Shown: one piece after another, positions 1 through 55,279 of the stretch
How positions within the stretch are numbered: the first letter of the stretch is position 1
How the letters are laid out: each line of letters begins with the position of its first letter
DNA from: a virus
Direction: 5' to 3' (one strand)
IMG/VR virus record: IMGVR_UViG_3300019768_000001
Span: 1 to 55,279 of that record
DNA length: 55,279 nt
Made by a program: the position numbers and the translations under genes
The notes under the pieces: model-generated
What the model saw: the letters and a program-made list of their open reading frames with translations, nothing else
What the model was told of the DNA's origin: nothing
Databases searched by the model: none

Positions 1-123
1 AGTCAATCTATCCGCTTCAGCAGCAACGGCTTTCTCTGCGTCAGATTTAGCCCTGTCAACTTTAGCCTCGAAATCAAATAATTCAGCGGCGGTTTCTTTC
101 ACTGATTCAGCGATGGTTTCAAC
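1..123. repeat. Terminal direct repeat, left copy (circular overlap)
   Basis: Bases 1-123 are identical to 55157-55279. The repeat lies inside the tape measure gene and the reading frame continues across it, so it is most simply an assembly overlap of a circular or circularly permuted genome of 55,156 bp, not a physical end. Confidence 0.93.
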
Positions 124-3100
124 GCTATCAACGAATTCATTCACAGACAGTCCAAACCCGTCAGCAAGTGCAGCCAGGTTCTCGGGTGTCTGGTCAATTC
201 CGCTAATCGTAGCCAAAAACTCCTCAATGCCATCAGCAGTTAAATTCAAGTTTTCAAGCGCTCGGTCTTGCTCAGAAACACCGCGCAGAGTGTCGAGCAG
301 ATCACGTAACCGGCTTATATCCCGGTCGTTAAGGCCAATATCTGCAACTGATTGAACTATATCAACAACATCTTTTACAGGCTCAACTGGCGGCGGCGGT
401 AGTTTTGCAATGGCGTCGTATGCGTTGAATGCACCTAGGAGCCCGTCAAACCTGTCTTTTAATGCAGCCTCGTCTGACTCTGTGATAAGGTCAAAGAATT
501 GCTGGAACGATAGCGCACCGCTTTCCAGTTTCCCTTTCCAGTAATCTAGCCCGCCCTGATCCGGCAATCGGCCTAGAACGTCTTGGTAAACCTGTGCAAT
601 CTGAATCCCTGTGTCGCTCAGGGGTTCGACCAGCGTTAAACCCGCAGTTGTCGCTGAATCATAGGCCGCCTCAAGCTCTTCGGCAGATACGCGCATGCCG
701 CCGATGAAATTAATAACACCGCGAAACTCTTCTTTAATACCGGACATTATCCCTTGCAGGTTTTGACCAGACTGAGCGCTATCTACAGTGACAGATGACA
801 CATCGATTGTTTCTTCAAGCTTTGACAGTGAAGACTCAATGATGGCGTTTGAATCTTCAATCGCATTTGCTGCAGCCTCTGACAGCCTGGCCTGATCGGT
901 GATCGCGCTGGAGTATTCAGATAAAGCGTCGGCAGCAGCAAGGTACCTTACCAATCCTTCGTCAGAAAAAGCGTCTGAATCTTTGAATCTCTCGATAGAG
1001 TCCCGCAGCGTTTCAAAACTAGTTTCCGTTGTAACCCCTATACTGCTGAATTTCTCAAGATCAATAACTGCCGATTCAATTGCGGACTCCACCTGCTCAG
1101 AAGCTGAAAAAAAGTTTTCCTCGTAATTTGACGTAAGCCTATTTAACTCCGCCCCGGCATTCTCCATGCCAACCCCAGTTAAATCATCAACTACTGAGAG
1201 CAGGGATTGAGTAAAATCAGCAACAGCCTCGACATCTGCCGTATTAAATCTTGACGTGAACTCTGACAGCTCATCGTCTAGCGCTGCCGCCTCTTTGAAT
1301 AGCGATCTTAGCTCACCTTTAATGCCTTTAATCGCGACGATATCAATACTGGCATTAAGAACCTCAAGCTCTGACTTTAACGATTCGTCTAGCTCGGCAA
1401 TCTCTTCTCTTCTGGAAAACAATGCATCAAACTGGTCAGTGTATAACTGTTTGAGCTCCTGTGTCTGCGCATCTATTTTGCTCGTGGATTTAGATGAAAG
1501 ATCGATAGAGTCTAATGCTGAAAGAACCTCTTTTGCATCATCCGACAGCCTGATAAACGTCTGTACAGACTGCTCGCCAATCCTGCCAAAATCCTCAAGA
1601 GCTCCGAAAGCCGCTTCCGACGCTTGGTTAGAAAAATCAGAGATAACGGTATTAAGGTCCCCGTTTTTTACTTTTATCTCGCCAGTAAACTCATCTATAC
1701 CCGCACCCAGGGATTTTGCTGTATCGGATAGGCTGCCTGATACGGAATCAAACGTATTTTGTATGACCCCTATCGTCGCATCATCTACAGCATTTCTGTA
1801 CGTGGTCGTCCGCTTATTCCATAGACTCGTCTTCTTGATCGTTTTTGTACTGAACGCTTGCGCGATGGTGTCGCTAACAATATTTACATCAAAGCCTTCT
1901 CCGACCTTCTGTTTTGAAGTGGTTAGCAATCCACCAATAGCACCACCTGCCTGCGCCCCCTGTGAGGCTCCTTTAGCGCCGCCAAAATAAGCGCCGATTG
2001 CCGTACCGATCACCGTACCTGCTTTCTGTAGATCGCTTTGATTGTCGCTGGCAAGAGATCCAATTGCTGCGCCAATAGCGGAACCGACTTCACCTCCTAT
2101 CTGCTCACCGATCATTGCACCCACAGATGTAAAATCTTGACGCCCAAGAGAGCTGCTTAGCGCCTCTGCAAACTCAAACCCGGTTTTCTCTCCAGCGACA
2201 CCGGCCTCGTCACCTAGCCCTCCAAGCTCTGCCGCCAATTCCCCAAGTCGTTTCTTGTTAGCGTCAAATACCTCCTGCGACATCAAGCCGAGGTCAAATA
2301 AACGTTTTGCCTCGTCGTATTCTCTGATAATAACGCGAACAGGTTTAGCTAAGTCCTTAAATCGTTCTGCTGCGGCTTTGTTTTTGTCGTTTAGCTTATT
2401 CTGGGCATTTAATAGCTTTAACGCCTCTGCTCCAGACTTCCTATACGACTCCTCCTTCTTTTTCTCTGCGCTCGATACACCAAGAGACGCCTTTCTTTCT
2501 TTCTCGTCAGCAATAGCCTTGGCTTCGATCTCTTTTCGAATGGCTTTTAATTTGGCCTTGAACTGTTCAGAGTAAGCCGGGCTATCTGCAAGATCATCAA
2601 GCGCCTGAATCTGCTCTTGTAATGATTTGTTTACAGATTCATTGGCATCTTTTATGTCGCCCGATGTCACTGTGAAATTTGCAACTTGATCACTAAAGGA
2701 GGCAAGCGATTCAGATGCAGCCCTGAACCCATCTGATACTGAGCCGGGAGTTATGTCAGCTAACGCACCAGTAATGATGCTCCAGCCCTCAGCGACATTC
2801 TCAAGCACGACAAGTAATGGTTTCAGTGCAAAGTTGACAAGCCCTGCCACAGCGTCGGCAGATTCTGCCATGGCACCAGTGGCTAGGGATGCAATCTGAG
2901 TCCATCCTATACCAACTAACCGCAGGCCCATTTCTAAGGTTTGCACTACATCAAGCAAGACCCCAATGGCATCAATGCCAAATTTAACAAATGACTCAAT
3001 ATCGCCTTTATCGAACGAGTTAATCATCTGTTCTATTTTTTCTTGAACAAGGATGACGGCCGGGGATAAGTTGGCAGCAAGCAACCTGGTTGCTCCGCCA

Positions 3101-3774
3101 ATAGCGCTGCCCATGCGCTCGAAACTTTCGGACGCTTCGATTAATGCGGTATTGTCGAAAGAGGATAGGGCCTGTCCGGTCTCCAGTGATTTATCTAAAA
3201 GCCTGTCTAGTTCTTCTGTGTTATCCGTTATCAACGGCAACATAAGGGATAGGTCGTTAGCCAAAGACTCAGCAAAGAATACTTGCTCGCCTCTACTTTC
3301 AACCTCCTTTAATGCCTCGCCAATTTTACGAAGCTGATCAGCTGGGTCTAGGTTTTGCAGGTCTTTTGCGCTTACCGAAAGCTGCTCGAATATATCCGCG
3401 CCTTCACCTCCACCTGTGGTTAAAAAATCACCAACTTTATCCGACACATCTTTTAGTGCTTGACCCATATCATCAGCAGAGATGCCAACTGTTTTAGCTG
3501 CCGCTTGGAATTGCTGCAGCTTGGTTGTACTGATGCCCAGAGATTTTGCAAGATCGTCGTTTTCTTTTACCTGCTGACCAACGACAGCAACTAGACCTGC
3601 AACAGCGGCGGCAGCGGTTGCGGCCACTTGTGCAACTTTACCGACACCTTTAGCAAGTGAAGCAAGCTGCGGCTCAGACTTTGCCCCAGCCTTTCCGAGC
3701 CCTTCTAGCCGTTTTATCCCTTGCTCAACCCCTGCCGAGTTAATCCGTATCCCAAGCTCTGCAATATCTACCAT
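1..3774 (-). CDS. Tape measure protein, N-terminal part (gene crosses the window ends)
   Basis: Starts at ATG 3774 (MVDIAELGIRINSAG) and reads without a stop to base 1, then continues from 55156 to the TAA at 54023, giving 1,635 residues. Tape measure proteins fill the tail tube and set its length. At the usual 0.15 nm per residue this predicts a tail near 245 nm. The sequence is Ala/Ser/Asp/Lys-rich with long heptad-like stretches and hydrophobic Gly/Ala segments in the middle, typical of the family. It lies directly after the frameshifted tail chaperones, the canonical position. A terminator (3846-3867) and its own TACAAT promoter (3812-3820) separate it from them, so it is probably transcribed independently. 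Confidence 0.93.
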   Translation of the reverse strand, partial: MVDIAELGIRINSAGVEQGIKRLEGLGKAGAKSEPQLASLAKGVGKVAQVAATAAAAVAGLVAVVGQQVKENDDLAKSLGISTTKLQQFQAAAKTVGISADDMGQALKDVSDKVGDFLTTGGGEGADIFEQLSVSAKDLQNLDPADQLRKIGEALKEVESRGEQVFFAESLANDLSLMLPLITDNTEELDRLLDKSLETGQALSSFDNTALIEASESFERMGSAIGGATRLLAANLSPAVILVQEKIEQMINSFDKGDIESFVKFGIDAIGVLLDVVQTLEMGLRLVGIGWTQIASLATGAMAESADAVAGLVNFALKPLLVVLENVAEGWSIITGALADITPGSVSDGFRAASESLASFSDQVANFTVTSGDIKDANESVNKSLQEQIQALDDLADSPAYSEQFKAKLKAIRKEIEAKAIADEKERKASLGVSSAEKKKEESYRKSGAEALKLLNAQNKLNDKNKAAAERFKDLAKPVRVIIREYDEAKRLFDLGLMSQEVFDANKKRLGELAAELGGLGDEAGVAGEKTGFEFAEALSSSLGRQDFTSVGAMIGEQIGGEVGSAIGAAIGSLASDNQSDLQKAGTVIGTAIGAYFGGAKGASQGAQAGGAIGGLLTTSKQKVGEGFDVNIVSDTIAQAFSTKTIKKTSLWNKRTTTYRNAVDDATIGVIQNTFDSVSGSLSDTAKSLGAGIDEFTGEIKVKNGDLNTVISDFSNQASEAAFGALEDFGRIGEQSVQTFIRLSDDAKEVLSALDSIDLSSKSTSKIDAQTQELKQLYTDQFDALFSRREEIAELDESLKSELEVLNASIDIVAIKGIKGELRSLFKEAAALDDELSEFTSRFNTADVEAVADFTQSLLSVVDDLTGVGMENAGAELNRLTSNYEENFFSASEQVESAIESAVIDLEKFSSIGVTTETSFETLRDSIERFKDSDAFSDEGLVRYLAAADALSEYSSAITDQARLSEAAANAIEDSNAIIESSLSKLEETIDVSSVTVDSAQSGQNLQGIMSGIKEEFRGVINFIGGMRVSAEELEAAYDSATTAGLTLVEPLSDTGIQIAQVYQDVLGRLPDQGGLDYWKGKLESGALSFQQFFDLITESDEAALKDRFDGLLGAFNAYDAIAKLPPPPVEPVKDVVDIVQSVADIGLNDRDISRLRDLLDTLRGVSEQDRALENLNLTADGIEEFLATISGIDQTPENLAALADGFGLSVNEFVDSVETIAESVKETAAELFDFEAKVDRAKSDAEKAVAAEADRLT

Positions 3775-3800
3775 TTTAAGCCCTCAAATAGACTTCTAAA

Positions 3801-3820
3801 ACTTTGGTCTAATTGTAGCA
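3801..3820 (-). promoter_or_regulatory. Extended -10 promoter of tape measure gene; 20-bp repeat copy 1
   Basis: The minus strand reads TGCTACAAT (TGn plus TACAAT at 3817-3812), about 40 nt upstream of ATG 3774 and just after a terminator. The 20-bp plus-strand string actttggtctaattgtagca recurs exactly at 7378-7397, upstream of the connector operon. Confidence 0.65.
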
Positions 3821-3845
3821 TTGTTGTTTATGATGTTGCAGGCGT

Positions 3846-3867
3846 AAAAAAGCCCGGTAATTCCGGG
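3846..3867 (-). terminator. Intrinsic terminator after the tail chaperones
   Basis: Minus strand: stem CCCGG/CCGGG with loop AATTA, then six T. It begins directly after the TAA (3868) of the chaperone GT frame. Confidence 0.75.
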
Positions 3868-4311
3868 TTATCTTGATGCCATCATGTATTCATTCATGTA
3901 TTCCCTGTCCAGCTCGTCACCGTTAACTGCTGCTGGCGGAACCTCTAAAGGATTGGATGACTTGTTATGCATGGCGCAGAACTCGCATGATAAATTCTTT
4001 ATTATCTCAAGCTCACCTGGAGTTAGCTCTATACCGTTTGCAGACTGCCATGAATGCAGGTCAGACCATTCAAGAGGTGATAGTCCAGACATTCCAGATT
4101 TGTATATCCCGATCCTTTGCAGGATACCAAAAAGATAGCTATACCCATCCATTTCCGGAAGCTTTGCAACAACCGTATCCCTAAACCTGTCTATTCTGGT
4201 TCGCTGTCGCTTACTGTTTTTATCCTTGTAATCTGGATCAGGTGATTGCTGAAGCCATGCAAGGTGCCGTATAGCAGGGGTAAGCCCTGCTAAGGCTTTA
4301 CCGCCCAGTTT
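3868..4311 (-). CDS. Tail assembly chaperone, frameshift extension (T part of G-T)
   Basis: An open frame in -1 relative to the upstream G gene. It opens after a TGA at 4314-4312 and runs to TAA at 3868. The first in-frame ATG (4152) is deep inside the conserved region and lacks a good ribosome site, so this part is expected only as a fusion. A slip of lysyl-tRNA on A AAG (4299-4296), three bases before the G stop, would give a G-T protein of about 283 residues. An 8-bp hairpin (TAGCAGGG/CCCTGCTA, loop CTTAC, 4292-4272) starts at the G stop codon and could stimulate slippage. Residues such as GLSPLEWSDLHSWQSANG resemble the T domain of lambda-like chaperones. The heptamer is not a classical X-XXY-YYZ site, so the slip point is inference. 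Confidence 0.8.
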   Translation of the reverse strand, partial: KLGGKALAGLTPAIRHLAWLQQSPDPDYKDKNSKRQRTRIDRFRDTVVAKLPEMDGYSYLFGILQRIGIYKSGMSGLSPLEWSDLHSWQSANGIELTPGELEIIKNLSCEFCAMHNKSSNPLEVPPAAVNGDELDREYMNEYMMASR

Positions 4312-4718
4312 TCACTGTTGTAAATAAACTTTGACAGCTCATCTCGGTTATGTGGTTTAAGCCTGTCAATAACTTGCCCAAAATTACCTTTTGTTATTTT
4401 CTTGCCTGCCAGTTCTATGCCGACAGACGACTTAAACATCATGATCAACGCCTCTTTTAGCGTGGCCCTTTGATGCATGACAGTCTCTAGCAGCTTTTTA
4501 TCTGCATCATCAATACCTGATGTTTTATCTATCAATGCAGCCTTTGCTCGCTCCTGAGAAATCTGAGCTTGAAGCCCTTGCCTGCTGTCGGGGTTGTAGA
4601 ACTCAAAACCAACCTTGTCGCCGTTCTCGTCTGTCAAATACTCGTTATTCTCATCTGTAAGATAACAAACAGACGAACCGCGCATCTCGCTCAAGCCAAT
4701 AACTTCAAAATCTAGCAT
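4290..4718 (-). CDS. Tail assembly chaperone (G protein)
   Basis: 142 residues, ATG 4718 with GGTGG upstream. Its position between the tail tube protein and the tape measure gene, and the open -1 frame overlapping its 3' end, identify it as the G-type chaperone that coats the tape measure protein during tail assembly. No enzymatic motif is visible. The zero-frame product ends at TAG 4290. Confidence 0.82.
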   Translation of the reverse strand: MLDFEVIGLSEMRGSSVCYLTDENNEYLTDENGDKVGFEFYNPDSRQGLQAQISQERAKAALIDKTSGIDDADKKLLETVMHQRATLKEALIMMFKSSVGIELAGKKITKGNFGQVIDRLKPHNRDELSKFIYNSENWAVKP

Positions 4719-4811
4719 AATTCCACCAAAATCATAGGCACCCTATAGGATGCTGGAAAGGCGCGGGTGAATCGCCCTTTCGGTGATCAACCTATCCAGC
4801 AAAAAAAACAA

Positions 4812-5267
4812 TTAAGGCGCGGCTTTAGTTAGAACCTTATTATCACGGCGCAGATCGCACGACGCACGAATAAACGCTGTAGCAGTGCTGTCTTCGTCGT
4901 AGGATTTGATCTTACAGGTGCCGTAACGGATCTGACCATCTGGGTATGTGATTTTATAGGAGTGACGAGCGCGCGCGTTAGCGCCGTCAAAACCTTCTTT
5001 TAGTAGTGTTTGGCCTGCATCGGTCAAATCTGCACCCAAGGCCAATGTTTGCGTACCATAATCAATAGTGGTAATCGCAACATCAATAACACCGGTCTCA
5101 AGGTCTGCAAACGTGTCTTCATTTGCAGCGCCGCCTGCAGCTGGAAGGCCCTCCACAAAACCAACCTGTGTCCAAGGCGTGATAGCGTCAAAACCGCCAA
5201 TGTCGTAAGAACCTGGCTCCCCAAGGTACATTTCAAGGGTAGTACCAATACCGGTTTGCTTGGCCAT
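4812..5267 (-). CDS. Major tail (tube) protein
   Basis: 151 residues starting MAKQTGIGTTLEMYLGEPGS. Length, beta-rich composition and the position directly upstream of the chaperones fit a siphovirus tail tube protein, which polymerises into rings around the tape measure protein. An ITPWTQVGFVEGLP segment followed by an acidic loop resembles the N-terminal part of lambda gpV-like tube proteins. The start has GGAG about 10 nt upstream. The neighbour at 5271 ends three bases before it. Confidence 0.82.
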   Translation of the reverse strand: MAKQTGIGTTLEMYLGEPGSYDIGGFDAITPWTQVGFVEGLPAAGGAANEDTFADLETGVIDVAITTIDYGTQTLALGADLTDAGQTLLKEGFDGANARARHSYKITYPDGQIRYGTCKIKSYDEDSTATAFIRASCDLRRDNKVLTKAAP

Positions 5268-5270
5268 AGA

Positions 5271-5618
5271 TTAAAACTCCATAAGTTGTGCTTCGATGCC
5301 GTCAGCACCGGTAATTGTTACAACACCCTGCAGGTAAGCAGAGATGCTGTTGAGCGGGATTGCAACTGTAGCGCCAGCACCAATTGACTGCATGATTAGA
5401 CCGGCAGACACATCAACTTGACCTACACCAGGGCATGAGACGGTTGTTCCGCCGTCGCCGTCAATAAGTGGCGTTAGCGCACCGACAGTTACGTTATTAA
5501 AAACAAGCACTTGGTTTTTTGATTGATTATAAGTGATCGTGTCTGATGCCCCGAGCGTGGTAACAGTTACCGCTCGCTCACCTAGACCCGTCATATCGGT
5601 AGCTGTAATCGCTGCCAT
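5271..5618 (-). CDS. Small beta-rich virion protein, unknown
   Basis: 115 residues (MAAITATDMTGLGERAVTV), Thr/Val/Gly-rich, predicted all-beta with no Trp or Lys-rich patches. It sits between the tail terminator and tail tube genes in the same operon, so a structural role (tail decoration or minor tube subunit) is likely. I do not recognise a family. ATG 5618 has GAGG upstream. It could instead be a capsid decoration protein placed out of the usual order. Confidence 0.6.
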   Translation of the reverse strand: MAAITATDMTGLGERAVTVTTLGASDTITYNQSKNQVLVFNNVTVGALTPLIDGDGGTTVSCPGVGQVDVSAGLIMQSIGAGATVAIPLNSISAYLQGVVTITGADGIEAQLMEF

Positions 5619-5649
5619 GATGAAAACCTCTATTTAGTCAATATCGACA

Positions 5650-6084
5650 TTATAAAACAACTTGATATGAGATACGAACATCAGCCTTAAACCAGCCATT
5701 ACTAGGGCCTTCAAAGTTAGCTATATCTGCAAATTCAAGAATTTTAAATCCTGTTGTTCCGTGAGAAACGGTTGTTCCTGGTTTAAACCAGTCGGAAACA
5801 TTGACCGCGATAGACCCCGCTTGATTTCTACCAGCCCCCGCAGGGGTGAATACGCTTACCTGATACACTCCAGAATAAACAGGTTCCTCATTAAAGCTGT
5901 TAGTAACCCTGTCGGTGGATGCTGGCAAAAGATACTCGGCTAGATACGGGCTTCCTGACACAGGCTCGAACGACCCCTTATCAACACCGTCACCGTAGTT
6001 CTCCCAGTCAACGCGCGGTCTATTCGGCATAGAGTCAAGGTGCGACGCTAAAGCGATACTGATTTCTCTAGTTCTGTCGCTCAT
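5650..6084 (-). CDS. Tail terminator protein (DUF4128-like)
   Basis: 144 residues. Starts MSDRTREISIALASHLDSMP and ends with a strand-rich half, the pattern of small tail terminators that cap the tail tube and bind the head connector. It overlaps the upstream HK97-gp10-like gene by 17 bp and precedes the tail tube module. The assignment rests on order and length more than on a diagnostic motif. Confidence 0.68.
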   Translation of the reverse strand: MSDRTREISIALASHLDSMPNRPRVDWENYGDGVDKGSFEPVSGSPYLAEYLLPASTDRVTNSFNEEPVYSGVYQVSVFTPAGAGRNQAGSIAVNVSDWFKPGTTVSHGTTGFKILEFADIANFEGPSNGWFKADVRISYQVVL

Positions 6085-6511
6085 CTATCACCGCCTGTCT
6101 TACTGCCCGTTTAAATTCTGTCACTGTCACGCCAACCATTCCAGCCGGAGCCTGGGCACTGAACCCGTTAACCGTTTTCTCTGTGCCGGGCTGAGGGTAT
6201 CCGCCGTATTCTAATTTGCGGATGTGAGGCATCCCGTTGACCAGGGTGAAAGAATCGCCTAATTCAAGCTGTGCGGCCATCTGCCTTACCGCTTGAATAG
6301 CTTCTTGCTCGCTTCTTGATTCGTTTACAGAGCCGTCGAGAGTATTTAATGCTGCATTCCAGTTTCCGCGAGTCCTGCCCTCGTCAACCGGCGTTCTCTC
6401 TATGACTTTTTCAAATATACCGAGACCTGTGCCTGCAACAACATCACGACTCGGACGAGCAACCTTGTTATCTATAAAATCCTGCATCTGTTGAGCAAAT
6501 GATCTGGCCAT
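6068..6511 (-). CDS. Head-tail joining / HK97 gp10-like protein
   Basis: 147 residues. The N-terminal helix (MARSFAQQMQDFIDNKV) is followed by a block with RTPVDEGRTRGNWNA, a signature of HK97 gp10-like neck proteins (TPVDTGRLRxSW), and a C-terminal beta part. These proteins join the head connector to the tail tube. It starts at the TAATG overlap with the gene at 6511 and is in the expected operon slot. Confidence 0.82.
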   Translation of the reverse strand: MARSFAQQMQDFIDNKVARPSRDVVAGTGLGIFEKVIERTPVDEGRTRGNWNAALNTLDGSVNESRSEQEAIQAVRQMAAQLELGDSFTLVNGMPHIRKLEYGGYPQPGTEKTVNGFSAQAPAGMVGVTVTEFKRAVRQAVIDERQN

Positions 6512-6873
6512 TAGATTCGTACCTGTAAAGTATAAATTACAGTGGTTCCGGCTGGCTCTAGCGGCATAACATCCATAACTCGAAATGTTTTACCCTGAAT
6601 CGGAACCGTCATTTCAATCTCTGGTGCATCAGCAGTGGCCTCAAGGATTAACTTCTGATCGCCCATTACGATATTAGTACCGTCAATCTCGGCGCGTTTA
6701 TATTCAAGCGCAACGCCTTTACCTGTAACGGTTAGCTCAGTAGTACCGGGTAGCGGATTGCCAAATTGATCTTGGCCGCCTGAAACACTGGCTTTGGTAA
6801 AAGTTAAATCCTGTCCAAAGTTGGTTAGCAGCTTTTTGGCTGTCGCGGCTGACTTTGTGTAATTAAAGGCCAT
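6511..6873 (-). CDS. Head closure / stopper protein
   Basis: 120 residues. A short N-terminal helix (TKSAATAKKLLTNFG) is followed by a beta-barrel-like sequence ending in VIYTLQVRI, consistent with SPP1 gp16-type stoppers. TAATG overlaps couple it to both neighbours, the adaptor (6873) and the gp10-like protein (6511). Confidence 0.7.
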   Translation of the reverse strand: MAFNYTKSAATAKKLLTNFGQDLTFTKASVSGGQDQFGNPLPGTTELTVTGKGVALEYKRAEIDGTNIVMGDQKLILEATADAPEIEMTVPIQGKTFRVMDVMPLEPAGTTVIYTLQVRI

Positions 6874-7361
6874 TAAGCACGTACCACGCTGATTTGATTG
6901 CCGCCACCTGATCCGGTAACTAGCTTGGAATATGCCCGGTTGATCTCAGGGTTGTAAGAGCTAGAACTTGCACCGTCTTGGTATTCAACCTCTAGCACAT
7001 CAACTTTTTCCCGCTTAACCGCAGGCTCAACTGTTGCCAGTGGATCAAGGCCGGCATCAATCGAAAGCGCCGTAACGTACTGGGCTGTAATCATCTCAAT
7101 AGCAATGGAGTCAGAAGGTACTGTGTAACCGTCAATTACCAAGCCTGATCTAGGATGCTGTAGAGGCTGTACACCGGGCTGAACTTTCGAGCCCTTGTAA
7201 TCTAGTGTCTCTGCGTAATCCATCGCTCTAATGAGCAACTGAGATAGATCACCGGCAATCACAGTGCCCCGTGCATCTGCATAAGTCTGCAATCCTGTTT
7301 CATCTCCGTAGCTATTAGCCAGAGGGTTGCTACCCGTTCCATCTTCAACAATTACAGCCAT
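6873..7361 (-). CDS. Head-tail adaptor (DnaT-like annotated family)
   Basis: 162 residues from ATG 7361 with GGGAG eight bases upstream. The N-terminal MAVIVEDGTGSNPLANSY and the helices around TYADARG and QLLIRAMDYAETL match the phage protein family often labelled 'DnaT-like ssDNA-binding'. From its genomic position that family is better read as a head-tail connector adaptor, and here it is the first gene of the connector operon. A TACAAT promoter lies at 7389-7397. Confidence 0.75.
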   Translation of the reverse strand: MAVIVEDGTGSNPLANSYGDETGLQTYADARGTVIAGDLSQLLIRAMDYAETLDYKGSKVQPGVQPLQHPRSGLVIDGYTVPSDSIAIEMITAQYVTALSIDAGLDPLATVEPAVKREKVDVLEVEYQDGASSSSYNPEINRAYSKLVTGSGGGNQISVVRA

Positions 7362-7377
7362 CAATCAAGCTCCCAAT

Positions 7378-7397
7378 ACTTTGGTCTAATTGTAGCA
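7378..7397 (-). promoter_or_regulatory. Extended -10 promoter of connector/tail operon; 20-bp repeat copy 2
   Basis: Minus-strand TGCTACAAT (7397-7389), 30 nt upstream of ATG 7361. The surrounding 20 bp are identical to 3801-3820. It lies in the divergent gap facing the plus-strand gene at 7453. Confidence 0.65.
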
Positions 7398-7452
7398 CGA
7401 CTGGTGGTAAAGGTAAGCTGTGGGAAATTCAAGCAAGCAAGGCGACAAGAGA

Positions 7453-8061
7453 ATGGGAACATGCAACTTAACAGCAGTATATTTAAACGGTGAATTAAAA
7501 ATAGCTCAGTACGGGCAGTTTGATGGATATCCATCGGGGCAAGGTGTAACAGCCCTATCGTTTCTTTCTAGTAAAAATAATGTTGAATCGCTAAAAGAAT
7601 CTCTTGCTAGGGTTCGTTTTATTGAATTCGAAGGTCGAGATAAAGAGTTTATCCAGAGCTATGACAGAAATTCGCCAGAGTTCATGTCATCTCCTGACAA
7701 TAGATCACCACAGCAAAAGCACTGGCATGATACATTTATCCATAGAAGCCGAGCCGCAGGAATACTTGCCAATGTTGCAGACTCGAATGACGGAGAAATA
7801 CTTCTAAAAAATAGTATTGATTTTGCATACGAAGGACTGTTCTGCGAATGGGCATACATTATAGACCTTGATTCAAACACCTTTGAAGCTTTCAAAGGGT
7901 ACAATAAGACGCCTGTTACAGAAGGCCGCTTCCTGTCTTCAGGAATAAAGGAAGAAAATGGTTACCATCCTGTTGTAATCAAAAAATCTTACAGTCTTGA
8001 CCAGCTTCCATCTGAGAAGGAGTTTCTTGCAGAGCTTGAGCCGGAATTGGAGTTGAAATAA
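7453..8061 (+). CDS. Conserved phage protein of unknown function
   Basis: 202 residues from ATG 7453 (AAGAGA upstream), starting MGTCNLTAVYLNGELKIAQY followed by GQFDGYPSGQG. This N-terminal pattern is common in phage and mobile-element proteins of unknown role. It is soluble, with an acidic C-terminus. First gene of the plus-strand island embedded between the decoration and connector genes of the minus-strand head module. Confidence 0.75.
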   Translation: MGTCNLTAVYLNGELKIAQYGQFDGYPSGQGVTALSFLSSKNNVESLKESLARVRFIEFEGRDKEFIQSYDRNSPEFMSSPDNRSPQQKHWHDTFIHRSRAAGILANVADSNDGEILLKNSIDFAYEGLFCEWAYIIDLDSNTFEAFKGYNKTPVTEGRFLSSGIKEENGYHPVVIKKSYSLDQLPSEKEFLAELEPELELK

Positions 8062-8221
8062 ATGATAGATACAAGAGTGCAGAGCAAGGTGCATTTAATA
8101 CCGTTGCCGCCTGCCTTTCTATGATAGAAAACAAGATCTGATCGCTATAAAAGTGAGAAAACTTACAGATCAAAAACTACGACCATCTGAAAGAAATCAT
8201 TAGCAAAATGTGAGGTGTGGC
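8062..8221 (+). other. Short gap without a convincing gene
   Basis: A 20-codon ORF begins at 8062 in a TAAATGA overlap with the preceding stop, but nothing supports it. AGATCTGATCG and ACAGATC near 8130-8170 are partly complementary. I see no other feature. Confidence 0.3.
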
Positions 8222-8440
8222 ATGACGATTTATTTCAATACTCCATTTAACGTAGAACCTGACGACGAAGATGTGCTTTTTGTATCAACCCTACCGGGAA
8301 ACAACGAAGGTGGGCTGTATATCTGCGAATTTAAAGGACGATTTTACTGGTCTATAAGCTATTGTGGGGAAATGGATTGGCATGAGATAAACCGCGATCT
8401 TTACAGCGAAATAAAAAAACTCCAAGAACAAAATGGGTAG
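8222..8440 (+). CDS. Small hypothetical protein
   Basis: 72 residues (MTIYFNTPFNVEPDDEDVLF), acidic N-terminal half with aromatic residues (FYWSISYCGEMDWHE) and a C-terminal Lys/Gln helix. ATG 8222 has GAGGTG upstream. It precedes the PP-loop gene by a few bases. Family not recognised. Confidence 0.65.
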   Translation: MTIYFNTPFNVEPDDEDVLFVSTLPGNNEGGLYICEFKGRFYWSISYCGEMDWHEINRDLYSEIKKLQEQNG

Positions 8441-8444
8441 GAAT

Positions 8445-9146
8445 ATGAATGTATTAAGCTATGGAGCAGGAACAAACAGTGTTGCAATGCTAGTAGGTTT
8501 TAAGCAAAAGGGAATTAAGCCTGATGTTATTTTATTTGCAGACACGGGGGGGGAGAAGCCTGAAACCTACGCGCATTTAGAAATTATGCAGAAATGGTGC
8601 AAGGGTAACGGGTTTCCTGAAATATCAATTTGCTCAGAAAAACAGACGTTAGAGCAAGACTGCCTGAACAGAAACGCGTTGCCTGGTCTAGCTTACGGGT
8701 TTAAAAGCTGTAGCGAGCATTTCAAAATCAGGCCGCAAAAAAGATGGCTAAAGCAGCAAGGGATTAAGGCCGATGTGTTTTTTGTCGGTATAGATGCAGA
8801 TGAAAGCCACCGAGTCAAAGATGATGCCAAAACAGAATACCCGCTTTACGACTGGGGATGGGGTCGAAAAAAGTGTATAGAGGCAATAAATGACGAAGGC
8901 TTGCTGCTACCAGGAAAGAGCAGTTGTTTTTTCTGTCCTGCCATGAAAGCTCATGAAATTAGAGCGCTATCAGTACAGCACCCAGATTTAATGGATCGGG
9001 CAATAGCAATGGAGAAAAACGCCGACTTAACAGTTAACAAGGGGCTAGGGCGAACTTATGCGTGGTCTTCACTTATAGCTACAGATGATATGTTCCCAGA
9101 TATGTATTTAGAAACAGATATAATTTGCGGGTGCTATGACGGCTAG
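8445..9146 (+). CDS. PP-loop ATPase of the PAPS-reductase / DndC-like superfamily
   Basis: 233 residues from ATG 8445 (TAGGAAT upstream). The N-terminal PP-loop SYGAGTNSVAML (residues 4-15, SxGxxS type) is followed by VILFADTGGEKPETY, a cluster with CSEHFK, then KSSCFFCPAMKAHE and a C-terminal CGCYD. Adenylating PP-loop enzymes of this superfamily act in sulfur or nucleotide chemistry (PAPS reductase, DndC). The Cys pairs suggest a metal or Fe-S site. No Dnd or other modification partners lie beside it, so the substrate is unknown. Confidence 0.8.
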   Translation: MNVLSYGAGTNSVAMLVGFKQKGIKPDVILFADTGGEKPETYAHLEIMQKWCKGNGFPEISICSEKQTLEQDCLNRNALPGLAYGFKSCSEHFKIRPQKRWLKQQGIKADVFFVGIDADESHRVKDDAKTEYPLYDWGWGRKKCIEAINDEGLLLPGKSSCFFCPAMKAHEIRALSVQHPDLMDRAIAMEKNADLTVNKGLGRTYAWSSLIATDDMFPDMYLETDIICGCYDG

Positions 9147-9207
9147 CCAAAGAGCAGGTTAGCGTTTATGCGGAAGCGGTTAGGGTTCCGATGATAGGAG
9201 AGTGATT

Positions 9208-9567
9208 GTGGGTTATTTTTTACACGTTGAAAGCACTATATCTAAAAATACCTACAGGTGCGCGTGCTGCGGTAGGTATCAAGAATGCATATCAACTGAA
9301 TACTGGGTTCCTGTGAATATGGTGGATATCTTCAAGCATCCTATTATTTTCAATAGGCCGAATGACGAGATAGTACAGCAAATGCTCAAAGAGCTATCAG
9401 GAAAAACTGGAGTTCAAAGGACGGCTTTTTGCGAAAAATGCCGCCCTGCAACGAGGGGTTTAAGCAAACCTATAATAAGAGCGATAAATACAGCTATCGT
9501 TTTCGGATTTGCAGTTATCGGTATTGTTAATTCTATTGGCTATCTGATAAAGCTGATCGGAAATTAA
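9208..9567 (+). CDS. Zinc-ribbon protein with C-terminal membrane helix
   Basis: 119 residues from GTG 9208, chosen because AGGAG lies seven bases upstream. An N-terminal CACC pair (CRCACCGRYQEC) and CEKC near residue 88 can form a zinc site. A hydrophobic segment (AINTAIVFGFAVIGIVNSIG) near the C-terminus is a likely membrane anchor. Function unknown. Confidence 0.65.
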   Translation: MGYFLHVESTISKNTYRCACCGRYQECISTEYWVPVNMVDIFKHPIIFNRPNDEIVQQMLKELSGKTGVQRTAFCEKCRPATRGLSKPIIRAINTAIVFGFAVIGIVNSIGYLIKLIGN

Positions 9568-9598
9568 ACCAAGGTCGAACAATGATAGGGGAAGCGAA

Positions 9599-9820
9599 GT
9601 GAGTAAGCATGAGTTATGCCCGTGTATAAGCGTTGCAGAGGAAAAGATAACGGTACTGAAAATTGAGTATGATCTATTTGATGGTGATGCTCTTAAAAAG
9701 ATATACGCCTATCTTGATCTGGCGTATCCAGGCTTATGGAGCAGAAGCGGACTAATTGGCAATATGGGCGGCCTGATAAAGCCGCCCACAAGAACCTTGA
9801 TAGTCCATGTAAAACAATAA
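9599..9820 (+). CDS. Small hypothetical protein
   Basis: 73 residues from GTG 9599, preceded by GGGGAAG. Starts MSKHELCPCISVAEEK. Mixed alpha/beta composition with no recognised family. The upstream string ATGATAGGGGAAG recurs before the gene near 10228. Confidence 0.55.
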   Translation: MSKHELCPCISVAEEKITVLKIEYDLFDGDALKKIYAYLDLAYPGLWSRSGLIGNMGGLIKPPTRTLIVHVKQ

Positions 9821-9928
9821 ACCAAAGTCGAATGTCTAGCTAATGTCTAAAGGCGGATAATAGTAAGTCTAGGCTTAATAATAAAGATTCTTAATAATTA
9901 GAATTAACGGTAAATTGTGAGGTTAGGT

Positions 9929-10210
9929 ATGGCAGATTCACACAGCATTATTAATGATCAGGTTGTTCCGTATTCCGGCGGAAGAATGAATACAGACACG
10001 TCATCATGGCGTGAAGTAACAGACCTAGAGCTTGAGCAGCAGGAGCGCATAAACGAGCTTGAGTCCGACGCAGAGGATCTTGAGTGCGTGATAATGTTCT
10101 TAGATTCAAACGATGTTCCTACTCATGAAGATAGTGAGGAGCTATCAACCGTGGGCCGTATAGAGGCTTATGCAAAAATGCAGCAAGACGCCCAAGCCGA
10201 ACACCAATGA
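9929..10210 (+). CDS. Small acidic coiled-coil protein
   Basis: 93 residues from ATG 9929 (GAGGTTAGGT upstream). The central segment LELEQQERINELESDAEDLE is strongly heptad-like and acidic. No family recognised. Such short coiled-coil proteins are common in phage accessory operons. Confidence 0.6.
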   Translation: MADSHSIINDQVVPYSGGRMNTDTSSWREVTDLELEQQERINELESDAEDLECVIMFLDSNDVPTHEDSEELSTVGRIEAYAKMQQDAQAEHQ

Positions 10211-10227
10211 TAGGGGAAGGATAAAAA

Positions 10228-10320
10228 TGGAAAGAGGACGATGCAAGGCAAAAGGTTTTCGACTGGCTTGATAGCCAATACGGGGAAACTGGCTGGAAGG
10301 GTCTTGGTCTGGCCCGTTAG
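10228..10320 (+). pseudogene. Short broken ORF (frameshift next to the start)
   Basis: The frame from TGG 10228 to TAG 10318-10320 encodes WKEDDARQKVFDWLDSQYGE and then TGWKGLGLAR, plausible compact protein sequence, but has no start codon. The ATG at 10227 is one base out of frame and reads to a quick stop. GGGGAAGG upstream of that ATG is a good ribosome site. A one-base insertion at the start of the gene is the simplest reading. A frameshift or a sequencing error is equally possible. Confidence 0.4.
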
Positions 10321-10418
10321 AAGGAAGTATCGGACTAGTTATCGCGGAAGTAAAACGGTAGCAACAATTCACACGGAATCTGCAAGGGTTCCGGTTTAAG
10401 TGGGGTAAGGGGTGATTT

Positions 10419-10733
10419 ATGGTAGATCAATGCAAACACTGCGATTTACGCGGGGATATTAATGCGTGTCTTTTCTCTGAGTGCTTCCATCATGAAAACT
10501 GGATGGCAAAACAGCAGGCTGAAAGGATCAAAGCTCTAGAGGATAAGGTGCAATCGCTAACAACATTAATTAGCGTAAAAGAACATCCGCCTGAAAGAAT
10601 TCAAGGCAATAAGGTTCTAGGGTTCGGAGAAGGATATTTTTTCGAGTGTGAGTATGATGATGGCTACTGGTGCAATTTATGCGGTGTAGATATGACTCAT
10701 TATATACTGTTACCTGAATCACCGGAAAGCTAG
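10419..10733 (+). CDS. Cys-rich protein with DUF551-like C-terminus
   Basis: 104 residues, ATG 10419 after AAGGGGTGATTT. The N-terminus has CKHCDLRGDINACLFSEC, a likely zinc site, followed by a helix. The C-terminal YWCNLCGVDMTHYILLPESP resembles the DUF551 ending (THWMPLPEPP) common in phage early proteins. Function unknown. Confidence 0.62.
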   Translation: MVDQCKHCDLRGDINACLFSECFHHENWMAKQQAERIKALEDKVQSLTTLISVKEHPPERIQGNKVLGFGEGYFFECEYDDGYWCNLCGVDMTHYILLPESPES

Positions 10734-10756
10734 AAGCAACAGATAGAGGGTTGGTT

Positions 10757-10954
10757 ATGAGTGGTTTAGCAGGATTTATCCCAGTGCTTGCAGCTATGGT
10801 ATTGATTGGTGTCTGTTTTTTTTATTGCAAGCATGAGAAAGATAAATATTTTGAAGATTTTTCACCAAAAAAAGAAGATATCGAAGCAGAAGAAAAACGG
10901 TTTATATGCATCCTTGATGAAATAAGCATTTCCCATAGTGAAGTATCAAAATAA
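10757..10954 (+). CDS. Small membrane protein
   Basis: 65 residues from ATG 10757 (AGAGGG upstream). One N-terminal transmembrane helix (FIPVLAAMVLIGVCFFY) is followed by a charged soluble tail. Likely an inner-membrane accessory protein; no family recognised. Confidence 0.6.
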   Translation: MSGLAGFIPVLAAMVLIGVCFFYCKHEKDKYFEDFSPKKEDIEAEEKRFICILDEISISHSEVSK

Positions 10955-10988
10955 ACAACACTTGCAGCGGCAGGGTAAGGGGTAGGGT

Positions 10989-11408
10989 ATGAGAGAGATT
11001 AGTTTTCGTGGTCGTTCGATCATTAATTGCAAGTATTCAGGTATCAAGGTTGGTGGCTGGATTTTCGGTAGTTTTATTCATTCAGGTGTAGATGCGCCTT
11101 GTATTATTTTCGGTGATGGCGAGCAGTGTGAAATAGATATAAAAACACTCGGCCAATACACCGGACTGAAAGACTGCGAGGGCAAGAAGATATTCGAGGG
11201 GGATATTATAGCAGGCGCCAACGTTCAGTATGCTGGATTGGTATTTTTTGACGATTCAGCGGCAATTTATAGCGTTAAGATTTACGAGGATGGAGAACAC
11301 ATAGAAACAATGGGGCTAGCCAGATTTATCATGCACGCCGGTAGAGTTTACGATTACTCAAAGATCATCGGAAACGAGCACGAAAATCCTGGGCTACTAA
11401 ACGCCTAG
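10989..11408 (+). CDS. YopX-family protein
   Basis: 139 residues. Starts MREISFRGRS and contains GQYTGLKDCEGKKIFEGDII, the diagnostic pattern of YopX proteins, which are widespread in phages and prophages with unknown function. ATG 10989 has GGGGTAGGGT upstream. The C-terminal EVIGNIYENP-like motif of the family is present as KIIGNEHENP. Confidence 0.87.
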   Translation: MREISFRGRSIINCKYSGIKVGGWIFGSFIHSGVDAPCIIFGDGEQCEIDIKTLGQYTGLKDCEGKKIFEGDIIAGANVQYAGLVFFDDSAAIYSVKIYEDGEHIETMGLARFIMHAGRVYDYSKIIGNEHENPGLLNA

Positions 11409-11426
11409 CCAAAAGTCCAATACCAT

Positions 11427-11445
11427 CCCGCAGAGATTGCGGGAT
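11427..11445 (+). other. Short hairpin between YopX gene and next gene
   Basis: TCCCGC/GCGGGA stem with a 7-base loop. No T-run follows, so it is not a standard terminator. It may be an mRNA-stabilising or processing hairpin. Confidence 0.35.
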
Positions 11446-11483
11446 AATCAGCAAGGTTTAAGCAGATCAATAAAGGGAAAGTT

Positions 11484-11720
11484 ATGTATTTAGTTAAATA
11501 TCAAGACGGAATGTTTATCGATGCAAAAGAAATAGATTGGCTGGAAATTAAGCCGGGAATCGTGAAGTTCAGCATTAAATCAGATCCCTGTGGCCGATAT
11601 AACGTAGCCGAACAGTATCATGTTTCATTTTTAAACAAAATGCAGTTGATAAACGCGAATGGATGTTGTGATCTTATGGCAGAGTACAGTGAAAAGGAGG
11701 CAGGAGATGAGCGAGACTAA
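11484..11720 (+). CDS. Small hypothetical protein
   Basis: 78 residues, ATG 11484 after AGGGAAAGTT. MYLVKYQDGMFIDAKEIDWL suggests a compact beta fold, followed by an acidic tail. It overlaps the next gene by 14 bp. Family not recognised. Confidence 0.6.
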   Translation: MYLVKYQDGMFIDAKEIDWLEIKPGIVKFSIKSDPCGRYNVAEQYHVSFLNKMQLINANGCCDLMAEYSEKEAGDERD

Positions 11721-12000
11721 ATTTACATCGGGGACTTGGGCGATAGAATATTTTAGCTCGGGAAATAAGATTAGAGTCTACAGCGAAGATTTAACTAAAA
11801 CTCTGCATGAGAATGAAAAGTTTTTTGGCGTCAAACTGACACAAGAAGAGATGGCAAACGCCAATCTGATTGCCGCCGCTCCTGATCTTTACGAATCATG
11901 CGAGAGCGCACTGATATTGCTATCAAAGATGGGCATGGAGTCCAGCGACGAATATCAGGCAATGCTTTACGCAACAAAGAAAGCCAGAGGTGAATCATGA
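11707..12000 (+). CDS. Conserved phage early protein (ANANLIAAAPDLY family)
   Basis: 97 residues from ATG 11707, chosen because GGAGGCAGGAG precedes it. Contains MANANLIAAAPDLYESCESA, a hallmark of a small phage protein family (NARLIAAAPELLEAL) found in many lambdoid early regions with unknown role. The stop overlaps the next ATG (ATGA). Confidence 0.75.
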   Translation: MSETKFTSGTWAIEYFSSGNKIRVYSEDLTKTLHENEKFFGVKLTQEEMANANLIAAAPDLYESCESALILLSKMGMESSDEYQAMLYATKKARGES

Positions 12001-12173
12001 GCTTAGGCGCGATTATATCCGAATGGATCAGAGACAATAACATCCAGCAGCCAAGCCAAGAGCAGTTAAAAAAGGCTTCAGAGCAGGTAAGAAATGAGGC
12101 GCTGTCTCGTAGGCCAATCGTACCGATCGAGCGTTATTCTTTTTACAGGAATTTAAACAGAGGTGAATCATGA
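11997..12173 (+). CDS. Small hypothetical protein, 58 residues
   Basis: ATG 11997 overlaps the previous stop (ATGA) and its own TGA (12171-12173) overlaps the next ATG, so coupling on both sides supports it. Sequence MSLGAIISEWIRDNNIQQPS and so on; mostly helical and charged. Both junctions carry the same string AGAGGTGAATCATGA. Confidence 0.6.
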   Translation: MSLGAIISEWIRDNNIQQPSQEQLKKASEQVRNEALSRRPIVPIERYSFYRNLNRGES

Positions 12174-12388
12174 GCGGATGGAAAAACGTGCTCTGGGAAG
12201 ATCCAGAAGAGGGTCAGGTTTATGATGTATGGGTGGTTGCGAAAGACTGCCAGTTTAGAGCTACAGATTTTAAATTCATACATGAAAAATGGGAAAGCGA
12301 GAGTGGTCATGAGTTAGATGTTGTTTATGGAAATGTAGATATGCAGATCACCCACTTCATGCCGTCGCCTGATGCGCCAAAGGATTAA
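12170..12388 (+). CDS. DUF551-like small protein
   Basis: 72 residues. Begins MSGWKNVLWEDPEEGQVYDV and ends MQITHFMPSPDAPKD, the layout of DUF551-like phage proteins. Last gene of the plus-strand island, closed by the hairpin at 12392-12410. Confidence 0.65.
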   Translation: MSGWKNVLWEDPEEGQVYDVWVVAKDCQFRATDFKFIHEKWESESGHELDVVYGNVDMQITHFMPSPDAPKD

Positions 12389-12391
12389 AAG

Positions 12392-12410
12392 AAGCCCCGT
12401 TAAGGGGCTT
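12392..12410. terminator. Bidirectional intrinsic terminator between convergent genes
   Basis: Stem AAGCCCC/GGGGCTT with loop GTTAA. T-rich on the plus side and preceded by A-rich sequence, so it works for the plus-strand island and, on the minus strand, for the decoration operon ending at 12414. Confidence 0.85.
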
Positions 12411-12413
12411 TTT

Positions 12414-12584
12414 CTATACTGCATCCCAAAGCGCAATAAAGTCATTGCGCGATAACTCGGAATCTTGGATAGTCTCGTGATTGCCCCCCATGTAGATAGT
12501 GTATCGACCGTCATATATTGGTGATACAGACGATACAAGGCTAAGCTTTACATCAACGCCACTCGGCAGTGTTAATATAGGCAT
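12414..12584 (-). CDS. Small protein downstream of the decoration gene, 56 residues
   Basis: Starts at ATG 12584 in a TAATG overlap with the gene above and carries GGAGGAAATATA upstream, a strong ribosome site. Sequence MPILTLPSGVDVKLSLVSSV and so on, ending FIALWDAV at TAG 12414. A compact beta-like protein, probably virion-associated by context. It is followed directly by the terminator. Confidence 0.7.
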   Translation of the reverse strand: MPILTLPSGVDVKLSLVSSVSPIYDGRYTIYMGGNHETIQDSELSRNDFIALWDAV

Positions 12585-13897
12585 TATATTTCCTCCGCAA
12601 ACTCAAAAGTACAGCCAGCCAGCGCGACACCGGCATTTTCTCTATGCATAGTAAATATCAGCATATCGCCAGGGGTTATATAAATATCAGTTCTACCTTC
12701 AAACAGTGCTGATGTTGCGTAAGTGCTATCCTGTGCAGCTCTAGCGCTAAAGATTATATTGGCCTTTGCTGTGTCAAATGACATTTGAGAGCCGACAGGA
12801 GGCACATCATAAGCAATGTACTCTAAATGCCCGTCCCTAAAATCAGTCCATGATTGATCATTTTCTGTGATCGCTGTAAAGTCCCTTGTAGCCCAGACTC
12901 TAGCAACAGATTTCTGGTCAGAGTAAAAGCTTGCTAGCAAAGCTAGCGTATCACGGGTGTTTATCAGGCCGCCTACAGTGGATTTTGATCTTATCGCTAT
13001 CATGGGCTGATTTAGGCCGGATATAGATACTTGTCCACTATCATTTTCAATAGATACCGAACCGTAACTTGCTCCTTCGACTCCTCCACCTTCACTGGAT
13101 ACATCAACACAGCCGCCTCTGAGCTCTACGTTATCGCCAAGATTTATACATCGGTATGCAATAGGGTTTGCTGGGTTGTATGTCGAAAGTCCTGATAATT
13201 TCCCGAGCATATCCATCGTATGAACAAGCGTTGATATACCTGTATCGGGATCGCCAACCCAGAATAGATAATTACCAACACCTCGCCACTGAACTTGTAT
13301 GTCGTAAATATTACCTTTTTCAGGGTCGTAGCTTGCAGGTAGCCCGGTTATTAACTCCTCTTTGACAGCGAATACAGGCCCGGTAGTTCGCTCAACTCGA
13401 CAAGCATAAAGCCCGTCTGATTTTTGCCGAAAGAAGAAGCCTGACTCACCCGTAAAACACCCAAAATCTCTAACCCCTGCAGCCGTTGGATTAGGTATAA
13501 ACATTGAACTACTGTAAAGGTGTCCACGGTTCGGCTGATAACGTGGATTTCTGAATGTTCTCAGGACAGTCTCGTCGTTTAACGTGCCGCCGGAAATTAT
13601 AGACAACTCTCCATCAATCGACTGAGAGTTTATAGGAGGGGTTTCTACGCCGTTGAATGTTTCGTACCATTTGTCAGCAGGGACGTTATACGTAAACATG
13701 CCGTGAAGAATCGACGTAGCTATAGAAACTTTCTGAGCGCCCCACGCATCAAGGGCGATTCCCTTTCCTAATCCGTTTGTTAGATTTAAAGGCTCGGACG
13801 CACCCTCTGTTTGAACTTTTAGCCGCCTTTCTCCGATCTCGTCAGAGGACATTAAGTCGCTAGGAGTACCGGAAAGCATGTAGTAATCTTCGGCCAT
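12584..13897 (-). CDS. Putative virion structural / decoration protein
   Basis: 437 residues, beta-rich throughout, in the capsid operon after the major capsid gene. The middle (residues about 110-250, with RGHLYSSSMFIPNPTAAGV and IQVQWRGVGNYLFWVGDPDT) looks like a jelly-roll or lectin-like fold. No catalytic motif is seen. Position and size suggest a head decoration or head fibre protein that could bind host surface glycans. The function is inference. Confidence 0.6.
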   Translation of the reverse strand: MAEDYYMLSGTPSDLMSSDEIGERRLKVQTEGASEPLNLTNGLGKGIALDAWGAQKVSIATSILHGMFTYNVPADKWYETFNGVETPPINSQSIDGELSIISGGTLNDETVLRTFRNPRYQPNRGHLYSSSMFIPNPTAAGVRDFGCFTGESGFFFRQKSDGLYACRVERTTGPVFAVKEELITGLPASYDPEKGNIYDIQVQWRGVGNYLFWVGDPDTGISTLVHTMDMLGKLSGLSTYNPANPIAYRCINLGDNVELRGGCVDVSSEGGGVEGASYGSVSIENDSGQVSISGLNQPMIAIRSKSTVGGLINTRDTLALLASFYSDQKSVARVWATRDFTAITENDQSWTDFRDGHLEYIAYDVPPVGSQMSFDTAKANIIFSARAAQDSTYATSALFEGRTDIYITPGDMLIFTMHRENAGVALAGCTFEFAEEI

Positions 13898-13921
13898 TAC
13901 AATTCCTCTCTACGCTTTCGG

Positions 13922-14101
13922 TTATTCTTCTGCTGAAGCCTCAGAAACTCCTGATCCGCTATCCGCTTCTTCTGTTCTTCGCTTACGGGGGCGCTTGGCT
14001 GGAACGGCATTTTCTTTCTCCCGGTTTTTCTTGCGCAATTCAACCTGCTCGTCAATCGTCAGGATCTTTCCGCCTTCAAAGCCATCTTTATTTAGAGACA
14101 T
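13922..14101 (-). CDS. Small Lys/Arg- and Glu-rich protein, 59 residues
   Basis: ATG 14101 has TTGAGGTTTAT upstream, a good ribosome site, whereas longer in-frame starts would overlap the capsid gene. It begins MSLNKDGFEGGKILTIDEQV, then a very charged tail with PAKRPRKRRTEEAD. It lies between capsid and decoration genes. Possibly a head-associated peptide; family not recognised. Confidence 0.6.
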   Translation of the reverse strand: MSLNKDGFEGGKILTIDEQVELRKKNREKENAVPAKRPRKRRTEEADSGSGVSEASAEE

Positions 14102-14141
14102 ATAAACCTCAAAAGGGCGACCTAAGCCGCCCGAATCAATA

Positions 14142-15155
14142 CTAGTTGTGCACGAAGAAAGCAATACCGACGTTCTCACGCTCGAACTGGCGATCCCAGT
14201 TTGCCGCCAATGCCGTCTCTGCCGCTGTTGGTGACTCGCCAGCAACGGACGCAGCAAGCCATTTGTAACCCTCAGGGTGAACGATCCACTGCTTGCGCTC
14301 TACAAGTGTCTCAACGCCTGCGCCATTACCGGCCAGCTCGTCCCATTCAGTAGCAACAGGGCGCTTAGGACTACCTTCTGCATAACCAATAGCACCCATC
14401 TTGTACAGGACAGACACATAGCGAGAGCCAGAGGTGGTACCAGCTATAACAGGCAGCTTCTTATCTACGACAACTCGCTTACCGTTGTAAGTAGGGATCA
14501 TCAGGCCGGTATTTGAATCCTGAATGAAATCAATATCCTGTTGCTTACGCATCTGGGCCATTGTCTGAGGATGAACGGCAAGCATTGCAAGCTGGTCGTC
14601 GGATTCACCCATTGTCGCAACGGTATCAACGAAGCCGCCGAAAGACCATTTGTTTGCAGCCGTGGCGGTATTGCCATCTTCGGTCGATACATCAAAAATC
14701 ATATCTGATGAGTCGTTGGCGATATTCTCAAGGTAAACACCCAAAGTCGTAGCCTGCACCCGCGCGGCAAAGCGCTGCTCCCAGTATGCAGCGGTACGGC
14801 TTGCAATTTGACGCATAGGATCGTCAGAGCCAAGCACGGAAGCAACCAGGTTGGCAGACTGCCATGCATTGTTGATATGCAGACGGTATGCGGTCATTTT
14901 GCCAGTGCCAATCTTCTCAGGTGTGGCGCTTACAGCTGGATCGTCAGAAGAAATATTCTCGTTAGACGAGTTTAAATCTTTCCAGTACGGAATTGACGTA
15001 ATATCACCGTCACCATTTGCGCGACCGGCAAGCGTGGCGTTAGTAACCGCGACTCCAGAGGCAATATAAGCGTTGCGGTCTGTTCGGTTTTCCTGCACAT
15101 AAGACAGGTAAACATCTGGGTCAAATTGAACATCGGATAGGCGTACAGCAGCCAT
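14142..15155 (-). CDS. Major capsid protein (HK97-like)
   Basis: 337 residues starting MAAVRLSDVQFDPDVYLSYV. Follows the scaffold gene, as usual. The N-terminal arm, a central block with SIPYWKDLNSSNENISSDDP and RLHINNAWQSANLVASVLGS, and a late block around YNGKRVVVDKKLPVI are typical of the capsid family placed with HK97-fold coats. ATG 15155 has GAGG upstream. It ends TAG TAT TGA, two closely spaced stops. Confidence 0.88.
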   Translation of the reverse strand: MAAVRLSDVQFDPDVYLSYVQENRTDRNAYIASGVAVTNATLAGRANGDGDITSIPYWKDLNSSNENISSDDPAVSATPEKIGTGKMTAYRLHINNAWQSANLVASVLGSDDPMRQIASRTAAYWEQRFAARVQATTLGVYLENIANDSSDMIFDVSTEDGNTATAANKWSFGGFVDTVATMGESDDQLAMLAVHPQTMAQMRKQQDIDFIQDSNTGLMIPTYNGKRVVVDKKLPVIAGTTSGSRYVSVLYKMGAIGYAEGSPKRPVATEWDELAGNGAGVETLVERKQWIVHPEGYKWLAASVAGESPTAAETALAANWDRQFERENVGIAFFVHN

Positions 15156-15166
15156 GATAAAACCTC

Positions 15167-15850
15167 TTAATTACTTAATGCGGCGCGGAATCCTTCTGGA
15201 TCTCGCTCTTTAAATTGAATTCTCTCTAAGTCGTTCATATCAGAGAGCTTCTTGTTCTGTACGGCCCCGCCGCTTGTGTTTCCGGTAGCCCTGCCACCTG
15301 AACTCTGATTGCCCTTCCACAACGAATCGTAATCACCGCTTGCCTCCATTATCTGCACCATTGCAGCAATAGACGGGTAGTTCTTAGCTACCGGCTCACC
15401 GTCTTCGTTAACACTTAGCTCGTCTTTAAATAGTCGAGTCAGAATCTTTGCGTTAACCGGACTATTGGCGTGAGTATTACCAAGCTCTGAAGCTTTGGCA
15501 GTCAATGCTGATTGCTTGATCTGCTCTTTAAGCTGATTCAACTCTTTCTCTACATTGGTTTTATTCTCACCTTCAAGCCGCGCAAGCTCTTTCCAGTTCT
15601 CTTCCTGCTGAAGCTTTTCACGCTCGACTCTGGCCTTTTCTTCTTTGGCCAGCCGCGCAGCCTCACGGTTTTCTTTATTGGTTTCACGCTCTTTGCGCAA
15701 GGCCTCTTTTAACTCGTCAGCAGGATCTAAACCATCAACCTGCAAACGATAAAAACCTGAGCCACTTTCCCCGAACTCTGAATACATGCCCTGCACGGAT
15801 TCATCGAGAGAATTAAACTCTTCAGCATCGATCTCAAACTTTAAAGCCAT
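15167..15850 (-). CDS. Capsid scaffolding protein
   Basis: 227 residues. The central segment (about residues 50-120) is a highly charged coiled coil (LRKERETNKENREAARLAKE and following), with a Gly/Ser-rich C-terminal part and a helical tail containing RIQFKERDPEGFRAAL. Location between portal and capsid genes and this composition are typical of scaffolds that direct procapsid assembly. Its own TACAAT promoter is at 15903-15908. Confidence 0.85.
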   Translation of the reverse strand: MALKFEIDAEEFNSLDESVQGMYSEFGESGSGFYRLQVDGLDPADELKEALRKERETNKENREAARLAKEEKARVEREKLQQEENWKELARLEGENKTNVEKELNQLKEQIKQSALTAKASELGNTHANSPVNAKILTRLFKDELSVNEDGEPVAKNYPSIAAMVQIMEASGDYDSLWKGNQSSGGRATGNTSGGAVQNKKLSDMNDLERIQFKERDPEGFRAALSN

Positions 15851-15902
15851 GATTACAACCCCTGTTGTATTTTATTGCGCCCACCCTGGAGCGCTTAAAC
15901 TA

Positions 15903-15908
15903 ATTGTA
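15903..15908 (-). promoter_or_regulatory. TACAAT promoter of the scaffold-capsid operon
   Basis: Minus strand reads GTGTACAATTAG in the portal-scaffold gap, matching the TACAATTAG core of the promoters at 3812 and 7389. It lies about 55 nt upstream of ATG 15850. Confidence 0.5.
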
Positions 15909-15935
15909 CACTATTTGTACAATGTAACGAAAACT

Positions 15936-17330
15936 TTACAATAACGGAGATTGTTCGCCAATCTCAGAATCTATAATCTCATCCGTTCGCTCTGGATCGA
16001 CCAGACCAGATCTGCGACCGTAATTCCTGACATCTTGAATAGCCCACGCACCACGATCTGAGCCTTGGAACATGGCCATCAACACCTGAGGGTCTGCGTC
16101 TTCAGGGTAGAAGTTATCGGATAGCTTGAACTTAACCTCGTCAGGATTCGCTCCCATGAACAAGGCCGCATCTCTCAGCCGATTCTCGAAAGCCTGTGAC
16201 ACGTTAGCGGTGATAGTAGTCAGGATAGAAGTTTCAGCGCTAGCTCTTATCTTTGCGGCCTCAGCAGTTTCAACACCTGATCTAGGCTGGATGATTTGAG
16301 CGCCAAGCATAACCATCTGTTCTTCTTTTCGAACCATAGCCTCGTTTGCTGCGCTGTTTGACTCAGCCTGTACCAGCTTCATATCACCTTTTTGTGTAAC
16401 AACAGCTCTACTACTACCAAGCTGTATCCCGTTTGGGTTTAGATCGTTAAAGTCTCTTGCACTGGTATCACCTGAATTAACATGTAGTGTTGGCTGCCCA
16501 GTAATATAAACCCCTTCCTCGTAATCTGCGCTATTACGGTAATGGGCAACATTAAGAGCTGCAATATCAGAAATTGGCGGTTGATCGGGATAAGGATTAT
16601 TGTCTACGGCACCAATAATATCAGCCGGTATTTTTTCGGCCATTGATCCGTCCGAGTACTTAATATCAAATACAAGGCCTGCAGAATCCTCTTTGTAATG
16701 CTGGACAGTAACACCAGAGTCAGTCACGCGATAAACAAGGTTTTTCGTTACTTCCTCAGATCCAAAGCCATCACTACCGCGATCAAGTACAATCTCTTTC
16801 AGGTTCAGCATCTGCAATGCATTACCGTTGTCGTCCCAGTTAATTGCGTTTTCAGCAAAGTAACTAACAATTTTGGCCTGTACTTGAGCGGATGATTTTT
16901 TTGACGGGACAGTATCAGGTGACAGCTCCTCGATTTCCTGCTCACCACCAACTGACGTGACAACGATATATCGCCCCTTGGCTTGAGCCTGCCTTACAGC
17001 ATCATAGGCCATTGATATAAGCGTTAGACCGTTACCGTCTGCGTTATCGCGCATATACTCAAGCTGAGCGGGAAGCTCTATAATCGGGTCTTCTCGGAAA
17101 ACTAGCCCGGTAAGACCCGAAACGGTTCTACCGGTAAAGTTGGTATAAACAGCACGATTCTTATAGGACTGGTATCTTTTAGATGCTTCATTATTAACAT
17201 CTGGATCTGGAATAGGGAGATAAGCAGGGCCGCGCTTCTTTACCTTGCGCTCACCGTCAATGGCATCTTGATTTCTCAGCCATTCGGTTTTGAACTCATC
17301 ATAAAGCGGGTGGGTTTCTGAAACAGGCAT
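15936..17330 (-). CDS. Portal protein (DUF4055 type)
   Basis: 464 residues from ATG 17330; a TTG at 17345 is the alternative start. The N-terminal part with YNGKRVKKRGPAYLP-like sequence (ERKVKKRGPAYLPIPDPDVN) and YKNRAVYTNFTGRTVSGLTG matches the DUF4055 portal family. The dodecameric ring it forms is the DNA gate at the head vertex. C-terminal features include a Gln/Ala helix region and DNFYPEDADPQVLMAMFQGS. It is separated from the terminase by the Mu-F-like gene and small genes, an unusual order. Its promoter is at 17360-17368. Confidence 0.88.
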   Translation of the reverse strand: MPVSETHPLYDEFKTEWLRNQDAIDGERKVKKRGPAYLPIPDPDVNNEASKRYQSYKNRAVYTNFTGRTVSGLTGLVFREDPIIELPAQLEYMRDNADGNGLTLISMAYDAVRQAQAKGRYIVVTSVGGEQEIEELSPDTVPSKKSSAQVQAKIVSYFAENAINWDDNGNALQMLNLKEIVLDRGSDGFGSEEVTKNLVYRVTDSGVTVQHYKEDSAGLVFDIKYSDGSMAEKIPADIIGAVDNNPYPDQPPISDIAALNVAHYRNSADYEEGVYITGQPTLHVNSGDTSARDFNDLNPNGIQLGSSRAVVTQKGDMKLVQAESNSAANEAMVRKEEQMVMLGAQIIQPRSGVETAEAAKIRASAETSILTTITANVSQAFENRLRDAALFMGANPDEVKFKLSDNFYPEDADPQVLMAMFQGSDRGAWAIQDVRNYGRRSGLVDPERTDEIIDSEIGEQSPLL

Positions 17331-17359
17331 ACTTACATCCGTCAATTAGACTTTCGGAT

Positions 17360-17368
17360 ATTGTAGCA
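17360..17368 (-). promoter_or_regulatory. Extended -10 promoter of the portal gene
   Basis: Minus-strand TGCTACAAT, 30 nt upstream of ATG 17330 and immediately after the terminator at 17381-17405. Confidence 0.62.
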
Positions 17369-17380
17369 CATGGCAGGTGT

Positions 17381-17405
17381 AAAAAAACCCGGACAGTGCC
17401 GGGTC
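17381..17405 (-). terminator. Intrinsic terminator before the portal promoter
   Basis: Minus strand: CCCGG/CCGGG stem with loop CACTGT, followed by seven T. It ends the small-gene operon whose last gene is 17423-17749. Confidence 0.82.
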
Positions 17406-17422
17406 TTTGGTTGGCGTGTAAA

Positions 17423-17749
17423 TTACGTAGTAAGCTTTATGCTCAGGCCTTTGTTTTCTTCGTAACTTACATCTAGCTTATCGTAAATCCACTTAATCAG
17501 CTCTACAGTTTTGGGGTCGTGATAAATCTCAATTCCCTCGTAGTCGCCCTCATAATCTCTTAGAACCGTATGATTATCCTGCCAGTCATCCTGATCAATA
17601 TCAGGGCACCCTTTAAGAAACTCATTTATACGATCAGGAAGGCCCCTGTTAGATGAATTAAAACTGACATTGTAAAATGCCGTTACTATCTTTTTATGTT
17701 TAATATCACACATCACTTCCACCCCTTCATCATCAGATAACTTACTCAT
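17423..17749 (-). CDS. Acidic hypothetical protein
   Basis: 108 residues from ATG 17749 (AGGGTGAGAGAG upstream). Rich in Asp/Glu with YEGDYEGIEIYHDPKTVELI and a helical end (WIYDKLDVSYEENKG). Soluble, family not recognised. It follows an attC-like element (17779-17825) directly, which gives it the position of a cassette-inserted gene. Confidence 0.6.
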   Translation of the reverse strand: MSKLSDDEGVEVMCDIKHKKIVTAFYNVSFNSSNRGLPDRINEFLKGCPDIDQDDWQDNHTVLRDYEGDYEGIEIYHDPKTVELIKWIYDKLDVSYEENKGLSIKLTT

Positions 17750-17778
17750 CTCTCTCACCCTCACAATTAAACTATTAG

Positions 17779-17825
17779 ATAACACTGCAATCACAGGGCC
17801 GTTCCGCCCTGTATTTCTTTGTTAT
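17779..17825 (-). repeat. attC-like 47-bp element, copy A
   Basis: Ends ATAACA and TGTTAT, inner stem CAGGGC/GCCCTG with loop CGTTCC, and unpaired stretches between. It lies five bases after the lipoprotein stop (17829). On the minus strand it is close to copies at 35881-35927 and 48631-48677, all exactly 47 bp long. The layout resembles integron attC sites. Confidence 0.6.
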
Positions 17826-17828
17826 GTG

Positions 17829-18065
17829 TCAATACTTACAGGTTGAAATAGTGCCGTCTGCTTCAATTTTTGTTGTTATCCCACCTCGATACCTCGCCAG
17901 AAACATTATGTATTCAACTCCATCAATACATACCACCTCGTATTTACCGTCACCGCCTTGTATCGCGCGCCCAGTTTTTCCTATGTCGCTTCTTTCGCAG
18001 CCCGTCACACATAACAAAGCAATTAAAACGGACAAAGCAAACGCTCTTCGTTTCTTGTTTTTCAT
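17829..18065 (-). CDS. Small lipoprotein
   Basis: 78 residues from ATG 18065. A Lys/Arg N-terminus, a hydrophobic core (AFALSVLIALLCVTGC) and a lipobox VTGC predict signal peptidase II cleavage and a lipid-anchored mature protein of about 57 residues. The mature part contains GVEYIMFLARYRGG, a pattern I associate with small phage and mobile-element lipoproteins. Its stop is followed directly by the attC-like element 17779-17825. Confidence 0.75.
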   Translation of the reverse strand: MKNKKRRAFALSVLIALLCVTGCERSDIGKTGRAIQGGDGKYEVVCIDGVEYIMFLARYRGGITTKIEADGTISTCKY

Positions 18066-18133
18066 AATCTTCAATTCCTGCTCAGTTAATTAATTGGTGC
18101 TTTTCCTTTTATCGCAAGGTTACCACCATACCA

Positions 18134-18322
18134 TCACGCCGGTTTATTGGTATTCGACGTTAGTTGTGCTTTGTACAGCACGGCCATCTCGCACAGCAGG
18201 TTGAATCGCTCAGGATCAGACTTAAACATATGCTCAAGCTTTCTCTTGCTGGTCTTTGTTATCTCGACCAGCTCGGCAAGGCCCTTAAGCCCTGCCTGCT
18301 TTGCTATTACTGCCGGGGTCAT
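18134..18322 (-). CDS. Small helix-turn-helix-like phage protein
   Basis: 62 residues from ATG 18322 with GGAGTTGAGC upstream. MTPAVIAKQAGLKGLAELVE followed by a second helical pair looks like a small HTH. A paralogue with the same MTP...QAKxAGLKxL start lies at 36394-36555. Probably a regulator or nucleic-acid binder; not proven. Confidence 0.65.
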   Translation of the reverse strand: MTPAVIAKQAGLKGLAELVEITKTSKRKLEHMFKSDPERFNLLCEMAVLYKAQLTSNTNKPA

Positions 18323-18324
18323 GC

Positions 18325-18603
18325 TCAACTCCAATGCGTGCTTACACCAAATTGCTCTAGCGCATCGATAAACAATCGCCCGTTACCGCTATCTATACGA
18401 TCCTTCCATTCCTCAAAATGCTCGCTTGAATCCAATAAGATTGGCTTTATCCCGCGAACCTTTGCGCCGTTTGATTCAACCTGGATTGTTACCATGTCAT
18501 GGTTCATATATGCAGCGCAATTTACATTATGACCAATTCTATTGCCGCAAAAGCTTGCCGTAGTGCTAGCGTTACCGATATTTTCAATAAATACTTTACT
18601 CAT
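18325..18603 (-). CDS. Hypothetical protein, 92 residues
   Basis: ATG 18603 with AAGGGTTTGATC upstream. Sequence MSKVFIENIGNASTTASFCG, mixed composition with scattered Cys/His, then a helical C-terminal part (HFEEWKDRIDSGNGRLFIDA). Its stop lies just before the next ATG (18322). Family not recognised. Confidence 0.6.
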   Translation of the reverse strand: MSKVFIENIGNASTTASFCGNRIGHNVNCAAYMNHDMVTIQVESNGAKVRGIKPILLDSSEHFEEWKDRIDSGNGRLFIDALEQFGVSTHWS

Positions 18604-18613
18604 GATCAAACCC

Positions 18614-19018
18614 TTAAAAAGAAATAATAAATTGCTTGTTGTATGCGCACTCTACTTTTCTAGATGACTCGATTATCTTCTTGCTATTTATTTTCTTACC
18701 ACCATCTACCATTGACATAATCTTTTCTAATCGAGACTTCTCAAAAGACAAAACCCTTGCAACCTTTGGCTTGCTCTGGTCTTTTGATTCGTATCGAGCA
18801 ATAACATCTTTGCAGTAGTTGACACCGCCGATAATAATGTCACGCGCATACTCCTTCTGAGCGGGTGTTCCAGTAAAGCGATCTGTAGCAATCATACGTC
18901 CACCTTTTTTAATTGCCCATGCCATGCGCAATGCTTCAGCGAAGAACTCAGAAGCTTTGCCGCCAAACTTAACGACTGCTTCTTTTGCGATTTTCCAAGC
19001 TTCAGTAAATACGTTCAT
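18614..19018 (-). CDS. Basic protein with conserved phage N-terminal motif
   Basis: 134 residues from ATG 19018. The N-terminal helix FTEAWKIAKEAVVKFGGKAS followed by FFAEALRMAWA matches a widespread short N-terminal module (KAHKIAKxxxxxxGxYxxALxxALKxAW) in phage and plasmid proteins. The remainder is Lys-rich. Role unknown; possibly nucleic-acid binding. Confidence 0.62.
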   Translation of the reverse strand: MNVFTEAWKIAKEAVVKFGGKASEFFAEALRMAWAIKKGGRMIATDRFTGTPAQKEYARDIIIGGVNYCKDVIARYESKDQSKPKVARVLSFEKSRLEKIMSMVDGGKKINSKKIIESSRKVECAYNKQFIISF

Positions 19019-19137
19019 GGCTGAGTTCTCTTTGCTGTTCGTTGTTGGTATGGATACATAATATACCCTATGCGTGCTCTAATCAATAAAAATATACTAC
19101 ATTTGTGCTTTTATTTACCTAGACGTTAGTAGCAGAC

Positions 19138-19163
19138 ACAAAAAAGCCCGCGCTAACGGGCTT
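19138..19163 (-). terminator. Intrinsic terminator
   Basis: Minus strand: AAGCCCG/CGGGCTT stem with loop TTAGCG, then a T-run. It closes the operon 20134-19181. Confidence 0.8.
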
Positions 19164-19180
19164 GGTGGTGTCGATTACGG

Positions 19181-19255
19181 TTATATCTTGCTGGCCATGT
19201 ACACTTGATGGGCGATCATTGCCAGCTGAGAGCCGATGATAAATAGTTCAAGCAT
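19181..19255 (-). CDS. Very small membrane peptide, 24 residues
   Basis: ATG 19255 has AAGGGTTGATT upstream and follows the stop of the preceding gene. MLELFIIGSQLAMIAHQVYM is largely hydrophobic. Directly followed by the terminator. Kept because spacing and ribosome site are good, but a peptide this short is uncertain. Confidence 0.4.
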   Translation of the reverse strand: MLELFIIGSQLAMIAHQVYMASKI

Positions 19256-19257
19256 AA

Positions 19258-19470
19258 TCAACCCAACCCTTGAACATAGCGCGCATGGTATGCAGCTGCA
19301 ACACCAATGGAGAAGCAGAACGCAGCCACCGGAACAATGAACACTAAGTCGCACACCTCGAAGTTTTTACGCATAGACTCACCCTGATACAGCCAATATA
19401 TGAAGCTATTCCAAATACCGCCCGACATAAGGAAGGCGATAACAACCAATGCAAAATCAATAGTAGGCAT
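19258..19470 (-). CDS. Small two-helix membrane protein
   Basis: 70 residues from ATG 19470 (GGAGGGTTGATT upstream). Two hydrophobic segments (FALVVIAFLMSGGIWNSFIY and VFIVPVAAFCFSIGVAAAY) flank a short charged loop. It could be holin-like by topology, but the lysis peptidase lies elsewhere, so this is only a possibility. Confidence 0.6.
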   Translation of the reverse strand: MPTIDFALVVIAFLMSGGIWNSFIYWLYQGESMRKNFEVCDLVFIVPVAAFCFSIGVAAAYHARYVQGLG

Positions 19471-19472
19471 AA

Positions 19473-19874
19473 TCAACCCTCCAGGCCTTTATCTTCGCCG
19501 TCGGTAATAATCTTTATTGTATTTCTAAGGTTCTTGTTTTCACTATTAAGTATTGCAATCATTTGGTCGCGCTCAAACCGAATCTTTTCGGATTCCTCGT
19601 ATAAAGCCTCAAAAGAAAACGCATCAGCAGCCCTTGCCTTAGCTATAGCCTTGCGCTTTGCGTGACGGACGGACGGAGCGTTATTGATAAGCCAATCTCT
19701 ATCCCTCGTTAAGCTCGACATCGCTGACACCAGAATATTCTGAGCGCTATTAGGCATAAAGGTAAGCGTAATCAGCCCAACCCGAAGAGTCTTAAGCTCG
19801 TATTGCTTTGTATCCCCGAAAATAATATCCGCCTTCCATGAGAAGTTAGTAACACCGAAATCTATAATAATCAT
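19473..19874 (-). CDS. Hypothetical protein, 133 residues
   Basis: ATG 19874 overlaps the stop of the upstream gene (ATGA). The first half is beta-like (MIIIDFGVTNFSWKADIIFG); the second half is a basic then acidic helical region (SVRHAKRKAIAKARAADAFS). Family not recognised; part of the accessory operon between the Mu-F-like and portal genes. Confidence 0.58.
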   Translation of the reverse strand: MIIIDFGVTNFSWKADIIFGDTKQYELKTLRVGLITLTFMPNSAQNILVSAMSSLTRDRDWLINNAPSVRHAKRKAIAKARAADAFSFEALYEESEKIRFERDQMIAILNSENKNLRNTIKIITDGEDKGLEG

Positions 19875-20134
19875 GCTGCACCGCCTTCGATACCTAGACG
19901 CTCTTTCTGCTTTTCATTTAGATCTTGCAGGATCTCATCAGCCTTATAAGTCCACTTATCTCCATGCTTCCCATACAAATCCATAGCCCAGTGTATAAAA
20001 ACCGCCTGCTCGTATTCTGCTTTTTTAGCCTTATCTTCATACAGACCAGAAGATATGAGTAATTTAGCCATACGTGCGCATGCAAAGTTAGGGCGGCCAA
20101 GGATGAATATTTCTTGCTCGTTGAGATGAATCAT
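19871..20134 (-). CDS. Hypothetical protein, 87 residues
   Basis: ATG 20134 with GAGGTATTT upstream. Helical, with RMAKLLISSGLYEDKAKKAE and AVFIHWAMDLYGKHGDKWTY. No recognised domain. Coupled to the next gene by ATGA. Confidence 0.6.
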   Translation of the reverse strand: MIHLNEQEIFILGRPNFACARMAKLLISSGLYEDKAKKAEYEQAVFIHWAMDLYGKHGDKWTYKADEILQDLNEKQKERLGIEGGAA

Positions 20135-20248
20135 AAATACCTCGTCATCGGTATTGTCGCCTGTGAAGTGATGCGGCGAACCTGTCAGACGTTACAGGTG
20201 TTCGGGTTGCATGCCCTAGCCGCAAATACAGTGTATCAGATTAAAAAA

Positions 20249-20623
20249 CTATCCAGCAATATAAAGACCGGTAAACAACCCGGTAGCAAAGAAAGCCAAG
20301 AGCAATAAGAAGTTATTTACATTGAACGCTTTATTTACATTTACATTCTTTTTGCTTTTAGCATCTAAAAAAACTTCTTCATCTTTTAATAGCCAGCAAT
20401 GCTGATGCCATTTACCTGTATAGCTTAAGACTTTTTCCCCGCACTCAAGGCAAGGGGCAGATTCATGCATATCACAATAATACGCTCTATAACCGCAGTG
20501 CGAGCATACATTAACACGGCCCCATTTTTTATACGGACTGACTAGCCTTACGTACAATGAAGGCGGCATTGATTTTTCTTTCTTTGCTTTATTATCACAA
20601 TTAAAAAACGGGATGGAAGGCAT
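20249..20623 (-). CDS. Zinc-ribbon protein with C-terminal membrane helix
   Basis: 124 residues from ATG 20623, chosen for GAGGTTTGTAT upstream; longer in-frame starts lie inside the structured leader. CSHCGYRAYYCDMHESAPCL carries CxxC and a second CLEC pair, a zinc ribbon. The C-terminus has a hydrophobic helix (NNFLLLLAFFATGLFTGLYI). Function unknown. Confidence 0.65.
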   Translation of the reverse strand: MPSIPFFNCDNKAKKEKSMPPSLYVRLVSPYKKWGRVNVCSHCGYRAYYCDMHESAPCLECGEKVLSYTGKWHQHCWLLKDEEVFLDAKSKKNVNVNKAFNVNNFLLLLAFFATGLFTGLYIAG

Positions 20624-20656
20624 ATACAAACCTCGTAGCAGGTAATCGTAGAAGTA

Positions 20657-20709
20657 GGAAGCGGCAACACGGTCTACGTTCCATGCTTTCTCCCCGTCGG
20701 GATAGCCGC
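20657..20709 (-). ncRNA. Structured 5' leader RNA (GCGGC...GCCGCTTCC type), copy 1
   Basis: Between the TGGTATAAT promoter (20721-20716) and ATG 20623. Outer stem GCGGC/GCCGC followed by TTCC, with inner CCCGACGGG and ACG...CGT hairpins. The same outer frame occurs in the leader at 26708-26759 and in shorter form at 33752-33769. Confidence 0.5.
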
Positions 20710-20715
20710 AAATCA

Positions 20716-20738
20716 ATTATACCACTATCAGTCTAAAC
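20716..20738 (-). promoter_or_regulatory. Extended -10 promoter with upstream GGTTTAGAC element
   Basis: Minus strand: GTTTAGAC (20738-20731) nine bases before TATAAT (20721-20716), preceded by TGG. It drives the leader and gene at 20623. Confidence 0.62.
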
Positions 20739-20942
20739 CGCCATTGCTGCAGCGTATCGCTTACCGTATTCGCCGCCTGCGTACTGTTCGCAGTACTCAA
20801 CAGGCTTGCGGCTAGGGACTTCAAACTCGTCAACCAAAACGTTTTCTTTATTTCTCGGGCTAACGTAATTAGACCAGATGCGAATCATTGGGTTTTTGTG
20901 GCTAGTGTTACGGTTCGGATTGGTTACGGTTACAGTTTTCAT
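20733..20942 (-). CDS. Small hypothetical protein, 69 residues
   Basis: ATG 20942 with AAGGCAGACACC upstream. MKTVTVTNPNRNTSHKNPMI, basic at the N-terminus, Tyr/Gly-rich near the end (CEQYAGGEYGKRYAAA). Family not recognised. A 16-bp palindrome (20971-20986) lies in its leader. Confidence 0.58.
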   Translation of the reverse strand: MKTVTVTNPNRNTSHKNPMIRIWSNYVSPRNKENVLVDEFEVPSRKPVEYCEQYAGGEYGKRYAAAMAV

Positions 20943-20970
20943 GGTGTCTGCCTTGTTTGTTTGTTTATTT

Positions 20971-20986
20971 AAGATGAGTTCATCTT
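20971..20986. promoter_or_regulatory. 16-bp palindrome, possible operator
   Basis: AAGATGAGTTCATCTT is a perfect 7+2+7 palindrome between the promoter at 21021-21026 and ATG 20942. It could be a repressor operator or a leader hairpin. Confidence 0.4.
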
Positions 20987-21020
20987 AATGTATTAAGCGG
21001 AACAAGTACAGCTTAATATA

Positions 21021-21039
21021 ATTATACCTTAGTCTAAAC
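21021..21039 (-). promoter_or_regulatory. Promoter TATAAT with upstream GGTTTAGAC element
   Basis: Minus strand: GTTTAGAC (21039-21032), five bases, TATAAT (21026-21021). It overlaps the end of the Mu-F-like gene. Same spacing as the promoter at 31714-31733. Confidence 0.6.
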
Positions 21040-22081
21040 CGGCACGCTCGAATGCTAACGGCTCAAGGGCCCGAAGCTCATCAAGGGTTAATGTTGCGCC
21101 TCTTGCGTCTGTGAATTTGCCTATGCTTAGACTGCCTTGACTGAACAGCTTGTACCGCTCATCACCATCTGGAAATTTAGAAAAATATTCCTTCTGGAAT
21201 GATGCCGGTTGCTTTTTAAGGAATGAATTAAACGTTGTTCGGCTTGATGTAGTGCCCGGGCCATCTGCGCCAACTTCTGGGCGCTCACCTTCAAAGCCGG
21301 GGATTTGTAGATCTTCGCGCAACACTGGAGTTCTCAGGCTTCGACAATTCCAATGAAGAGGCGGAATAGGGCCTGAGCCAACCGGGTATACTTTTCCGTC
21401 AAAACCACTACAAATTAAAGTTGTTCTGGAATCTAGCGTCGCAAGAAACCTTTCGCCCTGGAGGAATTCAGCGTTAGTACGGTAAAACTCCGTCTTAGCC
21501 TCGTTTGCAGCCGATATAGCCGATGTTCTGATTAGAGCGTCTGCCTGATTGCCTAAGCCCGGGGCTAAATCAAGTAAATCCTTTGATATCTGGCTATTTG
21601 TTTTCTGTCCAACGATACCGTCACGAATAACTTGCATCATTTGAGCAGACTTTTTAGAGTCGAACTGATCTAAGGCTTGCTTGATCGATATAGATTGGCC
21701 TGAATTAACGTCATCTATCGTAGGATTAAAAGTTACAGCCTGAGCCAACTGAACCGCAGCAGGAGCGGCAAAGTCAACGGTAGCCACACCGATCAACAAC
21801 CTCTCCTGAAACCCTGCCTCATAAGCAGCAAGCTCTAACGACTCTTGAAGCACCTCGTCTGACCATTCTGACACTGAAGCCAATAGAAAGGCCTCAATCT
21901 CCTGAATCACCGCGCGCTGCCGAAGCTGAGCATCTGGAGTAGTGGCAATCTGACCGGCTACACTGCGCAATATTTCCTGAAGCGCTGGCACCAGATCCTT
22001 GACCATACCCCCGCCACGACGCAATAGGAATATTTGGTGCCGAACTTGTGACTCGATTAAGAACTGGTTTGCGCTCATCAT
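21029..22081 (-). CDS. Mu gpF / SPP1 gp7-like head morphogenesis protein
   Basis: 350 residues. ATG 22081 overlaps the TerL stop; a second ATG at 22078 is better spaced from GGGTGAG. The C-terminal domain contains LIRTSAISAANEAKTEFYRT, then LDSRTTLICSGFDGKVYPVG and PPLHWNCRSLRTPVL, the conserved core (DxRTT/SxxC...PPxHxxCRS) of minor head proteins that act in DNA ejection and head assembly. It sits directly after TerL and before, not after, the portal. Confidence 0.88.
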   Translation of the reverse strand: MMSANQFLIESQVRHQIFLLRRGGGMVKDLVPALQEILRSVAGQIATTPDAQLRQRAVIQEIEAFLLASVSEWSDEVLQESLELAAYEAGFQERLLIGVATVDFAAPAAVQLAQAVTFNPTIDDVNSGQSISIKQALDQFDSKKSAQMMQVIRDGIVGQKTNSQISKDLLDLAPGLGNQADALIRTSAISAANEAKTEFYRTNAEFLQGERFLATLDSRTTLICSGFDGKVYPVGSGPIPPLHWNCRSLRTPVLREDLQIPGFEGERPEVGADGPGTTSSRTTFNSFLKKQPASFQKEYFSKFPDGDERYKLFSQGSLSIGKFTDARGATLTLDELRALEPLAFERAGLD

Positions 22082-23634
22082 CTCACCCAGGAAACGTTAA
22101 TATTGGTTATAGGAGTAAATCGCTTGTGCATGCAGCGATACCTGAAAGCGTCGTAATCGTGATCTTCTTGATCTGTATCAACGTCATCAGGGTTCTTACT
22201 GTCACGCGAAAGAATAGGGAATCGAGATATAAACCCCCGGCAGTTTTCGAATATATAAACACCAGGTCTATCACCTACGCCCGACTCTGACTCTTTGGCC
22301 TCAACAGCCCCTTCTAGCAGCTCACAAATCAACTGAGCACCATTAACCCTTGACCCCGGCTTCTTGTTTGCCGGTAGCCATTCGACACCCTGAGCACTCA
22401 TCTTATCACCGATAGAAACCTGATCATCGTCAGTGTTGTAAATCGCAGAATCAGCAGGGCCAGCTTTAACGGATTCGCATATCGTGCCGGGAATCATATT
22501 AATCTGACCATCTATCTTGCCTTCTATGCCGCTACCGGACAGCAAAGACTGATCTATCAGCTTAACAACCTTGGCAACATTGGTAGAGGACATAGACAGC
22601 CCTTTGTTCACCTCATCAGGCTGACAACCGTAGTACTCAGCAATCATAAATATACTGCCACGGGCAAACTCTCTTGATTTACCGTCAATAACAACAGGTG
22701 AACCGTCTGACTCAGCAAACCATAGGTTGGAAAATGGCTTTGATTCACCCCAATCATGCGACCTGTCAACAATCCAGCCCTTCGGCACTTTAAACGGTTT
22801 AACGATATGGACAGACTCTTTCCACAACCAATCAAATCTACCGCCAGAGGTTACAGACCAATCACCGTCAACCCAAGCCTTGCGCTTATTTGGGTCTTTG
22901 ATGCTCATCAGGAAGGCGATATAGGTTCTATCAAGGTATGGATTTTCTCTCCAGCTACCATGGATGGCGACACGTGTCAGCTCGATTTCTTCAGGATCGT
23001 TACCGTCCTGCATATCAACAAGGATTTTTTCGCGCTGAATCCTACCTCTTGGCACCGGGTCAATAAATCGACGCTTAACCCATGAATGCCCAACACCAAA
23101 AGGATTTGTCGTGCTGAAACATTCAAGAGGTATAGGAGGTAACAGGCTTCCATTAGGGAGCGGGTAGTCTTCAGGCCTGAATGATGACCGCATACAAGAG
23201 AACATAGACTCATAAAACTCAGAATCAGCCCTCTTTGTCAGCTCGTTATGACCGACAAAAGGGAACTCTTGACCATGGTAGTTCCAATAGCCGTCAGCTT
23301 TCTGCTCATACCGAAACAGTAGTTCTTCGCCAGTAGGCCAAACCCATTTTAACTCAGAGTTAGACGATAGGAATCTAGCGCCATCACCAAACTTAGAGTA
23401 AAGCTTCTTTGATTGAGCAATAATATCAGCAAGGTTTTTATACTCAATATCGAATATAACCCCTTTCCAGAAAGCACCGTAACCACGACCAACAAGGCGG
23501 CGAAACCTCATTAGCTGGGCCGCTGTTTTACCTGGCCCTCTTGTCCCGCAATACAGTATTTCGTTGCACGGGCATGATATAGCCAAAGACTGAGATCCAG
23601 GCAATGGCTTTACAACCGCATTATAACTACCCAC
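22078..23634 (-). CDS. terL: Terminase large subunit
   Basis: About 518 residues from GTG 23634. This start overlaps the TerS stop by 8 bp and AAGACGAG lies about 10 bases upstream; an upstream TTG at 23682 is less likely. The ATPase Walker A is GTRGPGKT (about residue 29). WIVDRSHDWGESKPFSNLWF marks the start of the RNase H-like nuclease domain, followed by acidic clusters near the C-terminus (DDVDTDQEDHDYDAFRY). It cuts concatemeric DNA and pumps it into the prohead. Confidence 0.93.
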   Translation of the reverse strand: MGSYNAVVKPLPGSQSLAISCPCNEILYCGTRGPGKTAAQLMRFRRLVGRGYGAFWKGVIFDIEYKNLADIIAQSKKLYSKFGDGARFLSSNSELKWVWPTGEELLFRYEQKADGYWNYHGQEFPFVGHNELTKRADSEFYESMFSCMRSSFRPEDYPLPNGSLLPPIPLECFSTTNPFGVGHSWVKRRFIDPVPRGRIQREKILVDMQDGNDPEEIELTRVAIHGSWRENPYLDRTYIAFLMSIKDPNKRKAWVDGDWSVTSGGRFDWLWKESVHIVKPFKVPKGWIVDRSHDWGESKPFSNLWFAESDGSPVVIDGKSREFARGSIFMIAEYYGCQPDEVNKGLSMSSTNVAKVVKLIDQSLLSGSGIEGKIDGQINMIPGTICESVKAGPADSAIYNTDDDQVSIGDKMSAQGVEWLPANKKPGSRVNGAQLICELLEGAVEAKESESGVGDRPGVYIFENCRGFISRFPILSRDSKNPDDVDTDQEDHDYDAFRYRCMHKRFTPITNINVSWVR

Positions 23635-24262
23635 CGAAAAGCTCGTCTTGATTTTTGGCCGCCATAGCCTCCCAGTCTTCAACAGAGTCAGCAGTAGGAA
23701 CTGGCATAATATTGTTGGTTACATTGGCGGTTAGCTGCTCCTTCTCCCACGCCTTGACATTAACATGCTTACCGATCAACTCCAGATTCTTAGTCTTATC
23801 CGGCCATTTGATTTTCTTAACCAGCGTCTCAATAGGTTCATCGCCGCCAGACATGATCGAATGCAGGTCTAAACCGGAAATGGAAGTACGCCAAGATTTG
23901 GGCCATTCACTAAGCGGCTTGAATGCGCTTAGGTCGTCTAACATTATATCAATGATATCTAGCTCATCTATTTCTTTTAAACGCCTTAGAACGTAAATAG
24001 CGTCAACCTGAGCCTCTTTTGATGACACTTCTTTCACTGAATTCAAGAATCCGATGACATCAGGATAGCTTAGGATTTCAGTGCCAGATGTTTCTGGGCT
24101 GTTAGATGGCTTTTTGCCCATGATCTTGCAGGCATCTAGATAGGATTGCTTTTTATTCTGATAACCGTTCTTAATATAAGAGATAGCAACTTGACGCCTT
24201 AATTCGCTCCCAAGACCTGCCAATAGTTCTTTTTGATGTTGCGTTAAATCCATCACACTCAC
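23627..24262 (-). CDS. terS: Terminase small subunit
   Basis: 211 residues from GTG 24262 (AGGG upstream); ATG 24253 is an alternative. The N-terminal region with YIKNGYQNKKQSYLDACKIM resembles the DNA-recognition HTH, and the C-terminal half carries IKWPDKTKNLELIGKHVNVK, typical of Terminase_2-type small subunits. Directly upstream of terL with an overlap. Confidence 0.88.
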   Translation of the reverse strand: MSVMDLTQHQKELLAGLGSELRRQVAISYIKNGYQNKKQSYLDACKIMGKKPSNSPETSGTEILSYPDVIGFLNSVKEVSSKEAQVDAIYVLRRLKEIDELDIIDIMLDDLSAFKPLSEWPKSWRTSISGLDLHSIMSGGDEPIETLVKKIKWPDKTKNLELIGKHVNVKAWEKEQLTANVTNNIMPVPTADSVEDWEAMAAKNQDELFGG

Positions 24263-24326
24263 AGCCCTGCTGTTTATGTTTTGCGCCCTGCGCGTTAGGC
24301 TTTAGTTTAACACAGATAGTCGAGAT

Positions 24327-24357
24327 AAAAAAAAGACCTCCGAAGAGGCCTTTTTTT
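24327..24357 (-). terminator. Intrinsic terminator with UUCG loop
   Basis: Minus strand: GGCCTC TTCG GAGGTC then eight T, directly downstream of the gene ending at 24368. The flanking A and T runs make it potentially bidirectional. Confidence 0.85.
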
Positions 24358-24367
24358 AACCAGGCGA

Positions 24368-25063
24368 TCAGCCTTTTGTTTCTACATCAAAGCAAATCTT
24401 CATAAATCGAGATGCAGCTTCGTTTCCGATCTTATGCCGATCAATACCAGCATCTTCAGGGATCGAGTCAAAACAGGCCGTTGCTATATTACAATGCCAT
24501 CCATGGGCATAGCTACCGGGTTTTTCAGGCTCGTCATTCCTCATGTGAACCTTTAACGCACGCATGCAGTCTTTAACAGAAATAAACTGATGAATACCAA
24601 TATTACGCATGCCTTCGATAATCTCTTCAGGCGTAGCGATACGGAAATCATCAGGATTGCATGTTCCTAGGTATGAAAACGGCTGAGGGTTATCAGTATC
24701 GTAATCAAACGTATACGAACAGCCTTTTTCCTCTCCTAAGCCAAATACCCACACCCCCTCAGGAAATGCATCTTTAACCGCTTGATATCTTGACTTAGAT
24801 TCCTGAGAATCAGGAGCATCAACATAAACGCCGCGACCATTGGACGTTAGCCCATCCCATCGCCTGCCGACATGCTTTGCGCAAAACTTTTGATACCCTT
24901 CATGATTCTGCTTGAACATATCCAGACCGGTATCAATATCATCAATAACCTGAAACAACATCAGAACCTTTTCACGCAAAAACTTAACGTCATTGCAGTT
25001 TTCAATCAGATTCTCTTCTGTAAACTGACTTCTATCCCGGTTTTCATTCTCAATACCTTGCAT
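24368..25063 (-). CDS. Hypothetical protein, about 231 residues
   Basis: ATG 25063 with GAGTGA upstream; a GTG at 25072 is an alternative. The N-terminus is helical and acidic. The central and C-terminal parts hold many Cys/His (FCAKHVGRRWDGL, SYAHGWHCNIATACFDSIPE) without a recognisable motif. No family recognised. Last gene before the terminator that precedes the terminase operon. Confidence 0.6.
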   Translation of the reverse strand: MQGIENENRDRSQFTEENLIENCNDVKFLREKVLMLFQVIDDIDTGLDMFKQNHEGYQKFCAKHVGRRWDGLTSNGRGVYVDAPDSQESKSRYQAVKDAFPEGVWVFGLGEEKGCSYTFDYDTDNPQPFSYLGTCNPDDFRIATPEEIIEGMRNIGIHQFISVKDCMRALKVHMRNDEPEKPGSYAHGWHCNIATACFDSIPEDAGIDRHKIGNEAASRFMKICFDVETKG

Positions 25064-25114
25064 TTCAATCACTCTATTCTGTTGTTTAAGTTTTGTTACA
25101 GTGTAACTTTTTAA

Positions 25115-25441
25115 TCAATACCGGCTTCGGCCATATGTCTTCTTTCGGATAAAGTCGTCTCGCATCTTGTCGTTAAAATCAAACCCGTGATCGAATTTAT
25201 TTAAGCTCGACATCAGAGCGCCTAACACTCCAGCGCCATCAGAAAAATCCATCTCGCCAGAATCTGTAAACCCGAAAGCTTCAAGTGAGTCTCTTAACTC
25301 ACTATCACCTGAGCTGTTCAATTCTCCTACTATTTCACTCTGATCAAAGCACGCTTCGAACCCCTGTCTATCAAAAGTTTCAGGGGTGTTTTCAGATATA
25401 TGGATAATAGCCCCGGCACTGCAAACAATATTGTCGGCCAT
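25115..25441 (-). CDS. Acidic hypothetical protein, 108 residues
   Basis: ATG 25441 with GGAGG seven bases upstream. Strongly acidic (SEIVGELNSSGDSELRDSLE), with a basic tail (IRKKTYGRSRY). The upstream stop overlaps its ribosome site. Family not recognised. Confidence 0.6.
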   Translation of the reverse strand: MADNIVCSAGAIIHISENTPETFDRQGFEACFDQSEIVGELNSSGDSELRDSLEAFGFTDSGEMDFSDGAGVLGALMSSLNKFDHGFDFNDKMRDDFIRKKTYGRSRY

Positions 25442-25443
25442 AA

Positions 25444-25869
25444 TCAATCCTCCGGGTTAGGGTGAGGGTAGCGCCAGTGTTGAATAAAAGGGTTTATTTC
25501 TGTGATAACGCCAGAATCAACTTGTACCTTCGGGTCATCTGAATGAAGGTATATAGCAAAAAACTGAATACCACCGCTTCTCTTAAAAACAACCCTTTCC
25601 CCCTCTTCAGGCATAGGGCACCCTTCATTAATCTTTACCCACTCTTTGCGTGGGTCTGGTTGTACAATATGCAGCCTATATTTCACAATGTCATATGAAT
25701 TATACGGAGATCCGTTATCTTCCGCGCCGCATAACGACTCCCAGCTCCAAAATTCTGTTCCTGCAAAAATACCGGTCTCGATATCCCCGCATCTAAATTC
25801 AACATCGACAACATCTTTAACGCCAACAGGACAATCCCCGCCTTCCCAGTCTATCCATTTATTTTCCAT
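25444..25869 (-). CDS. DUF551-like protein, 141 residues
   Basis: ATG 25869 (GAGGGTGATGGT upstream). MENKWIDWEGGDCPVGVKDV is a typical opening of small phage proteins that describe a 'WxxWxGGxCPV' motif. The C-terminal half WVKINEGCPMPEEGERVVFK and the ending HWRYPHPNPED resemble DUF551. Function unknown. Confidence 0.66.
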   Translation of the reverse strand: MENKWIDWEGGDCPVGVKDVVDVEFRCGDIETGIFAGTEFWSWESLCGAEDNGSPYNSYDIVKYRLHIVQPDPRKEWVKINEGCPMPEEGERVVFKRSGGIQFFAIYLHSDDPKVQVDSGVITEINPFIQHWRYPHPNPED

Positions 25870-25889
25870 ACCATCACCCTCAGTTAAAG

Positions 25890-26210
25890 CTAGATTATGC
25901 CGCATAGCGCAGAAATGTAGAATACGACGAAAGTTGAAGATGTTGTTATGGAGTAAACAATCCGCCTTGACCAATCAAAATCTTTCATTACCGGCAACAT
26001 AGATATTGGTATCAAAGCAACAAATCCGGCCAAGCCAAATACCCATAACAAAAAGTCACCCAAGCCATAAACGGTATCATCTATACCGAAAACCAAAGCG
26101 AACAATACCAAAAGTATCAAGCCAAAAATAACAAACATGGAATACATGCCAGCAAAGTTAATCAGCTGCTCTAGCGTAGGGTATGGGATGGATAGTGTTA
26201 GAGTGTTCAT
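25890..26210 (-). CDS. Integral membrane protein, three helices
   Basis: 106 residues from ATG 26210, overlapping the upstream stop (ATGA). Hydrophobic segments near residues 22-42, 52-72 and 85-105. It could serve as a holin by topology, but nothing specific supports that. Confidence 0.62.
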   Translation of the reverse strand: MNTLTLSIPYPTLEQLINFAGMYSMFVIFGLILLVLFALVFGIDDTVYGLGDFLLWVFGLAGFVALIPISMLPVMKDFDWSRRIVYSITTSSTFVVFYISALCGII

Positions 26211-26677
26211 TCTGATTGATCCATTCCTTCGTTTAGCACCTGCACGGCAATACGCTTGCCTTCTCTGTATGCTTTTTGCTCTGGAGTGTCATCCCTATAA
26301 ATCAGCTGATCAACAGCATGCTGAAGGCCGCACTCTAGGCGATCTATCCTTTTCTTATACCGGCTTAGCGTTTCGGATTCTAGGTCTTCACGGATATTAT
26401 CCAGAGCTTCAGCAAGAACAAAAGATGCGGACATCTCATCGCCCATTGGATTATGATCAAGGTCGTAATCATCAAGGCCTGAGTTTTCTATCTGGAAGTT
26501 ATAATCAAGGTCGTCACACTCTTGATCGCTAAGAACCGATAGCGGGGAAACGTCATCGCCAGCGCTCCAGTCTTGGCAGATGCGGCAACCTGCAATCTCT
26601 GCATGCATGCGTAGAATAGTTGACGCCAGCTGTAATACTTTTAACTCTGTTTCACGGGAAATATTGCGCTTTTTCAT
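26207..26677 (-). CDS. Hypothetical acidic helical protein, 155 residues
   Basis: ATG 26677 with GAGGTTTCAAAG upstream; longer in-frame starts lie inside the structured leader. LQLASTILRMHAEIAGCRIC and ALDNIREDLESETLSRYKKR are helical. Family not recognised. A structured 5' leader precedes it (26708-26759). Confidence 0.6.
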   Translation of the reverse strand: MKKRNISRETELKVLQLASTILRMHAEIAGCRICQDWSAGDDVSPLSVLSDQECDDLDYNFQIENSGLDDYDLDHNPMGDEMSASFVLAEALDNIREDLESETLSRYKKRIDRLECGLQHAVDQLIYRDDTPEQKAYREGKRIAVQVLNEGMDQSE

Positions 26678-26707
26678 CTTTGAAACCTCAAACAAGGTGA
26701 ACTGAAA

Positions 26708-26759
26708 GGAAGCGGCTGGCAGGCGTTCATCTCTGCCGGGGCTTGCAATCCCCTGCCGC
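26708..26759 (-). ncRNA. Structured 5' leader RNA (three-way junction), copy 2
   Basis: Minus strand: GCGGC, then GGGG-ATTGCAAG-CCCC, then GGCAG...CTGCC, then GCCGC followed by TTCC. Three stems meet at a junction. It lies between TATAAT (26770-26765) and ATG 26677. The outer GCGGC/GCCGCTTCC frame recurs at 20657-20709. Confidence 0.52.
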
Positions 26760-26771
26760 ACATTGATTATA

Positions 26772-27347
26772 TCACGCCTCTTTCCTGTTTTCCCTAACTT
26801 CGCGCATCTGGATCACCTGGCTTTCTATCCCTTTTGCTGCCTCTTCGTGTGCCTGATCGCCCTTTCCCATGGCTTCTACCACCTTTCGTGTTATCGCTAG
26901 ATCATACAAGGCCAAGTCTTTATCTACCGTTTCTTTTTCCGCTAACCCCTTGTAGTAGGCTGCTTTTTCCTCACTCTCTCTAAGCCTTGCTTCGCCTTCC
27001 TTGATTCTTACCTGGCTCTCTTCGTGCTCTCGTTTCTTTTTGGATCGAAAGGATTGGATGGTGTAATAATTAACCACTAAAACGGTGATCATTACCAGAG
27101 CACCGCCGTATAGGCTTATTTGGTCAATTATTGAATCTAGGTTTAGCGCAGTAGCCGCAGAGGTAACAGATGTCCCAGCCGTCCCAGCCGTCCCTGTCAG
27201 TTTATCTTGTATAAGATGCTTTACAGTGTCAGACATAATTGGGATTGCCTCGGAAGTTAGCCAGATAACAATATAAAAAATAGCGGCAGATCGAATTCTA
27301 ATCGCAACTGGGCGCAGCTTTATCCAAATCCATCTGGTTATTGACAT
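26772..27347 (-). CDS. Membrane-anchored coiled-coil protein
   Basis: 191 residues from ATG 27347 (GGGGTGTGGGCT upstream). A possible N-terminal helix (RSAAIFYIVIWLTSEAIPIM), a Gly/Thr/Ala linker, a strong transmembrane helix (ALVMITVLVVNYYTIQSF), then a charged coiled coil (KREHEESQVRIKEGEARLRE). The layout resembles spanin-like or holin-like membrane proteins, but the lysis cassette is not nearby. Its TACAAT promoter is at 27373-27381. Confidence 0.6.
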   Translation of the reverse strand: MSITRWIWIKLRPVAIRIRSAAIFYIVIWLTSEAIPIMSDTVKHLIQDKLTGTAGTAGTSVTSAATALNLDSIIDQISLYGGALVMITVLVVNYYTIQSFRSKKKREHEESQVRIKEGEARLRESEEKAAYYKGLAEKETVDKDLALYDLAITRKVVEAMGKGDQAHEEAAKGIESQVIQMREVRENRKEA

Positions 27348-27372
27348 AGCCCACACCCCGCGCGTTACCTGC

Positions 27373-27381
27373 ATTGTAGCA
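27373..27381 (-). promoter_or_regulatory. Extended -10 promoter TGCTACAAT
   Basis: Same 9-mer as at 3812, 7389 and 17360, placed 26 nt upstream of ATG 27347 and just after the terminator 27398-27434. Confidence 0.62.
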
Positions 27382-27397
27382 TCAAATCGTAGGCATT

Positions 27398-27434
27398 AAA
27401 AAACCCGCTACCGTAAGGGGTCGGGAGCGGGTTT
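27398..27434 (-). terminator. Intrinsic terminator with long stem
   Basis: Arms AAACCCGCT (27401-27409) and AGCGGGTTT (27426-27434) with a structured 16-base loop; T-run on the minus strand. It ends the operon whose last gene is 27508-28974. Confidence 0.78.
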
Positions 27435-27507
27435 CAACATGGCACATCAACAAAGGAGTAACGTATCAAGCGAGAGAGCAATTGATAGCCTTACTTTACC
27501 TTTTATT

Positions 27508-28974
27508 TTATAGGACGGCAACTTTTCCAAGTAATTTTCCAGCCAGAATGTCAGCATCAAAGAACTCATCGCCCTCCATAGCTTCGCTGATTAACTTCGA
27601 TAGCTCACTAGACTTTGCGGCATTAAAAAGAACGTCTTCAGCAATAGCATCAACGTGAACTTGCTCAATATCAAAGCCAGCAGGATAAAGGCAGCCAGTA
27701 AAACCCTTTTTATCACGACTGTAAATCAAGCATCCAAGGCCTTCTAGATCATTCCTAAAAGTAACTACATTATCTCCCCCGCCTTTTGATACGCCCAAAA
27801 CAGTTACAACCTTGCCATTGAAGCTGTTAAACCGACTGTAATCTTCATGATATAAAACCACTAATTCAGCGCCAACAGGTGGCATATCACCGTTACGGAA
27901 CCAGTCAGATTCTACGACCTCCACATTAATCGTATTCTGATCAATACTCAGATCACCGATAGAGCCTTCAGCAACAACAGTAAGCCCCGCTATATCCGCC
28001 TCTGCCTGCTTTACACCATCATCAACCCACTCACCGGCATCTAATATGCTAGCTAGCTTTTCGGCTTGAGCGGCGCGAGTATTTTCTCTAGCATCAGCAG
28101 CATAAGCAGCAGCAGCAGCAGCATCAGCAGCAGCATAAGCAGCAGCAGCATAAGCAGCAGCAGCAGATCTTGCCTTAATTAACTCGTCTCTTGTCGCTTT
28201 ACCGTCAATATAATCAATCGTGACTTTCAAGCATTCTGAAACACGATCATCGTTAGACAGATGAGCCACTTGACACGCACACCACCACGCAAAACGCTTC
28301 CAGATATCGGAATACTCAGGCAGCGCACGAAACGTATAAATACAGCCTTTAACTCCAGGTTCAGATTTTATGATATCCGACATATTAAACTGATCATCGT
28401 CAGCTGTTGATTTTCCGCAGTATGCCAGCATGTTTTTCAGTAACTGCTTATTTCCGGTTTCTTTGATCTGATTTAGCGTAATTTTAATGGGCTTCATTTT
28501 ATCAATGCTCTCACCGCTGTCCGTATCGCCAAAGTTTTCCTCATAAGCTTCTTTCATAGACTGCCCCGGCTTGATTGGCGCTTTCTTCTCACCACCAAAA
28601 GCAATACGTTCGCGCTCCAAGGCTTCTTCTCTAGACATGATAATGCAAAACCCATCCATTTTTTCACCTTGACCGTAAAATACGTTCTCTTGCCTATATG
28701 CATCATAAGAAAGCCACTCGCCATTAGCCGTGTATCTAATCTCATGGGTATTATTATTCCAACTCTCAACCTTCGGCCTTCCGGTCATCTGCATCAGGCA
28801 TCTCTCGAACTCTGGTCGCTGACAAATAAACTGGCAATTGCCAGATATAACGCCCTCCATATTATGCCATGTGACCTCTTTTCCCATGTAAAGAGCGGCG
28901 TAATTAGACTCTTTATGCCATTTACCACAAGAAATACGCACAATCTGCTTTAACTCTTCGCTGAACCGTTCCAT
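27508..28974 (-). CDS. Large early-region protein with Ala/Tyr repeat
   Basis: 488 residues from ATG 28974 (GGGGTGATGGC upstream). The N-terminal part contains SEELKQIVRISCGKWHKESN and a later CQRPEFER segment. Residues about 270-300 are an Ala-rich repeat (SAAAAYAAAAYAAADAAAAA) encoded by GCT/GCA-type trinucleotide repeats (28098-28166), the signature of a repeat block seen in several phage early proteins. The C-terminal third looks like a small beta domain (VEVVESDWFRNGDMPPVGAE). Function unknown. Confidence 0.66.
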   Translation of the reverse strand: MERFSEELKQIVRISCGKWHKESNYAALYMGKEVTWHNMEGVISGNCQFICQRPEFERCLMQMTGRPKVESWNNNTHEIRYTANGEWLSYDAYRQENVFYGQGEKMDGFCIIMSREEALERERIAFGGEKKAPIKPGQSMKEAYEENFGDTDSGESIDKMKPIKITLNQIKETGNKQLLKNMLAYCGKSTADDDQFNMSDIIKSEPGVKGCIYTFRALPEYSDIWKRFAWWCACQVAHLSNDDRVSECLKVTIDYIDGKATRDELIKARSAAAAYAAAAYAAADAAAAAAYAADARENTRAAQAEKLASILDAGEWVDDGVKQAEADIAGLTVVAEGSIGDLSIDQNTINVEVVESDWFRNGDMPPVGAELVVLYHEDYSRFNSFNGKVVTVLGVSKGGGDNVVTFRNDLEGLGCLIYSRDKKGFTGCLYPAGFDIEQVHVDAIAEDVLFNAAKSSELSKLISEAMEGDEFFDADILAGKLLGKVAVL

Positions 28975-29062
28975 GCCATCACCCCTATACTGATTTAATT
29001 TATCTTGTTTCTTTCTTTGTTGAATACGGGAGAACAATCTCTTGGCCTCCCAGTCCCAGTTG

Positions 29063-30094
29063 TTAATATTTGATTTCAACGTTACGAACTTCTTTCGCAT
29101 TGATCTTTAATACAATGGCCTTTGCGATTTCTTCAGTTACGCCAGCAATCTGCATTAGATCCTCTTTTGCCGCTTTGCGAATAGAGCCTACATGGCGTTT
29201 ATTTGCTTCTCGCTGCTCCTGATCCTGCTTGACCCGTGCAGCTTCTGCATTCTGCCGGTCGATTTCGTCTTGCTTAGCTTTTTCTGCAGCAATCGCCTGA
29301 TCACGCTTAGCCTTTGCTTCAGCCTCAATTCTGGCTTTTTCTACTCGCTCAGCCTCTTCTTTTCGTCGCTGCTCTGCCAATTCCGCTTGAGCCTTAGCCT
29401 GTTCTTCTGCAGCTATACGGTTGCGCTCGGCTTGTGCAGCCTGCTCTTCTGCGCGAAATTTTGCCTGCTCAGCCTCCTGCTTTTCACGCTCAATACGGTC
29501 TTTTTCTTCTTGTGCCTTACGATCAGCCTCAAGACGTGCCTGCTCAGCAGCTTCTTTCTTTAACCGATCGTCACGCTCAGCCTTTTCCTTAGCTTCACGC
29601 TCAATACGTAGCCGTTCAGCCTCGGCAGCTTCTTTGCGCGCTTCTTCGGCAAGACGATCATGCTCTTTGTTCATCAAATCACCAAGCTCATGATCTCGGT
29701 CAATTTGTTCTTTACGCTCAACTTCAAGACGTTCAGCTTCTTCTTTGGCCTTAATTTCTTTCTGATCTTCTTCGTATTCAGTCAATGGCGCCCGAACTTC
29801 TTCTTGCAGGTCAGTTAGAAACTGTTTTGTTAAACGGCCAGTTTCATCGATCTTTTTAGGGATCGCTTTGTATTAATCCGCTAAAGTTTTGCGCTGCTTT
29901 TCAAGAAAAGTCTTCGATTTTGTTACAAACGTAACATTGGCCTTAATGGCCTTTCGACCTTTATCCGTAGAGACATCAGGTACATGCTGCCGGGCTTTCT
30001 CAGCAATCGCTGCAAGCACATCATCAACTTTATCGCCTTTGGTGAAAAATGGCACCAGATCCAGATTCTCAACTACCGCTAATTCATTGCTCAT
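29063..30094 (-). pseudogene. DUF1351/TolA-like phage protein interrupted by one TAA
   Basis: ATG 30094 (AAGGGG upstream) opens a frame that would give 343 residues. Codon 74 is TAA (29875-29873): before it, ELAVVENLDLVPFFTKGDKV and EKQRKTLAD; after it, in the same frame, YKAIPKKIDETGRL and APLTEYEEDQKEI. The rest is a long charged coiled coil ending RNVEIKY. Family members read continuously here (ADE-x-KxxPKKID), so the stop is a point change or an error. The downstream half has its own later start at 29785. Role of the family: recombination-region helper, exact function unknown. Confidence 0.8.
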
Positions 30095-30099
30095 TTCCA

Positions 30100-30327
30100 T
30101 TACCCCTTAGTGCTACTTGCTATTGTTGATTTAACTTCCGCTTCTCGCTCTGGATCAATATCAGGTATCAACCCGAAGTGCTTGGCCAAAGCTATTGCGT
30201 CGTCTTTATTAAAATCTATCTCATCAGCCCCATTATCAATTTCTATTCTAACAACGAAATCATTTTTACCCGTCAGAACTGCACGACCAATATCCACGTC
30301 TTCAAACTCATGATTCTCAATACTCAT
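30100..30327 (-). CDS. Small acidic protein, 75 residues
   Basis: ATG 30327 with AAGGGGTAGGTT upstream; the stop overlaps the next ribosome site. MSIENHEFEDVDIGRAVLTG, then DEIDFNKDDAIALAKHFGLI, a small helical module. Family not recognised. Confidence 0.6.
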   Translation of the reverse strand: MSIENHEFEDVDIGRAVLTGKNDFVVRIEIDNGADEIDFNKDDAIALAKHFGLIPDIDPEREAEVKSTIASSTKG

Positions 30328-30351
30328 AACCTACCCCTTAAAACTTCACGA

Positions 30352-30624
30352 TTAACCGTTAATAGCTCGTTCTGCCGCACCTTGGCCATTATCACGATCA
30401 AAACCAAATACACTAAGCTGATCACCCTCAAGATTTACCTTCATTACACGGCCCTTGAGGTAGTCAAACCGAAGCCCTTCCTTATCGATAATTTCTTGCG
30501 CCTGATCTACCGTCATCTCTGAAGGATCAAAGTGAAGTATACCCATACCTAAAGGCTTGCTTGCGTTATAAAGATTCGCTAAAACTTCAGCTTTATTCTT
30601 TCCTGTGATATTTAATTTTGACAT
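30352..30624 (-). CDS. Small conserved-looking protein, 90 residues
   Basis: ATG 30624 with GGGGTAATAGAG upstream. LNITGKNKAEVLANLYNASK then EMTVDQAQEIIDKEGLRFDY and a short beta-rich end. Looks like a compact alpha/beta early protein; family not firmly recognised. Confidence 0.6.
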   Translation of the reverse strand: MSKLNITGKNKAEVLANLYNASKPLGMGILHFDPSEMTVDQAQEIIDKEGLRFDYLKGRVMKVNLEGDQLSVFGFDRDNGQGAAERAING

Positions 30625-30679
30625 CTCTATTACCCCTCAAAATGAATCCCCAGCTTATCACCTGGGATTTTAATTGGTA

Positions 30680-30844
30680 TTAGACGTTAGTCTTTTTATC
30701 TCGCTTAAACTCAGTACACCGGACGATATTTGTACCGTCCTTCTCTCGACTGATCATCGGCATTTCATCAAACTTTAAACCGCTACAGTCTTTGTGCTTA
30801 TTGACGCATACGGCGCACATGCCGCCCTTGGGTTGGTGGCTCAC
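30680..30844 (-). CDS. Small zinc-binding-type protein, 54 residues
   Basis: GTG 30844 overlaps the upstream stop (GTGA). MSHQPKGGMCAVCVNKHKDC has a CAVC pair followed by further Cys, a likely zinc site. The gene ends AAC GTC TAA TACC, a string that recurs after several other genes. Confidence 0.62.
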   Translation of the reverse strand: MSHQPKGGMCAVCVNKHKDCSGLKFDEMPMISREKDGTNIVRCTEFKRDKKTNV

Positions 30845-31563
30845 TTGTCGCCCTCCAGATAATAACTTTCGTGCTTAGACCATTGCTCAGACACCCATGT
30901 AACACCTTTAGGTGTGAACTTGGCTTGCTTGTATGCGTGGCCGGTATCACCTGCATCAGTGACACCTGTTTTTACTTCAAATCGACCTGCATCAATATGG
31001 TTTTGATATGGCACCCAGTCACCGGCCAGCTTATACATGATTTTCTGATCGGTTAGGAATCGACGGAATACAGGCTCTTTTACAAATAGCAGCTTACAGA
31101 CTTCACGAAACCCCATTAGGCCAGTGGCTTCGACATACTTTTCTTTGAACTCGATAGCCGGTTTAGCCTCTTCCAGTTTTTCAAGGGCGATCTGTTTTTG
31201 CTCAGCTTCATCAGCCCAAGCACGGGCAGCAGCAACAGGGTCTGAGAAGTCTGGTAAAGTAGGTTTATCATTATTCTGAAGGCTAGACACCCACTCACGA
31301 ACGCGACGCCTTACGGTCTTGGATTCTCGCATACCAACCTGTAGAGCCTGATCTCTATCAATTAGCGCACATTTCGACTCTGTATTGTTCATATTTTGAA
31401 CAACGAAAGTTTCGTAGTGTTCACCTTCAAGCTCGTCCTCTACTTTTGCGATAAAATCCGCAGGTCTTACCGGTTTCTCGCTAGCCTCTTTTCGGAAAAC
31501 GTTTATCACGTTAAGTAAATCAACAGTACTAATTAAACCGTCACTTACAACTAAGTCATTCAT
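30841..31563 (-). CDS. Phage antirepressor-like protein (Rha/ANT type)
   Basis: 240 residues. The N-terminal part (DLLNVINVFRKEASEKPVRP, VGMRESKTVRRRVREW) is a Rha-like DNA- or partner-binding region. The C-terminal part (EATGLMGFREVCKLLFVKEP, FLTDQKIMYKLAGDWVPYQN) is the KilAC/ANT domain of phage antirepressors. A paralogue lies on the other strand at 34126-34815. Likely inactivates a repressor; the target is not visible here. It is preceded by a long leader with a terminator-like hairpin. Confidence 0.85.
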   Translation of the reverse strand: MNDLVVSDGLISTVDLLNVINVFRKEASEKPVRPADFIAKVEDELEGEHYETFVVQNMNNTESKCALIDRDQALQVGMRESKTVRRRVREWVSSLQNNDKPTLPDFSDPVAAARAWADEAEQKQIALEKLEEAKPAIEFKEKYVEATGLMGFREVCKLLFVKEPVFRRFLTDQKIMYKLAGDWVPYQNHIDAGRFEVKTGVTDAGDTGHAYKQAKFTPKGVTWVSEQWSKHESYYLEGDK

Positions 31564-31576
31564 AATAAAATTCCAT

Positions 31577-31707
31577 AAAAAAAGTCAGAGCAATCTCCCG
31601 GGTCGAAGAGGGTATACAGGAACCCACCGGAAAAATACTCTGACTATTTGTACCTGTATTTCAAATCACCACAGGCTTCGACACCATTTTGCGATAACTC
31701 GAATTGA
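31577..31707 (-). ncRNA. Attenuator-like 5' leader of the antirepressor gene
   Basis: Minus strand: promoter TGGTATAAT at 31722-31714, then about 130 nt of leader. GTCAGAG (31644-31638) pairs with CTCTGAC (31590-31584), which is followed by seven T (31583-31577), 14 bases before ATG 31563. GGGT and ACCC can form an inner hairpin. An earlier CCTGT...ACAGG pairing could compete. Confidence 0.6.
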
Positions 31708-31713
31708 ACTTAA

Positions 31714-31733
31714 ATTATACCATCGTCTTAACC
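31714..31733 (-). promoter_or_regulatory. Promoter with GGTTAAGAC element
   Basis: Minus strand: GTTAAGAC, five bases, TATAAT (31719-31714), with TGG directly before. Drives the antirepressor leader. Confidence 0.62.
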
Positions 31734-31739
31734 GGCTAA

Positions 31740-31916
31740 CTATTCGACTTTATCGACAGGTTTACCGGGGTTTCTTTCGATTTTAGCACAGTGAAAGGTA
31801 TTCTTGCCGACGTAGAACCGGCCAAGCCTAATACATTCGTTAGCTATTGTGTTGTGCGCGATCACATACCCGATTACAGTACCGACAAATACCCACCAAA
31901 ACGCTTCATACCCCAT
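31740..31916 (-). CDS. Small membrane protein, 58 residues
   Basis: ATG 31916 with AGGTGGTTAT upstream. MGYEAFWWVFVGTVIGYVIA is an N-terminal membrane helix, then a basic soluble part with two Cys. A pattern I associate with short phage membrane proteins of unknown role. Confidence 0.62.
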   Translation of the reverse strand: MGYEAFWWVFVGTVIGYVIAHNTIANECIRLGRFYVGKNTFHCAKIERNPGKPVDKVE

Positions 31917-31924
31917 ATAACCAC

Positions 31925-32164
31925 CTAAATATTATCCCGAACTTTTAAACTATTTCCGCACAAATATAAACTTGGATGAGATTTCTTTAGCCTGCAAGCA
32001 ACTTTCCATGCCCTGCCTGCATTATTCCTTGCCTGCTGCTTTGGATTTATTGGTAATCCAAGGTGAAACAATCCCGAACGGTAAAAACTTTGGTTAAAGT
32101 AAGCTTTATGATTATTACTGCCGTCTTTCCACCACGTATTCCACAGATCATCTAAATTACTCAT
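31925..32164 (-). CDS. Basic hypothetical protein, 79 residues
   Basis: ATG 32164 overlaps the stop of the gene above (ATGA). MSNLDDLWNTWWKDGSNNHK with a Trp-rich start and a basic helical region (PKQQARNNAGRAWKVACRLK). Possibly nucleic-acid binding. Family not recognised. Confidence 0.62.
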   Translation of the reverse strand: MSNLDDLWNTWWKDGSNNHKAYFNQSFYRSGLFHLGLPINPKQQARNNAGRAWKVACRLKKSHPSLYLCGNSLKVRDNI

Positions 32165-32361
32165 ATCTCCACCCCTTCAAGCTCTACAGGCCCATAAAAC
32201 TTACCCTTTAACTCTTTTCGATTCAAACAGTCGTCCAACTCGTCGATGATACCCGGATGGTCTTTATTAACCCATACAACACGGGGCTAACCGTCCGGCA
32301 TTTTCCAGATATACATCATATCCGGTTCAAGATCTTCTTTGCTTACTTGTGGTAGCTTCAT
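32161..32361 (-). pseudogene. Small gene with an in-frame TAG
   Basis: ATG 32361 overlaps the upstream stop and the frame ends at TGA 32163-32161, overlapping the next ATG, so both ends are coupled to neighbours. Codon 25 is TAG (32289-32287): before it, MKLPQVSKEDLEPDMMYIWK and MPDG; after it, PRVVWVNKDHPGIIDELDDC and so on, in the same frame. The 66-residue protein would be soluble; family not recognised. The stop is best read as a nonsense change. Confidence 0.72.
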
Positions 32362-32588
32362 TGCTTTACTCTCCCCTCTTCTAGCTCAATTGCCCGCGCT
32401 ATCGCGTCGCGCGCCTCGTTTAAATCCTGCATCGTATCGCCTTTTCCGCGAATACCAGAACACAGCAGCTTCTTAATGGCGTGCTGCCGCGCAGGGCAGC
32501 TAACTTTGAACGCTTCCAGCACACAATAAACGTCAACCTTGCCGTCGATTAGTTGGATTTCTCTGTGGTACTTGTTTCCGCTTGTCAT
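32358..32588 (-). CDS. Conserved phage protein of unknown function
   Basis: 76 residues. KVDVYCVLEAFKVSCPARQH followed by AIKKLLCSGIRGKGDTMQDL is a pattern I recognise from a small phage family (VDVYDVLxAFxVxCPAxxHAxKKLLCxGxRGKGDxxQD) found in early regions. Function unknown. Confidence 0.72.
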   Translation of the reverse strand: MTSGNKYHREIQLIDGKVDVYCVLEAFKVSCPARQHAIKKLLCSGIRGKGDTMQDLNEARDAIARAIELEEGRVKQ

Positions 32589-32831
32589 TTAAAACCCGCC
32601 CTTGTAGTGAAGATACAACAACCGACTCAGCACGCGGCCAGACCTCCCTGTTACTTTCTTTTCCATTTTCTCAGCGTGATTAATGGTCAGATTTGGATCG
32701 TATGCGGGGCACCCAAAAAAGCTATCTTCACCTAGAAACCGTTTATCACCGCCTTCATTATTCCAAGTGGGATCTACCTTGGCTTTTACATGGTCACAGT
32801 GACGCTCGCTTAACTCTAAAATTGTACTCAT
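32589..32831 (-). CDS. Hypothetical protein, 80 residues
   Basis: ATG 32831. MSTILELSERHCDHVKAKVD then DSFFGCPAYDPNLTINHAEK and a basic end (KKVTGRSGRVLSRLLYLHYK). No family recognised; the stop abuts the next ATG. Confidence 0.6.
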   Translation of the reverse strand: MSTILELSERHCDHVKAKVDPTWNNEGGDKRFLGEDSFFGCPAYDPNLTINHAEKMEKKVTGRSGRVLSRLLYLHYKGGF

Positions 32832-32886
32832 TGCTTAACCCTATATGACTATTGGTGGATTATCTGAGTAAAAGGTGTAAGAACCC

Positions 32887-33315
32887 CTATCTCCAGTCTG
32901 TATCGTCCTTGTTTGATTTGCCTATATTGCAGTCATCACAAAGAATTTGCAGGTTATCAATATCAAGCTCTAACTCAGGTCTAAGCGATCTAGGCTTTAT
33001 GTGATCGACATGAATAACTACGCCATCTTTAGCGCCCCTCCCGCACAACATGCATTTTCCGCCGTGATTCGACAGAACTTTATATCGAAGCTCTCGCCAG
33101 TCTCTACTTTTGAAAAAATCAGAACCAGACGATCCGTAGGTAAATGGAACTGGATTCTTCTCACCGGTAAGACGGTTAAGATTCCTGGTAAGTTGGCGCA
33201 GAGAATCCTTTACACCCCTTGGATTGTCGTAAAATCCAGATTCAAGCAGCTTTGTTTTCTGCTCTATCTTGAACCTTAACGTCTTCGCTCGTTCTTCTTT
33301 GCTTTTTCTTGCCAT
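32887..33315 (-). CDS. HNH endonuclease
   Basis: 142 residues. The C-terminal half has GGKCMLCGRGAKDGVVIHVD, HIKPRS and ILCDDCNIGKSN, the beta-beta-alpha-metal HNH fold with two CxxC zinc knuckles. The N-terminal part is basic and helical. It is a free-standing nuclease, possibly mobile, next to an unusually structured, gene-free stretch (33316-33720). Confidence 0.88.
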   Translation of the reverse strand: MARKSKEERAKTLRFKIEQKTKLLESGFYDNPRGVKDSLRQLTRNLNRLTGEKNPVPFTYGSSGSDFFKSRDWRELRYKVLSNHGGKCMLCGRGAKDGVVIHVDHIKPRSLRPELELDIDNLQILCDDCNIGKSNKDDTDWR

Positions 33316-33378
33316 TTCAGACCACCTTTATTTTCTTGTTTATATATATCCAGAGTAGGTTTCTAGGTTTAGATAGGC

Positions 33379-33427
33379 ATAACAACTCTAAGGAAACCAA
33401 TATTAATCAGTTAACCTTAGCTGTTAT
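33379..33427. repeat. attC-like palindromic element, candidate
   Basis: ATAACA (33379-33384) and TGTTAT (33422-33427) at the ends, CTAAGG/CCTTAG inner stem with unpaired bases on one side. Similar frame to the elements at 17779, 35881 and 48631, but no small gene ends at it. Confidence 0.4.
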
Positions 33428-33439
33428 ACCTGATATATC

Positions 33440-33718
33440 CGTCGTAGTGTGTCTTAGGATATCAAGGCAGTCTATTCGATCATGGTCTAATAAACTTAGG
33501 TCAGTATGGTCAATGAACCACCAGAGTCATGCGCTAGACCTACACCTGTTAAGGCAACTCTTAGGCGCTCCCGCTTGCTCTCTGTGCCATGTAGCGGGAT
33601 TGTCACCAGTACGCACCGGTTTTAACCGACATACTGGTCTAGCTGATTACGTGGGATTGCTCGGAGTAATCCCTTTAACCGTTTCTGGCTTCGGGACGTG
33701 GGGCGGGATTTCAGGCAT
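33440..33718. other. Gene-free stretch with several strong hairpins
   Basis: At least three hairpins: CCCGCT/AGCGGG (33570-33598), CCAGTA/TACTGG enclosing an ACCGGTT/AACCG stem (33606-33637), and GGGATT/AATCCC (33652-33672). No convincing gene on either strand. Likely structured RNA or DNA; orientation unclear. Confidence 0.5.
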
Positions 33719-33822
33719 AAAAAAAGGTCTTTTAGGTGTGCCCCTGTGAGAGGAAGCGGAATTAACCGCAAAGACACACTTAAAAAACCTTTCTCGCTAT
33801 CTGGCTCTCACCCCAATCAGCA
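33719..33822 (-). ncRNA. Candidate small RNA ending in an 18-bp terminator hairpin
   Basis: Promoter TATAAT at 33834-33829 on the minus strand. The RNA would run about 100 nt to a hairpin whose arms (33773-33790 and 33725-33742) pair over 18 bp using several G-U pairs, followed by seven T (33725-33719). GTGAGAG and CTCTCAC (33805-33811 / 33746-33752) can pair as an alternative. The only following ORF is 23 codons with no ribosome site, so it is more likely an RNA than a leader. Confidence 0.55.
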
Positions 33823-33982
33823 CTAACAATTATACTTTATGGTTAGATTTAATCAACAAATCTTTGAAGCACACCCTGCGGGGTTAATTGCCACCGGCGG
33901 TGCTTGGCCCCGATAGCAAAAACAGGATGCGCCCCAAAGCCCCTAAGAATCTTCATTATGAACCGCAATAGTTACTTTGCAA

Positions 33983-33999
33983 TTAGCCTTTGGTATAAT
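33983..33999 (+). promoter_or_regulatory. Promoter with TTAGCC element
   Basis: TTAGCC (33983-33988), five bases, TATAAT (33994-33999) preceded by TGG. Same geometry as the minus-strand promoters at 31714 and 21021. Confidence 0.62.
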
Positions 34000-34005
34000 T
34001 GATAA

Positions 34006-34114
34006 ATCGGCTTCGCACCCGTATATTTCAACAGTTAAAAATAGGAATTGCATTCTAGCTTTGGGCTACTGTTGGCCGTGCGAACAAAGCTTTGATTGCA
34101 ATTCCTTTTTTTTT
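34006..34114 (+). ncRNA. Attenuator-like 5' leader of the second antirepressor gene
   Basis: Begins near the expected start site after TATAAT. AGGAATTGCA (34043-34052) pairs perfectly with TGCAATTCCT (34097-34106), with AGCTTTG/CAAAGCT nested inside, followed by nine T (34106-34114) and then the ribosome site GGAG (34115-34118) of ATG 34126. Confidence 0.65.
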
Positions 34115-34125
34115 GGAGTTTTTCC

Positions 34126-34815
34126 ATGAACGATTTAGTTTTACCCGCCAATACACAGACAATGACCAGCCTAGAGCTGCGCGATATTATCAATAGCTCT
34201 CGCCAGAGCAGCAATGAACCCAAGGTTCGCAATGATCAGCTTATTGATAGAATTAAAGATGAGCTTGAAGGTGAATTAGGGGTATGCAAAAAAATTGCAC
34301 ACCCCCAAAGCGGCGTTGAAATGAAATACTACGACCTGACGATTGATCAATGCACCCTGGTTGGTATGCGTGAATCTAAGTCTGTCCGCCGTAACGTGCT
34401 GGCAAAGCTTAAAGAGCTGGAATCAGGCCAGAAAAAGATACCTCAGTCTTTCGCAGAGGCTCTACAACTTGCAGCAGACCAAGCCCTTCAGATTGAGCAG
34501 CAGGAGCAACAACTCGCCATTGCAGCCCCGAAGGTGGACTTTTACGATACTGTTACAGGGTCAGATGATACCGTTGACATGCTTGGAGCGGTGAAAGTGC
34601 TTAACCTTGGCTACGGACGCACTACCCTATTCAAAAAACTGCGCGAGAAAAAGGTTCTGCGTAAGAGCAATCAGCCGTACCAGCGGTATATTGATTCTGG
34701 ATATTTCCGAGTTGTCGAGTCAACTTGGACTGATGATAAAGGCGATTCTCACGTACACTTTAAAACAGTGGTATACCAGAAGGGCTTAGACTACATCAAA
34801 AAGATTCTGGCCTAG
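34126..34815 (+). CDS. Phage antirepressor-like protein (ANT domain), paralogue
   Basis: 229 residues from ATG 34126. The N-terminal region shares VGMRESKSVRR with the minus-strand paralogue at 30841. The C-terminal ANT domain contains MLGAVKVLNLGYGRTTLFKK and LRKSNQPYQRYIDSGYFRVV. It lies on the opposite strand about 2.6 kb away, with its own promoter and attenuator-like leader, and a terminator at 34828. Confidence 0.85.
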   Translation: MNDLVLPANTQTMTSLELRDIINSSRQSSNEPKVRNDQLIDRIKDELEGELGVCKKIAHPQSGVEMKYYDLTIDQCTLVGMRESKSVRRNVLAKLKELESGQKKIPQSFAEALQLAADQALQIEQQEQQLAIAAPKVDFYDTVTGSDDTVDMLGAVKVLNLGYGRTTLFKKLREKKVLRKSNQPYQRYIDSGYFRVVESTWTDDKGDSHVHFKTVVYQKGLDYIKKILA

Positions 34816-34827
34816 TAGAAACAAAGA

Positions 34828-34850
34828 AGCCCTACAAGTGAGGGCTTTTT
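34828..34850. terminator. Intrinsic terminator between convergent genes
   Basis: AGCCCT/AGGGCT stem with loop ACAAGTG and a T-run on the plus side; the minus side has an A/T-rich context as well. It ends the antirepressor gene on the plus strand and the minus-strand operon that stops at 34862. Confidence 0.8.
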
Positions 34851-34861
34851 ATACTTTATGG

Positions 34862-35104
34862 CTAGACTTTTTCAACAAGTTCGAATGTTTTTATTGTTTC
34901 TGCAATATGGAAGTGGCCATCATACTTGTAACCTGGCGTTTTATGGTCAGCCAAAACCTTATCAGGGAATCTACGCATAAACTCTTTCGTTGAATAATCA
35001 TGGCCTGACACCACTTCACCTGTAAGCCTTGTTTCTTCAGTGTACTTAACCTCAAACCCAAGCTTCTCACATAGCGCAATTAACAACTTCATTTCATCGC
35101 TCAC
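34862..35104 (-). CDS. Hypothetical protein, 80 residues
   Basis: GTG 35104 with AAGGGGTGTATT upstream. MSDEMKLLIALCEKLGFEVK and FMRRFPDKVLADHKTPGYKY; compact alpha/beta. Family not recognised. Confidence 0.6.
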   Translation of the reverse strand: MSDEMKLLIALCEKLGFEVKYTEETRLTGEVVSGHDYSTKEFMRRFPDKVLADHKTPGYKYDGHFHIAETIKTFELVEKV

Positions 35105-35124
35105 AATACACCCCTTATTTATGG

Positions 35125-35349
35125 CTAGCCTTTGGCAAGCTCTTCAGCTAACCATTTGGAATAATTTGCCGCCTTCTCTGCGTCACGCACAGGGTTGTCG
35201 GGCGTTTTATGCATCATTCGACACTGATATTTAAGCGCATTGCCCAGCAAATAACCCTGATACTGCTCTGGTGTCAGCTTGGCCTTAATCACATCAAGCG
35301 TTTCGATACCACCTGCATCGTAGTAGCTGCTTTTTACGTCTTTGCTCAT
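35125..35349 (-). CDS. DUF3310-type phage protein
   Basis: 74 residues. YLLGNALKYQCRMMHKTPDN followed by DAEKAANYSKWL is the typical DUF3310 motif. The family is annotated from phages, sometimes as a nucleotide-kinase-associated protein, with no settled function. Confidence 0.8.
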   Translation of the reverse strand: MSKDVKSSYYDAGGIETLDVIKAKLTPEQYQGYLLGNALKYQCRMMHKTPDNPVRDAEKAANYSKWLAEELAKG

Positions 35350-35350
35350 A

Positions 35351-35512
35351 TCAATCTTTTCCTTCCTTGATTACCACAACAGTTGGCGCTGGAGGCTCAG
35401 GCTTCGCTTTAAATATGAAGTACAAAATAATATTAATCAGGATCAGAGGCGGAAACAGAAACAGCTCAATGATACCGGTAAAAATCAACAACAAATTCCA
35501 TAAAATACGCAT
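35351..35512 (-). CDS. Small membrane protein, 53 residues
   Basis: ATG 35512 overlaps the stop of the gene above; its TGA lies just before the next ATG (35349). MRILWNLLLIFTGIIELFLF and a second hydrophobic run predict one or two membrane helices with a short Pro/Lys tail. Confidence 0.62.
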   Translation of the reverse strand: MRILWNLLLIFTGIIELFLFPPLILINIILYFIFKAKPEPPAPTVVVIKEGKD

Positions 35513-35676
35513 CACTTTTCCACCTTTTCAACTGGATTTCTTGCTCGAGGCAATCGCTTGTCTATAAAGTTCATCCATATATCACCAATACACCCAATAA
35601 AAAGAAGAGGCACTATTGGCGCTATAAGAATAAATCTTATAGCCCACCAGCCAACTACGATTTTACCACTGCTCAT
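35512..35676 (-). CDS. Small membrane protein, 54 residues
   Basis: ATG 35676 overlaps the upstream stop (ATGA). MSSGKIVVGWWAIRFILIAP then PLLFIGCIGDIWMNF is a membrane helix with a charged tail. It pairs with the gene directly downstream, suggesting a two-subunit membrane component. Confidence 0.62.
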   Translation of the reverse strand: MSSGKIVVGWWAIRFILIAPIVPLLFIGCIGDIWMNFIDKRLPRARNPVEKVEK

Positions 35677-35876
35677 TTTTCCACCATTTCACATTTTGCC
35701 GTGCTTGTTACTGACTCAACACCTAGCAGCCTGGACACATCAACAGAAGGCCAATATAGGAAGTTTTCCGCCACCCTTTGGCATTTATCAAGATCATAGT
35801 AAACGGTCTTGCTGATCGATGGAGAGTTGATATAGCCGGTTAAATTAAGCGTTAGAGTCAGGGCTAGTATTATCAT
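35673..35876 (-). CDS. Small secreted or membrane-anchored protein, 67 residues
   Basis: ATG 35876. MIILALTLTLNLTGYINSPS is a short signal-like sequence, then two Cys (DKCQRVAENF and TAKCEMVEK) that could form a disulfide. Its ribosome site GAGGTG is inside the attC-like element that precedes it. Confidence 0.6.
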   Translation of the reverse strand: MIILALTLTLNLTGYINSPSISKTVYYDLDKCQRVAENFLYWPSVDVSRLLGVESVTSTAKCEMVEK

Positions 35877-35880
35877 TGCA

Positions 35881-35927
35881 ATAACACCTCAATAACATAG
35901 ACCTTCGGCTATGTATTTCTCTGTTAT
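35881..35927 (-). repeat. attC-like 47-bp element, copy B
   Basis: ATAACA...TGTTAT ends, inner stem CATAG/CTATG with loop ACCTTCGG, exactly 47 bp like copies at 17779 and 48631. It starts directly after the stop (35934-35932) of the 41-residue ORF and carries the ribosome site of the next gene. Confidence 0.6.
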
Positions 35928-35931
35928 ATTG

Positions 35932-36057
35932 TTAAAACTCTAACATGGTATATTTTCTGCACTCCCAGAATCCTGGCGGTGTAGTCCAGTCGGCCCAGCG
36001 TCTGCGGACAAAAACTTTAAATTTAACGCCTTTATGTGTTCTGTATACAAGCTCCAT
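35932..36057 (-). CDS. Cassette-like short ORF, 41 residues
   Basis: ATG 36057 with AGGG upstream; ends TTT TAA right before an attC-like element. MELVYRTHKGVKFKVFVRRR then WADWTTPPGFWECRKYTMLE; basic and aromatic. Flanked by attC-like elements on both sides (35881 and 36071), the layout of a gene cassette. Confidence 0.55.
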   Translation of the reverse strand: MELVYRTHKGVKFKVFVRRRWADWTTPPGFWECRKYTMLEF

Positions 36058-36070
36058 GACAACCCTAAAT

Positions 36071-36128
36071 ATAACAATGCAATCAAACAGATAACTCGTA
36101 ACCTCGTTACTCGTTATCGCCGGGTTAT
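36071..36128 (-). repeat. attC-like element between cassette-like genes
   Basis: 58 bp. ATAACA/GTTAT ends, GATAAC...GTTATC and GTAAC/GTTAC inner pairs. The stop codon of the gene at 36125 lies inside it (TAA within ATAAC). Confidence 0.55.
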
Positions 36129-36313
36129 GTTACCTTTTTAATATTTAGTGTAATTTCCACCAGTTCAGTGTTTTCTCTATCATGCTTGTCTGCTACTTTT
36201 TTTAGGTATCGCCTAGCTGGTGTAGCGCTATCAAATATAAGCATGTTTTGGTTTTCTCCATCAACTCTAATCTGTTTCGTTTTACTATCAATCAGTACAA
36301 ATGAACTTTTCAT
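36125..36313 (-). CDS. Cassette-like small protein, 62 residues
   Basis: ATG 36313. MKSSFVLIDSKTKQIRVDGE, then RYLKKVADKHDRENTELVEI; alpha/beta, basic. Lies between the attC-like elements at 36071 and 36343, so it has the position of a gene cassette. Family not recognised. Confidence 0.6.
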   Translation of the reverse strand: MKSSFVLIDSKTKQIRVDGENQNMLIFDSATPARRYLKKVADKHDRENTELVEITLNIKKVT

Positions 36314-36342
36314 TTTTTTAAGCCTCTTGTGTTTTCGGTAAC

Positions 36343-36397
36343 ATAACAAGTAAAATCAAAGCTGACGCGCTACGCTTGAAGTTTATTTGGTGGTTAT
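36343..36397 (-). repeat. attC-like element, third in this array
   Basis: 55 bp. On the minus strand ATAAC, then AAATAAA, then an asymmetric loop, TTTGATTTTA and GTTAT; pairing leaves a single bulged C. It overlaps the stop codon of the gene at 36394. Confidence 0.58.
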
Positions 36398-36555
36398 GCG
36401 CCAAGCTCGGCAATACACCCAAGCAGCACAATTCTAAACAGCTCTGGTTTATCTCTATGCCAGTTGCCTAGTGTTTGTAGGCTTTGTCCTGTTAGCTCAG
36501 ATACTTGCGACAGGCTTTTAAGGCCAGCCGCTTTTGCTTGCTGTGATGGGGTCAT
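36394..36555 (-). CDS. Small HTH-like protein, 53 residues, paralogue of 18134
   Basis: ATG 36555 overlaps the upstream stop (ATGA). MTPSQQAKAAGLKSLSQVSE then LTGQSLQTLGNWHRDKPELF looks like a small HTH with a Trp recognition segment. The gene at 18134-18322 has the same opening. Possibly a regulator. Confidence 0.65.
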   Translation of the reverse strand: MTPSQQAKAAGLKSLSQVSELTGQSLQTLGNWHRDKPELFRIVLLGCIAELGA

Positions 36556-36728
36556 AGCAACCCCCGCTTCTCAGCATCTTTTAAAAATTCGTCTTGCTGC
36601 TCGACTGTCATGTGGCCAGCTATAGCAAGCTGCACTAATGCCATTAGGCGGTCGTCTTCCAGCTCACCTGCAAATTCTTTAAACATACCGTTTAGTTTGT
36701 TTGATCTTACTAGGCCGTCATTAATCAT
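36552..36728 (-). CDS. Small hypothetical protein, 58 residues
   Basis: ATG 36728 (ACGGAG upstream), preferred over ATG 36764. KLNGMFKEFAGELEDDRLMA and GHMTVEQQDEFLKDAEKRGL are helical and acidic. Coupled to the HTH-like gene. Confidence 0.58.
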   Translation of the reverse strand: MINDGLVRSNKLNGMFKEFAGELEDDRLMALVQLAIAGHMTVEQQDEFLKDAEKRGLL

Positions 36729-36779
36729 TTTATTTTGCTCCGTTGCGTTAGTTAGTAAGTACATTGTTACAAACTATTT

Positions 36780-37312
36780 GCTCCTTGCCTAGTCTTTTTG
36801 CAAATTACTTTAAATTAATTGTAGAAAGCGCATAACAAAGCAAGGCAATCGGATGCAAGCACCGTTGCTCGCAAAGATTATTTGCTCTATTTGATGCGCC
36901 GACTATTTACCAATCAGCACATCGAATAAAACGCCCTGCCGCAGGAATCCGGGCCAGACCATGAAAAGAGGAAAAATATCAAAACCCCTTGCCTGCTTGC
37001 ACATTGATTCGGCTCTGTGTGCTCCACTGGAGATTCCGCGCATCATGTAAATCCAATGGACGGCAGCTTCAAAGCTACACAAAGCTAATTATCGCGGACA
37101 TAATGCCAGATCCGCGCCCTGATATAGGGTATTAATGTGACTGTTAGCGCCACCCTCCCCGCTGTGACAATATTGTCGGAAAGGTGACGCTAAGGAATGC
37201 GCTCTGTCGTTCCCATAATTTTATACACAACCACAATGCAATTTATTGAACAAACACACTTTGGTTAATGTTTAAGTTATGGCAAAGCGCATTATTTAGC
37301 GCAACTAACAGT
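36780..37312. other. Gene-free stretch with hairpins
   Basis: No supported gene on either strand. It contains ATAACA near 36838 without a matching end, TTAGCG...CGCTAA flanking GGTG/CACC, and the 12-bp palindrome GACAATATTGTC. It probably belongs to the structured region that continues to 38720. Confidence 0.4.
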
Positions 37313-37531
37313 CTACGGCAAGCTATCTTCGAGCTCCTTTTTTTCATCTTCGTCTATCAATCCTTTTTCGTACATTTCAACAATAAAACCATTAAACCCG
37401 CTGACAATATTGGTAAAATAACGACTTGAAACATGCGGGCCTAAACAAACCACTACAGGAATAAGAATCGCCGCTAAAATAGCGAATACAGCAAGATTAA
37501 AAAATAACCATGCCCCTATTATATTTTTGAT
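37313..37531 (-). CDS. Small membrane protein with non-standard start
   Basis: 72 residues if translation begins at ATC 37531, directly after a perfect AAGGAGG. No ATG, GTG or TTG lies in frame between the upstream stop and the hydrophobic segment (IIGAWLFFNLAVFAILAAIL). The rest is IPVVVCLGPHVSSRYFTNIV and an acidic tail. The start may be a point change of ATG or a true AUC/AUA start. Kept because the ribosome site and protein character are convincing. Confidence 0.5.
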   Translation of the reverse strand: MKNIIGAWLFFNLAVFAILAAILIPVVVCLGPHVSSRYFTNIVSGFNGFIVEMYEKGLIDEDEKKELEDSLP

Positions 37532-37549
37532 ACCGCCTCCTTGTTTAAT

Positions 37550-37622
37550 TGGCAGCCCTATCAGGAATCGAACCTGAATCGTTACAAATCAGCCACACTG
37601 ATACAGATGACGGCGCTCGTAC
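37550..37622 (-). tRNA. Degenerate tRNA-like sequence, His(GTG)-like
   Basis: TCAGG-TTCGATT-CCTGA is a perfect T arm, followed by a 3' strand and encoded CCA (37552-37550). The presumed anticodon loop GTGTGGC would give GTG. The 5' acceptor strand does not pair with the 3' strand. Better called a relic than a working tRNA. Confidence 0.4.
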
Positions 37623-37736
37623 ACCGCGAAATAACGACACAACCAGGATGGCAATTGATCTTATATGCTAATTTTTCAGACGAGCATAATTAATGATTGA
37701 TCATTGCCGCCCTATAATGTTCGGGCTTTAAATGGG

Positions 37737-37809
37737 GCCACAAACGGGACTCGAACCTGCGACCTCTCGCTTAGGAGTCGAGCGTTCTATCCAACTGAAC
37801 TAATAGCGC
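37737..37809 (-). tRNA. Degenerate tRNA-Arg(CCT)-like sequence
   Basis: 73 nt with a D arm (GTTC/GAAC), anticodon loop CTCCTAA and T loop TTCGAGT, but the acceptor pairs in only about four of seven positions and the T stem has a mismatch. A decayed or unusual phage tRNA. Confidence 0.5.
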
Positions 37810-37815
37810 TTAAGA

Positions 37816-37888
37816 GCTGAAGGCCGGATTCGAACCGACGCAATACCAATGCGAACAAAGGCGGGTTTTCCAGTTTCCCCACTTCAGC
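37816..37888 (-). tRNA. tRNA-like sequence without an anticodon arm
   Basis: Acceptor GCTGAAG/CTTCAGC pairs perfectly (7 bp); D arm with CTGG; T arm GTCGG-TTCGAAT-CCGGC. Between them, CGCA-TTGGTAT-TGCG looks like a class-II variable arm, and a normal anticodon stem is missing. Could be a deletion derivative of a Leu/Ser tRNA or a tRNA mimic. Confidence 0.5.
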
Positions 37889-37889
37889 T

Positions 37890-38720
37890 TAAATTGACCA
37901 GACTCTTCTCAGAGTGTAGAGGAATGTTAGATAACCCCTAACCGGGTAGATTATCACCTCCTTACTTCGCCCCGTGATATTAGAATTAAAACGGTTACAG
38001 CTTTTCGGTTGGCTAAATACAGTAAAATTATGAGGCTGCACCTATCATCTTTTCAGACCTGATGGATAGCCAGGAGTCTTTCCATGTAAGATTTTTGGCG
38101 ACTCTTTAACGTGCTATTTCCTTCCCGTTGCCCTTCACTGTATTGGTGTAGGCACCTGCCAAATTGATCCAGTTAGGAGCGTCCATCAGCAGAAACCTAC
38201 CCAATACACACCGCTTAGCCGGTGAATCTATGCATTAAAAATCAAGCTGAAGACCAAATTCCCAACCGATGATCGCGTCTACCTAATGACGCCTACTCAG
38301 GCTGCAGCCTGCTTATAGCCCACCCCGTCGACTAGGAGGGTGCCAGCGCCATGTATACTCACAACACTGAAAACAGCTTGATTTTTAATGCACACTGGTT
38401 ACGCCAGTGAATCGGATTTACTCTTATCTGATTGTGCTTTATTGGCCCGCACTTACCGCCGTAGTGGTCTAACGTTATCCTAACCATATTCAACCTGTTC
38501 AACTGCACCAGGCTTATGAATAGGCATCCAACTTTTTGACATTGGATCAGGTCTTTCTCTATGGCGATTCATACAGGCAAGTTGCAATAAAAATAATAAC
38601 ATCTCACCTTCCTTGTTAAGTCTGCCAGATTAACCGCTGGCAGCTCCGGTTTTGTCGGGTAACTCCGGCAACGAATGGCAACCCGCTGCCTGCAAAACAA
38701 TAATAGCAAATTAATTTAAA
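37890..38720. ncRNA. Large structured gene-free region (candidate ornate RNA)
   Basis: No ORF of note. Contains nested complementarity: AATACAGT/ACTGTATT (about 38030/38145), GGCT...AGCC around TATC/GATA pairs (38070-38115), a 19-bp inverted repeat (38231-38249 / 38374-38392) and two homologous hairpins CACCG/CGGTG and CACTGG/CCAGTG, both followed by TGAATC. On the minus strand UAAGGAGGUGAU (37964-37953) is the exact complement of the 3' end of 16S rRNA. It adjoins tRNA-like sequences, a setting known for giant phage RNAs such as GOLLD. Confidence 0.45.
38231..38392. repeat. 19-bp perfect inverted repeat
   Basis: TGCATTAAAAATCAAGCTG (38231-38249) and its exact reverse complement at 38374-38392, 124 bp apart. 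The enclosed segment includes the 12-bp palindrome AGGCTGCAGCCT and CACCC...GGGTG. Confidence 0.85.
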
Positions 38721-38742
38721 CAGGTGGTATTAGACGTTGGTA

Positions 38743-38919
38743 TTAGTCCGGCTTAAACCTTTCTTTTCCGGTGCCATCACAGCCGCCACAAGGCGGGCTT
38801 CCATTGTGGTCATAAACACCTGATCCGCTACAAGCAGAACAAGGCCTCAACTTCCATCCCTTTACGTTTTTTTCATAGTATTCAGTACGCCGCTTCTTTC
38901 TCTCTTTGAATGTCGCCAT
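38743..38919 (-). CDS. Small DnaJ-type zinc-finger protein
   Basis: 58 residues from ATG 38919 with GAGGTGGTGAG upstream. LRPCSACSGSGVYDHNGSPP then CGGCDGTGKERF carries two CxxCxGxG repeats, the half-module of DnaJ zinc fingers seen in many small phage proteins next to ninB. Overlaps the NinB stop. Confidence 0.72.
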   Translation of the reverse strand: MATFKERKKRRTEYYEKNVKGWKLRPCSACSGSGVYDHNGSPPCGGCDGTGKERFKPD

Positions 38920-38920
38920 C

Positions 38921-39388
38921 TCACCACCTCGCCTTATACTGTTCATAAAAATCTAAATACGGCTCTGACCACGTTACGTTATGCTCAACGCCCCATGCGT
39001 ACAGAAACGCTATAAAATCGCCAGCCTCACCTTTTCTAAACTCGGTAGTGCTAGCGCTCATGGTGACAGCCCTTTTGCCGTCTAGGCTTATTACAGTACG
39101 GCTTGGATGGCTTAGTTTCTGACCTTGGTTGTTTATTTCCATTTCAAACTGATCAACCAGCAGCCTTTTCCAGATATCGGCACCGTACTGCCTGCCTTCA
39201 ACCTCAACCTGACCCGCAATATCCCGAAACATCGCGTGGTACTTCTTTTCCATCAGCCGGGATTTCTTAACATCACGAATCAGGATCTCAACAGGCCCGC
39301 CAGTGACGTATGTTTTAACTACCTCCCAAACCTTACCCATCTGAGGCCGTAGATTGTCCAGCGATACCACAATTGTTATCGGCTTCAT
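38921..39388 (-). CDS. ninB: NinB recombination-mediator protein
   Basis: 155 residues. SRLMEKKYHAMFRDIAGQVE and ADIWKRLLVDQFEMEINNQG match NinB/Orf of lambdoid phages, a recombination mediator that binds SSB and ssDNA in RecF-type recombination. Lies downstream of the O/P genes as in lambdoid nin regions. Confidence 0.85.
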   Translation of the reverse strand: MKPITIVVSLDNLRPQMGKVWEVVKTYVTGGPVEILIRDVKKSRLMEKKYHAMFRDIAGQVEVEGRQYGADIWKRLLVDQFEMEINNQGQKLSHPSRTVISLDGKRAVTMSASTTEFRKGEAGDFIAFLYAWGVEHNVTWSEPYLDFYEQYKARW

Positions 39389-39389
39389 A

Positions 39390-39707
39390 TTACCGCCACG
39401 TTCGATAGTTGATCACATCGTCAACAGATTGCACGGCAACACCATTAACGGCAGCCGCGAAAGTTTTTATCTTCCCCGCCCTATAGCCAGCGTCATCTAA
39501 CACTCTCATCATTTCAACATGCTCAGCCGTCAACTTAGCATTTGGATGATTCTCGCCCTGTCGCTTTTTAGTGTTTTTCATGTAGCTTAGCTTTTGGCAT
39601 ACCGAGTTGTAAGACCTCTGTAAAAACTCAGCCATTTCTTTCCTGCTCATCAACGGGTTTTCTTCTAAAAAAGAAACCTCTTCATCGCTCCATATTTTCT
39701 GCGCCAT
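39390..39707 (-). CDS. HTH / Myb-like DNA-binding protein, 105 residues
   Basis: ATG 39707 (AGGTGAGAGT upstream). MAQKIWSDEEVSFLEENPLM followed by RSYNSVCQKLSYM is a SANT/Myb-like helical segment. The second half (NAKLTAEHVEMMRVLDDAGY) looks like a further HTH. Probably a regulator in the replication region. Confidence 0.66.
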   Translation of the reverse strand: MAQKIWSDEEVSFLEENPLMSRKEMAEFLQRSYNSVCQKLSYMKNTKKRQGENHPNAKLTAEHVEMMRVLDDAGYRAGKIKTFAAAVNGVAVQSVDDVINYRTWR

Positions 39708-39770
39708 ACTCTCACCTATTTTTTGATTATTGTTAGCCATCCTTGGCAGGTTGTTAATTAGACTTTTTGG

Positions 39771-39992
39771 TTAAGCCTTCTCACCTCTACCGACAAACCA
39801 GTCGATAGCATCACAGATAAGCGGATCTTCCAACCAATTTTCCAGTTCACGATTCATCGCTCTATCCAGATAAACAACAGGGCCGCAGTAGTGGTGCCAC
39901 TCAAGAAACACCCTCCGGCCATCAGCCAGCCTTAACCTGTAATGCATTGAGTTTGTGCAGATAATACCGCCATGAAATACCGTACACGTCAT
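39771..39992 (-). CDS. Hypothetical protein, 73 residues
   Basis: ATG 39992. MTCTVFHGGIICTNSMHYRL then ADGRRVFLEWHHYCGPVVYL; Cys/His-containing alpha/beta protein. Family not recognised. It sits just after P. Confidence 0.6.
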   Translation of the reverse strand: MTCTVFHGGIICTNSMHYRLRLADGRRVFLEWHHYCGPVVYLDRAMNRELENWLEDPLICDAIDWFVGRGEKA

Positions 39993-39996
39993 ACTC

Positions 39997-40716
39997 TCAC
40001 CCCTTTAACATTGCTTTCATACGGTCAATTGCGTCTTGACCCTTGATACCTTCAAAACCTTGATCCTTTGCCTGCTTGTTACCGTCGCGGATCATTTTAT
40101 CGGCCATAGCGCGGCCCTGATTGTGCTGTGCGTCGTTTTCTAGCAGAGTCTGGCCGTTAGCCATAGCTTTTGCCAAAGAGTTGTACTCAGTAGCAAAGCG
40201 GGCCTTTACGGTCTTTTGCTCTGACTGGCTTGATGCCCTCGCAATATCGTATGACCCAACTCGTTTTACAGCTTCTCTGATAGCTGGATGACTCCATTTT
40301 CCGGCGCTAGGCATTCCAGCCTTCTTTTGAGCCTCTAAGAACGCCTCGTCAAGAGAAGGAAGTCCAAGCTCTTCTGCATCTACGTCACACAAAGAAACAA
40401 ACTCAGGAATCGTAGGCGGCCACTTAGGATGTCGTCGAATACTTTTCCCTATAGCAACCTGTATTCTATTTCTCTCCTGCTTGCCAATGGCTATCATCCA
40501 GAGAGAGTGCGGGTCTGTCGGCGGCATATCCCCGTGATCCCTGCTCCACTTGTCCCCGTATATCTCCATCATGCGGCCCCAGAACATCTTGGCATTGCTG
40601 GCTACTTCCTGAGAGCATTTGTCGCTCCCATTCGTCAAGTTTGGCTTGCCGTTCTGCATGCTTATCGCCTTGGTGCTGGCTATTGCCGCTCTGCCTATTT
40701 CCGCTGCTGATTTCAT
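39997..40716 (-). CDS. Replication protein P (helicase loader)
   Basis: 239 residues from ATG 40716 (GGTGGAGCG upstream). MFWGRMMEIYGDKWSRDHGD and IQVAIGKSIRRHPKWPPTIP, then EFVSLC, match lambda P, which recruits host DnaB to the O-bound origin. It overlaps the O reading frame by 251 bp out of phase. Confidence 0.85.
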   Translation of the reverse strand: MKSAAEIGRAAIASTKAISMQNGKPNLTNGSDKCSQEVASNAKMFWGRMMEIYGDKWSRDHGDMPPTDPHSLWMIAIGKQERNRIQVAIGKSIRRHPKWPPTIPEFVSLCDVDAEELGLPSLDEAFLEAQKKAGMPSAGKWSHPAIREAVKRVGSYDIARASSQSEQKTVKARFATEYNSLAKAMANGQTLLENDAQHNQGRAMADKMIRDGNKQAKDQGFEGIKGQDAIDRMKAMLKG

Positions 40717-41365
40717 CGCTCCACCGCTCCTGATTGAAATATGTTGTCGGGTGCATTTCAGCAAAACCCCTTTGCCCAGACTTCAACCGGGCCTGAACAT
40801 CAATGAATAGTTTTCCAGCAAAGTCCACAGGGTCTAACTTGTTATTCTTTGCGTAAGATTTGAACTTGGCCAAAGCTGGCTTCTTGCCGACTTTCTTCAT
40901 GCCAGCACACCAATAAGTTTCAAATGCTTCAGCGCACACATCATCGAATGATGATGAATTATCTTTATATAACTCTTTGTTATCTTCTTTGTTATATAAG
41001 GGCACTTTATGACCCTTGCCAGATGTCGTTTCCGACCCTTGCGCAAGGGCGCTTTCCGACCCTTGCTGAACAACGTTGTAATACTTAGCTTTATTTACGG
41101 TCATCATCCTTTTTTTCCCGTAATTCGTTACTTTGGTATCCCGAAAAATCCAACCTTTATCGCTAAGCGACTTTAGAACCGACTTAACACGACGCTCAGA
41201 TAAATCAAAAAACTCAGCAAGATACTGATCACTGGCAAAGCACGGGCCTGTTCTTGAAAGAGCATCGATCTCAGCAAGAAATAAAACCTCCTGCTTAGTG
41301 ATCTCCGTTGAGCTCCAAAGCTCTACTGGTATCCAGATTCCTGTAAACCCCCTTTCATCGCTCAT
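40466..41365 (-). CDS. Replication initiator O-like protein, with origin inside
   Basis: 299 residues. The N-terminal winged helix (FASDQYLAEFFDLSERRVKS) follows EITKQEVLFLAEIDAL, as in lambda O. The middle is Ser/Gln-rich and low-complexity and covers iterons in the DNA. The C-terminal domain ends with MHPTTYFNQERWSDE, after which a low-complexity tail runs through the P overlap. Binds the iterons and P to start replication. Confidence 0.84.
   Translation of the reverse strand: MSDERGFTGIWIPVELWSSTEITKQEVLFLAEIDALSRTGPCFASDQYLAEFFDLSERRVKSVLKSLSDKGWIFRDTKVTNYGKKRMMTVNKAKYYNVVQQGSESALAQGSETTSGKGHKVPLYNKEDNKELYKDNSSSFDDVCAEAFETYWCAGMKKVGKKPALAKFKSYAKNNKLDPVDFAGKLFIDVQARLKSGQRGFAEMHPTTYFNQERWSDEISSGNRQSGNSQHQGDKHAERQAKLDEWERQMLSGSSQQCQDVLGPHDGDIRGQVEQGSRGYAADRPALSLDDSHWQAGEK
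40940..41067 (-). other. Candidate replication origin inside the O gene
   Basis: Three direct repeats GACCCTTGC at 41012-41020, 41035-41043 and 41059-41067 (23-24 bp apart), two of them within the longer TTTCCGACCCTTGC. Next to them lies an A+T-rich tract (40943-41000) with repeated TCTTTGTTAT. This is the lambda ori plan of iterons plus melting region inside O. CCCTTGCGCAAGGG between repeats 2 and 3 is also a palindrome. Confidence 0.7.
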
Positions 41366-41856
41366 TTCATATGCTCCATTGTGTATTCTGCAAAATGCTC
41401 AATATCCACGTCTTTAAACTTTTTGATATCAAATAAATCAAAATACCTTCTGGCCACGTGAAGAAATCGGCCTTTATTCTCCATGCATAGATAAAAGAAA
41501 TAATTATTTGAAGGCTCACATAACGGGCTATGCGAACACATAGATGCTACAAATGAAGGCCATGGAACAAAGAAGTTTCTTTCTCCAATATAGTTCGCGG
41601 CATCAAGGGCCTCTTGCGGCGAAACGGAAAACATCTCACCATGAACAACCCTATCCTGAAAGAATCGCTTCAGCATGCTCTCCCTTTGTGATGGGTTTGT
41701 TACCTCTAAGCTCCAAAACAATGAGAACGTATAGCCTTTGTAGCACCGCTTTAGCTCTGAAACCCGATCTTCTGGACGCTTTCTTGTGAACCCGATCTTG
41801 CACCAGTTAGGATTTTGATCTACCGATGCTATGTAGATATTTCCGGTAAATATCAT
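41362..41856 (-). CDS. T5orf172 (GIY-YIG superfamily) domain protein
   Basis: 164 residues. IYIASVDQNPNWCKIGFTRK then RVSELKRCYKGY is the T5orf172/MUG113 nuclease-like domain, here with K-IG and R-P-xxR motifs. The C-terminal half is unassigned. Sits between the ArsR-like gene and O, possibly a mobile nuclease. Confidence 0.78.
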   Translation of the reverse strand: MIFTGNIYIASVDQNPNWCKIGFTRKRPEDRVSELKRCYKGYTFSLFWSLEVTNPSQRESMLKRFFQDRVVHGEMFSVSPQEALDAANYIGERNFFVPWPSFVASMCSHSPLCEPSNNYFFYLCMENKGRFLHVARRYFDLFDIKKFKDVDIEHFAEYTMEHMK

Positions 41857-41881
41857 ATATAATTACTCGTATGTGTTTTGG

Positions 41882-41909
41882 CCCGGTTCGCCGGGTTTCT
41901 TTTTTATGC
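41882..41909 (+). terminator. Plus-oriented intrinsic terminator (possible antisense RNA end)
   Basis: GGCCCGG-TTCG-CCGGGTT then TTTCTTTTTT on the plus strand, while all genes around are on the minus strand. A TATAAT at 41858-41863 on the plus strand could start a short antisense RNA that ends here. Confidence 0.6.
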
Positions 41910-42176
41910 AATGCAAATATCTTCAATAAATCCAGATAATCGCTTCATCTCAAAACCAGTCTTCAGCTTGTAATAAATTACAGTTGACTCTCTTCTAGTC
42001 TCGACCATATCCGAGTCACGAAACACCTTTAAATGCTGTGACAAGGAGCTCTGAGACAGCGTAGGAACCAGCTTGTTTATATCCCCTGCCGAAATCTCAC
42101 CCGCATTTTTAATGGCAATAAAAATCTGTCTACGCGCTTTATTCGACATGCATCCGAACATTTTAGATACGTTCAT
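41904..42176 (-). CDS. ArsR-family-like winged-helix regulator
   Basis: 90 residues from ATG 42176 (AGAGGTTGATT upstream). FGCMSNKARRQIFIAIKNAG then LVPTLSQSSLSQHLKVFRDS and VIYYKLKTG match the ArsR winged-helix core with recognition helix SQSSLSQHLK. No metal-binding Cys motif (CxCxxC) is seen. Position upstream of O resembles the cII location in lambda. Confidence 0.83.
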   Translation of the reverse strand: MNVSKMFGCMSNKARRQIFIAIKNAGEISAGDINKLVPTLSQSSLSQHLKVFRDSDMVETRRESTVIYYKLKTGFEMKRLSGFIEDICIA

Positions 42177-42233
42177 AATCAACCTCTCCTGTGTTTAAAT
42201 ATACTTTACTAAATATTAATCTATACGTCAAAC

Positions 42234-42258
42234 AAAAACCGGCGCTAACCGGTTTGGG
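42234..42258 (-). terminator. Intrinsic terminator
   Basis: Minus strand: AACCGG/CCGGTT stem with loop TTAGCG, followed by TTTTTG. It follows the gene ending at 42275. Confidence 0.72.
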
Positions 42259-42274
42259 TGTTAGGGTTTTCTGT

Positions 42275-42466
42275 CTACTGCTTTACGCAAACAGCAGTGC
42301 TATACACGTCAATCATATTGCTTTTATTTATCTGCTGCTGCAAAAGCGCAGATCTCGCTGCAAGGCATGACTCATAACTACTGAATCCGTTTATAGATTC
42401 AGTTGATACAGATGCAGGATCACCAAAAACTCTAACTATAACCACTAACACAAGCGCAAAACTCAT
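42275..42466 (-). CDS. Small secreted or membrane protein, 63 residues
   Basis: ATG 42466. MSFALVLVVIVRVFGDPASV is a hydrophobic N-terminus, followed by two Cys (YESCLAARSA and TAVCVKQ), possibly a disulfide in an exported protein. Family not recognised. Confidence 0.6.
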   Translation of the reverse strand: MSFALVLVVIVRVFGDPASVSTESINGFSSYESCLAARSALLQQQINKSNMIDVYSTAVCVKQ

Positions 42467-42469
42467 AAA

Positions 42470-42616
42470 TCACCACAGTTTCAATTGTTCTTCCCGGTAG
42501 CCGGGCTGTTTGTTTTTCTTTGGTACCCTTACAGGTGAGGGCACCAAATCAGGATCAGCGCCACGCATCCAGTCACGGAACGCGCGGCGTTTCTGCTCAA
42601 GACTTCGCGAATTCAA
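42470..42616 (-). CDS. Small basic protein, TTG start
   Basis: 48 residues from TTG 42616, with GAGGG upstream, overlapping the Rmf-like gene's end. MNSRSLEQKRRAFRDWMRGA then DPDLVPSPVRVPKKNKQPGY; very basic helix. The TGA (42472-42470) lies just before the next ATG (42466). Confidence 0.6.
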   Translation of the reverse strand: MNSRSLEQKRRAFRDWMRGADPDLVPSPVRVPKKNKQPGYREEQLKLW

Positions 42617-42813
42617 TCTAGAAGCCCTCGCTCTCTTCTCGATTCATGCCAGCCAGCAAGCCACCAGTGGCGTTTGCATAGCTGGGACTTTTCGCGCAAA
42701 TAAGCGCCGTCTCCGACTTTTGAAACCTGATCACCGAACGGGCAAGACTTAATGTCTGCGCCTTCTTCGCTTGCTTGATGGCCTTTGTAGTACGGCTCCG
42801 GGTAATTATTCAT
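42613..42813 (-). CDS. Rmf / CrpP-like small protein
   Basis: 66 residues (ATG 42813; ATG 42816 is adjacent). YYKGHQASEEGADIKSCPFG and WWLAGWHESRRERGLLD show the Rmf core pattern (GxxA...CPF...WLxGW...R). Host Rmf dimerises 70S ribosomes in stationary phase; phage and plasmid relatives (CrpP) are less understood. Here it could bind ribosomes during infection. Confidence 0.75.
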   Translation of the reverse strand: MNNYPEPYYKGHQASEEGADIKSCPFGDQVSKVGDGAYLREKSQLCKRHWWLAGWHESRRERGLLD

Positions 42814-43072
42814 CATGAATAGAAATATCCTGTTCATCGATCCGCTTAAGCTCAAGGCGCGCCAAAATTTCATCTGTTCGTTTTTTAATCGCCAGCGCAT
42901 CAGCGTCAGGTTTGCCGGGCTGGCCTTTATGACATTTAACGCAACGGTCAGAAGACAAATAACGGTACAAAGTGTCGCACTTACTGCATTTAACGTTATG
43001 CGCGTACTGGCCTGAAGGTCGAAGGATTGCCGCGTGGAACCGCTGAAAGTCGCTCTAATTAGTAGTTGCCAT
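42806..43072 (-). pseudogene. Zinc-binding-type protein interrupted by TAG after five codons
   Basis: ATG 43072 reads MATTN, then TAG (43057-43055), then SDFQRFHAAILRPSGQYAHN and CSKCDTLYRY...CVKCHKGQPGKP in the same frame, ending at TAA 42808-42806. The downstream part has two CxxC pairs and is plainly protein-like (88 residues in total). No other start lies in frame shortly after the stop. Family: ninX-like early proteins, tentative. Confidence 0.72.
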
Positions 43073-43262
43073 TGTGATCACCTTGAAGTTTTGTTGTTTG
43101 ATTGACTTGCTGAAAGAATAGAGTGATTACAGGGATTAGACCGTAATGCGTCATATGCCTAAACATCATTCCGTTGTAGCCTTTATTGCCTAATGCCGCT
43201 GCACAATAAAAATACGTAGACAGTAACAATAGTATTCCGAATAGAAGCTCTAAACTGTTCAT
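43059..43262 (-). CDS. Small membrane protein, 67 residues
   Basis: ATG 43262 overlaps the upstream stop. MNSLELLFGILLLLSTYFYC is a membrane helix; the rest carries MMFRHMTHYGLIPVITLFFQ, a possible second helix. Family not recognised. Confidence 0.6.
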   Translation of the reverse strand: MNSLELLFGILLLLSTYFYCAAALGNKGYNGMMFRHMTHYGLIPVITLFFQQVNQTTKLQGDHNGNY

Positions 43263-43465
43263 TTTAATTCCTCTGCGTGCTCTTTCCGGTACTTCTCAAA
43301 GGCATTAAAAACCTCTGAAGTGTCTAGCGGCTCATGTATCTCATTACCGTCTGAGTCATAGGCAATAAACTCAATCTCGCCGCCCTCAGCCTCATGATGA
43401 AAGGTTGCAGGAATTACTTTCTCGTAGTGCGTTACTTCTATAGTGAATCCGTTAAATCGAAACAT
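43259..43465 (-). CDS. Hypothetical acidic protein, 68 residues
   Basis: ATG 43465. MFRFNGFTIEVTHYEKVIPA then IEFIAYDSDGNEIHEPLDTS; beta-rich, acidic. Overlaps the next gene. Family not recognised. Confidence 0.6.
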   Translation of the reverse strand: MFRFNGFTIEVTHYEKVIPATFHHEAEGGEIEFIAYDSDGNEIHEPLDTSEVFNAFEKYRKEHAEELK

Positions 43466-43712
43466 TCTCCACCTCCCCTATAAGCTTCTGAACTTTTTTA
43501 CTAGAAATACTGGTTCTTTTCCCCTTGTACATCACGGTTCCTGTTGACGGCCAATAGTCCATTTTCTTTCCATCAACAAACCGACTCCAGTGGTAAGGAG
43601 TGTGCTTGTCCCACCCTTTACTACATGCGCCTTCAAGTCGATTTTTCTTTTTTTCTTTCCGGTCTTCTTTTAAGGCCTTAAAGGCAAGTGCAATATCTGA
43701 ATCAGAGCTCAT
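43452..43712 (-). CDS. Hypothetical basic protein, 86 residues
   Basis: ATG 43712. LAFKALKEDRKEKKKNRLEG followed by HWSRFVDGKKMDYWPSTGTV, a small basic protein with an aromatic segment. First gene of the minus-strand replication-side operon, divergent from the Arc-type repressor. Confidence 0.6.
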   Translation of the reverse strand: MSSDSDIALAFKALKEDRKEKKKNRLEGACSKGWDKHTPYHWSRFVDGKKMDYWPSTGTVMYKGKRTSISSKKVQKLIGEVENVSI

Positions 43713-43749
43713 TTGTTTATCGTCCCGTTGTTTGCGTCCTATTAAATTA

Positions 43750-43800
43750 ACGTAAAATTAAACTTGATGCAACGTTATTTTAACGTTATAGTGACGTTAT
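43750..43800 (+). promoter_or_regulatory. Promoter with 11-bp-spaced operator boxes for the Arc-type repressor
   Basis: -35 TTGATG (43764-43769), 17 bp, -10 TATAGT (43787-43792). Three identical boxes ACGTTAT at 43772-43778, 43783-43789 and 43794-43800, exactly 11 bp apart, cover the promoter; a fourth weaker ACGTAAA starts at 43750, 22 bp earlier. Such helical phasing is typical of ribbon-helix-helix repressors. Confidence 0.7.
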
Positions 43801-43819
43801 CAAATCACGAGGCAGAAAC

Positions 43820-43975
43820 ATGGCTATAAAGAAAAACAACCCGTCCTCTTATATGAATGACGAGCAGCTGAGGCTGGCAACAGAAGCCTCAGTTAAAGAA
43901 GGTAGAAGTCTGTCATCTTTTATTCGTATGGCAGTAGAAGAAAAAACAAACAAGGTGTTAGGGGTGAAAAAATGA
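43820..43975 (+). CDS. Arc/ribbon-helix-helix type repressor
   Basis: 51 residues, ATG 43820 (CGAGGCAGAAAC upstream). MAIKKNNPSSYMNDEQLRLA then SVKEGRSLSSFIRMAVEEKT is a ribbon-helix-helix domain (beta strand, helix, GRSLSSFIR turn, helix). Stop overlaps the GIY-YIG start (ATGA). Likely autoregulates through the boxes at 43772-43800 and may also control the divergent operon. Confidence 0.8.
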   Translation: MAIKKNNPSSYMNDEQLRLATEASVKEGRSLSSFIRMAVEEKTNKVLGVKK

Positions 43976-44322
43976 GCAGGGCTTACACTGTGTACAAGGG
44001 TGAAATTAAAGGTAGGCTGGTTTACATAGGAACAACAATACAAAAGCCAAGCAATAGATTTAGATGGCATAAAAATAATGGTAAACCATTCGATTTTACT
44101 GTTTTGAGTCAGCATGAAACATCAGAAGAGATGCTAGAAGAAGAGTTAAGGTTGATAAAAAAACACAAGCCAAAATACAACAAGATAAGACACAGAAAGC
44201 AAAATCTAAATGTTAAATTATCAAAGGAGGATCTAGATAAAAGAGTGGGAGATAGCGAGTGGTGTCAAAGCTGCTTAAAGCGTCGAGTAAATAATGGTTA
44301 CTCTAAGTGTTATTACTGTTAA
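43972..44322 (+). CDS. GIY-YIG endonuclease
   Basis: 116 residues. YTVYKGEIKGRLVYIGTTIQ contains the GIY-YIG motif (here TVY...YIG), then R and E further on (EEELRLIKKHKP). The C-terminus carries EWCQSCLKRR and SKCYYC, a zinc knuckle. A likely homing-type nuclease inserted between the repressor and exonuclease genes. Confidence 0.85.
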   Translation: MSRAYTVYKGEIKGRLVYIGTTIQKPSNRFRWHKNNGKPFDFTVLSQHETSEEMLEEELRLIKKHKPKYNKIRHRKQNLNVKLSKEDLDKRVGDSEWCQSCLKRRVNNGYSKCYYC

Positions 44323-44334
44323 AAAGGATTAAAA

Positions 44335-45165
44335 ATGAGTCAGTTATTTATTGCAGAGATGAGCAACGAGGAATACCACGGCGGCCATGGTGTTTCAAAA
44401 TCAACATTGGACTTAGTGCATAGAGATCTGTTTGCACCAGAATGGTCTAAGAAGTGCCCGCAAGACAAGGACAAGCTTAAGACTTTGGATTTTGGCGATG
44501 CAATGCACGCAATATGCTTGGAGCCTGACCGTCTAGAATCAGAGTTCGTTGTAATGCCAGCATTCAACCTTAGAGCTAATGACGGCAAGGCATCAAAAAA
44601 GGCGTTTGAAGCCGAGCATGACGGCCATAAGATTCTAACCGCAGACGAACACTTTAAGCTGAAACTGATGTTTGAATCGGTAATGGCGCACCCTCAAGCA
44701 AGACGACTAATTGAGGCCGAAGGTATTGCAGAGGGCTCTTACTTTTGGGATGACGAGCAAACAGGGATCACCTGCAAGTGCCGACCAGATAAGCACATTG
44801 TAAAAGAAGGGCTCCTGGTTGACGTGAAGACTACGCCAGATCTCAAAAAGTTCTGTTACTCGGTAGATGATTACCGCTACCACGTACAAGATCCATGGTA
44901 CTGCGACGGAATAAGCCGGTTTCACGGCGAAACCAGAATGGAATTCCTTGCTATCCAGAAAACAATAGAGCTTGGTAAGTACCCGGTCATGGTTGTAAAG
45001 CTTCCTCAAGAGGCTATTGAATATGGTAGGGCCTTGTACCGAGAAGACTTAAATCGTTACGCTGATTTTATTAATAGCGACAAGCAAGCCGGAACCAAAG
45101 AGCTGGCAATGCATTACAATTTCCTTGATCGGGCATACGAGAAGATAACAGAGGTTGAGCTATGA
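44335..45165 (+). CDS. RecE-like / exonuclease VIII-type nuclease
   Basis: 276 residues. FGDAMHAICLEPDRLESEFV near the N-terminus and CKCRPDKHIVKEGLLVDVKT (residues about 160-180) with D and DVKT supply the PD-(D/E)xK active site. It processes DNA ends to ssDNA for recombination and lies with SSB and a putative partner. Overlaps the next gene by four bases. Confidence 0.84.
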   Translation: MSQLFIAEMSNEEYHGGHGVSKSTLDLVHRDLFAPEWSKKCPQDKDKLKTLDFGDAMHAICLEPDRLESEFVVMPAFNLRANDGKASKKAFEAEHDGHKILTADEHFKLKLMFESVMAHPQARRLIEAEGIAEGSYFWDDEQTGITCKCRPDKHIVKEGLLVDVKTTPDLKKFCYSVDDYRYHVQDPWYCDGISRFHGETRMEFLAIQKTIELGKYPVMVVKLPQEAIEYGRALYREDLNRYADFINSDKQAGTKELAMHYNFLDRAYEKITEVEL

Positions 45166-45689
45166 GTGACGTTACAAATCTTGCTGACACGGTAGCACCA
45201 AAAAGCGATCAACTTAATGCTGACGACCTGCTAACAGGGCCAATTACTGTAACCGTTATCGATGTTAAGCGCGGCCCTAAAGATCAGCCTGTCTGGATCG
45301 TGATAGATGGCGGTCGACAGCCATACAAGCCGTGCAAGTCAATGCGTCGCGTAATGATCCAAGCTTGGGGGGCTAATGGTAAGGACTGGGTAGGTCGATC
45401 TATGACCTTGTTCTGTGATCCTAGTGTTAAGTTTGGCGGCGTGGCTCTTGGAGGTATTCGCATCAGTCACATGAGCCATATTACCGGAACGCTTGATATG
45501 ATGCTGACAGTAACAAGAGGCCGTAAAAATCAGTTCAAAGTTCACCCGTTGAAAACTGTTGATTATTCAAAACTGATAGCAGGTTATTCAGCGATGAACC
45601 AAGAAGATAGAAATAAAGCGTGGGCAACATACACGCCAGATCAGCAGATGGCTATCAGTAACGCAATGAACAGTGGAGTAAGCAATTAA
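45162..45689 (+). CDS. Recombination-operon protein with SSB-like C-terminal motif
   Basis: 175 residues. A beta-rich N-terminal two-thirds (ITVTVIDVKRGPKDQPVWIV) could be OB-like. The C-terminal stretch YSAMNQEDRNKAWATYTPDQ resembles the SSB segment YMAMTREQQTQMWPSYTDAQ. Located between exonuclease and SSB genes. I infer a single-strand annealing or DNA-binding role; not proven. Confidence 0.62.
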   Translation: MSDVTNLADTVAPKSDQLNADDLLTGPITVTVIDVKRGPKDQPVWIVIDGGRQPYKPCKSMRRVMIQAWGANGKDWVGRSMTLFCDPSVKFGGVALGGIRISHMSHITGTLDMMLTVTRGRKNQFKVHPLKTVDYSKLIAGYSAMNQEDRNKAWATYTPDQQMAISNAMNSGVSN

Positions 45690-45722
45690 TGTCTCGCGGA
45701 ATAAATAAAGTAATTATTGCCG

Positions 45723-45728
45723 TATAAT
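45723..45728 (+). promoter_or_regulatory. Promoter -10 TATAAT of the HNH gene
   Basis: TGCCGTATAATCG in the gap before ATG 45770. It suggests that the HNH gene is transcribed on its own, as expected for a mobile insertion. Confidence 0.5.
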
Positions 45729-45769
45729 CGTTTTTTCGTTACTATATTTAACATATAGAAGGGGCTTAT

Positions 45770-46273
45770 ATGGATGAATATGATTTATATAACAACGGAA
45801 AAAGCATACCAGAGGTAAGCGATGAGACAGGGATACCAAGATCAACACTGAGATTCAGGTTTAAAAAAGCAGGAATATTAAGGTCTAGGGCTGATGGCAT
45901 TAAAAACGCATCAAAAAACGGTCGATTAGGTTCAGGTCTTAGAGGTAAGAAAAGGGTTTTCACAGAAGAGTGGAAGAATAATATTTCAAAAGGAAAAACC
46001 GGAAAGGGGCTTGGTGTATCTGTAAAGCCTAGTGGATATATAGAGATAACGATGGGAGAAAACAAGGGTAGGTTGGAGCATGTTGTAATAATGGAGTTGA
46101 TAATAGGAAGAAGGCTTGCGTCAAACGAGTGCGTTCATCATAAAGATGAAAACAGGGCCAACAACGACCCTGAAAACCTTCAGTTAATGACAAGAAGCGA
46201 GCATGCATCTTTGCATGCTAAGCAAAATATAAGCAAAAGAAATAGAGATAAGAGAGGTCGTCTTTGTGGCTAA
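45770..46273 (+). CDS. HNH homing endonuclease
   Basis: 167 residues. The N-terminus SIPEVSDETGIPRSTLRFRF is an HTH-type (NUMOD-like) module. The C-terminus has LEHVVIMELIIGRRLASNEC, then VHHKDENRANNDPENL and HASLHAKQN, an HNH active site. It overlaps the SSB start and interrupts the recombination operon. Confidence 0.85.
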   Translation: MDEYDLYNNGKSIPEVSDETGIPRSTLRFRFKKAGILRSRADGIKNASKNGRLGSGLRGKKRVFTEEWKNNISKGKTGKGLGVSVKPSGYIEITMGENKGRLEHVVIMELIIGRRLASNECVHHKDENRANNDPENLQLMTRSEHASLHAKQNISKRNRDKRGRLCG

Positions 46274-46850
46274 CGATTTAAATCAGTGTCAATTTATTGG
46301 ACGTTTAGGGAAAGACCCTGAAACAAAATTTCTTCCAAACGGTGGGCAGGTTACTAACATATCGATAGCCTGCGGAAGCTCTTGGACTGACAAATCGTCT
46401 GGCCAGAAGCAAGAGAAAACCGATTGGATACCAGTGGTTTTTTTTGGAAAACTTGCAGAAATAGCAGGCCAGTACTTAACGAAGGGGTCAAAAATATTTG
46501 TATCCGGTAATTTTAAAACACGCAAATGGCAGGATCAATCTGGCCAGGATCGCTACACAACAGAGATCGTTGTCGATGGCTTTGGCGGTGTAATGCAGAT
46601 GTTGGATAGCAAGAGTGACGGGCAAGGCGGCGGGCAAAATAATGCTCCACCACAACAGGCACCAGCACCAGTACCGGCACCAACGCCACAAAAAGACTAT
46701 GCAGCTGAATACATGGCTATGACCCGCGAACAGCAAACACAGATGTGGCCGAGCTATACCGATGCACAGCGCCAATTGATCACCGACGCTGTAATGTCTC
46801 AGAAACAACCTGAAAGCAATCTGCCTCAGCCAGACGACATACCTTTTTAG
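46266..46850 (+). CDS. ssb: Single-stranded DNA-binding protein
   Basis: 194 residues from GTG 46266. OB fold with FIGRLGKDPETKFLPNGGQV and KTDWIPVVFFGKLAEIAGQY, a Pro/Gln-rich linker, a segment YMAMTREQQTQMWPSYTDAQ that is shared with the gene at 45162, and the acidic tip DDIPF that binds host replication and repair partners. DDIPF is followed immediately by TAG, so TAG ends translation here. Confidence 0.92.
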   Translation: MANDLNQCQFIGRLGKDPETKFLPNGGQVTNISIACGSSWTDKSSGQKQEKTDWIPVVFFGKLAEIAGQYLTKGSKIFVSGNFKTRKWQDQSGQDRYTTEIVVDGFGGVMQMLDSKSDGQGGGQNNAPPQQAPAPVPAPTPQKDYAAEYMAMTREQQTQMWPSYTDAQRQLITDAVMSQKQPESNLPQPDDIPF

Positions 46851-46889
46851 CAACAGCAGCCCGGCTTCGGTCGGGCGATAGGGTGATTT

Positions 46890-46994
46890 ATGAACAAAAC
46901 ACCAAAGCAGCGCCGTCACTCGCTATTAATGATGGATAACCACCGGAAGAGACTGGAGGCTGAGCGGGATGGGAAACAGCAAAAAACGCTGTAA
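46890..46994 (+). CDS. Small basic protein, 34 residues
   Basis: ATG 46890 after GGGTGATTT, overlapping the NinG gene by 26 bp. MNKTPKQRRHSLLMMDNHRK is highly basic. Kept because the ribosome site is good; function unknown. Confidence 0.45.
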   Translation: MNKTPKQRRHSLLMMDNHRKRLEAERDGKQQKTL

Positions 46995-47595
46995 GCAGTG
47001 CAAGAAATACGTTCCGGCTGAATCTGGAATTAAGGTGCCAGCCGGTTTCTTTTGCTCCCATGATCATGCTATTGAGTTTGCCAAAGCAAAGCAGGCTCAA
47101 TCGTCGCTTAAACAGCGCAAGGAGCGCGAACGCATAAAGTCGATGACTGTTAAGGATTTGGACAGAGAAAGCCTTCCTTGGCAGCACAAGCAGACCCAGA
47201 AGGCTTTTAACAGAATGAGGGTCTTGCAAGAGCTGTATTATTATCAATCGAACGGTCTAGAGCCCGTTTGTATTAGCTGCCAGAAACCGCTAGGCGGTGA
47301 TCAGTGGTGCTGCGGTCATTATAAAACCGTAGGCGCTCACCCAGAGCTGAGGTATGACCCTCTAAACACTCACTTGCAGCATAACCGTAATTGCAATATG
47401 GGATTATCGGGTGACATAAAAGGCTATACGTTCGGGCTCGTTGATCGCCACGGCAAGGACAAAGCTGCAGAGATATACGATTATCTGGCGGTAGATAATG
47501 GGCCAAAAAAATACACTTGTGATGAGCTGGAAAAAAACCGAGCAGAGTACCGAAAAGAAATTAGGCAACTAGAGAAAATTGTAACTATCGTCTAA
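46969..47595 (+). CDS. ninG: NinG / Rap-type recombination nuclease
   Basis: 208 residues. CKQCKKYVPAESG at the N-terminus, then ESLPWQHKQTQKAFNRMRVL and CISCQKPLGGDQWCCGHYKT, with HPELRYDPLNTHLQHNRNCN, match NinG/Rap Holliday-junction endonucleases. ATG 46969 with GGAGGCTGAGCGGG upstream. Confidence 0.88.
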   Translation: MGNSKKRCKQCKKYVPAESGIKVPAGFFCSHDHAIEFAKAKQAQSSLKQRKERERIKSMTVKDLDRESLPWQHKQTQKAFNRMRVLQELYYYQSNGLEPVCISCQKPLGGDQWCCGHYKTVGAHPELRYDPLNTHLQHNRNCNMGLSGDIKGYTFGLVDRHGKDKAAEIYDYLAVDNGPKKYTCDELEKNRAEYRKEIRQLEKIVTIV

Positions 47596-47657
47596 TACCG
47601 GCCAATCCTGATAACCGGTAAATTACAGATTCAAACAATAGCAAGCAAGGGGATAAC

Positions 47658-47870
47658 ATGAGCAAGATAGCAAGCGTTTACGATAAGAATTCAAAGTCAG
47701 TGATTTTAGATATGCGCCATCCGAACAAAGATGTGCCTAGACCTGAAATTGTGATCGACACAGAAACAGAGAAGTACGCCGTTCCGGGCGGGAAGACATT
47801 TGAGCTGCTTCGAGATGCGCGTGTTGTAGCAACTGAGATGTTTAGTAAGGCGGGTTTTGTTTGCCAGTAA
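47658..47870 (+). CDS. Hypothetical protein, 70 residues
   Basis: ATG 47658 with AAGGGGATAAC upstream. MSKIASVYDKNSKSVILDMR; compact and basic. Its stop codon (TAA 47868-47870) lies inside an attC-like element, so it may be the first cassette of the array. Confidence 0.6.
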   Translation: MSKIASVYDKNSKSVILDMRHPNKDVPRPEIVIDTETEKYAVPGGKTFELLRDARVVATEMFSKAGFVCQ

Positions 47871-47922
47871 CCATATAAATAAACGGTGCAGCGCAGCAAG
47901 TCCGATTTAATTTGCTTGTTAT
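47868..47922 (+). repeat. attC-like element, array 2 site 1
   Basis: TAAC...GTTAT ends, inner AAAT-AAA-CGG paired with CCG-ATTT-AATTT with two bulged T, loop GCGCAG. It begins at the stop of the gene 47658-47870. Confidence 0.58.
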
Positions 47923-47946
47923 GCTGCGAATAGATAGGGGGGGAAT

Positions 47947-48120
47947 ATGGGCGTTAGAATGAAAAAGACAGATCGAGAATGGCACGAGTACCCATTAGGG
48001 ACTAAAGCTCACGCCGTTATGGGTGGTTATTGGGAAAGAGTTAAGGGTGGCTGGAAATGGTGTACAGGTTCTACCTTTCCTACTCCCGGTGCTGACTGGC
48101 GAGTAATAGAATTACCATAG
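47947..48120 (+). CDS. Cassette-like small protein, 57 residues
   Basis: ATG 47947, GGGGGAAT upstream. MGVRMKKTDREWHEYPLGTK then WKWCTGSTFPTPGADWRVIE; many Trp. Lies between attC-like elements 47868-47922 and 48125-48180. Family not recognised. Confidence 0.58.
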   Translation: MGVRMKKTDREWHEYPLGTKAHAVMGGYWERVKGGWKWCTGSTFPTPGADWRVIELP

Positions 48121-48124
48121 CAAC

Positions 48125-48180
48125 ATAACCCCTTAAACAAACGCAGAGCGTAGCGATGTAGCTTTGCTTTAAATTGTTAT
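48125..48180 (+). repeat. attC-like element, array 2 site 2
   Basis: ATAAC/GTTAT ends. TTAAACAAA pairs with TTTGCTTTAA, leaving one bulged base. The loop is GC-rich. It starts a few bases after the stop of the preceding gene (48120). Confidence 0.58.
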
Positions 48181-48194
48181 ATTACGGAGACATT

Positions 48195-48629
48195 ATGGAT
48201 TACTTAAAACTATTGCAAGAAAGCTACAGAGAAACAGCAGAGAATAGGGATGACCCAACTTTAGAAAAACTAGAGTTCTTGGCTGAGGGTATTTTCGGAT
48301 TCACGACATACGAGAATGTGGTTTCTTCTACGATGGCGCAAAAGGCACTAGAAGTATGCAAGGCGATAAGTGACAAAAAGACATTTGATTACATTGCCAG
48401 TGAAGAGGGAAATCTTTGGTATCTGGTAATGGTTAATATGCCGTTTTTTGAAAACAGGCTTAATTGGGGTACTTCTATTCGTGGTGCTTGGTGGGATCTG
48501 TGGGGCAATAAAGAATTCACCATTGAGAGTTGCGAACTGTTTGGCGGTGAACAGATACTAGAGCTTAAATTGAATGACAGTGAATGGGTTAAGTTTATAG
48601 AAGCTATGATTAAGTTCGCGGAAGAGTAA
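48195..48629 (+). CDS. Cassette-like protein, 144 residues
   Basis: ATG 48195 with ACGGAGACATT upstream. The N-terminal part is acidic and helical (MDYLKLLQESYRETAENRDD); the C-terminal part has WGTSIRGAWWDLWGNKEFTI, a Trp-rich alpha/beta region. Flanked by attC-like elements at 48125 and 48631, typical integron-cassette gene size. Function unknown. Confidence 0.62.
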   Translation: MDYLKLLQESYRETAENRDDPTLEKLEFLAEGIFGFTTYENVVSSTMAQKALEVCKAISDKKTFDYIASEEGNLWYLVMVNMPFFENRLNWGTSIRGAWWDLWGNKEFTIESCELFGGEQILELKLNDSEWVKFIEAMIKFAEE

Positions 48630-48630
48630 T

Positions 48631-48677
48631 ATAACAAAGAAATACAGGGCGGAACGTCCCTGTTATTGATGTGTTAT
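48631..48677 (+). repeat. attC-like 47-bp element, array 2 site 3 (copy C)
   Basis: ATAACA...TGTTAT ends, inner CAGGG/CCCTG stem with loop CGGAACGT. Its reverse complement matches 17779-17825 almost base for base and 35881-35927 in frame and length. It starts right after the gene's stop (48629). Confidence 0.62.
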
Positions 48678-48740
48678 GCCAAAGTCTAATACCGCACCGA
48701 CTAAGTAAGGCGCACAATAAGAAAAAACGGAGGGTCGAAC

Positions 48741-48887
48741 ATGCGCAGAAAGTCAGCGGTAACATCGGTTATCAGGCATAAAATCAAAGACCCTCAAAAA
48801 CTAGCAGATGCGGAAGTGTCAGCCATCAATTATTTAAATCTGGGTGATACAGCTCACCGGGCGATTAAAAAGGCGCTTAATCTATGA
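48741..48887 (+). CDS. Small basic protein, 48 residues
   Basis: ATG 48741 with ACGGAGGGTCGAAC upstream; its TGA overlaps the next ATG (ATGA). MRRKSAVTSVIRHKIKDPQK then YLNLGDTAHRAIKKAL; basic helices. Family not recognised. Confidence 0.6.
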   Translation: MRRKSAVTSVIRHKIKDPQKLADAEVSAINYLNLGDTAHRAIKKALNL

Positions 48888-49105
48888 AAGCTCACATGCA
48901 TGACGCTAGCATATCGTCAAGCTCTGTCTCTGAATCTCGAAACAGGGCGTACAGCTGTATAACGCTAACAGATAGTACGGGGTCAGAGCTGGAGTTATTT
49001 ATGCACGATCCTGACGCAATGAAAGAGATTGCGATAAAGATTAATGCGGAGGCCGAAAAGCTGAAGCGTAAGATTGAGGATATGGAGCAATCAGAGCATG
49101 AGTAA
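48884..49105 (+). CDS. Small hypothetical protein, 73 residues
   Basis: ATG 48884. MKAHMHDASISSSSVSESRN then IAIKINAEAEKLKRKIEDME, a helix with coiled-coil character. Overlaps the next gene by eight bases. Confidence 0.6.
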   Translation: MKAHMHDASISSSSVSESRNRAYSCITLTDSTGSELELFMHDPDAMKEIAIKINAEAEKLKRKIEDMEQSEHE

Positions 49106-49394
49106 TGCAATTGTTATAGAAAAGTGCATTGGTGACAGAGGTAAACACTATGCAGAGCAATATCTTATTGCAAAAGGGCTTGCAGTTGCCTCTGCAATGT
49201 ATAACGGGCTCTGGTTTATTGTTGGGTCGGACGCTATAGAAACGTCTGATCAGATCATAAAAGCTGTAGTTACATGTGAGGCTTTTAATCAGTCCGATGA
49301 TAAAAACATGACTGATAAGACCGAGGAGTTTAACAAGGCAATAAATACATACAGCACCCTAACAGTGCTGCAGTTTTCAGAGATAGGGGCTTAA
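49098..49394 (+). CDS. Hypothetical protein, 98 residues
   Basis: ATG 49098 inside the end of the preceding gene. MSNAIVIEKCIGDRGKHYAE then VGSDAIETSDQIIKAVVTCE; alpha/beta. Last gene of the plus-strand operon; stop lies inside the terminator hairpin (49385). Confidence 0.6.
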   Translation: MSNAIVIEKCIGDRGKHYAEQYLIAKGLAVASAMYNGLWFIVGSDAIETSDQIIKAVVTCEAFNQSDDKNMTDKTEEFNKAINTYSTLTVLQFSEIGA

Positions 49395-49403
49395 CGCCCC
49401 TTT
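49385..49403. terminator. Convergent intrinsic terminator
   Basis: GGGGC/GCCCC stem with loop TTAAC and a T-run; the TAA of the plus-strand gene (49392-49394) is in the loop. Likely serves the minus-strand tail/lysis operon ending at 49406 too. Confidence 0.78.
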
Positions 49404-49405
49404 GA

Positions 49406-49648
49406 TCACCCCAGTAAATCGGACAGCTCTGCCTCGATCATCATTCTTACCTGTTTTTTACCTGCATTAACAAAAGCTGCGGGGGATTCTTTTCTAACCG
49501 CCTCAATAGCCCCTTTCATTTTATCTGCACCGTTTTTATCTGCGCCTTCCTGATTCGAAACCGCTTTAACAACGGCGGCACGAAGGTTTTTATCTGTCGC
49601 TGCTTTGAATGCGATTTTTAGCAGCAACTTAACAATCCAAGACTTCAT
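49406..49648 (-). CDS. Hypothetical small protein, 80 residues
   Basis: ATG 49648 overlaps the M15 peptidase stop (TAATG). MKSWIVKLLLKIAFKAATDK, then helical, basic and amphipathic (GAIEAVRKESPAAFVNAGKK). Last gene of the late operon. A holin-like or lysis-helper role is possible by position only. Confidence 0.58.
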   Translation of the reverse strand: MKSWIVKLLLKIAFKAATDKNLRAAVVKAVSNQEGADKNGADKMKGAIEAVRKESPAAFVNAGKKQVRMMIEAELSDLLG

Positions 49649-50043
49649 TACACGTCCTCCAATAGTTCAAAGTGTGGCATATCCTGCCAGTCCCACAGAC
49701 CGCCCCAGCCAAGCTTATACCCAAGCATTGCAGCAGATTGAAGCATTGCAGTAGCTACCATGGCTAAGTGATACTCTCGCCAGCTTGCGGCACCGTTAAC
49801 ATATGCGTAAACGTCCAAAGCTAAACCTGACTGGTGATTGCTTGGCTTGTTGTAGCCGTCACATTTAGATTTGCCATCTCTGAATAATTCGAATTGCTCG
49901 CCAGCGGTACGGATTCCGCCGTGCTCGGGGATGCCAAAATCAAACTTTGTTAGCTTTAGCGCAAGATTGGCAATCTCTATTAAACGGGGATCGACTCCGG
50001 CCATTCGCTCTAATGATGTACTGCTGAATTTAAAACTACTCAT
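49648..50043 (-). CDS. Peptidase M15-type endolysin
   Basis: 131 residues from ATG 50043, overlapping the upstream stop (ATGA). GIRTAGEQFELFRDGKSKCD, then NHQSGLALDVYAYVNGAASW and DMPHFEL place the zinc ligands H, D and H (SxHxxGxAxD and HxE patterns) of M15 L-Ala-D-Glu/D-Ala-D-Ala peptidases. It cleaves peptidoglycan stem peptides for lysis. Confidence 0.87.
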   Translation of the reverse strand: MSSFKFSSTSLERMAGVDPRLIEIANLALKLTKFDFGIPEHGGIRTAGEQFELFRDGKSKCDGYNKPSNHQSGLALDVYAYVNGAASWREYHLAMVATAMLQSAAMLGYKLGWGGLWDWQDMPHFELLEDV

Positions 50044-50363
50044 AAATATCTTGTCCATCCAAAAGCCCGAACACCGGCATAAATCGGCCTAACATGTCGC
50101 ATCTCAACCCCTTCGTCAATCATGCACAGCTTGAATTGATTATCAGCATCGGCCCTGTCATGTTTGATATGATAAAGATAATCGTGCAAAAGCGCGGCAC
50201 ATCTTGTGCGCCCTTTAAGCCATGCATGTATACCCGGTATTGGCGGAATACTGTCAAGATTTGACTCAAATCCCATTGGCACAACGAACCCGTGCCATTC
50301 CCAGTCCTCTAGCACCAGCCATAAGTCGGCTCCCGGTATTGGCTGAAGCTTTGGACCAATCAT
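50040..50363 (-). CDS. DUF1353 protein
   Basis: 107 residues. VPMGFESNLDSIPPIPGIHA then RTRCAALLHDYLYHIKHDRA, DADNQFKLCMIDEGVEMRHV is the DUF1353 core (VPxGFxTDxxSxP...AAxLHDxLY...AD). Found next to lysis and tail genes of many phages; the H/D residues suggest a metal site. Function unproven. Confidence 0.83.
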   Translation of the reverse strand: MIGPKLQPIPGADLWLVLEDWEWHGFVVPMGFESNLDSIPPIPGIHAWLKGRTRCAALLHDYLYHIKHDRADADNQFKLCMIDEGVEMRHVRPIYAGVRAFGWTRYL

Positions 50364-50740
50364 AGGGATTCAATCTCAATCAGCAAATCGTCTAATGATT
50401 CATTATCTGTATCTGCAATTTTGGATTCATAATTTCTACGCAGCTGAACAATACCCCCGGCATACGCTGACCATGCCGCGTTGTTTGTAGAGATCAGAGT
50501 GGCGTACTGATGCACGGTTTCATCTGCATTTAAAGCCGCTGATATGAACGGCGTAGGCGTCGAATTATCTTTAAGATAAGCCTCGGCTTCTTTGGACTGA
50601 GCGTCCCAAGTTAGCACCTCACGTTCAGGGTACCCTTCCTGCAATGACTTTAATTTTTCATCACATTTTGAATGTAACAAAGTAAGCAATTGAGGTCGTA
50701 GTACTTGATCCAATAGTTCTTGTTCGGTCCGTTTAGCCAT
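50360..50740 (-). CDS. Putative tail-fibre assembly / DUF4376-like protein
   Basis: 126 residues, helical. LTWDAQSKEAEAYLKDNSTP then FISAALNADETVHQYATLIS resembles DUF4376-like C-terminal domains of tail fibre accessory proteins. Coupled to the fibre gene by TAATG. Confidence 0.65.
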   Translation of the reverse strand: MAKRTEQELLDQVLRPQLLTLLHSKCDEKLKSLQEGYPEREVLTWDAQSKEAEAYLKDNSTPTPFISAALNADETVHQYATLISTNNAAWSAYAGGIVQLRRNYESKIADTDNESLDDLLIEIESL

Positions 50741-53106
50741 TACAACACCCTCACTTTGAGATTCTGTTTTTTCAGAGATTTAATTCTAACAGTGTTAGAA
50801 TCTGGCTGATCAAACGTATAATCAGCACCGTTCACCGCACCTTCGTTCAACACGTTTGCGTCATAGTTTATAGTCACACCTGATGACGAGGGTATTTGAG
50901 ATGAGTTATTAGTGAACAGTATTATAGCTAGATCGATTGTATTGGTTAGGGCAGGGAAATCTGCATCACCAACCAAAGATAACTTTGTAGAGTCCATTTG
51001 ATTTTGAGGCCCAACCATTGCCTCGGATAGCGCGCCGAACATACTATTTACAGACGAAGCAGCCCACGTTTCAGATAAATAAGCAGCGTTAGAGTTGTAC
51101 TCCCAGGTACCGAGATTATACCTTGCTATAGTACGCTGACCATCTGTTTGCTTTAGAACGTAGAACGAACGTCTATCGTCCTGTGAGAATGCGTAATTCA
51201 CAGGCTGACCGTTTAGTGTTTCATTAGCGGATTTTGAGTTAATATCAATCCAGTAGGTACTATCTATTTGCCCTGAATTATTGGTTATAACAGGGATATT
51301 AGAGTTAACAACGCTAGTGTATGCGCCGCTGGAATACTGATAAACAGTGTTTGCAGTATCATCCACAACAAACAACCTATCACCTCCGTCTTTTACGCTG
51401 GCTGTGGCTCCGTTTGTCGTTTCTGCTGTAAAGCTATAGCTATCGGTATCATATGAAATTGTTGATATATCAAATGGTGTTGATAACGTGTACCTGAATA
51501 CAGCGGCGGCACTATTTAGTGTAAGCGTCGCTCCGTCGCTAGAAATACCTAGACCTTTTATCGGGCTTGCTTCCGAAACGACTGCTTGAGTTCCAGAGTA
51601 AACTATTGTTGTTAGGTCGTAATTAGTGCTCATATTGTATCTGAATAGTTTGGACGCGCTCACATCAACGGTTACTACAAAATCACCCGATGGCGATAAG
51701 AAAAACCCTCTAGGTGTTGATCCTGTTAAATCATAAAAATTACTATTGTAGCTGCCTGTTGATACATCGAATGGTATGGATAGGTCATATTTTAATATTG
51801 ATTTATCATTTGATGACACCATGAAGAGTTCCGTTCCGTCAGGTTTAAGCCTAATTGAGTCAATAGTTGACATTACACCTGATGTGCTGAGCGTTTGACC
51901 GGAAGGCGACATGGTGCTGATATCATATGGAGTGCTAAGCTGATGATGCGTCACCAAAGAGTTTCCAGATATTAGAGCGTCAGATCCGTTATTAAAGAAA
52001 AGGATATGGGAGGCTACCGCAGGGACTCCAGACGTATAACTATTACCCGAGTACGACGATGATCCTAGATCGTAACCATTCGACAGGTTGGATATCTCAA
52101 CCCCGTTAACACCAAACACAGCAGACTCCATAGTCCACTCACCAGAAGCGATTGGATTAGTGTCCGTGAAATCTGTCACAGTAGTAGCTGCACCGCTGGC
52201 ATCTGCCAGTACAGCAGAACCACCATTCCCCGTGATTGTTTTGCCAACATCCGAGACCGTGAATGATCCAGTTCCAAGCGTTAATGTCACATTACCGCTC
52301 ACTGCACTGGGCGTTAGAGTTGTAGCGTATGCGGTATCCTCTACGTCAAAATTAGAACCGTCAACAGCTACATCCCAATGATCTGAGCTAATACCTGTTT
52401 GAGGAATTTCCTTTGTTGCTGTCACTACCACTGCATCGATTGACGAGGATGTCAGGTTTATAGTGGATTGCTGGTTAGCAATAAAGCTCTGAGTAAGTGT
52501 TCCTTTTGTACCAGAAGCTGCAAGCTCGTCGGTTATTTTTTGAGATGACCAAGCCTTGTCAAGCGCCACTAGTCCGTCGTTTATGGTTCCTGCCGGGAGG
52601 GTAGCAACCGCTGATTTTGCTTTTGCAGCCCAGTGCAGTGACGAGTAGTTTATCCCATCAACCAGAACATCTTCAGCCGTACTAGCCCAAGATTTTGATG
52701 ATCCTGTTGGTACTGTTGTTCCAATGGCGTGCTCTTCTGATGAGTACTGACCAGTGACCACCTCCGCACCAGTCAGCGTAGCCCACTGCTCAGATGAACC
52801 GTTTCCTGCACCGGTTCCGTTGGCGTAGTCTATGGACGCATCTCTAGCCGATTCAGATAAGCCCTGAGCTGTTTGGGCAGCCACCGCAGAGGCGGCAGAC
52901 TCTAGAGCGTTATTATATGCAACGTCAGCATTAGTGCTGACGTTAGCGTCAAGATTGATTAGAGATGTATTCCATAGCGGTAGGTTATTATCTGCAACAC
53001 CCGTATCAATAACATATTGAGTCTCACCTCCTGGGGCTATGCTATTGCGGTCCGGGTAAATAGGGACATTTGTTGTTGGTGATGGTGGTAGTGCTGGATC
53101 TGCCAT
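50740..53106 (-). CDS. Large tail fibre/host-interaction protein with propeller-like repeats
   Basis: 788 residues. The N-terminal half is Ala/Ser/Thr-rich with SKSWASTAEDVLVDGINYSS and LHWAAKAKSAVATL, typical of fibre N-termini. Residues about 390-640 contain repeats of YDLSxPFDxST and xxFxxDGTxLFMV, the seven-bladed-propeller-like repeat seen in marine phage proteins. Likely the receptor-binding or adhesin component. A TAATG overlap couples it to the gene upstream. Confidence 0.76.
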   Translation of the reverse strand: MADPALPPSPTTNVPIYPDRNSIAPGGETQYVIDTGVADNNLPLWNTSLINLDANVSTNADVAYNNALESAASAVAAQTAQGLSESARDASIDYANGTGAGNGSSEQWATLTGAEVVTGQYSSEEHAIGTTVPTGSSKSWASTAEDVLVDGINYSSLHWAAKAKSAVATLPAGTINDGLVALDKAWSSQKITDELAASGTKGTLTQSFIANQQSTINLTSSSIDAVVVTATKEIPQTGISSDHWDVAVDGSNFDVEDTAYATTLTPSAVSGNVTLTLGTGSFTVSDVGKTITGNGGSAVLADASGAATTVTDFTDTNPIASGEWTMESAVFGVNGVEISNLSNGYDLGSSSYSGNSYTSGVPAVASHILFFNNGSDALISGNSLVTHHQLSTPYDISTMSPSGQTLSTSGVMSTIDSIRLKPDGTELFMVSSNDKSILKYDLSIPFDVSTGSYNSNFYDLTGSTPRGFFLSPSGDFVVTVDVSASKLFRYNMSTNYDLTTIVYSGTQAVVSEASPIKGLGISSDGATLTLNSAAAVFRYTLSTPFDISTISYDTDSYSFTAETTNGATASVKDGGDRLFVVDDTANTVYQYSSGAYTSVVNSNIPVITNNSGQIDSTYWIDINSKSANETLNGQPVNYAFSQDDRRSFYVLKQTDGQRTIARYNLGTWEYNSNAAYLSETWAASSVNSMFGALSEAMVGPQNQMDSTKLSLVGDADFPALTNTIDLAIILFTNNSSQIPSSSGVTINYDANVLNEGAVNGADYTFDQPDSNTVRIKSLKKQNLKVRVL

Positions 53107-54023
53107 TATTCCGAACCCTCAAGGGAAACTGCTTTTACTGATACCCGCTGTGCTGTTTGCGGGTTCCAGCTGTGCTTTGTACTGACGATTCCATACGTTT
53201 GCAGGACGTCATATCTATCATCAAACGAGAATGCAACGGGGTTTGCGCCTACTTTTCGACCTATTGCAGACGCGACCACACCAGAATCAACGGTTTCTAT
53301 TTTCACTTGACCTCGTATCGTCTGCTGAACTGACTCAGTTATGTATTCTGTTTTTCCGTTGGTTACAATTGTCCTGCCTGTAACTTTCGGCTCATAAGTA
53401 ACGCCTGCAAGTGCCGATCCTAGATTTAGATTCTCCCCTATAACCACCTTGCCAGCCTTGGCGGTTCCGCCCGTGTTTTTTATCCTCACGGTAACAAGCG
53501 TGTCACTGTAGCTGGTAAAAACAGAGCCAAACCCATTAACTCTGAAGATAAAAGGCGCATATCGGTATTGAAATCTATTAATAATAGGAGAGTTATCAGT
53601 TAGAGATATTGTCTCGTTTAAAAACTCGCCGCCAAACGTTGCTGACGTTGCTATTATTTGTATTTCGTTTGCCTCCATGCCAAATATAGCCACAGAGTTT
53701 ACAAATCCTATAGACCCGCTACTGTCATATGTGTTCTCAATAAGGTCTGCGAATGCTGTCTGCTCCTGTATTACGTCGCTATACATGGCGTGTCGATTGG
53801 TCGGTCTTGCTACCGTCCATGTTGGCGGATCGGCAATAACGCCAATCTCAGGGTCGTCGTTGTTTGCATCTATGGCAGATTTATAAACAAGATGGGTGTT
53901 GGCGCTCCACGCCTCCTCACCGGTATTAAACGGCCCTGAAACCCATTCTGTGCCGGGGTCTTCTGGGTTTATGTTTGTCGTAGAGCCGGTTATATCCTCC
54001 GGCAAGATCACTCTAACATCCAT
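53106..54023 (-). CDS. Distal tail protein / fibre carrier
   Basis: 305 residues. The first third contains EWVSGPFNTGEEAWSANTHL and IVNSVAIFGMEANEIQI; the middle is Ig-like beta (IKNTGGTAKAGKVVIGENLN); the end contains AFSFDDRYDVLQTYGIVSTK. Directly downstream of the tape measure gene (TAATG) and upstream of the fibre gene, so a tail tip component is likely. Confidence 0.68.
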   Translation of the reverse strand: MDVRVILPEDITGSTTNINPEDPGTEWVSGPFNTGEEAWSANTHLVYKSAIDANNDDPEIGVIADPPTWTVARPTNRHAMYSDVIQEQTAFADLIENTYDSSGSIGFVNSVAIFGMEANEIQIIATSATFGGEFLNETISLTDNSPIINRFQYRYAPFIFRVNGFGSVFTSYSDTLVTVRIKNTGGTAKAGKVVIGENLNLGSALAGVTYEPKVTGRTIVTNGKTEYITESVQQTIRGQVKIETVDSGVVASAIGRKVGANPVAFSFDDRYDVLQTYGIVSTKHSWNPQTAQRVSVKAVSLEGSE

Positions 54024-55279
54024 TAGGCCACCTGCTGCCTTACGTTGAATCCTGCGCCATTAAACGCCTCTGTAATCGCCTCATGAACCTCATCTTGTCG
54101 GTCAATCATGCGATCAAATCCAGCGGTCACAACTGAGTTAACCCCCATAACCGCATTCACAATACTACTAACGTCTATTGTAACAGGCTGACGGAATAAA
54201 TCCGCAGGGTTCATACCTGAGTTAAGCGCGTTTACAGCAGATCCACCCATGTTTGATGTAGCCATCGGATTTAAAACCGCCTCTTGACCATGAACTATTC
54301 CCCGAACCTCTCCGATACTACCTCCGGTTAGTCCGCCTGAATTAAACCCTGGAAGACCTAATACTGCCGCTATCTCGGCGGGAGTCAAATCAACACCGCT
54401 GGCTTGAGCTGACGCAGTTTCTAGCGGCTGATTGAATGCCCCGGTATCAATAACGCCGGTAGATCCAGACGGGCCAGTAAACGTAGTTGCTACCCCTGTG
54501 CTGCTACCTACCTGACTAATAATTGAACCGCCAGAAGGAACGCTTGCCGCCCCAGCTTGAGATGCGGGAAGTTGAGACAGAGAGTTAGACAGTGCAAGGA
54601 GCGCATCAGCAACGGACATTACAGAATTATCGATTCCTAGTAGCGCGTCAAGCTGTGCCTGATTTGCAGAAATGGCATTATCACGCTCTTCTATCAGCAG
54701 TTCAATTTGCCGGTCTGCGGCCTCATTTGCCTCTGACCTGCCGTCTTCCAGCTCTAGCAGCGTTTTTTCTTCAACAGATAGTTGCTGCCCGGCTTTTTGC
54801 TCTAATGCCTTAATCTGGTTTGCGGCCACGGCCTGAGCAAAAGCGAAATCTTCCTGCGTTCTAAATTGATCTTCGGAGATATTGGTTAGATCTCCAAGCA
54901 ATGATTCCAGTTCATCACTACCTGGAAGCGTACTACCTGCGATAATAGCCCCAATCCTTGAGCTGGCCGCTTGCTGTCTAGCTATATCTATTTCTAGCGA
55001 TGACGCGCGAACAGCCGAGGCGGAAGATTTAAGTAGTCGCTGGATGTCCTTTAGGTTTGATATCGTGCTTTTTGCCGCTTCTTTTCGCTGGTCAGAAAGA
55101 TCATCTTCATCTTCCTGCGTGCTTCTAATCGCGTCAATCTGATCTTGATATCTATCAGTCAATCTATCCGCTTCAGCAGCAACGGCTTTCTCTGCGTCAG
55201 ATTTAGCCCTGTCAACTTTAGCCTCGAAATCAAATAATTCAGCGGCGGTTTCTTTCACTGATTCAGCGATGGTTTCAAC
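54023..55279 (-). CDS. Tape measure protein, C-terminal part
   Basis: Continuation of the gene starting at 3774: 378 codons from 55156 to TAA 54025-54023. 55157-55279 repeats the reading at 1-123. Contains a coiled coil (ADRQIELLIEERDNAISANQ) and a Gly-rich C-terminal domain with GGSIGEVRGIVHGQEAVLNP, a motif common at the end of tape measure proteins (GGLIRGPGTGTSDSIPA-like). The C-terminus ends GAGFNVRQQVA. Confidence 0.92.
   Translation of the reverse strand, partial: VETIAESVKETAAELFDFEAKVDRAKSDAEKAVAAEADRLTDRYQDQIDAIRSTQEDEDDLSDQRKEAAKSTISNLKDIQRLLKSSASAVRASSLEIDIARQQAASSRIGAIIAGSTLPGSDELESLLGDLTNISEDQFRTQEDFAFAQAVAANQIKALEQKAGQQLSVEEKTLLELEDGRSEANEAADRQIELLIEERDNAISANQAQLDALLGIDNSVMSVADALLALSNSLSQLPASQAGAASVPSGGSIISQVGSSTGVATTFTGPSGSTGVIDTGAFNQPLETASAQASGVDLTPAEIAAVLGLPGFNSGGLTGGSIGEVRGIVHGQEAVLNPMATSNMGGSAVNALNSGMNPADLFRQPVTIDVSSIVNAVMGVNSVVTAGFDRMIDRQDEVHEAITEAFNGAGFNVRQQVA
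55157..55279. repeat. Terminal direct repeat, right copy
   Basis: Identical to 1-123 (see that entry). It marks the point where the linear contig closes. Confidence 0.93.

Follow-up and report, generated by a model that had tools for sequence, protein, structure and literature searches.

We propose that the leader upstream of an antirepressor gene (ant1) in a phage DNA of 55,279 nucleotides (IMG/VR record IMGVR_UViG_3300019768_000001, hereafter the window) is an RNA-controlled premature-termination attenuator of ant, acting like the C4 and CI immunity RNAs; we give this reading a probability of about 0.6. A promoter-like element, predicted structures, the complementarity of two hairpin segments (a' and b') with two segments upstream in the same leader (a and b), its preservation and the recurrence of the arrangement before ant genes can all be read from the sequences compared here.

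Architecture of the leader upstream of ant1

The leader, W1, is approximately 150 nt long and comprises two stable hairpins, the second of which has the form of a terminator and adjoins the SD and the ATG of ant1 at 31563 (Table 1). Folding gives an MFE of -48.3 kcal/mol, whereas shuffles average -31.0 (z = -4.39), and none of 200 shuffles was as stable. Hairpin B is made of an outer stem, an inner stem (GGGU/ACCC), an apical loop formed by b' and an 8-nt bulge on the 3' side containing a'; both pairings with the upstream segments are perfect (a/a' 7/7, b/b' 7/7). A weak SD (GGA) sits between the U tract and the start codon. The leader from TATAAT to ATG described in an earlier note on this DNA is thus present, TATAAT lying within an extended -10 element, as are the arms of its terminal hairpin (GTCAGAG, 31644-31638; CTCTGAC, 31590-31584). 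The run of seven T that the note placed directly before the gene also exists, although it ends 13 nt before the ATG. A simple terminator scan missed this terminator because the loop limit of the scan was 8 nt.

Table 1. Positions of the leaders, antirepressor genes and related features
Feature	Positions	Strand	Basis or remark
W1 extended -10 promoter element TGGTATAAT	31722-31714	minus	contains TATAAT, 31719-31714
W1 5' hairpin A, segment a in its loop	31703-31660	minus	fold, z = -3.49
W1 segment a, GUCGAAG	31682-31676	minus	complement of a'; sequence matching
W1 segment b, AUACAGG	31659-31653	minus	complement of b'; sequence matching
W1 terminator-type hairpin B	31644-31584	minus	z = -5.97 alone
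W1 b', CCUGUAU, apical loop of hairpin B	31620-31614	minus	
W1 a', CUUCGAC, 3' bulge of hairpin B	31608-31602	minus	
W1 U7 tract after hairpin B	31583-31577	minus	sequence
ant1, 240-aa ANT/KilAC antirepressor	30841-31563	minus	PF03374, 5e-24; phrog_63 anti-repressor Ant, 1.7e-47
W2 extended -10 TGGTATAAT	33991-33999	plus	same 9-mer as W1
W2 segment a, UUCGCAC	34012-34018	plus	complement of a' GUGCGAA
W2 segment b, CAACAGU	34029-34035	plus	complement of b' ACUGUUG
W2 terminator-type hairpin, including U9 (34106-34114)	34043-34114	plus	b' 34068-34074; a' 34078-34084
ant2, 229-aa ANT/KilAC antirepressor	34126-34815	plus	PF03374, 6.5e-24; phrog_63, 1.7e-51
Terminator-like hairpin after ant2	34824-34850	plus	terminator scan
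Terminator leaders before a 60-aa non-ANT ORF, loops GUACUAG/CUAGUAC	L322:4837-4969; L329:4438-4571		two viral contigs

No Rfam family was found for W1 over 31450-31850, either at gathering or at E<=10 (no riboswitch, C4 or isrK); the matches besides were tRNA-like ones elsewhere and chance miRNA and fstAT matches. Two tandem tRNA-like matches of the window (37736-37809 and 37815-37888, minus strand; 38.0 and 35.7 bits), both rejected by ARAGORN with default settings, are likely degenerate phage tRNAs. Direct DNA homologues of the W1 leader were absent among phages.

The part of W1 bearing segment a (31669-31702) resembles positions 31121-31154 inside ant1 (71% over 34 nt, both with GUCGAAGCC), a likeness that may be due to chance or may mark an internal second target.

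A second copy upstream of ant2

The same layout is found upstream of both ant genes of the window phage. In W2 (leader z = -4.91; hairpin alone z = -6.09), the U9 tract is followed by GGAG and then by the ATG of ant2 at 34126, and in neither W1 nor W2 does a small ORF separate leader and ant. The W1 leader contains one short ATG frame, without evident SD, and the W2 leader has no ATG, so that ribosome-mediated attenuation of the trp type is unlikely. The third TGGTATAAT of the window (20724-20716) lacks a hairpin and U tract. Pairing between the W1 and W2 leaders was not in excess, local loop matches reaching 4 nt at most, and for this reason no cross-control between them is proposed.

The ant2 module (33830-34878), which is oriented opposite to the genes around it and carries a terminator of its own, lies between imperfect direct repeats of 30 nt; it resembles a moron that has been inserted. 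Upstream of W2, about 670 nt of the plus strand (33316-33990) are without evident genes, and Oceanospirillum phage GJ44 has a similar non-coding stretch in the same place. On the minus strand, a small ORF (32360-32161, MKLPQVSKEDLEPDMMYIWKMPDG) runs into an in-frame TAG, beyond which the frame is open for some 40 more codons, as would a broken gene, a read-through case or a sequence error.

Related leaders in other phages

GJ44 carries a third copy before its ant gene, with the same extended -10 TGGTATAAT and the loop pairs UUCAGACC/GGUCUGAA (a/a') and CACAAGU/ACUUGUG (b/b'). The promoter, U tract, SD and start of the W2 and GJ44 leaders are homologous; when one leader is read against the other, four or more loop pairs differ at both partners and no pair is lost. 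A conserved-sequence pattern of the W2/GJ44 leader gave no match in viral contigs.

One could regard these hairpins as ordinary terminators that insulate ant from an upstream operon, the promoter-like sequence being fortuitous and the loops idle. Hairpin B followed by U7 is a good terminator, and the minus-strand ORFs upstream of W1 end at 31740, so that read-through would meet it. The second copy, however, precedes ant2 with no evident coding transcript upstream on that strand, the extended -10 is identical in W1, W2 and GJ44, and diverged leaders have retained the a/a' and b/b' complementarity. A terminator between a promoter and its own gene would moreover be odd unless regulated, and we consider plain insulation improbable.

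Approximately 290 ANT loci, drawn from viral contigs, phages and genomes, were examined for a hairpin and U tract ahead of the start codon. Most had none; an extended hairpin of the kind seen in W1 was present in W1, W2, GJ44, L126/L127, L099, L183 and L199. As most ANT genes follow cII-like or other ORFs and have no such leader, it is not a general attribute of ANT; a search for ANT genes across 274 genomes belonging to a single class had a low yield. Related leaders precede antirepressor operons in other phages and MAGs. A promoter-terminator-SD pattern search in viral contigs led to the L322 and L329 leaders (Table 1), and a scan of all terminators to that of L047.

The leaders fall into two types. 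Type II leaders carry both a' and b' (W1, W2, GJ44 and L183; L199 has the same hairpin, with the upstream part cut off). In type I leaders (L126, L099, L322, L047 and L338), two hairpins have fully complementary loops of 6-7 nt. L338 (Aeromonas phage 4_4512), one of ten phages fetched after the rule of complementary loops had been set, obeys it (GUAGAG/CUCUAC); compared with its homologue L047 (GUGCAAG/CUUGCAC), the loops differ and the U tract, SD and ATG are identical. In both, the leader is followed by a small ORF and then by ant, a layout that is also that of c4-icd-ant and isrK-orf45-anrP.

L042/L048 and L004/L005, which had first looked like terminators or leaders, fit C4-type folds better and were set aside. 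In L315 (2810-2942), a promoter, leader, hairpin, U7, GGAG and ATG precede an ORF of homing-nuclease type, GIY-YIG-like, possibly as another attenuator leader. In Dysgonomonas (L153:1757-1841), 9 nt of the 13-nt loop of a terminator located about 130 nt before an ANT gene are complementary to an upstream segment, a possible Bacteroidota case of a leader with complementary loops.

Conservation of loop complementarity

The idea of complementarity was drawn from W1, and W2 and GJ44 had been chosen earlier on the presence of a hairpin before the ant start alone. In all three, a and b lie in this order upstream of the hairpin carrying b' and a'. Against shuffled upstream sequence, the joint complementarity of a and b had a p value of 2.5e-4 in W1, which bears out the competing fold suspected in the earlier note, and of <2.5e-4 in W2, 2.5e-4 in GJ44 and 1e-3 in L183. 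For L199, whose sequence is truncated upstream, the comparison covered b alone (p = 0.009); in L126 and L099, a/a' pairing is weak or missing.

Loop sequences differ in every leader and complementarity is retained. In a 10 x 10 matrix of leaders, some of which (L047) came from scans favouring complementarity, every loop fits its own leader best; own b-b' matching over the ten leaders exceeded all 200,000 permutations, and own a-a' matching was the best of 120. In a control over 591 distinct terminators, loop-complementary ones were enriched directly before genes, with 8/44 there versus 12/256 (Fisher p = 0.004); one of these eight, on the plus strand of the window at 16896, is probably due to chance.

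These data bear on the alternative that the earlier note had put forward, an attenuator or a ligand-sensing leader. The anatomy supports the attenuator type well: a terminator stands immediately ahead of the SD, a competing pairing is conserved, and the arrangement recurs both in a paralogue and in other phages. A ligand- or protein-sensing, riboswitch-like leader would likewise be a structured 5' region with alternative folds and a terminator, but no primary-sequence core is conserved, the loops vary freely from leader to leader and Rfam gave no riboswitch match. The conserved feature is the complementarity of the loops and not their sequence, the reverse of what a conserved aptamer would show; ligand sensing is thus not supported, and we regard a ligand- or protein-sensing leader as highly improbable.

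Comparison with RNAs controlling antirepressors

Several known RNAs were compared with the leaders. C4 RNAs with a1b1 (RF01695, RF03163; phages P1, P7 and N15) share with the leaders a position ahead of the antirepressor on one transcript; a1 and b1 come first and in the same order as a and b, the hairpin RNA that follows holds b' in an inner loop and a' in 8 single-stranded nt on its 3' side, and the loop sequences vary and set specificity (PMC5320573). Changes of a few nucleotides in a'/b' determine C4 heteroimmunity (PMC5320573). As controls, P7 and N15 match C4 in Rfam, and N15 matches isrK. In N15 (L330), Rfam places isrK and C4 in tandem at 28301-28489 (minus strand), upstream of gp32-gp30, gp30 presumably being the antirepressor of the operon so preceded. 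The C4 fold of N15 has the outer stem, b' loop and 8-nt a' of hairpin B plus one more hairpin, and its a1 and b1 (UCUCAAC and ACAAGAAG) find their complements in C4 with the order unchanged.

The C4 covariance model (RF01695) matched W1 neither at gathering nor at E<=10, and W2 not at gathering. Of the three-stem fold of C4 (P1, P2, P3), the outer stem, the b' hairpin and the 8-nt a' bulge are present in the leaders and the second hairpin is absent; there is no UUCG hairpin between the outer stem and the b' hairpin. GGW at the hairpin base, the RNase P site of C4 (product of about 77 nt), is not consistent among W1, W2 and GJ44, GGA being found in W2 only. Unlike C4, the leaders end in their own intrinsic terminator adjoining the ant SD, and no a2 or b2 was found at the downstream RBS in the window or GJ44. 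Lacking model match, three-stem fold and a2b2 target, the leaders were not filed as C4. Translational control of the C4 type, in which the hairpin RNA would repress at the SD and the terminator would be secondary, has in its favour the order of a1 b1, hairpin with b' loop, single-stranded 8-nt a' and gene, as in N15 and P7; with neither a2/b2 at the SD of ant1 or ant2 nor a match to the C4 model, it appears very unlikely. By analogy, the leaders would rather behave as a reduced form of C4/CI into which a terminator has been built, which we think more likely than not.

The CI RNA of P4 pairs with complementary leader sequence and thereby causes premature termination before the lytic genes (PMC4825925). 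This system (CI/seqA-seqB-seqC) resembles the leaders in that a leader RNA pairs within the leader and controls termination before lytic genes, a likeness drawn from the published description. P4 has targets upstream and downstream and a processed CI RNA, whereas the leaders have a/b upstream only and their pairing loops lie inside the terminator hairpin. The sar RNA of P22 is a small RNA that controls antirepressor synthesis (PMC12197685); it pairs with ant mRNA to block translation, in contrast to the leaders, whose pairing segments lie in the leader itself.

IsrK (Gifsy-1, RF01394; also in N15) shares with the leaders the order promoter, short RNA, Rho-independent terminator, (small ORF) and antirepressor, and partial read-through before anrP makes the mRNA (PMC4825925). 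The Rfam model of IsrK had no match in the leader. IsrK differs in that it frees translation of orf45, the small ORF being absent after W1 and W2 and present in L047 and L338. The leaders could thus be genes for a stand-alone small RNA, ending at the terminator, with loop pairing serving a compact tertiary fold or a dimer, trans targets on host or other phage RNAs, and ant expressed by incidental read-through; they do encode a compact structured RNA with its own promoter and terminator, and IsrK itself is trans-acting, with read-through into an antirepressor operon (PMC4825925). Against this, neither the window nor GJ44 has another target resembling a/b; b and b' change jointly, which a target elsewhere leaves unexplained; and the position before ant or an ant operon is steady. 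We consider such a gene unlikely.

Proposed mechanism

The attenuator that we favour has a terminator-type hairpin and U tract between promoter and gene, and a mutually exclusive upstream fold according to nested-fold energies (no pseudoknot model). In computed folding, before a' is made, the MFE structure is the a-a'/b-b' fold in W2 and GJ44 and b-b' in W1; once the RNA is complete, the terminator wins over the a/b fold by 10-16 kcal/mol in the three leaders.

Transcription would begin at the extended -10 promoter, and in the emerging RNA a and b would find their partners, first b' and later a', while the terminator still lacks its 3' arm, an antitermination-like intermediate. After synthesis of this arm, the far more stable hairpin B would form with its U tract, and most transcripts would stop just before the ant SD, releasing an RNA of about 130 nt with the b' loop and a' bulge exposed. 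The released RNA would most likely act in trans, with the same specificity, on a/b of a new leader RNA and favour termination; whatever occupies a/b or speeds the formation of hairpin B would raise termination. The outcome would be sequence-specific immunity against ant expression from an incoming or co-resident phage. By analogy with P4 CI RNA and the C4 RNA of P1, P7 and N15, this trans step is the most likely one. The order of folding was computed; termination in vivo, the identity of the repressing RNA and the direction of its trans effect are what we infer.

The read-through state may be only transient, since in the full-length leader the a/b fold is far less stable than the terminator. 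Because a second a/b target was found neither near the ant starts nor elsewhere in the window or GJ44, the target of any action in trans would have to be the leader. Alternatively, pairing between the loops might do no more than stabilise the RNA once it is complete.

Significance

Antirepressors decide whether a prophage wakes, and phages guard such genes by RNA; C4, CI, IsrK and sar had seemed to be inventions unrelated to one another. The leaders described here combine the same loop logic (a1 b1 versus a' b') with an intrinsic terminator; one phage has two of them, which differ in address, and unrelated phages have them too. In the open-access literature searched, no description was found of a phage antirepressor preceded by a terminator whose loops are complementary to the leader that contains it, which is weak evidence of novelty. 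We tentatively raise the possibility of an undescribed class of self-addressed phage terminators, used ahead of antirepressors and certain other genes of phages. In such a leader, the loop of the terminator would be exactly complementary to an earlier loop of the same RNA, and the released leader would be a diffusible, sequence-specific signal that silences all copies sharing its loop 'address', whether for immunity or for sensing copy number.

That loop matching was kept despite changed letters suggests an RNA 'password' holding lysogeny-breaking genes off. If it acts as proposed, this would be an RNA immunity device both compact and orthogonal, whose specificity can be tested directly on homologous leaders that have their loops swapped.

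Follow-up and report, generated by a model that had tools for sequence, protein, structure and literature searches.

Putative integrase-less attC-type cassette array in a 55-kb phage genome

An array of attC-like sites without an integrase

Positions 35879-36883 of the virus record IMGVR_UViG_3300019768_000001 probably constitute a short attC-type cassette array that lacks an integrase (CALIN) and would be recombined in trans by the integron integrase (IntI) of a host; two further such loci are proposed elsewhere in the phage. The window, i.e., the whole stretch of DNA analyzed, is this entire record of 55,279 bp, which looks complete and has 123 identical bases at its two ends; its large terminase is nearest to that of Escherichia phage HK639 (64% amino acid identity). 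We could show the sites and their layout, the R-box edges of one shared cassette, and breaks of synteny at R boxes at two more loci, and we infer that recombination would be performed by a host IntI in trans. We regard the array as genuine and as belonging to a known type of cassette array; its several loci, inverted polarity, and shared cassette are unusual, and its recombination activity is putative.

An earlier note, made from the letters of this DNA, had described three elements after the stops of minus-strand genes (35881-35927, 36071-36128, and 36343-36397). All three are present at these positions, each running from ATAAC to GTTAT with an internal stem, and two of the three stops fall inside the ATAAC box as described (genes 36125 and 36394); the stop of the gene at 35932-36057 lies a few bases ahead of the box, not inside it. 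The GAGGTG ahead of the ATG at 35876 was also seen, and the 35881 element contains the ribosome site of this next gene. The element itself (35879-35929, assigned to neither strand) reads ATATAACAGAGAAATACATAG..CTATGTTATTGAGGTGTTATTG on the minus strand and belongs to a family of the phage's own, here called the C family. It has a layout descriptor of 14.0 on the plus strand and a fold z of about -3, and gave no match up to an E-value of 10 to R1, the covariance model described below. Between it and the next element is an open frame on the minus strand, a small cassette gene of 41 amino acids (35932-36057) with no Pfam or PHROG match.

The other sites of the array are attC-like on the plus strand. 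The site at 36069-36130, opposite to the genes, is the window's top match to R1 (23.7 bits, E = 0.003) and has the layout ATATAAC-AAT-GCAAT[C]AAA..GTT-ATCGC-CGG-GTTATGT. The stop codon of the following cassette gene (36125-36313, minus strand, 62 amino acids, weak PHROG 470 match) forms its R box. The site at 36341-36399 (descriptor 14.5; layout ACATAAC-AAG-TAAAA[T]CAA[A]GC..GC TTG..GTTATGC) scored 17.6 bits (E = 0.1) with the filters off and was not reported by R1 with its default filters. Its R box holds the stop codon of a minus-strand cassette gene of 53 amino acids (36394-36555), which is similar to helix-turn-helix (HTH) regulators (PHROG 409 transcriptional regulator, E = 2.5e-6) and overlaps the second gene of the same cassette, an open frame of 70 amino acids (36552-36764, minus strand). 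A fourth site, which the earlier note had missed, forms the left end of the array at 36830-36883 (19.3 bits, E = 0.04); its layout is GCATAAC-AAA-GCAAG[G]CAA[T]CGG..CCG-TTG-CTCGC-AAA-GATTATT, with a degenerate second R box. The elements at 36071-36128 and 36343-36397 are unlike the C family in shape and more classical. On the basis of the R1 matches, the positive and negative controls, and the excess of descriptor sites over shuffles, the four sites form one array, which extends about 500 bp beyond the extent given earlier.

A CALIN is recognized by at least two attC sites within a few kb and no intI nearby, and this was found for four sites in 35879-36883 and three in 47865-48679. No integron integrase (TIGR02249) and no tyrosine recombinase (PF00589) was detected in the window, nor was PF00589 detected in G001 (IMGVR_UViG_3300019766_000001, 55,858 bp), the close relative used for the synteny comparison; with no intI match, the window does not hold a complete integron (intI plus attI). 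An Rfam search of the window gave tRNA-like matches only. By Rfam, two tRNA-like genes lie on the minus strand at 37736-37888 (38 and 35.7 bits), which ARAGORN did not report. The window also contains a perfect 19-bp inverted repeat (38231-38249 and 38374-38392, 124 nt apart), and the stretch with this repeat is 96% conserved in G001 (10889-10667).

Model scans, controls, and folding

R1 is a home-made covariance model that was built from the two ends of 20 published phage integron or CALIN attCs, aligned without gaps; the training sites came from Vibrio phage MK672802, Shewanella phage M16-3 (MZ568829), and Tetrasphaera phage TJE1. The window was not part of the training, but the layout was fixed after the window elements had been seen. 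A scan with an attC model, the check suggested in the earlier note, recovered the sites at 36069-36130 and 36341-36399 with 23.7 and 17.6 bits, respectively. In the 55-kb window, R1 gave five matches of 17.6-23.7 bits (23.7, 23.0, 22.3, 19.3, and 17.6), all at flagged intergenic sites, with E-values that are rough owing to a short calibration; the next matches were a short palindrome at 40967 (16.2 bits) and the element at 48629 (15.4 bits). As a positive control, R1 found four published-region sites of Pseudoalteromonas phage H101/PH101, which were outside the training set, at 28.8-43 bits. In the negative control, which covered about 1 Mb of DNA from other phages, scores above 17 bits occurred only in TJE1, H101, L008, the record of L046 (a virus contig described below), and one match in Polaribacter phage P12002L (17.7 bits). 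The published phage attCs lie at 28.8-43 bits, and the scores of the window sites are below those of validated attCs (34-43 bits).

A layout descriptor gave five sites of ≤ 70 nt scoring ≥ 14, whereas 100 dinucleotide shuffles gave 0.2 on average and never more than 2. Four of the five are intergenic elements described here, and the fifth (2982-3036) is probably due to chance; the occurrence of the elements is unlikely to be chance. All the main sites carry the R''/R' boxes ATAAC and GTTAT, with one side degenerate at 36883, and the descriptor and the R1 alignments both place an L''/L' stem with one or more extrahelical bases at the fixed spacing. The predicted DNA fold agreed with the attC layout at 48123, 48629, 17777, 35879, and 36341, and disagreed at 36069, 36830, and 47868 (site A, see below). 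Site 36069 folds preferentially into its inner palindrome rather than into the attC shape, and the folding of site A, 36341, and 36830 was no better than that of shuffles.

Array 1 and the third locus

The C family has three copies in the window (17788, 35890, and 48629). One side is conserved as ATAACA(R)AGAAATACA and the opposite side as TGTKATTG, and the stem varies yet still pairs. A 40-nt pattern made from the 35881 element and 48629 matched the window three times and gave no match in 100 shuffles. The 35881 element fails R1, but the family member at the third locus (17777-17827, neither strand preferred in the annotation) scores 22.3 bits on the minus strand and 11.7 on the plus strand; it is flanked by the 17423 gene and a lipoprotein gene (17829-18065). 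When IMG/VR was searched with exact and degenerate family patterns, the matches were limited to G001, a fragment identical to the window, and one coding sequence.

Array 1 begins with the weak attC-like site A (47865-47924, minus strand; 11.1 bits, E = 3.9), the layout of which (AAG-CAAAT[T]AAA[T]CGG) was judged by eye. It is followed by a plus-strand cassette gene of 57 amino acids (47947-48120), which has 15 relatives in other virus contigs, most of them with no attC nearby. In L064, a possible attC-like site (3171-3243; 16.4 bits, E = 0.3) lies on the opposite strand directly after a homologue of this gene (69% amino acid identity). Site B (48123-48182, minus strand; 23.0 bits, E = 0.005), which is again opposite to the genes, precedes a plus-strand cassette gene of 144 amino acids (48195-48629; PHROG 18399, E = 1e-38), and the array ends with element C (48629-48679; 15.4 bits on the plus strand and 10 on the minus strand). 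No attC lies near the homologues of 48195-48629 in L002, in a 137-kb contig, and in Vibrio phages, so that phage genes appear to have become cassettes, or cassettes phage genes. The cassette genes resemble ordinary small phage genes, i.e., an HTH regulator and a PHROG 18399 member, the others having no assigned function.

A further hairpin with ATAAC and GTTAT ends (33377-33429) was excluded, as no gene precedes it and its 14.1 bits come from the boxes only. It lies within a conserved noncoding stretch (33358-33856, 82.8% identical to G001), and its interior is not attC-like.

Polarity of the sites

The region had been read in the earlier note as a second attC-like array on the minus strand. 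R1, trained on outside sites, and the shared 36125-36313 block support an array, but not simply a minus-strand one, because 36069, 36341, and 36830, all of which score well, are attC-like on the plus strand and the neighboring genes are on the minus strand. On the plus strand, the layout runs through an R'' of 7 nt, a 3-nt spacer starting with AA, 5 bp, an extrahelical base, 3 bp, and the inner stem, and then back. Array 1 is likewise inverted (48123 on the minus strand, genes on the plus strand), and the same inversion is seen at G001 135-198, at L008 11179-11245, and in the L046 sites; the L008 site (33.9 bits) is downstream of the SSB gene, the same locus as in the window. CALIN genes typically, although not strictly, lie in the attC sense, and the genes at 36069, 36341, 36830, 48123, G001 135-198, and L008 11179 do not. 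The polarity of the C family is ambiguous: the extrahelical base points to inversion and the AACAAAG spacer to the gene sense, which R1 also favors (22.3 versus 11.7 bits at 17777).

Since the attC-like strand of most sites is not the strand of the genes, a boundary is placed at each stop codon, and the cassette unit is probably an element plus its downstream gene, not a gene plus a trailing element. The idea that inverted polarity applies to all phage CALINs was dropped, as TJE1 is in the gene sense and the H101 cassettes seem to hold unannotated plus-strand frames. In H101 (74500-79000), the annotated genes lie on the minus strand, opposite to the plus-strand attCs, and two of the cassettes have a repeated leader sequence ahead of the apparent unannotated plus-strand frames.

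Cassette boundaries in related viruses

A comparison of the boundaries with relatives had been named in the earlier note as the test that could overturn its reading, and the outcome favored it: in L046 (IMGVR_UViG_3300032257_000108, a 19.9-kb virus contig otherwise unrelated to the window), the 36125-36313 block ends at R boxes. L046 holds a homologue of gene 36125-36313 with 84% amino acid and 85% nucleotide identity, and this one homologue is the evidence for the edges of the cassette. The 85% nucleotide identity spans CTTG|TTATGTTACC to GGTAACATAA|C, and in the 30-nt flanks outside the R boxes only 7/30 and 11/30 positions are identical. Around the shared cassette, the attC interiors of the window and L046 are not alike, which means that the gene and an intact site were not inherited together. 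An antisense frame (36168-36341, plus strand) lies within this cassette; the ribosome site belongs to the minus frame, and the substitutions relative to L046 by codon position (9/4/17 versus 3/7/13) do not strongly separate the two frames.

L046 itself has two copies of the 36125-type gene, which are identical over 108 nt up to ATAA|C and then match at 8/30 positions. These identical copies share no common trailing site, as they should if the unit were a gene plus trailing site; judged from the alignments, the edge is the AA|C of the site after the stop, which corresponds to the predicted cut site (G|TT) of an opposite-strand attC. Copy 1 is cut by the contig end and could reflect an assembly effect or strain mixture, either of which would still give two alternatives that diverge at one point. 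The duplicated cassette gene is part of a cassette array at the contig end of L046 (positions 1-1400), in which four or more sites are attC-like.

The comparison with G001 covered all three loci. The accessory block between the SSB gene and the 48741 gene is replaced, and BLAST homology resumes at 48679, after the outer R box of element C. Past element C (48670-48690), the bases CCAAAGTCTAATACCGCACC correspond to the final codons of a RusA-like gene of G001, and this gene seems to be replaced in the window by the array and a 208-amino-acid gene (46969-47595), which we presume may encode a NinG-type nuclease. At the 17777 locus, synteny breaks at 17784 and homology is back at the TGTTATC box; G001 retains only a GTTATC box at this third locus. 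The 1-kb block 35880-36920 is missing in G001, which has another gene there; its right edge is the ATG at 35876, four bases from the element. The 49-nt element 35880-35928 is identical in G001 (49/49) and lies there between other genes. Edges at G|TT or AA|C are consistent with recombination by an integron integrase, and the alignments indicate that at least one gene was shuffled between viruses with ends exactly at R boxes.

Proposed mechanism and alternative explanations

In the mechanism we propose, each small gene would be bounded by an attC-like site of 50-62 nt whose single strand could adopt the attC fold. In the gene sense, a cassette would run AA|C, site, ribosome-binding site, gene, and TAA|C, with the R box supplying the stop codon, and the conserved G|TT (AA|C) point would be where cassettes enter, leave, or are swapped. 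The recombinase would be the integron integrase of an infected integron-bearing host, acting on folded single-stranded phage DNA during infection, and the cassette genes would be expressed through phage transcription across the array. Phage attCs are recognized by IntI1 (PMC9892861). The protein of cassette 36125-36313 was absent from the phages, plasmids, and 369 bacterial genomes sampled, and no bacterial source of a cassette was found in these genomes (0/369) or in plasmids, and the searches pointed to no host. In a bacterial collection with one genome per species, the C-family pattern gave four matches that look like chance, of which three lie in homologous Flavobacterium genes and the fourth in a metagenome-assembled genome (MAG); no bacterial source of this hairpin family was found in that collection. 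A wider reading, which we offer tentatively, is that an aquatic phage lineage possesses an attC-type exchange system with several loci and inverted polarity, in which the site leads the gene, the R box gives the previous stop, and cassettes pass from phage to phage via a host integrase.

A decayed or recombinase-independent origin of the array is possible. That the elements are remnants, i.e., attCs that decayed after an old capture and are no longer recombinogenic, seems rather unlikely to us but deserves serious weight: the scores below validated attCs, the degenerate GATTAT box at 36883, and the lone GTTATC box of the third G001 locus would fit such decay, and the identical 108-nt duplicates of L046 and the identical 49-nt element point instead to recent events, albeit in other genomes or at another site. 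The likelihoods that we assign to an array of attC-type cassettes and to such remnants overlap, because an array that had decayed would by origin remain an attC array. We consider it improbable that the elements are RNA signals between operon genes (terminators, processing hairpins, or translational elements) whose attC likeness is convergent, even though they lie between stop and start, one of them holds the next gene's ribosome site, and the C family forms a stable hairpin with a compensated stem that folds well on both strands. An intrinsic terminator (GC stem and U run in the gene sense) was not found at the elements: no U run follows them in the gene sense and terminator-like counts were not above those of shuffles, for which reasons a terminator array was rejected. 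An RNA signal would also leave unexplained why the same gene occurs with different elements, why homology stops at the R box, and why the attC layout with its AACAA spacer and extrahelical base was picked up by a model trained on outside sites.

The shared boxes and hairpins might, alternatively, be mere patches for homologous or illegitimate recombination between phages, without a site-specific recombinase. Phage genomes are mosaic, this phage has no recombinase gene, and the 49-nt C element is identical in the window and G001 with different genes on both sides; Qi et al. (2023; PMC9892861) also consider both kinds of recombination as ways in which phage CALINs could arise. We nevertheless judge this quite improbable, as the cassette edges fall at one point (AA|C, G|TT) and are not spread across the element, the flanking element interiors differ and would thus offer little homology for recombination, and the layout has the structure specific to attCs. 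A transposable element was rejected because no transposase adjoins the elements, their interiors differ, and no target duplication was seen. We return to a cassette array as the preferred reading. It adds comparative evidence for phage cassette exchange with edges at attC boxes and shows that one phage can carry such arrays at several loci. An active system would mean that phages not only carry integron cassettes but also use them, and that part of the gene turnover at phage accessory loci could be traced to site-specific cassette exchange.

Comparison with known systems

Mosaic phages are known to have start-associated or boundary sequences, in which a short conserved sequence and a hairpin between genes mark mosaic boundaries; to our knowledge, these have not been described with the attC R/L box layout or with single-point G|TT edges.

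Compared with the sedentary chromosomal integrons of the Vibrio type (attC/VCR), the window sites share the R'' of 7 nt, the 3-nt spacer starting with AA, the 5-bp stem, the extrahelical base, and the 3-bp stem, and the L046 sites (GCATT[C]AAA[C]GGG) resemble the Vibrio GCGTT[T]AAG[A]GGG. The window differs in having no intI, no known attI, and few cassettes, in the inversion of its genes relative to attC, and in the length of its sites (50-62 nt versus about 125 nt). This inversion is unexpected because integron cassettes normally present their genes in the attC sense.

The closest counterparts are the CALINs of virulent phages, i.e., Tetrasphaera phage TJE1, Pseudoalteromonas phage H101/PH101, and Polaribacter phage P12002L (Qi et al., 2023; PMC9892861), which were reported in 2023 from annotated genomes and for which recombination was demonstrated for cloned sites only (PMC9892861). 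Like these, the window combines clustered attCs, small genes of unknown function, and the lack of an integrase in a tailed phage, and its sites have the same layout of R box (ATAAC/GTTAT), spacer, and extrahelical base; R1 recovers the TJE1 and H101 sites. Unlike these, it has three loci that are separate and spread over both strands, its sites are short and weak, it has a phage-only hairpin family, and its attC polarity is opposite to that of its genes. TJE1 is in the gene sense, and H101 has attCs on the plus strand and annotated genes on the minus strand. The window also differs in providing direct evidence of cassette sharing between viruses; both the inversion of polarity and the cassette boundaries shared from phage to phage seem to be novel.

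Follow-up and report, generated by a model that had tools for sequence, protein, structure and literature searches.

A likely large structured non-coding RNA with a tRNA-derived module encoded on the minus strand of a phage genome

We analysed a 55,279-base phage genome (IMG/VR virus record IMGVR_UViG_3300019768_000001), referred to below as the window, and found a minus-strand locus that, judging from its sequence, is likely to encode a large structured non-coding RNA whose class is absent from Rfam. The locus very likely specifies a functional structured RNA, probably a large free molecule and not a leader, while action of this RNA on ribosomes can be put forward only tentatively. The first-pass annotation of this DNA had proposed a candidate giant RNA beside tRNA-like sequences. 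Conservation and compensatory changes bear out the large structured non-coding RNA, but not the kinship with GOLLD that the proposal implied.

On one side of the locus lies a NinB/zinc-finger gene group (38743-39388), on the other a series of small genes, all of them encoded on the minus strand. It had been described as lacking open reading frames (ORFs), and this description held: with a codon model trained on the phage itself and its relatives, every ORF of at least 25 aa in 37541-38742 scored about 0 or below, and most neighbouring genes scored +10 to +67 on the same model. The coding score is negative for one 40-aa ORF (38480-38602) despite its good ribosome site; since it also has no convincing homologue and is missing in the relative described below, we left it out of the conserved parts. 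It lies in a stretch peculiar to the window phage (38430-38690), which makes up the approximately 270 nt between the -10 block and the core. The gene-free region, initially placed at 37550-38720, is real but its boundaries shift: the conserved RNA begins near 38425, a promoter-like site at 38700-38710 is conserved as well, and beyond 37550 conserved structure continues to a terminator at 36924-36946. In addition, we observed a probable small membrane-protein gene at 37313-37530 on the minus strand, which has a strong ribosome site (AAGGAGG) and no ATG, GTG or TTG at the usual distance, so that its start would be ATC or ATA, or the sequence contains an error; this gene is missing in the relative.

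To find relatives, we used one arm of the inverted repeat as the query against 2.9 million viral contigs, and one other phage matched, namely IMGVR_UViG_3300019766_000001 (55,858 bases; hereafter G015), where the same locus is flanked by the same genes. The comparison below rests on these two sequences, the window phage and G015. The two phages are mosaic, with aligned segments 70% to 99.5% identical, and part of the identity at the locus could therefore stem from recent exchange. At third codon positions, the genes beside the locus differ by 48% (NinB), 51% (phrog_7990), and 27% and 43% (two downstream genes). Within the locus, the 223-nt core aligns without gaps and carries 9 differences (4%, i.e. 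96% identical), the cloverleaf is approximately 98% identical with identity over 80 nt, and the 3' domain has diverged to 79% identity with its pairing retained. The linker (37897-38196) is unalignable as sequence, with about 29% of columns identical. The features of the locus are collected in Table 1.

Table 1 Features of the RNA locus in the window phage, listed along the minus strand.
Feature	Positions	Strand	Description
Extended -10 promoter-like site, TTTGCTATTAT	38700..38710	-	Conserved in G015
Conserved 5' core	38197..38419	-	Multibranched domain, closed by a 19-bp inverted repeat and flanked by two hairpins
5' arm of the 19-bp closing stem	38374..38392	-	Inverted repeat
3' arm of the 19-bp closing stem	38231..38249	-	Inverted repeat
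Linker helix, GUAUUGG-GUAGG / CCUAC-A-CCAAUAC	38140..38207	-	Compensatory changes relative to G015
Complement of the 16S rRNA 3' end, UAAGGAGGUGAU	37953..37964	-	12 nt, perfect match to the 16S 3' end
tRNA-derived cloverleaf	37816..37888	-	Rfam tRNA model, 35.7 bits here and 37.6 bits in G015
tRNA-Arg(CCU)-like gene	37736..37809	-	Mispaired acceptor stem, encoded CCA
3' domain	37556..37735	-	Junction closed by UCGUUA/UAACGA, two hairpins, T-arm-like hairpin
Downstream conserved non-coding segment C	36924..37134	-	Covarying helices, conserved terminator at the end

The core is built around the 19-bp inverted repeat that had already been spotted in the first reading. In the whole 55-kb window this is the sole perfect inverted repeat of at least 16 bp (arms within 250 nt), and none occurred in 20 shuffles. 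The closing stem extends to 21 bp with one G-U pair, and its G015 counterpart is a perfect 21-bp stem. The duplicated hairpins reported along with the repeat are likewise present, CACTGGCGTAACCAGTG at 38393-38409 and CACCGGCTAAGCGGTG at 38209-38224. Folding of 38190-38430 on the minus strand gave a z of -5.3 against shuffles. The core offers no covariation test, because it is too similar between the two phages.

Evidence for pairing came from the more diverged parts. In the linker helix, positions 38196-38207 pair with 38140-38152, as predicted by single-sequence folds of the window phage and of G015 alike. The G015 version reads GUAUUGG-AUAGC / GCUAU-A-CCAGUAC, in which both partners of two pairs have changed, one pair is a wobble and the bulged A is retained. 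A long-range pair between AATACAGT and ACTGTATT had been suggested previously; the match exists (38016-38026 with 38134-38144), but the pairing that G015 retains is a different one, the linker helix. For the 3' domain, we derived a predicted structure using only one of the phages and then mapped the changes of the other phage onto it. On the minus strand, two-sided compensatory changes numbered 5 (0.85-0.93 expected, P about 0.001) and broken pairs 7 (14 expected, P about 0.003), and the plus strand was weaker (2-3 double changes, P 0.03-0.2); these P values are approximate, since the null places changes at random and ignores their clustering. The first-pass annotation had looked to covariation for a decision on the RNA, and in both the 3' domain and the linker helix the pairing is kept by compensatory changes between the two sequences. 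Conserved secondary structure of this kind is what is expected of a large structured phage non-coding RNA.

The same comparison bears on the strand. Consensus folding favours the minus strand in every block, and G-U cells are in excess on it, 18 versus 4 in the core and 17 versus 5 in the 3' domain. Single-sequence folds of the minus strand gave z values of -3.3 (851 nt, window phage) and -6.8 (776 nt, G015) against shuffles. Compared by strand, the single-sequence z is about equal for the core and stronger on the plus strand for the 851-nt stretch; as the long repeat folds on both strands, this z alone leaves the strand unsettled.

The tRNA-like sequences mentioned in the first reading are partly what they seemed: two of them exceed the Rfam tRNA threshold on the minus strand (38.0 and 35.7 bits), but ARAGORN calls neither, and it reported no tRNA and no tmRNA at the locus in either phage. 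The neighbouring tRNAs are degenerate or tRNA-derived modules and form no working tRNA set. Specifically, the cloverleaf has a perfect 7-bp acceptor stem together with D- and T-arms, and it has no regular anticodon arm, its middle folding as a UUCG-loop hairpin instead. A 5-bp anticodon stem with a 7-nt anticodon loop is absent from it, and the Rfam tRNA model skips this arm in both phages. CCA is encoded directly after the cloverleaf in G015 and has been lost in the window phage. Owing to a weak resemblance to the tRNA-Leu gene of another relative, we read the cloverleaf as, probably, a former Leu-type tRNA whose anticodon arm has been lost. RNase P and the CCA-end enzymes act mainly on the acceptor/T-arm half of their substrates, and the cloverleaf could thus determine the 3' terminus of the upstream RNA. 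The tRNA-Arg(CCU)-like gene, which resembles tRNAs of Vibrio phages such as D507, is inserted right behind the cloverleaf and is missing in G015.

With three tRNA-like relics at hand, none of them intact by ARAGORN, one could picture a graveyard of decayed tRNA genes next to a site at which the DNA itself forms a hairpin or recombines, and no functional RNA at all; inverted repeats that are long and perfect may act at the DNA level, and mosaic phages would fit as well. We judge this very unlikely. Decay would not leave 96-98% identity beside genes so diverged, and it would produce neither the compensatory changes nor the one-strand G-U asymmetry. Moreover, the repeat occurs once per genome, and its 19-mer matched only one viral contig. 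A functional structured RNA is the reading that we follow.

The next question was where such an RNA might begin and end. The extended -10 site, which in G015 is TTTGCTATATT, sits within a 61-bp block common to both phages and has no -35 element; from its sequence we take it as a candidate promoter. At the other end, the terminator at 36924-36946 is conserved in G015. It belongs to segment C, where a 9-bp helix covaries from GCUUUGUGU/ACACAGAGC to GCCUUGUGU/ACGCAAGGC, and which by itself folds no better than shuffles; segment C may represent the 3'-terminal part of the same transcript. The strand asymmetry, the conserved extended -10 site and the conserved terminator together point to a minus-strand RNA of 0.8-1.8 kb.

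Alternatively, the locus might specify a cis-acting RNA of the early/late switch, a leader or antitermination element that would act on RNA polymerase while being made. Comparable cis-acting RNAs are the put RNAs of HK022 and the late leader of lambda. The setting would suit such an element, because ninB-type genes immediately precede the locus and the late operons follow downstream on its strand, and the closest terminase relative of the window phage is the lambdoid phage HK639. There is also a structured promoter-proximal stretch (38600-38690), but it is missing in G015. The conserved parts far exceed a put element and include the tRNA-like module and the 16S complement, and a conserved terminator follows them. 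We therefore consider a leader unlikely and retain the large free RNA.

As for function, the linker holds the 12-nt complement of the 16S rRNA 3' end, the only match of at least 11 nt in the window. Its G015 counterpart, AAGGAGGUGAUC (12 nt, 11091-11102), is the only match of at least 9 nt in that phage. The two complements sit 64 nt (window phage) and 62 nt (G015) before the cloverleaf, within the unalignable linker. No start codon follows at a usable distance in either phage. In predicted folds, the complement is partly paired inside the RNA itself, and it could be an ordinary Shine-Dalgarno relic.

On this basis, we can sketch how the RNA might work. Transcription would start from the putative extended -10 site at about 38700. 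The RNA would end at the cloverleaf, giving about 0.8 kb, if RNase P cuts there; alternatively, it would end at the terminator near 36930, giving about 1.8 kb here and 1.2 kb in G015. The transcript would fold as a stable RNA, and its linker might then pair with the anti-Shine-Dalgarno tail and so engage the host 30S subunit, which seems the most likely course but is the least certain step and is offered tentatively. Ribosomes would be held or redirected during infection as a result of this pairing, and the tRNA-like module may serve in processing, end protection or ribosome contact. GOLLD and OLE RNA, compared with the locus below, are precedents for such contact with the translation machinery. 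The complete picture, in which a giant phage RNA docks on the host 30S via 12-nt anti-SD pairing, carries an anticodon-less tRNA mimic and controls translation by RNA alone, is doubtful. An apparently unrelated class with a conserved 16S complement and a tRNA-derived module would allow one candidate function of giant phage RNAs such as GOLLD and ROOL, namely action on ribosomes, to be tested directly through mutation of 12 bases.

To find further members, we searched several collections. With blastn, neither the 50,697 phages nor the 72,556 plasmids searched yielded a relative of the RNA except for the tRNA-Arg-like piece. Among the viral contigs, a degenerate hairpin pattern gave no match, three conserved-stretch patterns matched G015 only, and a fourth gave 27 matches with G015 as the sole real relative. 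NinB alone as the query gave no match, and an alignment of two NinB proteins retrieved G015 only. In bacterial genomes, neither the phrog_7990 search nor the DNA pattern gave a match. A capsid search did give relatives, and no copy of the RNA was seen in them. The covariance model of the core (R1) picked up no copies beyond the two known ones in the loci compared. A class of this kind outside Rfam suggests that Rfam underrepresents the diversity of such RNAs among environmental phages.

The window holds other elements as well. A second gene-free structured element (element B, 33350-33860, minus strand) has a 244-nt core that is 99.2% identical to G015 and flanking hairpins that have diverged with their pairing largely kept. 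Its fold z is -5.1 on the minus and -2.6 on the plus strand, and it has no Rfam match and no phage or plasmid match. An HNH endonuclease gene (32887-33315, minus strand) lies directly downstream, and the two form no fixed pair, since G015 has a different gene there. KilAC-type antirepressor genes on opposite strands (30841-31563, minus; 34096-34815, plus) flank the element B region. Element A, element B and segment C show no similarity to each other. In addition, a 49-bp stretch with a hairpin (35880-35928) is identical in G015 (55205-55253) but lies elsewhere, inverted relative to the shared genes, and is possibly a mobile regulatory or recombination piece.

Finally, we compared the locus with known RNA classes. 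Rfam 15 scans of both phages, at gathering and permissive thresholds, returned tRNA only, the remainder being chance matches. The first-pass annotation had suggested an Rfam scan including GOLLD, and GOLLD was negative: the model of its conserved 3' region (RF02032) had no match up to E = 10 in the window or G015. The ROOL model (RF03087), in a search run without a positive control, also had no match up to E = 10 in either phage. The implied GOLLD kinship is accordingly not supported, with tRNA as the only Rfam family that matches. A strongly diverged member of GOLLD or ROOL would share the size class, the phage host, the tRNA neighbours and a variable linker between conserved 5' and 3' parts (PMC12286853), yet we hold it to be extremely unlikely given these negative model searches in both phages and the scans of the whole of Rfam, in which neither family appeared.

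We also weighed a tmRNA identity, which would bring a tRNA-like domain without an anticodon arm joined to a larger RNA. It was rejected, because ARAGORN and Rfam find none, no tag reading frame was recognised at the locus, and the acceptor strands are unpermuted. OLE RNA resembles the locus as a large ornate RNA with an SD/anti-SD mimic, which binds ribosomal protein bS21 (PMC12054373); it differs in being cellular, from Bacillota, and in binding other proteins besides bS21, and Rfam gave no match to it at our locus. The phage ICP1 makes an abundant non-coding transcript of about 800 nt (PMC7567579) and likewise has a gene-free space of about 1 kb and an RNA of unknown family. However, it shares no sequence similarity with our locus, is not matched by the core model R1, and ICP1 has no tRNAs. 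ROOL, a phage RNA that neighbours tRNA islands and whose internal linker is unconserved (PMC12286853), resembles the locus in these respects and differs by the lack of a model match in either phage. GOLLD, reported to bind ribosomes in pull-downs (PMC12286853), is a large phage or prophage RNA that frequently lies close to tRNAs or includes them, and it combines a conserved region with a variable one. Our locus is also phage-borne and has tRNA-family matches inside it, but there is no sequence or covariance-model match, and here the 5' side is the most conserved part. We therefore read the locus as a new class among the large structured phage RNAs, which are a known kind, and as GOLLD/ROOL-like in that sense.

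Follow-up and report, generated by a model that had tools for sequence, protein, structure and literature searches.

The 55,279-nt stretch of DNA analysed here (the window) is the complete record of a marine phage, with an identical 123-bp repeat at both ends. From sequence comparison we favor the view that it carries attC-type sites separating small cassette genes in a phage that has no integrase of its own, the cassettes being probably shuffled by a host integron integrase (IntI). The window has at least seven of these sites, three at 48 kb, three at 36 kb and one at 17.8 kb, and every one of the seven starts no more than 5 nt from a stop codon. Two of their properties appear to be new: their polarity is inverted with respect to the genes, and they come in two types that follow one another in a set order.

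The array at 48 kb lies on the plus strand. Its first site, e1 (47868-47922), starts at the TAA that ends a 70-aa gene, has the ends TAACC..CTTGTTA in gene sense and contains two bulges, both on the 3' arm. Then come a 57-aa gene (47947-48120) and, 5 nt past its TAG stop, e2 (48125-48180), in which the bulge is also on the 3' arm in gene sense; for both sites, the attC top strand is the minus strand. The last site, e3 (48631-48677), starts 2 nt past the TAA of a 144-aa gene (48195-48629). Ends of the TAAC/GTTA type and an inner stem with a bulge are common to all three. A sequence-only reading of this DNA had located them correctly, each at or near the stop of a small gene, but had taken the three as the whole set and as elements of one kind, whereas further sites lie at 36.4-35.9 kb and 17.8 kb, and e3 belongs to a second type (type II) distinct from that of e1 and e2 (type I). 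It had also placed the two enclosed genes in no known family. We found none for the 57-aa protein, but the 144-aa protein is phrog_18399 (function unknown, E=9.5e-39), with relatives in 51 phage records, Vibrio phages for the most part.

When the elements were used as queries against the window, copies of e3 came up at 17825-17779 (91%) and at 35930-35881 (84%), the latter with compensatory changes in the stem (CAGGGCGGAACGTCCCTG vs CATAGCCGAAGGTCTATG). This second copy closes an array on the minus strand (36.4-35.9 kb) that repeats the layout of the one at 48 kb: a gene, site A (36343-36397, type I), a 62-aa gene (36125-36313, with a weak match to phrog_470, E=0.009), site B (36071-36128, type I), a 41-aa gene (35932-36057) for which no family match was found, and site C (35881-35927, type II). 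The copy at 17.8 kb, S17 (17779-17825, minus strand), is a solitary type II site downstream of an 81-aa lipoprotein-like gene (17829-18065, minus strand; phrog_7772, E=8e-9).

When sequences are folded one by one and compared with shuffles, only e3 stands beyond chance (z=-3.8, versus -0.8 for e2 and 0.04 for e1), and it is the comparison with other sites, rather than folding alone, that sets all three apart from chance. That e1 and e2 are not distinguished from shuffles by folding, and that the window holds 15 ATAAC..GTTAT pairs spaced by 40-140 nt, is what one would expect if these were fortuitous palindromes in an AT-rich phage. Yet we find this explanation hardly credible, given that the sites recur in many phage contigs and given the results of two scans. 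The first relied on geometry, with sequence fixed only at the outer TAAC/GTTA, followed by unpaired spacers, a stem, one bulge and a stem. Across the 55 kb, its best matches were mostly the sites described above, and at a threshold of 24 three Markov-shuffled windows gave 0, 1 and 0 matches, while eight were among the matches listed for the real window. The second used a covariance model (R1) built, with no phage input, from 23 attC sites of 20 IntI-adjacent regions in the family of Thalassotalea eurytherma, these sites being taken by geometry on the array strand. R1 recovered 71 integron sites in a control, all on the array strand, although some of these regions had also supplied training sites. 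In the window, its best match was e2 (48123-48182 on the minus strand, 28.6 bits, E=1.5e-5), followed by S17 (24.7 bits, E=2e-4, on the minus strand, that is, in gene sense). Sites A and B scored 15.2 bits each (E=0.12) on the plus strand, their genes being on the minus strand; e3 gave E=1.3, and e1 was missed at E<=5. In other phages, sites were found with E as low as 9e-9. The attC identity proposed in the sequence-only reading, which named the lack of any covariance-model match as evidence against itself, is supported by a model of bacterial attC sites.

Two weaker signals were noted in passing. A possible degenerate type I site lies upstream of the 36-kb array (36830-36883, minus strand; 12.6 bits with R1 on the plus strand, E=0.72), and a palindrome, ATAACA..GTTATG (33377-33429), is found upstream of an HNH-like gene on the minus strand (10.9 bits, E=2.2).

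The anatomy of the sites is also that of attC: pairing R''/R' boxes (RYYYAAC/GTTRRRY), frequently one position off consensus (ATAAC/GTTAT), unpaired central spacers, an L''/L' stem and a variable loop. On the antisense strand, type I sites resemble textbook attC, as can be seen in e1 (GCATAACAAGC-AAAT-T-AAA-T-CGG). With two attC sites or more in close proximity and no neighboring integrase, the 48-kb and 36-kb arrays both qualify as CALINs. The window does not amount to a complete integron, with intI, attI and Pc, since it encodes no tyrosine recombinase: no PF00589 match is present in the record, as the earlier reading had anticipated, and none of the nine phage records inspected (the window and eight related ones) yielded a tyrosine recombinase.

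Alternatively, the sites could act as RNA elements: hairpins between cistrons at which phage transcripts are terminated, processed or stabilized, which are moved together with neighboring genes by homologous recombination and which resemble attC by convergence. Such elements would naturally lie between stop and start codons and be conserved in the sense of transcription, as these sites are, and the covariation seen in type II (both partners differ in 5 of 17 pairs across four sequences) suits RNA as well as DNA. But no site is followed by a run of T, as would be the case in Rho-independent terminators (a G+C-rich hairpin plus a T run), and Rfam and tRNA scans found nothing at the sites. (Elsewhere, Rfam gave two neighboring tRNA matches, at 37736-37809 and 37815-37888 on the minus strand, with 38.0 and 35.7 bits; ARAGORN calls neither.) Moreover, the outer boxes and unpaired spacers agree with attC, a genuine attC adjoins a site of the phage type in Thalassotalea, and sites with the same layout in phage PH101 recombine with IntI1 (PMC9892861). 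We therefore hold the RNA explanation to be improbable and retain attC-type sites as the preferred reading.

The two types of site differ in gene sense by their ends, TAACC..TTGTTA in type I and TAACA..GTGTTA in type II, the latter having a GGGCG..CGTCCC stem with a bulged T, and variants in contigs G004 and G008. Their arrangement is regular: type I sites lead and a single type II site closes the array. In every array of at least two sites that holds a type II site (both arrays of the window, one in the sister phage G001, three in G002, and those in G004 and G008), type II comes last in gene sense, an order expected about once in 5,000 by random placement, bearing in mind that the site classes were defined after looking. 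Solitary type II sites are found at 17.8 kb in the window and at 28.7 kb in G002, and the minus-strand arrays of G003 and G008 contain no clear type II. The last site in gene sense is the first one in the canonical attC direction, where attI stands.

G001 is the only near and syntenic relative of the window, judging from the endolysin and portal genes; another record is a fragment identical to the window. Homology between the two phages breaks at sites in three places, resuming at 48679, 35876 and 17784; flanking gene content differs there, and these breaks fall on the right-hand box. Where the window has the gene before S17, G001 has an unrelated gene of 103 aa, and it also has an I-I-II array of its own between its SSB gene and a 48-aa gene. 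At site C, the window and G001 (55205-55253) share 49 identical nt, with different, unrelated genes on both sides. Differing content around an identical site implies that blocks have been gained, lost or exchanged, either site-specifically or by homologous recombination, the latter being a means by which the RNA elements considered above could also come to have identical sites between different genes, through short repeats. The sequence-only reading held that blocks conserved in place in related phages would argue against it; in the sister phage they are not kept, which supports mobile rather than fixed blocks. In the sister and related phages compared, no unit of gene plus attC was seen to move whole. 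In one pair (G002 at 26024 and G003 at 9580) the site is 100% identical and the downstream flank 88%, with the upstream flank at background level, a pattern that suits joint inheritance of site and downstream flank, while in most pairs neither flank is kept. Beside the cassette locus, 944 bp covering the HNH and SSB genes (45684-46627, versus 1806-863 in G001) are 99.5% identical, when most of the shared backbone is at 72-96%, which likely reflects a recent exchange.

In integrons, the gene-sense strand of attC has its extrahelical base on the 5' arm, and it is the antisense, or bottom, strand that recombines. In all seven sites of the window, the gene-sense strand has the extrahelical bases on its 3' arm instead, and the usual position on the 5' arm is obtained only by taking the antisense strand as top. 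The sequence-only reading was right in that the features of the hairpins match folded attC, but overlooked this orientation. Geometry calls on host integron arrays were canonical in 68 of 68 cases. Counting sites relative to genes, the ratio of canonical to inverted was 83:4 in host integrons and 2:22 in phages (Fisher p=4e-17), although sites within one phage are related and not independent, so that the p-values for polarity (about 1e-15) overstate the evidence. Both canonical calls in phages came from an automatic procedure misled by a longer, antisense or convergent ORF of the opposite strand. The phage sites in this count do not, as a rule, follow a gene in the same sense, as attC does in a cassette. 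The strand preferred by R1 at E<=0.05 tells the same story, with 14 inverted to 1 canonical in phages and 0 to 71 in integrons. The exception is S17, at which R1 favors the gene-sense strand, apparently due to its TAACAA start, yet the bulge is on the inverted arm; an inverted polarity is therefore putative for type II.

These data bear on another scenario, in which the phages passively picked up ordinary gene-then-attC cassettes from host integrons and the apparent inversion is peculiar to a few related lineages or to AT-rich stems. Several observations would fit it: genes end right at the sites, as they do in integron cassettes, R1 takes S17 on the gene-sense strand, the breaks with G001 fall on the right-hand box at three loci, and in Tetrasphaera phage TJE1 the attC sites at 1015 and 1465 are canonical. 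For type II in particular, the position of these breaks and the strand chosen by R1 at S17 suit a gene-then-site unit better than an inverted one. Still, we consider passive pickup unlikely, because bulges are inverted in the seven window sites and in all other phage arrays examined except TJE1, because the strand preference of R1 is opposite in phages and integrons, and because 399 genomes of the host family contain almost no type I sites. The reading of attC-type sites in an integrase-free phage, probably served by a host IntI, accordingly remains our choice.

Pattern scans of viral contigs found such sites in no fewer than six additional phage contigs (G002, G003, G004, G005, G007 and G008), and likely in a seventh (G006). 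Several of these related contigs have long arrays of small genes, one of which, in G002, is directly before a NinG gene. The similarity of e1 to sites in other phage contigs is about 85-88%. Among isolated phages, BLASTN found no match to sites of the e1 or G003 type; the PH101 site occurred in PH101 alone, and attC models gave no usable match in P12002L or in the first 20 kb of MW202573. G003 (8193-8315) and G002 (8439-8559) also contain long attC-like sites with a start codon in the loop, so that the next gene begins inside the hairpin and takes its N-terminus (..TVSNPVEAVV..) from the 3' half.

In bacteria, a strict pattern searched against about 85,000 species genomes gave one chromosome with a clear match, a second match being on a phage-like MAG contig. 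The chromosomal site, in Thalassotalea eurytherma, is 96.5% identical to a G004 site over 57 nt and 88% identical to e1. It adjoins a textbook attC truncated where the contig ends, and is flanked on the other side by a phage-like leader and a short ORF that begins like a G003 cassette; the first 540 nt of this contig (contig 19) comprise the phage-type site, a truncated ORF, the ordinary attC and a 97-aa gene. The same genome encodes a true IntI (470 bits) at the edge of a different contig, so that integrase and site are at most a putative single array. IntI was found in 103 of 150 genomes of this family, which makes a plausible host family. As for the 58 genome pattern matches, nearly all were rejected as products of chance in AT-rich DNA; the ones that appear genuine are in Thalassotalea, on the phage-like contig of a MAG and in a Nitrospirae MAG, this last site being canonical relative to its own gene.

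Should the preferred reading hold, then on the simplest account the IntI of the host would bind a folded single strand of phage DNA during infection, and would swap cassettes among phage arrays and occasionally with host integrons, cassette genes being presumably read from phage promoters. Because the extrahelical bases are on the other arm, they would direct recombination of the gene-sense strand instead of the antisense one, a site and its downstream gene would form the mobile unit, and type II would stand at the head, as attI does. A more elaborate version, which we advance only tentatively and regard as rather doubtful, is that of an integrase-free phage platform in which type II serves as head, a folded stand-in for attI, type I serves as attC, and host IntI acts on the gene-sense strand, perhaps exposed by transcription; the phages would thereby keep a private cassette pool, silent when parked in host integrons.

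Until now, attC sites in phages have been scattered finds. The reverse polarity, the order of the two types and the match on a bacterial chromosome suggest that some marine phages keep a cassette pool of their own, borrowing the integron enzyme of the host. If true, this would give phages a concrete way of exchanging genes with one another and with chromosomal integrons, would predict the gene-sense strand as the recombining one, and would bear on the rapid variation of strings of tiny unknown genes in phages. Neither a consistent inversion of phage attC, nor the two-type order, nor a phage-type unit beside a chromosomal attC was found in the literature searched, which comprised no preprints and few subscription journals; novelty is provisional for this reason.

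Arrays of attC sites in phages were already known (PMC9892861). Among the closest cases is PH101 (or H101), a virulent marine phage of Pseudoalteromonas with a CALIN at 75919-77986 of NC_029094, whose sites are substrates of IntI1, the bottom strand more so than the top (Qi et al. 2023, PMC9892861). As in the window, its attC array is integrase-free and, by our analysis, inverted, with genes on the minus strand and the attC top strand opposite to them, on the plus strand; the authors call the orientation of the array typical, without mention of inversion (PMC9892861). PH101 differs in that its sites are longer and GC-richer, with GCGTTA-type boxes, and in that no terminal type II was found. 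Tetrasphaera phage TJE1 also has a CALIN, a phage attC array without integrase (PMC9892861), but its sites at 1015 and 1465 run in gene sense, unlike those of the window. The integrons of the Thalassotalea eurytherma family share with the phage sites the TAACAA..L''..GTTA layout, an extrahelical base, a variable loop and small genes, but they have intI, their attC sense is that of the genes and their loops are longer. Finally, by its head position in the canonical attC direction, type II recalls the attI and attG docking sites; type II sites are folded hairpins, whereas attI is recognized as double-stranded DNA (PMC11023631), and a docking function of type II would be putative.
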